Part shown: one piece after another, positions 1-37,576 of the stretch
Position numbering within the stretch: the stretch's first letter is position 1
How the letters are laid out: each line of letters begins with the position of its first letter
Assembly: GCA_015232025.1 (NCBI GenBank)
Contig: JADGAL010000003.1
Location: 1-37,576 of the forward strand
DNA: 37,576 bases
Source: Alphaproteobacteria bacterium
GTDB taxonomy: Bacteria > Pseudomonadota > Alphaproteobacteria > Rhodospirillales > Magnetospirillaceae
Direction of reading: 5' to 3'
Translations under genes and position numbers: made by a program
Notes under the pieces: generated by a model
What the model saw: the letters and a program-made list of their open reading frames with translations, nothing else
Database searches by the model: none
What the model was told of the DNA's origin: nothing

Positions 1-285
<285 letters not shown>

Positions 286-332
286 TCAGCGATTGCGATA
301 ACCTCTGATTTAGAAAGGGAGGGGCAGTCGCG

Positions 333-1358
333 ATGAGCACGAGCAGCCAAATATATAAATTCTGGGAGCGTGGCATTGGAGCGATATTGCTAGGTGATGC
401 ACTGGTGAGTGCATTGCAAATAAAAAACATCGAGCTTATTGCCGCCGTGTCGAGACAGTACTTTAATAACGATGCAGGTAGTTCCTATTACTGGCATGCC
501 CGCAGGCAAAAATATGTGGATGCCTACTATGAGATGCTGACCAATCGCGTCGCCTTTATTTCAGAATCCACTTATCGCTTTTTCCTCAGTTCCGCTCTCG
601 CGGAGCACCGTCTCGCTGAGGTGGGTCATGGTTTCGAGGTGGATAGGAATGCGGAGGTTTTCCACTTCCTTGCACGTGCCGCAGCGGAAGTGGATGAGGA
701 ACGAGGGCCTCGTCTCAAGCCGAACGATGTTTTTCGGATTGGCTACGCGCCCGCCTCGCATGTTGAACGCGATCAAGGAGGTGAGATTGCCGTGATCGTT
801 CATGCGCGTTTCAACGGAAAGGAGGGATTCAGGCCAATTCTTTTCCAGGGAAAACGTGCGAATAAGCGTTGCGTCGATCTAAAGAGACAAAATTCTAATG
901 GTAATCAAATTGATCTGCTGGTAAAAAATGGGAATGGGGCATATATTGTGTATAATGATTATTCATACCCGCCTACCGTCGTCGATGCTAGTGTGGCGAA
1001 AGCCGCGTTAGATGCGTACGGTATGTGGTCATTGGATCCAATCGGAGGGAATTTTCTTGCATTTTCTATATTTATGACGTTTTTCATGTTATATGATAAT
1101 CTAAAATGGAATACATATGACAGTGGAGAGGGCGCTCTCAAGGCAATTCTGGGAGAAAAGTCCCCGGAAAGTTTTGTCTATGTCAGTAGTGGTAAGAACT
1201 TGAGCGTAGAGCGCTTTTTGACACATTTGAAGAAGGATAGAAAAATTGATTTGGCAAGAATTGTAGGAAATTTCAGCGCTGATGAACTCGGCTCTCGCCC
1301 CTGCACCGAGGCTACGGACAAGCGAGACCACAGGGGTCAGTTCTTTAGAGATTTGTAA
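333..1358 (+). CDS. Hypothetical protein, AT-rich insert; possible PD-(D/E)XK-like nuclease motif (FQGKR)
   Basis: 341-aa ORF with SD-like gggagggg upstream; visibly lower GC than flanks; segment [28 protein letters not shown]...[18 protein letters not shown] resembles a core-strand/QxK pattern. Confidence 0.75.
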
Positions 1359-1974
1359 CAAACACCTCGTCAAACGCGCCGATCAGCGCCGAATCGACCT
1401 CCTCCATGGTCGGGGTGTGCCCAAGGTCCCACAGCGAGGTGACCCCGTGGGCGCGGATGCCGCAGGGCACGATGCCTTCGAAATGGCTTAGGTCGGGATC
1501 GACGTTGAGCGCGATGCCGTGATAGCTGACCCAGCGGCGCACCCGCACGCCGATCGCCGCGATCTTGTCTTCGCGGCCGCCGCCGCGCGCCACCCAGATG
1601 CCGACCCGGCCTTCGCGGCGCTCGCCCTTCACGGCGAAGCGGGCCAGGGCGCGGATCACCCAGTCCTCGAGGTCGTGGACGAAGCGCCGCACGTCGCCGC
1701 CGCGCGCCTTGAGGTCCAGCATGACATAGGCCACCCGCTGGCCGGGGCCGTGATAGGTGTACTGGCCGCCGCGGCCCGACTGGAACACCGGGAAGCGCTC
1801 GGGGTCGAGCAGATCCTCGGGCCGCGCGCTGGTGCCGGCGGTGTAAAGCGGCGGATGTTCGACCAGCCACACCATCTCGTCGGCGCGGCCCTCGCGGATC
1901 GCCAGGACGCGGGCCTCCATCAAAGCGACGGCCTCGGGGTAGGAAACCGCCGCGTCGTCGATCCGCCATTCCAT
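1345..1974 (-). CDS. lipB: Lipoyl(octanoyl) transferase LipB
   Basis: [65 protein letters not shown] motifs; start taken at MEWRIDDA. Confidence 0.95.
1426..1552. repeat. Second copy of direct repeat (inside lipB), 1425-bp offset from 1-127
   Basis: Direct comparison; 125/127 identical over the visible part. Confidence 0.92.
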
Positions 1975-2075
1975 CGCGTCGTCGCCCTTTGCCAAAACCG
2001 TGCTTGAACCTTTGTTGTCGATTTGGTATTCCCACGCAACCTCAATGGCGGGCATAGCTTGGCCCATCGGGAAAC

Positions 2076-2162
2076 GCGGTCGTGGCGGAACTGGTAGACG
2101 CGCAGCGTTGAGGTCGCTGTGGGGTAACTCCCGTGGAAGTTCGAGTCTTCTCGACCGCACCA
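2076..2162 (+). tRNA. tRNA-Leu(GAG)
   Basis: Acceptor stem GCGGTCG/CGACCGC, anticodon stem cagcg/cgctg with loop ttgaggt, long variable arm, TTCGAGTC T-loop, encoded CCA. Confidence 0.97.
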
Positions 2163-2167
2163 AAACC

Positions 2168-2208
2168 CGAGGCCCGCCGGTAAGAACCGTGCGGGCCTCG
2201 CCATTTTT
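2168..2208 (+). terminator. Intrinsic terminator downstream of tRNA-Leu
   Basis: Perfect 10-bp stem cgaggcccgc/gcgggcctcg followed by ccatttttt. Confidence 0.8.
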
Positions 2209-2226
2209 TGGCCGGGGAGGACCTTG

Positions 2227-4500
2227 ATGTCCGACGAACTGCGCGACGCCGCCCTCGAATATCACCGCCTTCCGACGCCCGGAAAGATCAGCGTGGTGCC
2301 GACCAAGCCGTTGGCCACCCAGCGCGACCTGGCGCTCGCCTACTCCCCCGGCGTGGCCGCCGCCTGCGAGGTCATCGTCGCCGATCCGGCCGAGGCCAGC
2401 ACGGTCACGGCGCGCGGCAACCTTGTGGGCGTCATCACCAACGGCACGGCGGTGCTGGGCCTGGGGGCCATCGGCCCGCTGGCCGCCAAGCCGGTGATGG
2501 AGGGCAAGGGCGTCCTGTTCAAGAAGTTCGCCGGCATCGACGTGTTCGACATCGAAATCGACGAGACCGACGTCGATCGGCTGGTCGACATCGTCGCGGC
2601 GCTGGAGCCGACCTTCGGCGGCATCAATCTGGAAGACATCAAGGCGCCCGAATGCTTCGAGGTCGAGCGCCGGCTGCGCGAGCGGATGAAGATCCCCGTC
2701 TTCCACGACGACCAGCACGGCACCGCGATCATCGTCGGAGCGGCGGTGCGCAACGGCCTGCGCCTGCTCGGCAAGAATATCGAAGAGGTCAAGCTGGTCG
2801 CCTCGGGCGCCGGGGCCGCCGCGCTGGCCTGCCTCAACCTGCTGGTCGGGCTGGGCATGCGGCGCGAAAACATCACGGTGTGCGACATCGTCGGCGTGGT
2901 GTGGGAAGGCCGCACCGAATTGATGGACCCCTACAAGGGGGCCTATGCCCGACGGACCGAGGCGCGCACCCTGGCGGACGCCATCGACGGAGCCGACATC
3001 TTTCTCGGGCTGTCGGCGCCGGGGGTGCTGAAGCCCGACATGGTGCGGCGCATGGGCGACCGCCCGCTGATCCTGGCCCTGGCCAACCCGACCCCCGAGA
3101 TCCTGCCCGAGGAGGCTCGTTCGGTGCGTCCCGACGCCATCATCGCCACCGGCCGCTCGGACTATCCGAACCAGGTCAACAACGTGCTGTGCTTCCCCTT
3201 CCTGTTCCGGGGCGCGCTGGACGTCGGCGCCACGGCGATCAACGAGGCGATGAAGCGCGCGGCGGTCGAGGCCCTGGCCGAACTGGCCTTCGCCGAGCCC
3301 GAGGAGCGGGTGGCGATGGCCTATGGCGGGGCGTCCTTGCGCTTCGGGCCGGATTACCTGATCCCCAAGCCGTTCGATCCAAGGCTGATCCTCGAACTGG
3401 CGCCGGCCGTGGCCCGCGCCGCCATGGACTCGGGCGTCGCCACCCGGCCGATCACCGATTTCGCCGCCTATCGGGCGCGGCTTGAACAATTCGTGTTCCG
3501 CTCGGGCCTCGTCATGAAGCCGGTGTTCGACCGCGCCCGCCAGGACCCGCGCCGCGTGGTGTTCGCCGAGGGCGAGGAGCGCCGGGTGCTGCGCGCCCTG
3601 CAAGTGGTGGTCGACGAAAGGCTGACCCAGCCGATCCTGGTCGGCCGCCGCGAGGTGATCGCCAAGCGGATCGAGGAACTGGATCTCCGCATCCGCATCG
3701 ACGTCGATTTCCAGGTGGTCGATCCCGAGGACGATCCGCGCTATTCGGACTATTGGAAGCTTTATCACGCGCTGATGCAGCGCAAGGGCGTGTCGCCCGA
3801 TTACGCCCGCACGGTGATCCGCACCCGCACCACGGTGATCGCCGCCCTGATGCTGCGGCGCGGCGAGGCCGAGGCGATGATCTGCGGCACGGTCGGCCGC
3901 TATGACAAGCATCTGAAGCACGTGCTCGACGTGATCGGCCTGAAGCCCGGCGTGCGCGCCCCCTCGGCGATGAGCGTGCTGATCCTGCCGCAGGGCACCT
4001 TCTTCCTGTGCGACACCTATGTGACGCCGATCCCCAGCCCCGAGCAGATCGTCGAAATGACCGTCTCGGCCGCCGAGGAGGTGCGCCGCTTCGGCATCCA
4101 TCCCAAGGTGGCGCTGCTGTCGCATTCCAATTTCGGCAGCCGCGACAGCGAGTCGGCGCGGCGCATGCGCGAGGCCCTGGCGCTGATCCACCAGCGCGCC
4201 CCCGAGCTGGAGGTGGAAGGCGAGATGCACGCCGACTCCGCCCTGTCCGAGGAAATCCGCAGCCGCATCTTCCCCAGCTCGCGGCTGAAGGGCGCCGCCA
4301 ATCTGCTGGTCATGCCGACGCTGGACGCCGCCAACATCGCCTTCAATCTGGTCAAGGTGCTGGGCGACGCGACCTCGGTCGGGCCGATCCTGATGGGCGC
4401 CGCCAAGCCGGCCCACATCCTGACCCCCTCGGCCACCGTGCGCGGCATCGTCAACATGGCCGCGCTCGCGGTGGTCGACGCCCACATGCACGCGAGGTAG
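2227..4500 (+). CDS. maeB: NADP-dependent malic enzyme with C-terminal phosphotransacetylase-like domain
   Basis: [40 protein letters not shown], and PTA-like C-terminus. Confidence 0.95.
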
Positions 4501-4503
4501 CGC

Positions 4504-5895
4504 GTGGAGTCGGACCGCAAGCCGAACGCCTTGGAGGAACTGCCCGCCGACGACGTCTATGGTCTGAAGCCCGAACTGGTGCGAATCATCCGCGAGGCCC
4601 TGGAGCAGGGCCGCATCGACGACGTCCGCGCGCTCGCCTTGCCGATGCATTATTCCGACGCCGCCGATCTGCTCGAGCATCTCGAGGCGGAGGAGCGGCG
4701 GCAATTGGTCGAGGTGCTGCGCCCGGATCTCGAACCCGAGGTGCTGACCGCCCTCGATCCGGCGGTGCGCGACGAGGTGATCGCCCAATTGGGCTTCGCC
4801 GACTTGGCCGCCGCGGTCAATGAACTCGAATCCGACGACGCGGTGTGGCTGGTCGACCAGCTTGAAGGCGACGAGCAACGCCGCCTGATCGAGGCGCTGG
4901 AGCCCGAAAAGCGGGCCATCGTCGAGCAGGGCCTAGCCTACCCCGAATACACCGCCGGCCGCCTGATGAAACGCGAACTGGTCGCGGTGCCGTCCTACTG
5001 GACGGTGGGCGAGACCATCGACCATCTGCGCGACACGATTCATCTGCCCGAGGATTTCTACGACATCTTCGTGGTCGATCCGCGTCACCGGCCGATCGGG
5101 CGGGTCACTCCGGCCCGGCTGCTGCGTTCCAAGCGCCCGGTGCGGCTGCGCGACATCATCGATGGCGAGGTGCGGCCGGTGCCGGTCACCATGGACCAGG
5201 AGGAGGTCGCCTACCGGGTGCGCCAGCGCGACCTGGTCTCGGTGCCGGTGGTCGACGCGGCCGGCCGGCTGCTTGGCGTCATCACGGTCGACGACGTGGT
5301 CGACGTGATCGACGAGGAGGCGGCCGACGACATGCTGCGGCTGGCCGGCGTCGCCGAGCCGGGCCTTTACCACGCGATCATCGACACCACGCGGTCGCGC
5401 TTCACCTGGCTGGCGATCAACCTGGCCACCGCCTTCCTGGCCTCGATGGTGATCGGCATGTTCTCCGAGACCATCGAGCGGGTGGTGGCGCTGGCCGTCC
5501 TGATGCCGATCGTCGCCTCGATGGGCGGCAACGCCGGCACCCAGACGCTGACCGTCGCGGTGCGCGCCCTGGCGATGAAGGAACTGACCCCGACCAACGC
5601 CCTGCGGGTGATCGGCAAGGAGGGCGTGGTCGGTTTGGCCAATGGCTGCGCCTTCGCCGTGCTGACCGGGCTGGCCGCCTGGGCGTGGTTCGGCAGCGTG
5701 GCGATCGGCGCGGTGATCGGGGCCGCGATGGTCATCAACATGCTGTGCGCCGGGCTGGCCGGCACCTTGATTCCGCTGGGTCTCGAGCGGATGGGCGTCG
5801 ACCCGGCGGTGTCGTCCTCGGTGTTCTTGACCACCGTCACCGACGTGGTCGGGTTTCTGGCCTTCCTGGGATTGGCGGCGGCCTTCCTTTTGTGA
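4504..5895 (+). CDS. mgtE: Magnesium transporter MgtE
   Basis: MgtE N domain, CBS pair, and membrane domain with [24 protein letters not shown]. Confidence 0.95.
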
Positions 5896-5923
5896 CCTTG
5901 CGCGGCGGGGCCGACGCCGCCAA

Positions 5924-6337
5924 ATGCCAGATATGGCCGGGCAAAACGAATATGACCGCCGCATCGGCGATCTTTACCGCGAATCCGAACGCGACCTCGA
6001 TTCGGGGGTTCCGCCGCAAGAGGTGGCGCGGCGCCTGCAAGCCGACGAATTCGACCTCGCGGTGGAATGCCGGCTGGCCAGCTATATCGGCGCCGAGGCG
6101 CGCCTGTCGTTGCGCCGCATCCGCGACCAGGGCATGCGCGACTTGGCGGACCTGACCGCCGACTTGGCCGCCGGCCGCATCGCCGGGGCCGCCTTCGCCA
6201 AGCGCCTGCGCGTCCTGCACGAGGCGATGGTGGCCCGCGCCGCCGAGATCATCCCGCGCGAAGCGGCCGAAACCCTGTTCGGCGGCGCCGAGCGGCTTCC
6301 CGACGACGCGGGGCGCGACGGGTCGGCCGAGATGTGA
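5924..6337 (+). CDS. Hypothetical protein
   Basis: 137-aa ORF after mgtE, coding-like composition; stop directly abuts the convergent gene's stop (tgatca). Confidence 0.6.
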   Translation: MPDMAGQNEYDRRIGDLYRESERDLDSGVPPQEVARRLQADEFDLAVECRLASYIGAEARLSLRRIRDQGMRDLADLTADLAAGRIAGAAFAKRLRVLHEAMVARAAEIIPREAAETLFGGAERLPDDAGRDGSAEM

Positions 6338-6601
6338 TCAGCGGAAAACGTCGTCGAGCGATTCGGCGTCGAGCACGCGCAGACTCCAGTCTTCAAGGAG
6401 CGCGGTGTCGGCCGACGACAGTCGTTGCCGCGCCCAATCGGGCAGGACGCCGAAGCGGCGTTCGAGAATGCGGCGGAGGATGATCGACTCGCCCTGCCGG
6501 CGGCCTTCCTGACGGCCTTCTTGCAAGCCTTCCTGACGGCCTTCTTGCAAGCCTTCCTCTTTCCATTGCCGCTGCCATTCCTGAGCGCGCGTCGCCAGCA
6601 T
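6338..6601 (-). CDS. Candidate intragenic C-terminal product of the rpn-like gene (RpnS-like), 87 aa
   Basis: In-frame internal ATG (6601-6599) preceded by TTGGAGGTGAGAACC: GGAGG core 8 nt upstream of ATG. Confidence 0.5.
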   Translation of the reverse strand: MLATRAQEWQRQWKEEGLQEGRQEGLQEGRQEGRRQGESIILRRILERRFGVLPDWARQRLSSADTALLEDWSLRVLDAESLDDVFR

Positions 6602-7330
6602 GGTTCTCACCTCCAACAGGTTCTCGGACACCCGAATGGCGGGGTCCGCACCGTCCCCCATTCGCATCACCCGGCTGGTCAGCATGGCGAACAGCGGGCG
6701 AAGGGGCTCGAAATCCCCGTTGCGCTGGAACCACTCGATCACCGCGTCGACCAAGGGTACGATCTGGCTCGGCTCGCGACAATGCTCCAACCGGAACAGC
6801 AGGGCGGCGAGCGATTCCCGCGCCGCCAAGTCCTCGGTGGTCCAGGCGCCTTCGTCGATCAAATGGTAGCGCATGTCGGGCTGCCAGCGCCAGAAGGGCG
6901 ATTCGGGGGGCAAGTCGATCAACTCGCGCAGGCTCGGGGGCATGACCCAGCGTGGATCGCCGTTATAAAGGACCATCGGCAGAACCGGCGGCAGCCGCTG
7001 GCCGGGCCGCACCAGGTTCTCGTTGATCAGATGCTGATAGAGCAGTCCGACATAGACCATGACGCGAAGCGCCATCCAGCGCTCGGGCGTCGACTGGAAT
7101 TCGAGCAGCAGCAGCAGGTAAAGGTTCGATCCGTCCTTCACCGGAATCCGCCACACCATGTCGCCGTCACGGCGCTCGCCGGTGTCCGCGTGGAGCTTGG
7201 CGTTGACCCGCCGCATCGCCGAAAGGTCGAGATCCTCGACCCAGGGCTCGTCGACGAAATCGCGCAGCAACTGGGCGATCATGCCGGGATGGGAAAACAG
7301 GCGGTGATAGAGGGAGTCGTGGTCGGCCAT
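6338..7330 (-). CDS. Rpn-family recombination-promoting nuclease / putative transposase
   Basis: MADHDSLYHRLFSHPGMIAQLLRDFV...GDMVWRIPV...LYLLLLLEFQSTPERWMALRVMVYVGLLYQHL; Gln/Glu/Gly-rich repeat C-terminus. Confidence 0.9.
   Translation of the reverse strand: MADHDSLYHRLFSHPGMIAQLLRDFVDEPWVEDLDLSAMRRVNAKLHADTGERRDGDMVWRIPVKDGSNLYLLLLLEFQSTPERWMALRVMVYVGLLYQHLINENLVRPGQRLPPVLPMVLYNGDPRWVMPPSLRELIDLPPESPFWRWQPDMRYHLIDEGAWTTEDLAARESLAALLFRLEHCREPSQIVPLVDAVIEWFQRNGDFEPLRPLFAMLTSRVMRMGDGADPAIRVSENLLEVRTMLATRAQEWQRQWKEEGLQEGRQEGLQEGRQEGRRQGESIILRRILERRFGVLPDWARQRLSSADTALLEDWSLRVLDAESLDDVFR
6503..6558. repeat. 24-bp tandem repeat, about 2.3 copies, in-frame in the rpn-like gene
   Basis: gccttcctgacggccttcttgcaa twice exactly, then gccttcct; encodes EGLQEGRQ-type repeats. 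Confidence 0.95.
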
Positions 7331-7442
7331 CTCGGATGACTACCACGCCGCCGGTGGGCCGGCAATGCGGGCGGTCTCCTCGTCGACATGTACTTTACGC
7401 TGTGCGATGATCGGCGCGTTCTCGTGCCCTGGGGGGCCAAGC

Positions 7443-8339
7443 ATGCGCGAGCCCGAGTTGGGCGAGGGGCGGACAAGGCCCGAGTTGGACCAATCAAGCC
7501 CGGATGGCACGTTCATGCAGGTCGTCACGGCGGCCGTGGCGGGCTTGGCGATCCTGATCGCCGCCGCCGCCGCCGTGGTCACGGTGGTGATCGGGCCGAC
7601 GGCGGCCTATCGCTGGTTGGCGTCGCCGTCCCGGCCCGCCGCTCCGGTGGCCGGGGCGGTTGTCGCCAAGCTACAGCCTCCTCCGCCCCGGCCGTCACCG
7701 GTGCCGCGCCAGCCGGCCGACATCCCGCGAATGACGCCGCGCGTGGTCGGCGGCGGCACGGGTTTCGTGGTCAGCCACGAGGGGCACGTCGTCACCGCCT
7801 GGCACGTCGTCTCGCGCTGCGACGTGGTTACGGTGGACTCCGAGCGGGCATCCGTGCTGTTCCGAGCCACCCATGCCGATCTCGCGGTTCTCAAGCTGAT
7901 CGATCGCCGGCAGGTCGAGGATGTCGCGCGCCTTTCGGCGGAGGGGGCCGCGCTGGGCGAGCCGGTGATGGCGGTCGGCTATCCGCTGCCGAGCCAGTTG
8001 GGCGGCGGTCTGAACGTCACGATGGGCAACGTCTCGTCCCTCGCGGGGTTCAAGGGCGAGCAAACCGATCTTCAGTTCTCGGCGCGGGTTTTGCCGGGCA
8101 ACAGCGGCGGCCCGATCCTCGACGAGCGGGGACATCTGATCGGGGTGGTCCACAGCGTCCTCTCGGTCTCCGCGAATGCCGGCTTCGGGTTGAAAGGCAA
8201 GGTGCTGGAGCGATATCTCCGCTCGGCGGGCGTGCCATTCGAAACGGCCGCGTCGTCCGAAGCGGCGCCCGGCCCGGTTCGGGTCAGCGAGCGGGCGGCG
8301 CGGTTCACTAAACGGATCGCTTGCTGGGCGACACGGTGA
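7443..8339 (+). CDS. Trypsin-like serine protease, membrane-anchored
   Basis: N-terminal TM; GTGFVVSHEGHVVTAWHVV (His), ADLAVLKL (Asp), LPGNSGGPI (Ser). Confidence 0.88.
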   Translation: MREPELGEGRTRPELDQSSPDGTFMQVVTAAVAGLAILIAAAAAVVTVVIGPTAAYRWLASPSRPAAPVAGAVVAKLQPPPPRPSPVPRQPADIPRMTPRVVGGGTGFVVSHEGHVVTAWHVVSRCDVVTVDSERASVLFRATHADLAVLKLIDRRQVEDVARLSAEGAALGEPVMAVGYPLPSQLGGGLNVTMGNVSSLAGFKGEQTDLQFSARVLPGNSGGPILDERGHLIGVVHSVLSVSANAGFGLKGKVLERYLRSAGVPFETAASSEAAPGPVRVSERAARFTKRIACWATR

Positions 8340-8386
8340 CTCAGTCACGGCTTGCCACGTCGTCCGACTGACGGCATGATCGCGCG

Positions 8387-11161
8387 ATGTTGGCCATGGC
8401 CCATTTTCGCAGCCTCGTGGCGTGCGCCTCCCTGCTTGCGCTGCTGATCGCGTGGAACGCCGGGTCCGCCGTGGCCGCCGGTTCCGCGCGGCTCGAGGTG
8501 GCGATCATCCATTCCCACCATCAGGACTATCCGTGGACGCGCGCCCAGCAGGAGGGCTTCATGGCGGCCCTGCGACGGGCGCTGCCCGACCGCCGGTTGG
8601 ATTTCGCGGTCGAATATCTCGACGCCGAGCGCATTCCGATCACGCCCGAATATGGACGCGTCTTCGAAACCTATTTCGCGAACAAGCACTTGGGCGACAC
8701 GCCGCGGCTGATCTACGCCACGGGCAAGGAGGCGCTGGACTTCCTGGCGGCGTGGACCAACCCCGAGTTGGTTGGCGTGCCGATCGTCTTTTCCGGCGTG
8801 GTCGGCGAGGAGTGGCTGAACGGGCTGGATCGCCGCCGCTTCGCCGGAGTGATCGAGCGGGTGCGGGTCGAAGAGAACGTCGCCCTGATCCGGTCGCTCA
8901 ATCCCGATTGGAACCGCCACCTGGTCCTGTTGGGCGACGCCAGCGCGGCCCAGGGGGCGATGCGGCCGGGTCTCGACGCCGCGTCGCGCAAGCTGGGTGG
9001 CGTCGAGGCCGAGATCCTGTCGTCCGAGCGCATCGATCGGGCGGTCTCGCTGCTTCGCGAGCGCCCCGGCGCGGTGGTGCTGTTGACCACGGCCGGCGGC
9101 TTTCGGGACTATGCGGGCGAGTTGGTGCCGCTCGACGCCGCCTTGGCCGCCTTGACCGCCGTGGGCCAGCCGGTCTACGCGATGGACGAGAGTCTCGTGC
9201 GGGCCGGCGTGGTCGGCGGTCATGTGGTCAGTGGCACCAAACAGGGCGAGGCCGCGGCCGAATTGGGCGCTCGAATATTGCGAAGGGAAGCCGTCGAGCC
9301 TCTCGCCGACAGCCCCACCGTGCTGATGTTCGATTCCCAGGCGCTCGACAGGGCCGGTCTGCGGCCGTCCGAAGCCGACCGGCAGGCGGCGGTCCTGGTC
9401 AATGTCCCGCCGCACTGGATCGTGCGCCACCAGGACCTGGTGGTTCTGCTGCTTCTCGGCCTGGGACTGGCGCTGGTCGGGGCCTTCGCCTGGGTGCTGC
9501 GCCAAAACCGGCTGATCGCCCGCAACGCCCGCTCGGTCGAGGCCGCCTCGCGGCTGGCCGACGAGTACCGCCGCGTGGTCGACGAGACCAACATCGTCTC
9601 GAAGACCGACACCCGGGGGCTGATCACCTATGTCAACGACGCCTTCGTCAATGTGATGGGCTACTCGCGGGACGAACTGATCGGCAAGCCCCACAACGTG
9701 GTGCGCGATCCCGACACCCCGCCCGGCCTGTACCGCGACATGTGGGAGGCCATCGGGGCCGGCAAATCGTGGCGCCGGGTGGTCAAGAATCGCACCAAAT
9801 CCGGCGAGGCGGTGTATTTCGACACCACCATCACCGCCATCCTGAATCCCGATGGCGGCGCGCGCGAATTCATCGCGGTGCGCACCGACGTCACCCAATT
9901 GATTCGCCAGGAAGACCTGATCCGCGAGCAGACCACCGATCCGCTGACCGGCTTGTTGAACCGCGTCGGGCTGGTCCAGGACCTGAAGGCGCGTCGTTCG
10001 GCCAATCTGGCGATTCTCGACGTCAACCGGTTCAAGGAGATCAACGAATTCGTCGGGCTGCAACGGGCCGACCGCCTGTTGGTCGCGGTGGCCGAGGTGG
10101 TGCGGGCCGATTCGCGATTCGCCAGTTACCGGGTGGGCGGCGACGTCTTCGCCCTGTTGGCGATCGAGGAGGGGCTGGAGGAGGAGTTCGTCGAGACCGT
10201 CTACGCCCTGGTGGCGCGGCTGGGCCGCGACCCCTTCCGGCTGGATGGGCAAGAGCTTCACCTCACCTTCACGGCCGGCGTGGCGACCGGCGCCGCCGAG
10301 GACGTCTACACCCGCGCCGACCACGCGCTGGACCGCGCCAAGCAGGAGGGCCGCGCGCTGGTCGCCCATGACGGGGCGGTCGAGCAGGCCTCGCTGCAAA
10401 ACAGCCTGGTGCTCGGCGGCAAGCTCAAATCGGCCTTGGGCGCCGGGCGCGTGGTGCCGTGGTTCCAGCCGATCGTCGACAATCGCACCGGCTACACCGG
10501 CAAGTTCGAGGCGCTGGCCCGGCTGATCGACGAGGACGGCTCGCTGATCCCGCCCAACCTGTTCCTGCCGGTCGCCAAGAAGACCCGCCAATACGACGCC
10601 GTCACCCGCGCCATCCTGGACGGCACGCTGGCCGCCTTGGAGTCGAGCGGGGCCAGCGTGTCGATCAACCTGTCGATCGACGACCTGCGCAACTCCGACA
10701 TGGTCGCCTACCTTGAAGAACGCCTGAGGCAGACCCAAAAACACCGGCAGGTCATCCTTGAGATCACCGAGAACGAAGGCATCGACAATTACGACGAAGT
10801 GGCGCGATTCATTCACCACATCAAGTCGCTGGGCTGCCTCGTGGCGATCGACGATTTCGGCACCGGCTATTCGAACTTCACCCATTTGATGCGCCTTGAC
10901 GCCGATTACCTGAAGATCGACGGATCGATCATCAGGAACGTGGTCGAGGATCGCAACGCCCAAATCCTGGTCCGCACCCTGGTGGATTTCGCCAATCGCC
11001 TGAACATGGAGACCATCGCCGAGTTCGTCTCGTCGCCGGAAATCCTGGCCACGGTGACGCGCCTGGGCGTCGACTATTCGCAAGGCTTCCACCTGGGCAA
11101 GCCCGAACCTTCGCTGCCGGCCGTCACCGGGGCGGAACCAGCCCTCTTTACCTCGTCGTGA
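8387..11161 (+). CDS. ABC substrate-binding-like sensor fused to PAS, degenerate GGDEF (GGDVF) and EAL domains
   Basis: Signal peptide, periplasmic SBP-like region, TM, PAS (TDTRGLITYVNDAFVNVMGYSRDELIG), YRVGGDVFALLA, FEALARL / IDDFGTGYSNF / KIDGSII. Confidence 0.9.
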   Translation: MLAMAHFRSLVACASLLALLIAWNAGSAVAAGSARLEVAIIHSHHQDYPWTRAQQEGFMAALRRALPDRRLDFAVEYLDAERIPITPEYGRVFETYFANKHLGDTPRLIYATGKEALDFLAAWTNPELVGVPIVFSGVVGEEWLNGLDRRRFAGVIERVRVEENVALIRSLNPDWNRHLVLLGDASAAQGAMRPGLDAASRKLGGVEAEILSSERIDRAVSLLRERPGAVVLLTTAGGFRDYAGELVPLDAALAALTAVGQPVYAMDESLVRAGVVGGHVVSGTKQGEAAAELGARILRREAVEPLADSPTVLMFDSQALDRAGLRPSEADRQAAVLVNVPPHWIVRHQDLVVLLLLGLGLALVGAFAWVLRQNRLIARNARSVEAASRLADEYRRVVDETNIVSKTDTRGLITYVNDAFVNVMGYSRDELIGKPHNVVRDPDTPPGLYRDMWEAIGAGKSWRRVVKNRTKSGEAVYFDTTITAILNPDGGAREFIAVRTDVTQLIRQEDLIREQTTDPLTGLLNRVGLVQDLKARRSANLAILDVNRFKEINEFVGLQRADRLLVAVAEVVRADSRFASYRVGGDVFALLAIEEGLEEEFVETVYALVARLGRDPFRLDGQELHLTFTAGVATGAAEDVYTRADHALDRAKQEGRALVAHDGAVEQASLQNSLVLGGKLKSALGAGRVVPWFQPIVDNRTGYTGKFEALARLIDEDGSLIPPNLFLPVAKKTRQYDAVTRAILDGTLAALESSGASVSINLSIDDLRNSDMVAYLEERLRQTQKHRQVILEITENEGIDNYDEVARFIHHIKSLGCLVAIDDFGTGYSNFTHLMRLDADYLKIDGSIIRNVVEDRNAQILVRTLVDFANRLNMETIAEFVSSPEILATVTRLGVDYSQGFHLGKPEPSLPAVTGAEPALFTSS

Positions 11162-11183
11162 GACTGCTCCTATTCTCCCCACC

Positions 11184-11573
11184 ATGACCGGCACCTTCGG
11201 CATTACCGACCTGGCACACGAGTTCGGCATCACCCCGCGGGCCATCCGGTTCTACGAGGACCAGGGGCTGCTGACTCCGGTGCGCGAAGGCCAGCGCCGC
11301 GTCTACGGCTCGCGCGACCGGGTTCGCCTGAAGCTGATCATGCGGGGCAAGCGGCTGGGATTCTCGCTGATCGAGATTCGGGAAATCCTCGACCTCTACG
11401 ACGCCGAGTCGAATGGCGAGACCGCGCAGTTGCGCCATTTCCTGTCCAAAATCCGCCAACGCCGCGCCCAGTTGCGCCAGCAGCAAGAGGACATCGCGGC
11501 GATCCTCGACGAATTGGACGCCCTCGAATCGCAATGCGCCGGCATCCTCACCGGGCGCGGCGAGCGCAGCTAA
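11184..11573 (+). CDS. liuR: MerR-family transcriptional regulator, LiuR-like
   Basis: FGITDLAHEFGITPRAIRFYEDQGLLTPVREGQRRVYGSRDRVRLKLIMRGKRLGFSLIEIREILDLYD; near liu genes. Confidence 0.85.
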   Translation: MTGTFGITDLAHEFGITPRAIRFYEDQGLLTPVREGQRRVYGSRDRVRLKLIMRGKRLGFSLIEIREILDLYDAESNGETAQLRHFLSKIRQRRAQLRQQQEDIAAILDELDALESQCAGILTGRGERS

Positions 11574-11598
11574 TATATAATTCGTACGGAGGCAACCC

Positions 11599-12069
11599 TT
11601 GGACGCGTCGCCGCAATCGCTTGGAAGCGCCATCGCCTTGGCGTTTTTCGGCTGGATGCTGTTTCAGCAGGGCCGCATCCTGGTTCGGAACCTGAGCCGC
11701 GCTTATCGCGCGCGTTCATGGCCGCGCGTGCCTGGGCGTTTGATCGAGGCCCGCGTGGGCGAGCGCAGGGCGCAGGGAGCAACGTTCCACGTCGCCGAGG
11801 TGGTCTACGGCTTCGAGGCGGCGGGGCGGAGTTGGACGGGGAACAACATCGTCTTCGGCGACCCCCTGCCGGCCACTCGGGAAAAGGCGGAAGCGCAGGT
11901 CCGGGCGCTTCTGGACAACCCCTCGCCGGAGGTGGTGTTCAATCCGGGCGCCCCGGAAATATCGGCCCTTCAGGCGAAGGCGGGGGTCTACGTTCCCGCC
12001 CTTTGGGTCGTCGGGGCCGGCATCTTGTTCGTTCTTTTCGCCTACATCTTGAGCCTACCGCCGGAATGA
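11599..12069 (+). CDS. DUF3592-like membrane protein
   Basis: Two TM segments flanking WPRVPGRLIEARV...VVYGFEAAGRSWTGNNIVFG...VVFNPGAPEISAL. Confidence 0.75.
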   Translation: MDASPQSLGSAIALAFFGWMLFQQGRILVRNLSRAYRARSWPRVPGRLIEARVGERRAQGATFHVAEVVYGFEAAGRSWTGNNIVFGDPLPATREKAEAQVRALLDNPSPEVVFNPGAPEISALQAKAGVYVPALWVVGAGILFVLFAYILSLPPE

Positions 12070-12160
12070 TACCGGTGAGCCATTCGCCCGTACAGTCCCG
12101 GTCCCTTGGTGACCCTTGGTGGCCTTGGTGTCTTGGTGGTGAACCTTTTTTTCCTGCTCG
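12067..12160. repeat. cttggtg-family repeat, apparent deletion derivative of the 28.5-kb element; possible terminator
   Basis: tgataccggtgagccattcgcccgtaca...cggtcccttggtga...cttggtggtgaacctttttttcc; shared blocks with 28531-28690. Confidence 0.8.
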
Positions 12161-12176
12161 CTGGTAGGACGCCAGA

Positions 12177-13556
12177 TCAGCCGCGAGCCCGGCGCATGAA
12201 GGGTTGCAGGGAGCGTTCCAGGCCCTCGGACCCGGCCACCATCCGGCGCAGATCGGCGCGGCTTCGGGGGGCGCCGCGCCGCTTCATCTCCATGTATTCG
12301 GTGGCGGTGTCCTCGACGGCGCGCACGCCGGCCGACATGCGGAAGGGGCCGGCGAAGAAGCCCTGGCCCAGGCTCGGATTGTCCCAAATGCCTTCGAGGA
12401 GGCCCAGCGCCTCGCCGAGCGACAGGGTGTCGTCGTCGTCGCGACCGACCAGATGCAGGCCGTGCAGGACCTCCAGGGTGCAGAAATCGGCGAAGCGGCC
12501 GACCAGGGCCTGGATTTCCTCGCCCAGGCGTTCGCGTTCGGCCTCGTCGTCCTGGCGGCGCCATTCGGCGATTCGGTGGCCGACGAATTCGATGGTGCCG
12601 GCGTCGCGCCGCATTAGCGCCCGGAAATGCTCGCCGATCAGCGGCCGGGCGGCGCCGATGTCGGTCTCGTGCCGGCGGCCCTTCAGACGCTCCTTGCCCT
12701 GGCGGACGCGCTCGGCATTGACCCGCTCGGTGATGTCGCGACGCTCCCAGTGTCCGATGGCGCGGATCGCGTCGTGGTTTTCCGCCTCGGCGAAGGCGTC
12801 GCCCAGGTCGCGGAATTGCTCGGGACATTGGAAGGTCTCGACCACCGCCTCGACCATCCGCGCGTCCCAACCCAGGATTTCGGGGAAGCGGTCCTTCATG
12901 ACGGCGCGCAGGCCGCGGGCTTGAAAGCCCTTCAGCTTGGCCAGCACGTTCAGGAAGTCCTCCTCCTTGGTCGCCACCAGTTCGCGCAACCGCTCGCCCA
13001 GGCCCAGGCGCAACTCCTCGATGGCCAGGGGGTCGATTCCGGTCAGCAGGCGCAGGCGCGGCAGGGCCTCGCGGTCGACGACGAAGGGCAGCAGCCGCTC
13101 CGCCGCCTTGGCGTTGTTGGCGAGGATCTGGCGCGCCGCGATTCGCACGAAGAACAGCCGGCCCTCGCCGACGGTCAGCCCGCAGGCGTTGATCGTCTCG
13201 TCGGTGACGCCAAAGCCCAGCGCCTTGCCGGTCGCGCCGCCGAATATCCGCACCAGCCCGGTCTGCCACGCCACGTCGAACATCGCCATGCCGCGCTCGA
13301 TGCTGTGCGATTGTTGGATGGCGGTCTCGAAATCCTTGCCGGCGAGCAGCCGCTGGTCCTGCGGATAGGCGGCCTCCTCGATGCTTTGCAGGCCGGGGAA
13401 GATCGCCTCGGCCACGTTCATCAGGCGCTTCTCGCGTCCCTCGGGCGTCGCCAGACTTTTGGGCCGCATATGGGCGCGCACCGCCTCGGGCATGCGGGAC
13501 AGCCACTTGCCGTCCCCCGCCACGGTGTCGACCACGATGCGCATGGTGCTCGCCAT
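12177..13556 (-). CDS. Hypothetical protein, 459 aa
   Basis: Long ORF with natural protein composition; no family recognised. Confidence 0.8.
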   Translation of the reverse strand: MASTMRIVVDTVAGDGKWLSRMPEAVRAHMRPKSLATPEGREKRLMNVAEAIFPGLQSIEEAAYPQDQRLLAGKDFETAIQQSHSIERGMAMFDVAWQTGLVRIFGGATGKALGFGVTDETINACGLTVGEGRLFFVRIAARQILANNAKAAERLLPFVVDREALPRLRLLTGIDPLAIEELRLGLGERLRELVATKEEDFLNVLAKLKGFQARGLRAVMKDRFPEILGWDARMVEAVVETFQCPEQFRDLGDAFAEAENHDAIRAIGHWERRDITERVNAERVRQGKERLKGRRHETDIGAARPLIGEHFRALMRRDAGTIEFVGHRIAEWRRQDDEAERERLGEEIQALVGRFADFCTLEVLHGLHLVGRDDDDTLSLGEALGLLEGIWDNPSLGQGFFAGPFRMSAGVRAVEDTATEYMEMKRRGAPRSRADLRRMVAGSEGLERSLQPFMRRARG

Positions 13557-13627
13557 GACGAGCGGTCCCCCCTCGATTGACCGGCGCCAGATTGAGGCAG
13601 GCGGAAGCCTTAATCAAGCGTCGCCAG

Positions 13628-13657
13628 CTTGACGTTTACGTTAACGGCATGTAGCCT
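13628..13657 (+). promoter_or_regulatory. Candidate LiuR-responsive promoter/operator
   Basis: TTGACG-17 nt-TAGCCT with near-palindrome GTTTACGTTAAC in the spacer, upstream of thioesterase and liuA. Confidence 0.5.
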
Positions 13658-13685
13658 TGGGGAAAGTGACGCGGGAGCGGACGCC

Positions 13686-14141
13686 ATGAGCGAATTCGAG
13701 CCGAAGAATCCCGACTACGCGCAGGCGGTTCGCGACGGGTTCGGGCGCCAGCCCTTCATGGCTCATCTGGGCGCCCGGCTGACCGCGATCGAGCCGGGGC
13801 GGGTCGAGATCCGACTCCCCTATCGCGACGAAGTCGGCCAGAATCACGGCTTCTTCCACGGCGGCGCGATCGGCGCCATCGCCGACGTGTCGGGCGGATT
13901 CGCGGGCTTCTCGCTGATGGGCAAGGGCGGCAGCGTGCTGACCGTCGAGTACAAGATCAACATCGTCGCCCCCGGTCTGGGCGAGGAGCTGATCGGCCGG
14001 GGCGAGGTGATCCGCGTGGGCGGCACCCTGATCATCACCGAGGCCCGTCTTTACGTCCTGCGCGAGGGCTGCGAATCGCTGTGCGCCATCGCCCTGCAAA
14101 CCCTGCGCGGCAAGCAGACCGGCCGCGAAGTCGCATTCTGA
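13686..14141 (+). CDS. PaaI-family (hotdog) thioesterase
   Basis: [25 protein letters not shown] hotdog motif. Confidence 0.88.
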
Positions 14142-14155
14142 CAGAAGGTGAACGC

Positions 14156-15328
14156 ATGATCCCCAACGCCTATCCCTCGCTGAACTACGATCTGGGCGAG
14201 ACGGTCGAGATGCTGCGCGACTCGGTGCGCGACTTCGCCTCGGTCGAGATCGCGCCGCGCGCCGCCGAGATCGACCGCGTCAACGATTTCCCCGCCGATT
14301 TGTGGCGCAAGATGGGCGATTTGGGCGTGCTCGGCCTGACCGTCGAGGAGGAGTATGGCGGCGCCGGCATGGGCTATGTCGAGCATGTCGTGGCGGTCGA
14401 GGAGATCAGCCGCGCCTCGGCCTCGGTCGGCCTGTCCTACGGCGCGCATTCCAATCTGTGCGTCAACCAGATCCGCCGCAACGGCAACCCCGCGCAGAAA
14501 TCCCGCTATCTGCCCAAGCTGGTGACCGGCGAGCATGTCGGCGCGCTGGCGATGTCCGAGCCGGGCGCCGGTTCCGACGTGGTGTCGATGCGCCTCAAGG
14601 CCGAGAAGAAGGGCGACCGCTGGATTCTCAACGGCTCGAAGATGTGGATCACCAACGGCCCCGAGGCCGACGTGATCGTGGTCTACGCCAAGACCGACCC
14701 GCAGGCCGGGGCGCGCGGCATCACCGCCTTCATCGTCGAGAAGGGCTTCAAGGGCTTCTCGGTGGCGCAGAAGCTGGACAAGCTGGGCATGCGCGGCTCG
14801 AACACCGGCGAATTGGTGTTCGAGGATTGCGAGGTGCCGGAAGAGAACGTGCTGGGCACCCTGGGCAAGGGCGTCAACGTGCTGATGAGCGGCCTGGACT
14901 ACGAGCGCCTGGTGCTGGCCGGCGGCCCGCTGGGCATCATGCAGGCCTGCCTCGACGTGGTGATCCCCTATGTCCACGACCGCAAGCAGTTCGGCCAGGC
15001 GATCGGCGAGTTCCAATTGATGCAGGGCAAGCTGGCCGACATGTATGTGACGATGGCCGCCTCGCGCTCTTACGCCTACATGGTCGCCAAGGCCTGCGAC
15101 CGCGGCGAGACCACCCGCAAGGACGCCGCCGGGGTGATCCTCTATACCGCCGAGCGCGCCACCTGGATGGCGCTCGAGGCGATCCAATGCTTGGGCGGCA
15201 ACGGCTACATCAACGAGTACCCGACCGGGCGCCTGCTGCGCGACGCCAAGCTTTACGAGATCGGCGCCGGCACCAGCGAGATCCGCCGCATGCTGATCGG
15301 GCGCGAGTTGTTCAAAGAGACCGCCTGA
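14156..15328 (+). CDS. liuA: Isovaleryl-CoA dehydrogenase
   Basis: Acyl-CoA dehydrogenase with [63 protein letters not shown]. Confidence 0.93.
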
Positions 15329-15393
15329 CGCGGTATGTCCCGACGCCCCCGGCCGGTGTACCATCCGGCATCCATCAATCCGGAGAGGTTGCC

Positions 15394-16581
15394 ATGACCC
15401 AGCAGGATCCCATCGTCATCGTCGGCGCGGCCCGCACCCCCATGGGGGGCTTTCAGGGCGATCTGCAATCGGTTCCCGCGCCGCAACTCGGCGCCGCGGC
15501 GATTCGCGCCGCCGTGTCGCGCGCCGGCGTCGCGCCGGCCGATGTGCAGGAAGTGATCATGGGCTGCTGCCTGTTCGCCGGGCTGGGCCAGGCGCCGGCC
15601 CGTCAGGCGGGGCGCTTCGGCGGGCTGCCCGACTCGGCGGGGGCGACCACCCTTTCGAAGATGTGCGGCTCGGGCATGAAGGCGGCGATGTTCGCCCATG
15701 ACCTGATCCTCGCCGGCTCGGCCGAGGTCGTGGTGGCCGGCGGCATGGAGAACATGTCGAGCGCCCCCTACGTGCTGGAGAAGGCCCGCTCGGGCTACCG
15801 CATGGGTCACGGCAAGATCTATGACCACATGTTCCTCGACGGGTTGGAGGACGCCTACGACAAGGGCCGCCTGATGGGCACCTACGCCGAGGAGACCGCC
15901 CAGGCCTACCAGTTCAGCCGCGAGCGGCAGGACGCCTTCGCCATCGAGTCGCTGACCCGCGCCCAGAAGGCGATCACCGGCGGCGCCTTCGCGGCCGAGG
16001 TGGTGCCGGTCACCTTCAAGGCCGGCAAGGCCGAGACCACCGTCACCCAGGACGAGCAGCCGCTGAAGGCCAAGCTCGACAAGATCGCGCAGCTTCGCCC
16101 CGCTTTCCGCGAGGGGGGAACGGTGACGGCGGCCAATTCGTCGTCGATCTCGGACGGCGGCGCCGCGATGGTGCTGATGCGCCGCTCCGAGGCCGAGAAG
16201 CGCGGCCTGAAGCCGCTCGCCATCATCCGCGGCCACGCCACCCATTCGCAAGAGCCGGCGTGGTTCACCACCGCCCCGGTCGGCGCGATGAGGAAGCTGT
16301 TCGAGAAGGTCGGCTGGTCGGCCAAGGACGTCGATCTTTACGAGATCAACGAGGCCTTCGCGGTGGTCACCATGGCGGCGATGCGCGACCTCGACCTGCC
16401 GCACGACAAGGTCAACGTCCATGGTGGCGCCTGCGCGCTGGGCCATCCGATCGGCGCCTCGGGGGCGCGGATCATGGTGTCGTTGATGGCGGAACTGGAA
16501 AAGTATGGCATGAAGAAAGGCGTCGCCAGTCTGTGCATCGGCGGCGGCGAGGCGACCGCCGTCGCGCTGGAAAGGATTTGA
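15394..16581 (+). CDS. Acetyl-CoA C-acyltransferase (thiolase)
   Basis: [46 protein letters not shown]. Confidence 0.93.
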
Positions 16582-16582
16582 T

Positions 16583-16960
16583 ATGACGCGTCGACTGATC
16601 TCCTCGGGGTCCCCCTTCGAACAGGTGGCCGGCTATTCCCGCGCCGTGGTGGCCGAGCCGTTCATCTTCGTCGCCGGGACCTCGGGCTTCGCCAACGGCC
16701 AGATCGCCGAGGACGTGGTCGAGCAGGCCGAGCAGGCCTTCGCGACCATCGCGGCGGCCCTCGCCCAGGCGGATTTCAGCCTTGGCGATGTGGTCCGCGT
16801 GGTGGTCTACATCACCGACGCGGCGTATTTCGAAAAGGTCGCGCCGGTCTGCGGCAAACACTTCGAGGGCATCCGCCCGGCCAACACGACGATCGTCTGC
16901 GGCTTGGTCGATCCCCGCATGAAGGTCGAAATCGAAGTGACCGCGGTTCGGCGGGGCTGA
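16583..16960 (+). CDS. RidA-family protein
   Basis: [19 protein letters not shown]...[23 protein letters not shown]. Confidence 0.88.
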
Positions 16961-16993
16961 GTTCAGAGAAGGAAATGCCCAAGCGGCGGATTA

Positions 16994-17098
16994 ACCACCA
17001 AGACACGAAGACACCAAGAAGTCACCAAGAGACCGGATTAGGTCGCAGAGCGGCGCGTCTCTCTTGGTGAACCTTGGTGACCTTGGTGTCTTGGTGGT
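16994..17098. repeat. Long-stem inverted repeat of the accaagg/ccttggt family
   Basis: Arms 16994-17032 and 17060-17098 (39 nt each) are near reverse complements. Confidence 0.9.
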
Positions 17099-17138
17099 GA
17101 ACTCGGGCCTTGAAGCGGCGACAATTGGAGAAGGGGCG

Positions 17139-18275
17139 ATGTTACTGACGAACGAGCAAACCCTGATCCGCGACACCGCCCGGCGTTTCGCCGCCGACAA
17201 GCTGTGGCCGAACGCCGCCGCCTGGGACCGTGACCACACCTTCCCCGCCGAGGCCCTGGCCGAGATGGGCGCCTTGGGCTTGATGGGCATGCTGGTGCCC
17301 GACGAATGGGGCGGGGCGGGCGCCGACCACGTCTCCTACGCCCTGGCGCTGGAGGAGATCGCTTCGGGCTGCGGCGGTCTGTCCACCGTGATGAGCGTTC
17401 ACAATTCGGTGGGCTGCATGCCCATCCTGAAGTTCGGCGACGAGGCGCAGAAGCGCCGCTTCCTGCCGGCGATGGCCAGCGGCGAGATGCTCGGCTGCTT
17501 CTGCCTGACCGAGCCCGAGGCCGGCTCGGACGCCTCGGCGTTGCGGGCGCGGGCGCGGCGCGACGGCGGCGACTACGTGCTCGACGGGGTGAAGCAGTTC
17601 ATCACCTCGGGGCGCAACGCCAAGGTGGCGATCGTCTTCGCGGTCACCGACCCGGCGGCCGGCAAGAAGGGCATCTCGGCCTTCGTGGTGCCGACCGACA
17701 CGCCCGGCTGGAACGTCGCCCGCATCGAGGCCAAAACCGGCCAGAACTGTTCCGACACCGCCCAGATCGTCATGGAGGGCCTGCGGATTCCCGCCGAGCT
17801 GCGCTTAGGCGCCGAGGGCGACGGCTACCGCATCGCGCTCGCCAATCTGGAAGGCGGACGGATCGGCATCGCCTCGCAATCGGTGGGAATGGCGCGCGCG
17901 GCCTTGGAGGCCGCCATCGCCTACGCCAAGGAGCGCCGCACCTTCGGCCGCGCCATCGCCGAGCATCAGGCGGTGGCCTTCCGCCTCGCCGACATGGCGA
18001 CCCGAATCGAGGCGGCCCGCCAACTGGTGCTGAACGCCGCCACCTTGCGCGACGCCGGCCGGCCTTGCCTCAAGGAAGCCTCGATGGCCAAGCTGTTCGC
18101 CTCGGAAATGGCGGAGCGCGTCTGCTCGGACGCCATCCAAATCCATGGCGGCTACGGCTATCTCGAAGACTTCCCGGTCGAACGCATTTGGCGCGACGTG
18201 CGGGTCTGCCAGATTTACGAAGGCACCAGCGATATTCAGCGTCTGGTGATTTCGCGGGCGATCCTGGCCGAGTGA
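17139..18275 (+). CDS. Acyl-CoA dehydrogenase, possibly isobutyryl-/short-chain
   Basis: [50 protein letters not shown]. Confidence 0.9.
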
Positions 18276-18287
18276 GAATTTTTTGGG

Positions 18288-18369
18288 AAACACCAAGGAC
18301 ACCAAGGACACAAAGGAAATTTTTCTCGTCACCCGATCCTTCTTGGTGTCCTTGGTGTCCTTGGTGTTT
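18288..18369. repeat. Long-stem inverted repeat of the accaagg/ccttggt family
   Basis: Perfect 24-nt arms aaacaccaaggacaccaaggacac (18288-18311) and gtgtccttggtgtccttggtgttt (18346-18369). Confidence 0.95.
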
Positions 18370-18394
18370 CTAACGAACTGTCTTGGGGGCATCC

Positions 18395-18997
18395 ATGCCT
18401 GAGCCGATCGAATTCTGGTTCGACTTCTCGTCGCCTTACGCGTATTTCGCGTCGTTCCGCATCGACGAGATCGCCGCCCGCCATGGGCGCGTGGTGGATT
18501 GGCGGCCGTTTCTGCTTGGCGTGGTGTTCAAGACCACGGGGCAGGGGCCGTTGACCCATTCGACGATGCGCGGCCGCTATGCCCAGCATGACTGGGTGCG
18601 CCTGGCGCGGCGCATGACGGTGCCCTTCACGATGCCCGAATCCTTTCCGTTGCGCGCCCAGGCGGCGAGCCGCGCCTTCTATTGGCTGGACGACCGCGAT
18701 CCGGCCAAGGCGCGCCAACTGGCCCACGCCATCTGGCGGGCGTTCTTCGGCGAGGGCCGCGACATGACGCCGCCCGACGCGGTGGCCGAGGTGGCGGCGG
18801 GTCTTGGCGTGGACAAGGCCGCGCTGCTGGCCGGCATCGAAAGCCCGGCGATCAAGGAGCGGCTGAAGACGGAAACCGAGCGCGGCATGGCGCAAGGGGT
18901 GTTCGGCTCGCCGTTCTTCCTGATCGACGGCGAGGGATTTTGGGGCAACGACCGCCTCGACGAGATCGACGCTTGGCTGGCGGCCGGCGGCTGGTGA
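18395..18997 (+). CDS. 2-hydroxychromene-2-carboxylate isomerase / DsbA-like family
   Basis: IEFWFDFSSPYAYFAS...WRPFLLG...GVFGSPFFLIDGEGFWGNDRL. Confidence 0.88.
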   Translation: MPEPIEFWFDFSSPYAYFASFRIDEIAARHGRVVDWRPFLLGVVFKTTGQGPLTHSTMRGRYAQHDWVRLARRMTVPFTMPESFPLRAQAASRAFYWLDDRDPAKARQLAHAIWRAFFGEGRDMTPPDAVAEVAAGLGVDKAALLAGIESPAIKERLKTETERGMAQGVFGSPFFLIDGEGFWGNDRLDEIDAWLAAGGW

Positions 18998-19009
18998 GGA
19001 GTTGAGACA

Positions 19010-20617
19010 GTGAGCGTCATTCAGTCGAGCGTCAGCACCCGGTCGGACGAGTTCAAGGCCAACGTCCAGGCCATGAAAACCCTGGTCGCCGATCTGCGCG
19101 ACCGGGTCGCCGAGGTCAAGCTGGGCGGCGGCGAGCAGGCCCGCGAGAAACATCTGGCGCGCGGCAAGCTGTTGCCGCGCGAGCGGGTGCGCCGGCTGCT
19201 CGACATGGGTTCGCCCTTTCTGGAACTGTCGCAACTCGCCGCCTATGGCATGTATGGCGGCGAGGTGCCGGCGGCCGGCGTGATCACCGGCATCGGCCGC
19301 ATCATGGGCCGCGAATGCGTGGTGGTGGCCAACGACGCCACCGTGAAGGGCGGCAGCTACTACCCGCTGACCGTCAAGAAGCACCTGCGCGCCCAGGAGA
19401 TCGCCAAGGAGAACAACCTTCCTTGCGTTTATCTGGTCGATTCGGGCGGCGCCAATCTGCCGACCCAGGACGAGGTGTTTCCCGACCGCGACCATTTCGG
19501 CCGCATCTTCTATAATCAGGCGACCATGTCGGCGCTGGGCATCCCGCAAATCGGCGTGGTGATGGGCAGTTGCACGGCGGGCGGCGCCTACGTTCCGGCG
19601 ATGAGCGACGAAAGCGTGATCGTGCGCAACCAGGGCACCATCTTCCTGGGCGGCCCGCCGCTGGTCCGGGCGGCCACCGGCGAGGTGGTCACCGCCGAGG
19701 ATCTGGGCGGCGCCGACGTGCATTGCCGAGTCTCGGGGGTCACCGATCATTACGCCCAGGACGACGACCACGCCTTGGCGATCGCGCGCAGCATCGTGGG
19801 CAATCTGAACCGCTCGAAGGGGGTCTCGCTCGATCTGCGTCCCTCCGAGGAGCCGCTTTACGATCCGGCCGAATTGTACGGCGTGGTGCCCACCGACCTG
19901 CGCAAACCCTACGACGTGCGCGAGGTGATCGCCCGCGTGGTCGACGGCAGCCGCTTCGACGAGTTCAAGCAGCTTTACGGCGCGACGCTGGTCTGCGGCT
20001 TCGCCCACCTCTACGGCTATCCGGTGGGCATCGTCGCCAACAACGGCATCCTGTTCTCGGAATCGGCCCAGAAGGGCGCGCATTTCGTCGAGTTGTGCAG
20101 CCAGCGCGGCATTCCGCTGCTGTTCTTGCAGAACGTCACCGGCTTCATGGTCGGGCGCAAATACGAGTCGGGTGGTATCGCCAAGGACGGCGCCAAGATG
20201 GTCACGGCGGTCTCGACCACGCGGGTGCCCAAGATCACCATGATCATGGGCGGCAGCTTCGGCGCCGGCAATTACGGCATGTGCGGCCGGGCCTTCCAGC
20301 CGCGCTTCCTGTGGATGTGGCCCAACGCCCGCGTCAGCGTGATGGGCGGCGACCAGGCCGCCAACGTGCTGGCCCAGGTGCGGCGCGACGCGCTCGAGGC
20401 GCGCGGCAAGACGTGGCCGGCCGAGGAGGAGGAGGCCTTCAAGGCCCCCATCCGCCAGCAATACGAGACGCAGGGCAATCCGCTTTACGCCTCGGCCCGG
20501 CTGTGGGACGACGGCATCATCGACCCGGCCGACGCGCGCCGGGTGCTGGGGTTGTCGGTGTCGGCGGCGCTCAACGCGCCGATCGAGCCGACCACCTTCG
20601 GCGTGTTCCGCATGTGA
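19010..20617 (+). CDS. liuB: Methylcrotonyl-CoA carboxylase carboxyltransferase (beta) subunit
   Basis: [62 protein letters not shown]. Confidence 0.94.
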
Positions 20618-20636
20618 TGGGAAGGGGGAATTGACC

Positions 20637-21422
20637 ATGGCCAGCGAATCGCTTCTCGTCGAGACGGCGGGTGGTGTCGGCATCATCACCATGAACAAGC
20701 CCGACGTTCACAACGCCTTCGACGACGCGCTGATCGACGGCATGACGGCGGCCTTCAAGGCGATGTCGGGCGACCCGCTGATCCGCGCCGTGATCCTGAA
20801 GGCCAACGGCAAAAGCTTCTCGGCCGGCGCCGATCTTGGCTGGATGAAGCGGATGGCCGGCTATTCCGAGCAGGACAATCTGCGCGACGCGATGGCCCTG
20901 GCCCTGTTGATGGAGACCATCGACACCTGCGCCAAGCCGGTGATCGGGCTGGTCGCCGGCCCCGCCTATGGCGGCGGGGTCGGGCTGGTCGCCTGCTGCG
21001 ACATCGCGCTGGCCACGCCCGACGCGGCGTTCTGCCTGTCCGAGGTGCGGCTGGGGCTGATCCCGGCGGTGATCTCGCCCTATGTGGTGCGCGCCATCGG
21101 CGACCGCGCGGCGCGCCGCTGGTTCCTGACCGCCGAACGCTTCGACGCCAAGGAGGCGTGGCGCCTGGGGCTGGTTCATCAACTGGTCGCCACCGACAAG
21201 ATGGCCGCCGAGGCGACCCGGCTGACCGATCTGATCGTCAAGAACGGCCCCGCCGCCGTGGCGGCCGCCAAGGATCTGATCCGCGTGGTCGGCGACAGCC
21301 CGATGGGGCCCGACGTGATGCGCTACACGGCGCGGCGCATCGCCGATATCCGCGCCTCCGAGGAAGGCAAGGAAGGGATTTCCGCCTTTCTTGAGAAACG
21401 CAAGCCGGGCTGGGTGGGGTGA
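20637..21422 (+). CDS. liuC: Enoyl-CoA hydratase/isomerase (methylglutaconyl-CoA hydratase)
   Basis: Crotonase fold motifs FSAGADLGWMKRMA, AGPAYGGGVGLVACCDIALA; operon position. Confidence 0.9.
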   Translation: MASESLLVETAGGVGIITMNKPDVHNAFDDALIDGMTAAFKAMSGDPLIRAVILKANGKSFSAGADLGWMKRMAGYSEQDNLRDAMALALLMETIDTCAKPVIGLVAGPAYGGGVGLVACCDIALATPDAAFCLSEVRLGLIPAVISPYVVRAIGDRAARRWFLTAERFDAKEAWRLGLVHQLVATDKMAAEATRLTDLIVKNGPAAVAAAKDLIRVVGDSPMGPDVMRYTARRIADIRASEEGKEGISAFLEKRKPGWVG

Positions 21423-21426
21423 GTTC

Positions 21427-23430
21427 ATGTTCGACAAGATCCTGATCGCCAATCGAGGCGAAATCGCCTGCCGCGTCATCCGCACCTGTCGGCGGATGGG
21501 CGTTCGCAGCGTCGCCGTGTTCTCGGACGCCGACGCCTCGGCCATGCATGTCGCGATGGCCGACGAGGCGATCCACATCGGCCCGGCCCCGGCCCGCGAA
21601 AGCTATCTGCGGGGCGACGTCATCCTTGAGGCGGCGCGGCGCGCCGGCGCCCAGGCGGTTCATCCCGGCTATGGCTTCCTGTCCGAGAACGCCGCCTTCG
21701 CCCGCGCCTGCGAGGCGGCCGGCGTGGTGTTCATCGGCCCGCCGGTGCCGGCCATCGAGGCGATGGGCTCGAAGGTCGAATCCAAGCGCCTGATGGAGGC
21801 GGCCGGCGTGCCGCTGGTGCCCGGCTATCACGGCGCCGAGCAGTCGTCCGAGGCGCTGTGCGCGGCGGCCCGAAAGATCGGCTTTCCCGTGCTGGTCAAG
21901 GCCTCGGCGGGCGGCGGCGGCAAGGGCATGCGCGTGGTGCGCGCCGAATCCGAACTGGCCGAGGCGGTGGCCTCGGCGCGGCGCGAGGCGGAAAGCTCGT
22001 TCGGCGACGGCATGCTGCTGATCGAGAAATATGTCGACCAGCCGCGCCATGTCGAGATCCAGGTGTTCGCCGACCGGCATGGAAACGTCGTCCATCTGTG
22101 GGAGCGCGATTGCTCGTTGCAGCGCCGCCACCAGAAGGTGATCGAGGAGGCTCCGGCCCCCGGCCTGGAGGATTCGGTGCGGGCGCGCATGGGCGAAGCC
22201 GGCGTCGCGGCGGCCCGCGCCGTGGGCTATGTCGGCGCGGGCACCGTCGAATTCCTGTATTCGGCCGGCGGCTTCTACTTCATCGAGATGAACACCCGGC
22301 TCCAGGTCGAGCATCCGGTCACCGAGATGATCACCGGCCGCGACCTCGTCGAATGGCAGTTGCGCGTGGCGGCCGGCGAGCGCCTGCCGCTCGCGCAAGC
22401 CGACATTCCCCGGCGCGGCCACGCCTTCGAGGCCCGGCTCTACGCCGAGGACCCGGCCCGCGACTTCATGCCCTCGATCGGCACGCTGCACCATCTGCGC
22501 CCGCCGGCCGAGGGGCCGCATGTGCGGGTCGACACCGGCGTGCGCGAGGGCGACGCGGTCTCGATCCATTACGACCCGATGATCGCCAAGCTGATCGTCT
22601 GGGACGAGGACCGCCCGGCCGCCCTGCGCCGCCTGCGCGCCGCGCTGGCCGAGTACGAGGTGGTCGGGGTGGCGACCAACGCGGCCTTCCTGGCCGCCCT
22701 GGCGGGCCATCCCGACTTCGCCAAGGACGCCGTCGACACCGGCTTCATCGAACGCCACCGGGCCGAGCTGGTGCCCGCCAACCAGCCCGCCCCGGCGGCG
22801 GTGTTGGGGGTGGCGGCGCTCGACACCATCCTGCGTCTGGATGAGCAGGCGCGCGGTCGCGCGGCGGCCTCGTCCGACCCGTACTCGCCCTGGAACGCCG
22901 CCGATGGCTGGCGGATGAACGACGACAACCACAACGACCTGATGTTCCGCGATGGCGAGCGGATCGCCACCGTGGTGGTCCATTGGCGGCGCGACGGCTG
23001 GATGCTCGATCTGCCCGATGGCCCGCCGGTGATGGCGCGGGCGGTGCGCGAGCCGTCCGGCCGCCTCACCGTCGAGTTGGACGGCATGCGGATGGCCGCC
23101 ACCGTGGTGCGCCAGGGCTTCGAGATCACCGTGCTGCTCGACGGCCGGGCCTGGAAGCTGACGCTCGACGACCCGGCGGCGCGCGCCGCCGAGCAGGGCG
23201 CCGGCACCGGCCGCCTCACCGCGCCGATGCCCGGCCGCGTGGTCTCGGTGCTGGTCGAGGCCGGCGCCGTGGTGACGCTTGGCACGCCCTTGATGGTGCT
23301 CGAAGCGATGAAGATGGAACACACCATCCGCGCGCCGGCCGACGGCACCGTCACCGCCGTCCATTTCGCGGCCGGCGACCAGGTCTCGGAAGCCGCCGAA
23401 CTGCTGGCCTTCGAGGCGGCCGAGGCTTGA
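21427..23430 (+). CDS. liuD: Methylcrotonyl-CoA carboxylase biotin-containing (alpha) subunit
   Basis: FDKILIANRGEIACRVIRT, biotin carboxylase motifs, VLEAMKMEHTI biotinylation site. Confidence 0.94.
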   Translation: MFDKILIANRGEIACRVIRTCRRMGVRSVAVFSDADASAMHVAMADEAIHIGPAPARESYLRGDVILEAARRAGAQAVHPGYGFLSENAAFARACEAAGVVFIGPPVPAIEAMGSKVESKRLMEAAGVPLVPGYHGAEQSSEALCAAARKIGFPVLVKASAGGGGKGMRVVRAESELAEAVASARREAESSFGDGMLLIEKYVDQPRHVEIQVFADRHGNVVHLWERDCSLQRRHQKVIEEAPAPGLEDSVRARMGEAGVAAARAVGYVGAGTVEFLYSAGGFYFIEMNTRLQVEHPVTEMITGRDLVEWQLRVAAGERLPLAQADIPRRGHAFEARLYAEDPARDFMPSIGTLHHLRPPAEGPHVRVDTGVREGDAVSIHYDPMIAKLIVWDEDRPAALRRLRAALAEYEVVGVATNAAFLAALAGHPDFAKDAVDTGFIERHRAELVPANQPAPAAVLGVAALDTILRLDEQARGRAAASSDPYSPWNAADGWRMNDDNHNDLMFRDGERIATVVVHWRRDGWMLDLPDGPPVMARAVREPSGRLTVELDGMRMAATVVRQGFEITVLLDGRAWKLTLDDPAARAAEQGAGTGRLTAPMPGRVVSVLVEAGAVVTLGTPLMVLEAMKMEHTIRAPADGTVTAVHFAAGDQVSEAAELLAFEAAEA

Positions 23431-23447
23431 TGTGAGCCAACGTCGAT

Positions 23448-23536
23448 CGTCATCCCCGCGAAGGCGGGGATCCATGGGTGTCTGGGCCAAACCGGATATC
23501 GAAACCGAATGGATTCCCGCCTTCGCGGGAATGACG
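23448..23536. repeat. Inverted pair of a palindromic REP/BIME-like repeat
   Basis: cgtcatccccgcgaaggcggggatccat and inverted atggattcccgccttcgcgggaatgacg, 28 nt each with 2 differences; each arm is itself a hairpin. Confidence 0.9.
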
Positions 23537-23574
23537 AAGGTGCTCGCCATGGCCGACATTTACGAGGGGCTGGA

Positions 23575-24477
23575 ATGCTGACATTGCCCAAATCCGTCCG
23601 GCTGGTCGAGGTCGGCCCGCGCGACGGCTTGCAGAACGAGGCGGCGCCGGTGGCGACCGAGGTCAAGATCGGGCTGATCGAGCGTCTGATCGCCGCCGGA
23701 CTGACGGTGATCGAGGCGGGCAGCTTCGTCTCGCCCAAATGGGTGCCGCGCATGGCCGATTCCGGCGCGGTGTTGAAGGCGTTGGGCCAGCGGCCGGGGA
23801 TTTCGTTCCCCGTGCTGGTCCCCAATCTCAAGGGGCTGGAGGCGGCGCTGGAGGCGGGCGCCCGCGAGATCGCGGTGTTCGGCGCCGCCTCGGAAAGCTT
23901 TTCCCAGCGCAACATCAACTGCTCGATCGCCGAAAGCCTGGACCGCTTCGCTCCGGTGGTGGCCGAGGCCCGCGCCAAGGGTCTGGTGGTGCGCGGTTAC
24001 GTCAGTTGCGTGCTGGGCTGTCCCTATGAGGGGCGGGTGGCGCCCGAGGCGGTGGCCCTGGTCGCGGCGCGGCTGTTCGAGATGGGCTGCGCCGAGGTCT
24101 CGCTGGGCGACACCATCGGCGCCGGCACGCCGCTCGCCGCCCAGGCGATGGTCGAGGCGGTCGCGGCGAAGGTGCCGGTCGAGCGTCTGGCCGCGCACTT
24201 CCACGACACCTACGGCCAGGCGCTGGCCAATCTGCTGGCGGTCATGGAGCGGGGCGTCCAGGTGATCGATTCCGCGGTCGCCGGGTTGGGCGGCTGCCCC
24301 TACGCCAAAGGCGCCACCGGCAACGTCGCCACCGAGGACGTTCTTTACATGCTGGATGGCATGGGCGTCGCGACGGGGGTCGATCTGGGCCGCCTGCTTG
24401 AGGCGGGACGCTTCGTCTGCGAGGCCCTGGCGCGGCCACCCGCGTCGCGCGTGGCCCGCGCGTTCCGAGCGAATTGA
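23575..24477 (+). CDS. liuE: Hydroxymethylglutaryl-CoA lyase
   Basis: [47 protein letters not shown]. Confidence 0.94.
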
Positions 24478-24567
24478 CTCTAAAACACGGTGCCTCGCCT
24501 TCGGCTGGTCTGTTATAGTGGCTCACCGGCGTCGGGGGGGCCCCGGAGCGGGGCACGGGATCAGGGG

Positions 24568-25068
24568 ATGAGTGGGTTCGACGGCCGCGACGTCAAGGTT
24601 TTGGTGATCGAGGACAATCAGCACGCCCGGCTTCTCATCCGCACGGTGTTGCAGACCTTGGGCGTCACCACGATCCGCGAGGCCAAGGACGGCGAGGACG
24701 GCCTTGAGGTGCTGAAGGAATTTCAGGCCGATCTGGTGATCGCCGACTGGAAGATGGAGCCGATGGACGGCCTCGTCTTCGTCGAGCGGATCAGGCGCGG
24801 CGCCGACAGCCCGAATCCCTATCTGCCGATCATCATGGTGACCGGCTACAGCGAGGCCCGTCTGGTGATCGAGGCGCGCGACGCGGGCGTCAACGAATTC
24901 CTGGCAAAGCCGATTTCGGCCAAGGCCCTGGTTGGACGGATCGTGTCGGTGCTCGACAAACCGCGGGCCTTCGTGCGTTGCGAGGGCTATTTCGGTCCCG
25001 ACAGGCGTCGACGTCAGCTTCCCTTTTCGGGTGGCGAAAGGCGAAAGCCAAGCCTTGGGGAAGGATGA
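24568..25068 (+). CDS. CheY-like response regulator with GPDRRRR C-terminal tail
   Basis: VLVIEDNQHARLLIRTVL, ADWKMEPMDG, VTGYSE, AKPISAKAL; tail YFGPDRRRRQLP. Confidence 0.9.
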   Translation: MSGFDGRDVKVLVIEDNQHARLLIRTVLQTLGVTTIREAKDGEDGLEVLKEFQADLVIADWKMEPMDGLVFVERIRRGADSPNPYLPIIMVTGYSEARLVIEARDAGVNEFLAKPISAKALVGRIVSVLDKPRAFVRCEGYFGPDRRRRQLPFSGGERRKPSLGEG

Positions 25069-25157
25069 TGATCAGGCGGGACTTCCTGTCCGCGACGAAC
25101 GGCGTTATAAGGATTCACTGCGCGTAAGACGAACCCCGCATTGCGAGATCGTGATCG

Positions 25158-25718
25158 ATGGCTGGTTATAGCCTGGAAAGGTTGAATTTTCTGGTCGTCG
25201 ACGACAACAAGCACATGCGGGCGCTTGTGAAGACGATTTTGCACGCCCTGGGCTCGAAAAGCGTGGTCGAGGCGGCGGACGGCGCCGACGCGTTCAAGGA
25301 GCTGCGTCACTTCCCCGCCGACATCATCATTTGCGACTGGAACATGTCGCCGCTCGACGGCCTGGATTTCGTTCGTCTGGTGCGTACCGGCAAGGACAGC
25401 CCCAACCCGTTCGCCGCGATCATCATGCTGACCGGCCACACCGAAATGCACCGCGTGGTCGAAGCCCGCGATGCCGGCGTGCATGAATTCCTAGCCAAGC
25501 CGATCTCGGCCAAGGCGCTGTATTCCCGAATCCGGGCGATCATCGAGCGGCCCCGACCCTTCATCCGCACCGCCACCTATTTCGGTCCCGACCGGCGTCG
25601 CCGTCAGATCGAATACAAGGGCCGCGAGCGTCGCAAGACCGTGAAGCAGGAACAGGTGGTCGATCAAAGCTCGGTCGGCCTGAGCCAGGCCGAGGTCGAG
25701 GCGCTGCTGAGCGGCTGA
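25158..25718 (+). CDS. CheY-like response regulator, paralogue of preceding gene
   Basis: FLVVDDNKHMRALVKTIL, CDWNMSPLDGLDFV, LTGHTE, AKPISAKAL; tail YFGPDRRRRQIE. Confidence 0.9.
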   Translation: MAGYSLERLNFLVVDDNKHMRALVKTILHALGSKSVVEAADGADAFKELRHFPADIIICDWNMSPLDGLDFVRLVRTGKDSPNPFAAIIMLTGHTEMHRVVEARDAGVHEFLAKPISAKALYSRIRAIIERPRPFIRTATYFGPDRRRRQIEYKGRERRKTVKQEQVVDQSSVGLSQAEVEALLSG

Positions 25719-25786
25719 GCCGGGCTGAGACTTGCGCCGGACCGCGAAAGCGGCGATAACGGGGGTAGAGCAGGAGCGCGGATTTC

Positions 25787-26275
25787 ATGAGCGGCGACGA
25801 ACCGGAATTCATCCAGCCCCCGAATACCTTGAAAAACAAGGTCAAGTACGGCCCCGACGGCGTCGATCTCGACATGCTGGAGAAGGCCGAGCAGATCATC
25901 GCCAATTTGCAGGGCAACTACCTGGAATGGGTTCAGGATGATCTGACCAAGCTGCAAGGCTTTTACGACAAGGCGCTGGCCACGCCCGAGGGCGAGCGCG
26001 CCAAAGTCTTCAAGGACTTGTTCGGCGTCGCCCATGACGTCAAGGGCCAGGGCGGAAGCTTCGGCTATCACCTGATGACGGCGATCGGCAATCAGCTTTG
26101 CCGGTTCCTCGAAGGCACCCAGAAGACGGGCGCGGCCGAGCTTGACGTCGTCAAGGTCCATCTCGACGCCATGCGTCTGGTGATCGGCCAGCGCATGGAG
26201 GGCGATGGCGGCAAGATGGGCGAGAATCTGCTGCGCGGCCTGCAAGCCGTGGTCGCCAAGGTCGCGCCCAAATAA
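25787..26275 (+). CDS. HPt-domain-like protein
   Basis: VAHDVKGQGGSFGYHLMTAIGNQLCRFLE matches the H-x-LKG-type HPt motif; adjacent to two receivers. Confidence 0.7.
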   Translation: MSGDEPEFIQPPNTLKNKVKYGPDGVDLDMLEKAEQIIANLQGNYLEWVQDDLTKLQGFYDKALATPEGERAKVFKDLFGVAHDVKGQGGSFGYHLMTAIGNQLCRFLEGTQKTGAAELDVVKVHLDAMRLVIGQRMEGDGGKMGENLLRGLQAVVAKVAPK

Positions 26276-26276
26276 C

Positions 26277-26825
26277 TCAGGTCTCGGGGCCGAAGCACTG
26301 GCCGAAATCGGAGCAGTCGTCGCAGACCGGCGACTTGCAGATCGACAGGCCCTCCTGCTCGCACATGGTGCGGTAGAAGAACTTCTTCCACTTCATGTCG
26401 CGCGTGTTGCGCGCCGCCAGCGGCCCGAAATGGCGGCGCAGCAGGCGCGACAGATCGCCGCGCTCGGCCAATCCGAGATCCTGCCACAAATGACTGGGCT
26501 TCAGCGAGCGCCGCGCCACCATGGCGGCCAGCCAGCGCGATTCGTCGCTGTTCGGCCGGGTCGCGTGGTCTTCGAGCAGCCGACGCAGATCGGCCTCCTC
26601 GGGCGAATCCGGGCCGGCATCCAAGGCGCCGCCGAGCGCCAGCCAGTCCGCCTCGGGGAAGAAGGTCGCCACGAGTCGCGCCAGTTCGGCCGGCGACAGG
26701 CCGACCGCGTGCGGCAGCGGTCGCGGCGCCTCGGCGGCCCCGATGGACAGAACGCAGGCGAACACGTGGCGGTCGAAGGGATCGCCGCCGCCATTCGCGG
26801 CCATCAGGCGAGAGTGGATGGTCAA
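26277..26825 (-). CDS. nifQ: NifQ-family nitrogen fixation / Mo-handling protein
   Basis: C-terminal CKSPVCDDCSDFGQCFGPE = CX4CX2CX5C, plus MKWKKFFYRTMCEQEGLSICKSP. Confidence 0.88.
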   Translation of the reverse strand: MTIHSRLMAANGGGDPFDRHVFACVLSIGAAEAPRPLPHAVGLSPAELARLVATFFPEADWLALGGALDAGPDSPEEADLRRLLEDHATRPNSDESRWLAAMVARRSLKPSHLWQDLGLAERGDLSRLLRRHFGPLAARNTRDMKWKKFFYRTMCEQEGLSICKSPVCDDCSDFGQCFGPET

Positions 26826-26964
26826 GGCCCGCGGTTCCCGAATCGTGGCGTCGAACGCTCTCCTAACACATCGCCGGCATGCGCGTCATTGTCCTTGGTC
26901 GGCGCTTTACCCTTCGGCGCGAAAGGCGCAAAATGACATTCAACGAGGCATTTATGGGCAATCC

Positions 26965-28533
26965 ATGACGGATCTGCGCGTCCCCCGCAGGATTGAAGTC
27001 ATCGGTGACATGGGTTTGGCGCTGGCGGTGTCGGTGGCCCTCGTGTTCTCGGCGATGGCCGGACTGGTCACCTTCCATACGCTGGCGGAGTTGTTCACCG
27101 TGGTGGTCGCCTTCGCGATCTACGGCGTCGCGTGGCATGCGCGGCGCGTGGCGTCGGACGATTATCTGCTGGTCGTGGGCATCGGCTATCTGGCGGTGGC
27201 GGTGTTCGACACCGTCCATGCGGTGGCGATCGAGGGCGCGATCGAGGACCCCACCAATCTGGCGACCCAGCTTTGGGTGACGGCGCGGACGATCGAGGCG
27301 GGATTCCTGCTCGGCGGATTGTTCGTGATGGGCCGGCGGCCCGACGTGGCGACCATCAATCTATTGGTGCTGCTGGCCACCGCCCTGGTGTTGTCGCTGC
27401 TGGCCGCCGGCTGGTTTCCCGACATGTGGACCCCGCAAGGCGGGGCGACGCTGGTTCAGCGGGTGGCCGAGGGCGCCATCGCCTGCGCGCTGCTGCTGAC
27501 GGCGGCGCTGACCTGGGCGTGGCGGGCGCGGTTCGCCAAGACGACGCTGGCCCTGATGATCGCCGCGCTGCTCCTCAAGGCGGCCAGCGAGGCGGTGTTC
27601 AGCGTCCACGGCATCGTCGACAACGCGATCAACGGGATCGGCCACGTCCTGAAGGTCGCCTCGTACTATTTGATCTACCGCGCCATGATGCTGGCCTGCC
27701 TGGAACGTCCCTACGAGACGATGTTCCGCGAATTGGCCGAGGCGCACGACCGGCTCGAGGCCATGGTCGCCCAGCGCACCGCCCAGTTGACCGGGCTGGT
27801 CTCCGAGCTTGAGCGATCGAACGAGGAGTTGGAGCACTTCGCCTACACCGCCTCGCACGACCTGCAAGAGCCGTTGCGGATGGTGACCAGCTACACGCAG
27901 CTTTTGCGCCGGCGCTACGAGGGCCGCTTCGACGCCGAGGCGGACGAATTCATCGGCTTCGTGGTCGAAGGCTCGACCCGCATGCAGCGGATGATCCACG
28001 ACCTGCTCGCCTATTCGCGGGTGAACCGCGAAGGGCGGCCGTTCACGTCGTTCCAGGCGAGCGAAGCGCTCGAGGCCGCCACCTACAACCTGACCGGCGC
28101 CATCGAGGACAGCCACGGCAAGATCGAGGCGCCCGAACCCTTGCCCGAACTGCTGGGCGACAGCGGCCAGATCGAGCGGCTGCTGCAAAACCTGATCGGC
28201 AACGCGCTGAAATACCGCCGCCCCGACGTTGCGCCGCGGATCACCGTCGCCGCGTGCGACGAGGGGGACCACTGGCACTTCCGGGTCGCCGACAACGGCA
28301 TCGGGATCGAGCCCCGCTATTGGGATCGCATTTTCATGATCTTCCAGCGCCTTCACACGCGCCGCGAATACCAGGGCACCGGCGTGGGCCTCGCTTTGTG
28401 CAAACGCATCGTCGAGCGCCATGGCGGACGCATATGGGTGGACTCGGCGCCGTCCGAGGGCAGCACCTTCCACTTCACGCTCGCCAAGCGCCCGCCCGAG
28501 CCGATCCGCCTGACCGAGCCGGCGCCCGCCTGA
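26965..28533 (+). CDS. Sensor histidine kinase with MASE3-like membrane sensor
   Basis: Multi-TM N-terminus (YLAVAVFDTVHAVAIEG), HFAYTASHDLQEPLRMV, NLIGNALKY, GTGVGLALCKRIVERHGG. Confidence 0.88.
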   Translation: MTDLRVPRRIEVIGDMGLALAVSVALVFSAMAGLVTFHTLAELFTVVVAFAIYGVAWHARRVASDDYLLVVGIGYLAVAVFDTVHAVAIEGAIEDPTNLATQLWVTARTIEAGFLLGGLFVMGRRPDVATINLLVLLATALVLSLLAAGWFPDMWTPQGGATLVQRVAEGAIACALLLTAALTWAWRARFAKTTLALMIAALLLKAASEAVFSVHGIVDNAINGIGHVLKVASYYLIYRAMMLACLERPYETMFRELAEAHDRLEAMVAQRTAQLTGLVSELERSNEELEHFAYTASHDLQEPLRMVTSYTQLLRRRYEGRFDAEADEFIGFVVEGSTRMQRMIHDLLAYSRVNREGRPFTSFQASEALEAATYNLTGAIEDSHGKIEAPEPLPELLGDSGQIERLLQNLIGNALKYRRPDVAPRITVAACDEGDHWHFRVADNGIGIEPRYWDRIFMIFQRLHTRREYQGTGVGLALCKRIVERHGGRIWVDSAPSEGSTFHFTLAKRPPEPIRLTEPAPA

Positions 28534-28716
28534 TACCGGCGAGCCATTTGCTTGACCCACCTAGTGGAAAACAGGTGTGGAAACACCAAGGACACCAAGG
28601 ACACGAAGCGGGCGGCGAATTGCCCGTACACTTTCGGTCCCTTGGTGACTCTTGGTGTCCTTTGTGCCTTGGTGGTGAACCTTTTTCCCGCCGCTGGGTC
28701 GGTTCATTGGCTCGCC
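28531..28716. repeat. Composite inverted-repeat element (accaagg/ccttggt family) with outer terminal inverted repeats
   Basis: Outer ggcgagcca (28538-28546) / tggctcgcc (28708-28716); inner aaacaccaaggacaccaaggacac (28581-28604), identical to 18288-18311; inverted cttggtg repeats 28640-28678. Confidence 0.85.
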
Positions 28717-28732
28717 CGCCTGACAGGCGGGG

Positions 28733-29065
28733 TCAGGCCCCCATCACGCCCTTGTCGCGCAGCATGGTCTGAAGCTCGCCCGACGCGGCCATCTCGCGCA
28801 CGATGTCGCAGCCGCCGACGAACTCGCCCTTGACGTAAAGCTGCGGGATGGTCGGCCAGTTGGTGAACTGCTTGATGCCTTCGCGCAGCGAGGGGTCGAC
28901 GGTGACGTCGATGCCCTTGAACTTCACGCCCAGATCCGACAGCACCTGAACCACGGCGGCCGAGAAGCCGCACTGCGGAAACATCGGCGTGCCCTTCATG
29001 TACAGGACGACGGGGTTCTCGGTGATTTCCTGGGTGATGCGATCGTTAACGGTGGTGCCGGTCAT
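28733..29065 (-). CDS. grxD: Monothiol glutaredoxin, Grx4 family
   Basis: [44 protein letters not shown]. Confidence 0.94.
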
Positions 29066-29155
29066 GTGATCATCCCTGCTGGTCGCGCCAAACGCCCCCG
29101 TCCGCATCGCCGGTCGGGGGTTGCCCTTTGGATATGGCCCCTTGGGCCGGCCTCG

Positions 29156-29410
29156 TCAACCGCGGCCGTAGGGCTCCTGTCCGGGCACCGCGGTTTGCAA
29201 AGCCAGGGCGTGCAGATCGCCGCCCATTTTGCCGGCCAACGCCCCATAGACCAGTTGGTGCTGCCGGACCCGGCTCAAGCCCCGGAACGCCTCGGACACC
29301 ACCAGGGCGGCGTAATGATCCCCATCGCCGCGCAAATCCTCGATCGTCACCTGGGCGTCGGGGATGCCTTGCTTGATCAAAGCCTCGATGTCGCGCGCTT
29401 CCATGGCCAT
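29156..29410 (-). CDS. BolA-family protein
   Basis: [49 protein letters not shown]; next to grxD. Confidence 0.93.
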
Positions 29411-29464
29411 GGCGAACCCTCCATCCCGCAAAGGCGCCACCTTACGCCCGGCCCAGCCGCCGGA

Positions 29465-30511
29465 TCAAGACCGCGGCAGCTTGGCCGCGATGCCGTTCCA
29501 CAAGGCCCGGTAGGCGTCGAACACGGCGCTGGGGCAGGCTCGCATGAAGTCCAGCTTGGCCGAGGACGGCACGATGATCTCGGGCGCCGACTTCATCGCC
29601 GCGTCGAGATGGGCGTCGCTGCCGCGCACCGCGTTGGCATAGCCCGAATAATTGCTTTGCATCGCGGCGTTCTCGGGCCGCAGGGCGAAGGACAGGAACG
29701 ACAGGGCGTTGGCCCGGTTGGGGGCGCCGACCGGCACCACCATGACATCGGACCAGACCGTGACGCCTTCGCGCGGGAAGGCGTAAGCCAAGCTGGGCCG
29801 CCGGGCGCGCGCCATCATCGCGTCGCCGTTCCAGGCCATATGGACGACCGCGTCGCTTTTCACCAGATGCTCGACCGGATCGTTTCCGTCGCTCACCACC
29901 ATCCGTCCGGCCAGCTTGCCGAAAAGCGCGCGCACCTTGTCCAGATCGGCCTTGGCGCGGGTGCAGGCCGGCAGGCCGAGATGACGCAGCGCCATGGTCA
30001 CCACCTCGTCGCCCTCGGCCAGCATGCCGATCTTGCCCTTCAGGCCGGCGGGCGGGTCGAACAGGACGGCCAGGGTGTCGATGTCGCCTTGCCAGCGCGC
30101 CCGGTCGACCACGAACGAGGTGGTTCCCCAATGCCAGGGTTGCGAATATTCGTCACCCGGATCGTAGTGCTGATGGCGCCAGATATCCTCGATATTGTCG
30201 TAGCCGGGCAGGGCGAAGGCGTCGATGCGCTGGATCAGCTTTTCCGCGATCAGACGCGGTACGGCGGACTGCGCGGGCACCACCAGGTCGTAGCCCGACG
30301 TGCCGTCGCGCAGCTTCTCGTACAACTCGTCATAGGTGCCATAGGTGTCGACCGACACCTCGACGCCGGTTTCGCGCTGGAACGCCTCGATCAGCGCCGG
30401 GGCGGTGTATTCGTCCCAATTGAAGATGCGCAGCTTGCCCGCCGCGCGCGCGTCGCCCGCCGCCAGCATGGCCAGCGCCCCGGCCATCAGGATCGCCCAC
30501 GCCGCCTTCAT
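29465..30511 (-). CDS. PotD/PotF-like polyamine ABC transporter substrate-binding protein
   Basis: Signal peptide, [44 protein letters not shown]. Confidence 0.9.
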
Positions 30512-30643
30512 GCCGCCCCCCCCCTTGATCGTGGCGGGCCAGTATCGACGCAACCGAAGGTTCTGTCCAGCCCGTCAAAGCGGCCTCGACAACGCGCGGC
30601 CAGTGGCTATGATGAGGCGGGCGCGGAACCAGGGGAGTCCCGA

Positions 30644-33600
30644 TTGCACCAACCCGCGAGGCCGACCGAGGCCGCCGCGAAGCCGGCCGGAGGGGCGCCC
30701 CAAGGCGCGCCCTCGTTCGGAATTCGGGCCAAACTGTTCATCGCGATCGGGGCGGTCGCCCTGATGACGCTGTCCGCCGCCGGGGCCGGCTGGTACTCGT
30801 TCAACGAGATCGGCCGCCTGCTGACCGGGCTGACCCGCGACAGCATGCCGTCGGTGGCCAGCGCGCTGAAGCTGTCCGAGGCCAGCGGCCGTCTGGCCGC
30901 CGCCGCGCCGATCCTCGACGCCGCCCAGAACCACGTCCAGCGCCAGAACGTGTTCATCGCCCTGCGCCAGCAGACCGGCCGCCTGCAAGGGCTGATCGAG
31001 GATCTGTCGCGCACCAGCGTGGCGGCCGAGCGGGTCGCCGAGTTGCGCGCCATCGTCGCGGCGATGTCGGAAAACCTCGACAAGGAGAACGTGCTGGTCG
31101 AACGGCGCATCGACCTGGGCGAGCGCGGCCGCGAGGCGCGAGCCCGTCTGGTCCGCATGCACGGCTTGTTCCGCCAGGGTCTCGAACCCGTGCGATCGTC
31201 CGGCGACATGCGGATGCAGGCCGCCGTGAACGAGACGCTGGCCACCGGCAATCTGCTGGTCGGCCATTTGAACGAGGTGGTCGGCGCCGACGACCCCCAA
31301 CGCCTGGAAGCGGTGCGAACGTCGTTCGCCGAGGCGGCGATGCGGTTGCGCCGCCTGCTCGAACGGGTGCCGGCCCGCGAGCCCGACCCGCGCGCCGCCG
31401 GCGAAGCGATCATCGGCCTGGGCGGCGGCCAAGGCAGCGTCTTCGAGCTGCGCACCCGCGAGATCGAGGCGTCGGTCGAGATCGCCGCGCTGTCGCGCCA
31501 GAACCGCGAATTGTCGGCCCGCATGTCGGCCAGCGTCGGCCGCATGGTCGCCCAGGCCGAGCGCGAGGCGGCGGCCTCGACCGAAGAGGCCGAGACGGCG
31601 CTGGAGACCGGCAGCGTCACGCTGCTCGCCCTGGCGGCGGCCATCGTGCTGGGGCCGGTGCTGCTGATCCATCTGCATATCGGGCGCAACCTCGTGGCGC
31701 GGCTGTCCGGGCTGGCCGCCTCGACCCGGCTGATCGCTTCGGGCGACCTGGACGCGCCGATCCCGCGCAGCGGCGACGACGAGATCACCGGGATGGCCGA
31801 CGCCCTGGTGGTGTTCCGCGACGCCGCCCTGGCCCTGCGCCGCGGCGAGGAGCGTCTGCGCGGCATCCTCGCGGCGGCGCCCTTTCCGATCGTGGTGGCC
31901 CGGCTGGCGGACGGGGCGATCGTCTATTACAACGACGAGCTGGTCGAACTGCTGGAACTGGGCGGGGTCGATCCGGCCGGCGTGCGGATGCGCGATTTCT
32001 ATGTCGACCGGGCCGACCGCGAGGCGATCATCCAGGCGGTGCGCCGCGACGGCGAGATCGACGACTACGAAGTCTGCCTGCGCACCCGCGGCGGCAAGGA
32101 GATCTGGGCGCTGATCTCGTCGGTGCTGATGGTCCACGACGGCGAGCAGGCGATTTTCAGCGCCGTCAAGGACATCACCGAGCGCAAGCGCTTCGAGGCC
32201 GAGTTGACCAAGGCCAAGGAGTCGGCCGAGGGCGCCAGCCGGGTGAAGTCGGAATTCCTGGCGGTGATGAGCCACGAAATCCGCACGCCGATGAACGGCA
32301 TCCTGGGCATGACGCAATTGATCCTGGACACGGATCTCGACGCCCAGCAGCGCGAGTACCTGGAAACCGTGGCGCATTCGGGCGAGGCGCTGCTGACCAT
32401 TCTCAACGACGTGCTGGAATTCTCGAAGCTCGAGGCCGGCAAGGTCGAGTTCGAGGCGATCATCTTCGACGTGGTGCGGACCGTGGAAAGCGTGGTGGCG
32501 CTGATGTCGTCGCGCGCCCAGGAAGGCCACATCGATCTGGAGGTCGAAGCGGCGCCCGACGTGCCGCGCCTCGTGTCGGGCGACGCCGCGCGGCTGCGCC
32601 AGGTGCTGCTCAACCTGATCGGCAACGCGATCAAATTCACCGAAAAGGGCGGCGTGCGGGTGGCGCTGTCGGTCGAGGCGGCGTCGGGCGACACGGTGCG
32701 CATCCGCTTCGCCGTCGAGGATACCGGCATCGGCATCCCGGCCGAGGCCCAGACGCGGCTGTTCACCTCGTTCAGCCAAGCGGATTCGTCGATCTCGCGG
32801 CGGTTCGGCGGCACCGGGCTGGGGCTCGCCATCTGCAAGAAGATCGTCGAGATGCAGCATGGCCGCATCGGGGTGGACAGCCAGGTCGGCCGGGGCAGCA
32901 CCTTCTGGTTCACGCTGGCCTTCGGACTGGGCCGCGAGATGTCGGTCGCCACCGCCGCCGACGCGCCGGTCAACCTGCCGCCGCTCGACATCCTGCTGGC
33001 CGAGGACAACCCGGTGAACCAGCGCGTCGCCACCGGCATGCTGCGCAAGCGCGGCCATTCCGTCACGGTGGCCGAGAATGGTCGCGCGGCCCTCGACCTG
33101 GTCGCGCAACGCCGGTTCGACGTGGTGTTGATGGACGTGCAGATGCCCGAAATGGACGGGTTGCAGGCGACCCGCGCGATCCGCGCCCTGCCGGGGCCGG
33201 AATCGCGGGTGCCGATCATCGCCGTCACGGCGGCCGCCTCGGAAGCCGACGCGGTCGCCTGTCTGGACGCCGGCATGAACGACTTCGTCTCGAAGCCGTT
33301 CAACACCGACCGGCTGCTCACCGTGATCGCCCAATGGGCGGCGCCCGACGAGCCGCGCGCCGAACGGCCGATCCCGCCCGCCTTCGATCCGCCCGCCTTC
33401 GATTCGCCCGCCTTCGATCCCGGCGGCATCGAAGCCCTGGCCGCCGATCTGGGGCGGGATTCGATGATCGAACTGCTGGGCGAGTTCGTCGATGGCGGCG
33501 AGGATCTGGTGGCCGGCATCGCGGTCGGGGCGGGCGGCGGCGACCCGCGGGACTGGGAGCGGGCGGCGCATGGCCTGAAGAGCGCGGCCGAGACGGTCGG

Positions 33601-33751
33601 CTTGTTGCGCCTGTCGGCCCAGTGCCTGGAGATCGAGCGGGCCTGCAAGGTCGGCGACCACGCGCGGGCCGGCGAACTCTCGCGGGCGGTGCCTCACCTG
33701 TGGGACGAGGCGAAACGCCTTCTGGCCGGCGTTTCGCCGCCACCGGGCTAA
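30644..33751 (+). CDS. Hybrid sensor histidine kinase (TM-HAMP-PAS-HisKA-HATPase-REC-HPt)
   Basis: [72 protein letters not shown] start proposed because the ORF upstream of it lies antisense to other genes. Confidence 0.88.
33376..33420. repeat. 15-bp in-frame tandem repeat, 3 copies, in REC-HPt linker
   Basis: gcccgccttcgatcc x3 (one base difference), encoding [15 protein letters not shown]. Confidence 0.9.
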
Positions 33752-33831
33752 AAATGAGTTGTTCCCCGCTGGCCGGTATGGCAGCGTGAGCCGCAGAAAC
33801 GGGCGCTCCAGCCCGCGAGATTCTAGGGGAG

Positions 33832-36027
33832 GTGGATAAGGTGCCCGGCGGTGACGTCCAGGCGCCGGCTCGGGAATCGCAGGATCCGGGGCCGATGACC
33901 AGATCCATCTCTGCGATCTTCACGCGCAAGTATGTCCTTGTTCTGGGCTTGCTTTTCGCCGTGTCGTTGGCGGCCTTTTTCGTTTTCGGACAGCTTCTGC
34001 GTGTTCAGGTCTCGCCCGAGATCATGAATCTCAGCAGTCGCGAACGGATGCTCACCCACCGCATCGCGCTTTACGCCGTGCTGCTCGTCGATCCCGGCGA
34101 GAAGAAGCCGCGCGAGGAGGTGCGCCGTCTGCTCGCCGACGCGGTCGCCGACCTCGAGACCGGGCACCAAGCCATTCGCGCCCAGACCGCGAGTTCGGAC
34201 ATCCTGCGCTGGGGCTGGTTCACCGATGGCCGCCTGTCGGCCCAATTGGCCGAGTTGGACGCCTCGATCAGTTCGTTGATCGCCGATGCGCGCGCCGTGC
34301 TGGCGCGGCCCGAGGGCGACCCGCTGCTGCGCCGGCTGGTGCCGTCGATCGTCGACCGCGCCACCCGCGACCTGTCGCAAAATCTCGACGATTTCCTGGG
34401 CACCTTCGAAACCATCAATCGCGAACAGGGCGAATACCTGCATGTCTTCGCGCTGGTCGGCGAGGGCGTGACCATCGCGTTGCTGATCTTCTCGGGGCTA
34501 TGGGTGTTCCGTCCGCTGGTGCGAGACATCGACACCAAGATCCGCCAGATTTCCCATCTTGAGAATTACTACAGCGCGATCATCGACAATGTCGGCGACG
34601 GCGTGATCGCCTTCGACAAGACGATGACCATCGGCTATGTCAACTCGACGGTCGAGGCGATGTGGCGGCGCATGGCCGACGATCTGGTCGGCCGGCCGAT
34701 CGGCGAGGTGCTGCCCGAGGTGGCGGCCATCGACAAGCTGTTCGCGGTGCCCCGGCGGCGCTCGGAATTCATGCATCAAAAGCCGGACGGCACCAACGTC
34801 ATCTTCGACGCCTCGATCTACGTCCTGAAGTTCGAGGGCGATCTGCAATGCATCGTGTCCCTGCGCGACATCACCGAGCGCAAGGACCTTGAAGACCGGC
34901 TGCGCACCTTCTTCTACGGCATCGAGCACAGCCCGATGTCGATCGTCATCACCGACACCCACGGCGTCATCGAATACGCCAACCGCCGCTGCGCCGAGGT
35001 GTCGGGCTACGCCTTGCAGGAGATCGTCGGCCAGACGCCGCGCATCTTCCGCTCGGGCCAGACGCCGATCGAGGTCTATCAGGAATTGTGGTCCGAGTTG
35101 ATGGCCGGCCGCGACTGGTACGGCGAAATCCTCAATCGGCGCAAGAACGGCGACCTGTACTGGGAATTCGAGGCGATCTCGGCGATCAAGAACGAAGAGG
35201 GCGCGGTCACCCACTTCATCGCCATCAAGGAGGACATCACCGAGAAGAAGCGCCAAGCGGCGGCCCTGATCGAGACCAAGCGCGCCTCCGAGGTCGCCAA
35301 TCGCTCGAAGTCCGAGTTCCTGGCCAATATGAGCCACGAATTGCGCACCCCGCTGAACGCCATCATCGGCTTCGCCGAAATCATGAAGATGGAGCTGTAC
35401 GGCGCCCACGCCATTCCCACCTATCGCGAATATTCGCTGGCCGTCTTCGACAGCGCCCGCCATCTGCTGGGGATCATCAACGACATCCTGGATTTCTCGA
35501 AGCTCGAAGCCGGCAAGGTCGAATTGTCGGTCGAGACGGTGGGCGTGCGCGACCTCGTCCAATCGGTGCTGGTGTTCGTCAAGGACCGCGCCGATTCGAC
35601 CGGCGTGCGCCTGGACGTCGTCGAGTCCGAGGCGATGAGCCGCCTGCCCGGCATCAATGTCGACCCGCTGCGCCTGAAACAGGTGCTGCTCAACATCGTC
35701 GGCAACGCCATCAAATTCACCCCGCGCGGCGGCACGGTCTCGGTCGAGGCGGTGGTCAACCAGGACGGCGGTCTGTCGCTGCTGGTCAAGGACACCGGCA
35801 TCGGCATGTCCGAGGACGACATTCCCCGCGCCCTGGAACGCTTCGGCCAGGTCGACGCGTCGCTGACCCGCCGCTACGAAGGCACCGGGCTGGGCCTGCC
35901 GATCTCGAAGACCCTGATCGAACTGCATGGCGGCACGCTGCGCCTGACCAGCAAGGAAGGCCACGGCACCACCGCCATCATCACCCTGCCGGCCGATCGG
36001 GTGATCCACGAGGTCTTGCGCGCTTAG
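33832..36027 (+). CDS. PAS sensor histidine kinase with PilJ/type IV pili methyl-accepting-like N-terminal region
   Basis: SPEIMNLSSRERMLTHRIALYAVLL sensor region, two PAS, FLANMSHELRTPLNAIIGFAEIM, GTGLGLPISKTLIELHGG. Confidence 0.88.
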   Translation: MDKVPGGDVQAPARESQDPGPMTRSISAIFTRKYVLVLGLLFAVSLAAFFVFGQLLRVQVSPEIMNLSSRERMLTHRIALYAVLLVDPGEKKPREEVRRLLADAVADLETGHQAIRAQTASSDILRWGWFTDGRLSAQLAELDASISSLIADARAVLARPEGDPLLRRLVPSIVDRATRDLSQNLDDFLGTFETINREQGEYLHVFALVGEGVTIALLIFSGLWVFRPLVRDIDTKIRQISHLENYYSAIIDNVGDGVIAFDKTMTIGYVNSTVEAMWRRMADDLVGRPIGEVLPEVAAIDKLFAVPRRRSEFMHQKPDGTNVIFDASIYVLKFEGDLQCIVSLRDITERKDLEDRLRTFFYGIEHSPMSIVITDTHGVIEYANRRCAEVSGYALQEIVGQTPRIFRSGQTPIEVYQELWSELMAGRDWYGEILNRRKNGDLYWEFEAISAIKNEEGAVTHFIAIKEDITEKKRQAAALIETKRASEVANRSKSEFLANMSHELRTPLNAIIGFAEIMKMELYGAHAIPTYREYSLAVFDSARHLLGIINDILDFSKLEAGKVELSVETVGVRDLVQSVLVFVKDRADSTGVRLDVVESEAMSRLPGINVDPLRLKQVLLNIVGNAIKFTPRGGTVSVEAVVNQDGGLSLLVKDTGIGMSEDDIPRALERFGQVDASLTRRYEGTGLGLPISKTLIELHGGTLRLTSKEGHGTTAIITLPADRVIHEVLRA

Positions 36028-36037
36028 ACGACAAGGC

Positions 36038-37576
36038 TCACCCGGCTTCGATCGCGACACGATCCGTCGCGCCGGTGCGGACCACCTCGTCCAGCGCCTG
36101 GGCCAAGGCGCTGTTCGGGTCGGCGGCCAGCCTGTCCCGGAGGTCGGCGAGACTGGCGGCGCGGGCGGTCGATAGGCGCCACGCGGCCAGCAACTCGGCC
36201 ACCGGGTCGTAGGCGAATCTCAGGCGGCGGTTGACCTGGTTGCGTTCCAGCAATCCGCTCGACACCAGCATCTCGACCACCGCCGCCGGCTCGACCGAGG
36301 GCGCGTTGCGGGCATCAACGAAGGGGCCTTCGGCGACCAGCACGCCGCGCAGGAAATGCTGCTCGAGTTCCCTTGGCGATAGATGCTCGCGCACCGCCTC
36401 GACGGCGGCGATGGCGGCGGCGCGCGCCATGTCGTCGGCGGCGAGGTTCACCTTTCCGGCGCGCAGCGCCTCGACATAGCTGAGCACCAGCGCGAGCTTT
36501 CCGATCGAGGCGCGCGGGCCGGTTGACGCCTGTTCGATCGCGAAGCGCAGGAACAGCGGGCTCGGCATGGCCGGCCCGGCGAGCAGCGGCGCCAGCCGTG
36601 CGGTGATCGCGGCGACATGGTCCAGGGCGGCGTAGGTCGCCACGAACGCCGGAACCGCCTGGGGCGTCAACGCCGCCGTCGAGACGCGCCGCAGCCGTTC
36701 CCAGACCTGCCCACCGGGTGGCGGCTTGCGCGATGTCACCACCAGGTGGCGGAACCAGCCGTCGGCGACGACCCGCCCGACCTGATCGACCGCATCCGGC
36801 GTCGATCGCTCGCTCAGCGAGTCGACCAGCGGGCAAAGCAAGCCGTCGGCGCCCAGGGTCTTGACCATCGCCTCGGTCGGCCCCCGGCCGGACTCGGCGG
36901 GACGAAGCTGCCGCGCGATCTGCGCCGCCAGCGATTCCGTCCAGTCCTCGTTGACCAGAACCGGGACAAGCCCCGGCTGGCGCCCGACGATCTGGATGGC
37001 CAGCGCGGTCTTGCCGCTGCCCCCGACTCCGTCGATCCACAGCAGCCCGCGATCCCGCCGGCCCACCGCGGCGGCAAAGGCGGTCACCTCGGCCTCGTGG
37101 CCCAGCGGGCAATAGCGGGCACGCTCCATCACCGCGTCGCGGCCGTCGAAGCAAGCCAGGGTGATCGCATCCCGGTTCTGGCGCAGCCAAGCCCGCAACG
37201 GTCGCCGCGTGGCGCCCAGCCAGCCGAAGAATGTGACCACCCCCAGCCAGAACTTCCACGGAGGCGGCGGCGGCGCCCCCGGCACCGGCATGGCCAAGCG
37301 GGCCAGTCGCGCCGGCGCGAACACCCACGACCCCCACGCCGCGACCGTCGCCAGCGCCCAGCCGAGCGCCGGCCACAACGGCGCGCGCCACCATCCGAGG
37401 TCGTCATAGAATGCCACGGTGGCGCGCCATGCGGCGACCACCGCCTCCCGGACCCGCTCCAGCGGCGTCCACTCGTCGAGCAGAATTTGCCGCGCCCGAG
37501 CCGCCGTGATTGCCGGCACCGCGCCTTGCCGGGTCAAGAGCGTGCCATCCTCGCCAAACGCGCGGACCAGTATGTG
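36038..37576 (-). CDS. Membrane-associated STAND/AAA-like P-loop NTPase, probably N-terminally truncated by window edge
   Basis: Two TM segments, Walker A GVGGSGKTAL, Walker B-like LLCPLVDSLSE, sensor-like LVVTSR; frame open to the last base (HILVRAFGEDGTLLTRQG...). Confidence 0.75.
   Translation of the reverse strand, partial: HILVRAFGEDGTLLTRQGAVPAITAARARQILLDEWTPLERVREAVVAAWRATVAFYDDLGWWRAPLWPALGWALATVAAWGSWVFAPARLARLAMPVPGAPPPPPWKFWLGVVTFFGWLGATRRPLRAWLRQNRDAITLACFDGRDAVMERARYCPLGHEAEVTAFAAAVGRRDRGLLWIDGVGGSGKTALAIQIVGRQPGLVPVLVNEDWTESLAAQIARQLRPAESGRGPTEAMVKTLGADGLLCPLVDSLSERSTPDAVDQVGRVVADGWFRHLVVTSRKPPPGGQVWERLRRVSTAALTPQAVPAFVATYAALDHVAAITARLAPLLAGPAMPSPLFLRFAIEQASTGPRASIGKLALVLSYVEALRAGKVNLAADDMARAAAIAAVEAVREHLSPRELEQHFLRGVLVAEGPFVDARNAPSVEPAAVVEMLVSSGLLERNQVNRRLRFAYDPVAELLAAWRLSTARAASLADLRDRLAADPNSALAQALDEVVRTGATDRVAIEAG

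Follow-up and report, generated by a model that had tools for sequence, protein, structure and literature searches.

A conserved internal start inside an alphaproteobacterial rpn gene and its probable nested antitoxin

Introduction

Can one open reading frame in an alphaproteobacterial genome encode both a nuclease and the small protein that restrains it? The window, a stretch of 37,576 nucleotides of contig JADGAL010000003.1, holds on its minus strand an rpn-like gene in which a Shine-Dalgarno (SD) sequence precedes an in-frame internal ATG. The internal starts of E. coli rpnA-E have been seen by initiation (ribosome) profiling and by tagging, and in that species RpnS suppresses both the toxicity of RpnL and SOS induction and, in the RpnA case, cleavage in vitro as well (PMC10327210). 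Zhong et al. 2023 described nested antitoxins in E. coli together with one expressed C. difficile gene, and suggested that they are broadly conserved (PMC10327210). We asked whether the window gene has an intact nuclease, whether its internal start is real, and what the internal product would do.

Results

An Rpn nuclease gene with intact catalytic residues

The 330-amino-acid (aa) protein matches Transposase_31 (PF04754) over residues 3-204 at 81.1 bits, against a Pfam gathering score of 21, and DUF4351 (PF14261) over residues 274-328. An in-frame TAG stop lies immediately upstream of the rpnL start, and the gene is the only PF04754 copy in the genome (assembly about 81% complete). RpnA requires D11, D63, E82 and Q84, with R94 needed for recombination, and its D63A mutant is inactive (PMC5350276); in our alignment these residues correspond to D5, D57, E77, Q79 and R89 of the window protein, the first four invariant among homologues and R89 conserved in more than 90%. 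Judged from sequence, the window protein is an Rpn nuclease (COG5464 / PF04754) that retains the RpnA catalytic residues. Searching PDB with the full-length AF2 model by Foldseek returned nothing significant, and the weak top matches include endonucleases of the PD-(D/E)XK type that act in restriction and repair (EndoMS, MspJI).

Table 1 Features of the rpnL/rpnS locus, in window coordinates
Feature	Position	Strand	Evidence
rpnL, full-length Rpn nuclease (330 aa), proposed toxin	6338..7330	-	ORF; PF04754 81.1 bits, PF14261 30 bits
Transposase_31 / PD-(D/E)XK nuclease domain	6719..7324	-	PF04754 match; AF2 model pLDDT 88
Codon of D57 = RpnA D63 (catalytic)	7160..7162	-	Alignment; invariant in homologue alignment
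Codons E77-F78-Q79 = RpnA E82 / Q84	7094..7102	-	Alignment with RpnA; E77, Q79 invariant
rpnL start codon, weak SD (-4.0)	7328..7330	-	Predicted SD pairing
Internal Shine-Dalgarno GGAGG	6610..6614	-	Sequence; homologue comparison; SD energies
Internal start codon ATG, residue 244 of RpnL	6599..6601	-	ATG 103/105 and GTG 1/105 homologues
rpnS, 87-aa internally initiated protein, proposed antitoxin	6338..6601	-	Standalone homologues begin at same Met; AF2 helical model pLDDT 90.8
12/24-bp tandem repeats, 4-aa units (GLQE/GRQE), first RpnS helix; number differs between congeners	6501..6558	-	TRF
DUF4351 (PF14261) domain	6347..6511	-	Pfam

The neighbours of rpnL encode malic enzyme/Pta, MgtE, a trypsin-like protein and a GGDEF-EAL protein; they serve housekeeping or signalling, and the region is no defence island. 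PADLOC gave no model match, and the viral contigs that we searched gave one weak partial match. Between mgtE and rpn lies a 137-aa ORF (5924-6337, plus strand) that has no Pfam match and was found in just two of 41 genomes searched, that of the window and that of its congener.

A strong ribosome-binding site within rpnL

Read on the minus strand, the internal site is CTGTTGGAGGTGAGAACCATG, with GGAGG at 6614-6610, a spacer of 8 nt and ATG at 6601-6599, in frame with 7330-6338, exactly as the original prediction had placed it. The predicted 87-aa C-terminal protein ending in DDVFR agrees with the ORF and its translation, and the gene's own start at 7330, which had been called weak, has a predicted SD energy of -4.0. 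Pairing of the internal site with the anti-SD is predicted at -10.6 kcal/mol, a value that 11 of the window's 989 ATGs reach (~1%, both strands counted); among 30 in-frame start codons scored in rpnL, none besides the internal ATG pairs more strongly than -6.0. Local mRNA structure gives supportive but modest evidence for initiation: the 60-mer at the internal start is less structured than 79% of the gene's 60-mers, and across the genes compared it is, on average, less structured than about 73% of the 60-mers of the same gene. Taken alone, a single internal ATG with a strong SD is weak evidence, because an L-E-V-x-x-M motif can give GGAGG by accident. Comparison across homologues removes that objection.

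Synonymous sites at the internal start are under selection

We looked for homologues in samples drawn from relatives and from the order, the class and the phylum, and reduced 105 close homologues to a non-redundant set of 57 genes below 70% identity. Conservation of the SD and ATG, which the original prediction had left to be checked, proved strong. Residue 244 is encoded by ATG in 103 of the 105 homologues, by GTG in one and by TTA in one; in this last gene (L088) the codon just before is an ATG, preceded by the same GGAGG. Within the non-redundant set, M244 is kept in 56 of 57 genes, compared with 29 for the annotated first Met.

The codon of E240, four upstream of the start and central in the SD, is GAG in 54 of 54 non-redundant genes (expected 0.50, z 7.6); since the 57 genes share ancestry, this and the following z-score overstate independence and are not probabilities, and the fair comparison is with other conserved columns of the same alignment, where the remaining E columns use GAG at 0.21-0.75 and the invariant control E77 in 56% of genes. 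The excess at E240 is the largest among 285 alignment columns, and in low-GC genes, whose own GAG use is 0.36, E240 is still GAG in 5 of 5. One codon upstream, codon 239 (codon -5) has G at its third base in 55 of 57 genes while its residue varies, with Gln, Leu, Glu, Met, Arg and Trp accounting for nearly all; with Met and Trp left out, 48 of 50 end in G against 28.7 expected (z 5.9, with the same overstatement).

The whole site gives the same picture. Mean SD energy is -10.1, as against a mean of -6.2 under synonymous resampling, and 400 whole-set synonymous simulations span -5.0 to -7.2, none reaching the observed value; 510 other in-frame ATGs average -2.6. The GGAG-to-start spacing is 8 nt in 91 of the 95 genes that have GGAG, and the internal site is predicted to be stronger than the native start in 52 of 56. 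Distant homologues with other residues at these positions mostly keep a strong SD with ATG, or with TTG where Met is lost; a few (L050, L065) are weak in SD. On these comparisons the internal start is almost certainly real and under selection rather than a chance occurrence, and they point strongly to translation from 6601.

Two further features of the site were also seen: the base before the internal ATG (codon 6602-6604, minus strand) is mostly C across homologues (ACC, GCC, AAC, ATC), and T243 also shows a codon excess, at 0.63 against 0.35.

A predicted repeat-bearing helical protein with a DUF4351-type domain

In the AF2 model of RpnS, a long helix (residues 2-50) is followed by three short helices; in the model of full-length RpnL the corresponding long helix spans 238-293, and the internal SD lies at its beginning, a domain boundary. 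The repeats begin at about residue 17 of RpnS, and a gene of the same genus at the same locus beside mgtE, which has two more repeats, encodes 95 aa from the internal Met vs 87 in the window. DUF4351 is matched by 50 of 53 aligned homologous C-terminal products.

Searches of PDB sequences with the RpnS protein or its profile found nothing significant. Foldseek matched the RpnS model to no PDB entry, including RpnAS (7TH0, whose sequence is in the PDB set searched), a comparison in which models dominated by one long helix perform poorly, and hhalign of the RpnS and RpnAS profiles gave 84% probability over 26 columns, in the repeat helix only. Because the fold search gave no match to RpnAS and the profile match is limited to the repeat helix, the DUF4351-type inhibitory domain may act somewhat differently from RpnAS.

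Separate rpnS genes in relatives

In seven relatives the C-terminal part is also present as a gene of its own, rpnS, which follows rpnL in the same orientation after 2-79 nt and has the equivalent Met as its first residue; the window rpnL has no such neighbour. The standalone gene of L128 has GGGAGGG before its ATG although the residues there are G-G, not E-V. Those of L043 and L057 have a weak SD, and so not all separate genes keep a strong one. The arrangement recurs in E. coli, in which ypaA follows rpnE (PMC10327210).

A further candidate for a free rpnS gene, on G132:C99 (L154), runs off the contig end and was left out of the count. Contig C312 of the window's own genome carries L002, which we rejected as an intact second system: it is a deletion remnant with a frame change near its start, in which (G000:C312, 372-670) an N-terminal rpn stub is joined to an rpnS-like C-terminal part and the nuclease domain is deleted. 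In the rpnS-like part the ATG is retained and the SD is weaker (-6.4), and in this fragmented, MAG-like assembly its genome membership is uncertain. Rpn-like nucleases of another type (L069, a 275-aa ORF on the minus strand, and L040, a 319-aa ORF) likewise have DUF4351-like ends but seem to lack the internal Met conserved in the present set.

Discussion

What would explain a selected start within a nuclease gene? Conservation of the protein motif L-x-E-V-x-x-M might by itself leave an SD behind, given that E-V residues alone can yield GAGG and that synonymous resampling still averages -6.2. We consider such a by-product wildly improbable: third bases are constrained where residues vary, codon use at E240 and residue 239 differs from the rest of the gene against which it was checked, and the L128 standalone gene keeps its GGGAGGG with G-G in place of E-V. 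A translational pause between the nuclease and C-terminal domains, with no initiation, would suit a site at a domain boundary, at the head of helix 238-293. A pause, however, needs no start codon at a fixed 8 nt, and here ATG is near-universal and replaced by GTG or TTG where Met is lost; standalone genes, moreover, begin at the same Met. This account is very unlikely.

A stronger competitor, though still an improbable one, accepts that the small protein is made and takes it to be a partner subunit of RpnL, for assembly or DNA binding, as Cas11d is for Cas10d. It would leave the same genetic signature, it has the Cas10d/Cas11d precedent (PMC10327210), and the DUF4351-type C-terminal domain is unmatched to the solved inhibitor RpnAS. 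Yet those E. coli RpnS proteins whose inhibitory action was tested did inhibit (PMC10327210), and both the separate downstream genes and an internal start stronger than the native one suit an antitoxin kept in excess.

The locus is thus probably an RpnL/RpnS gene-within-gene toxin-antitoxin, with the small protein as antitoxin of the nuclease that it overlaps. Comparative sequence analysis establishes the internal start and the selection on its synonymous sites, the intact catalytic residues, the variable repeats and the separate rpnS genes of relatives. The antitoxin reading is the best explanation because position and architecture are homologous to those of cases already tested; we infer inhibition of the nuclease by RpnS from family membership, and expression, binding and a role in defence would follow, with inhibition, from E. 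coli RpnA/B/C/P2 (PMC10327210).

Under the toxin-antitoxin reading, initiation at the weak site at 7330 would yield RpnL, a DNA endonuclease of the PD-(D/E)XK type that ends in a helical domain, and initiation at the strong internal site (GGAGG, ATG 6601) would yield RpnS, which consists of the C-terminal domain only (87 aa) and would probably be made in excess. The long repeat-bearing helix of RpnS would pair with its counterpart in RpnL and so keep the nuclease inactive. How many 4-aa repeats are present may set the specificity of each RpnL/RpnS pair, and the nuclease would be freed if RpnS were released, as might happen when phages attack.

The present analysis measures selection on synonymous sites of an internal ribosome-binding site across one phylum, for a subfamily, the DUF4351 type, that differs from the one known in E. 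coli. Its pattern, GAG fixed four codons before the start, G at the third base of the preceding codon and ATG 8 nt on, offers a signature for finding intragenic antitoxins from sequence where expression data are lacking. Pfam gives no function for DUF4351 (PF14261), which here gains a testable role as a nested nuclease inhibitor. More tentatively, the internal start might be older and more conserved than the antitoxin domain behind it, with the three-helix module of E. coli RpnS and the DUF4351-type module exchanged behind the same nested ribosome-binding site; if true, the nested site would be a modular antitoxin socket within Rpn nucleases.

Comparison with known systems

Cas10d/Cas11d of type I-D CRISPR-Cas resembles the window locus in making a small protein from an internal start in a larger gene; there, however, the small protein serves as a functional subunit, whereas RpnS is proposed to inhibit, and we claim no sequence relation. 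The window protein and most of its homologous C-terminal products also resemble DUF4351 proteins in matching that family, and some separate RpnS genes noted by Zhong et al. are annotated DUF4351 (PMC10327210).

The closest counterparts are the RpnL/RpnS pairs of RpnA-E (Zhong et al. 2023, PDB 7TH0), with certain differences. The window C-terminal domain is DUF4351-type and 87 aa long, whereas RpnAS has 49 aa; the small protein has no fold match to 7TH0 detectable by Foldseek; and the SD is GGAGGT rather than the AAGGAGA of E. coli rpn. Transcription also starts within the rpn genes of E. coli (PMC10327210), whereas a consensus scan found no sigma-70-like promoter or terminator on the minus strand inside the window gene. 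The likenesses are a PF04754 nuclease with the same catalytic residues, variable 4-aa repeats soon (8-20 residues) after the internal Met, and separate downstream rpnS genes in some genomes. Above all, the internal SD and ATG stand at the equivalent residue, M244 in both RpnA and the window protein and aligned with all five E. coli internal starts, and this position bears out the likeness to E. coli RpnS that was first drawn from the sequence (alignment; PMC10327210). The kind of system is already known (Zhong et al. 2023); here, it comes with an antitoxin domain that is of the DUF4351 type, and not demonstrably of the RpnAS fold, behind the same nested start.
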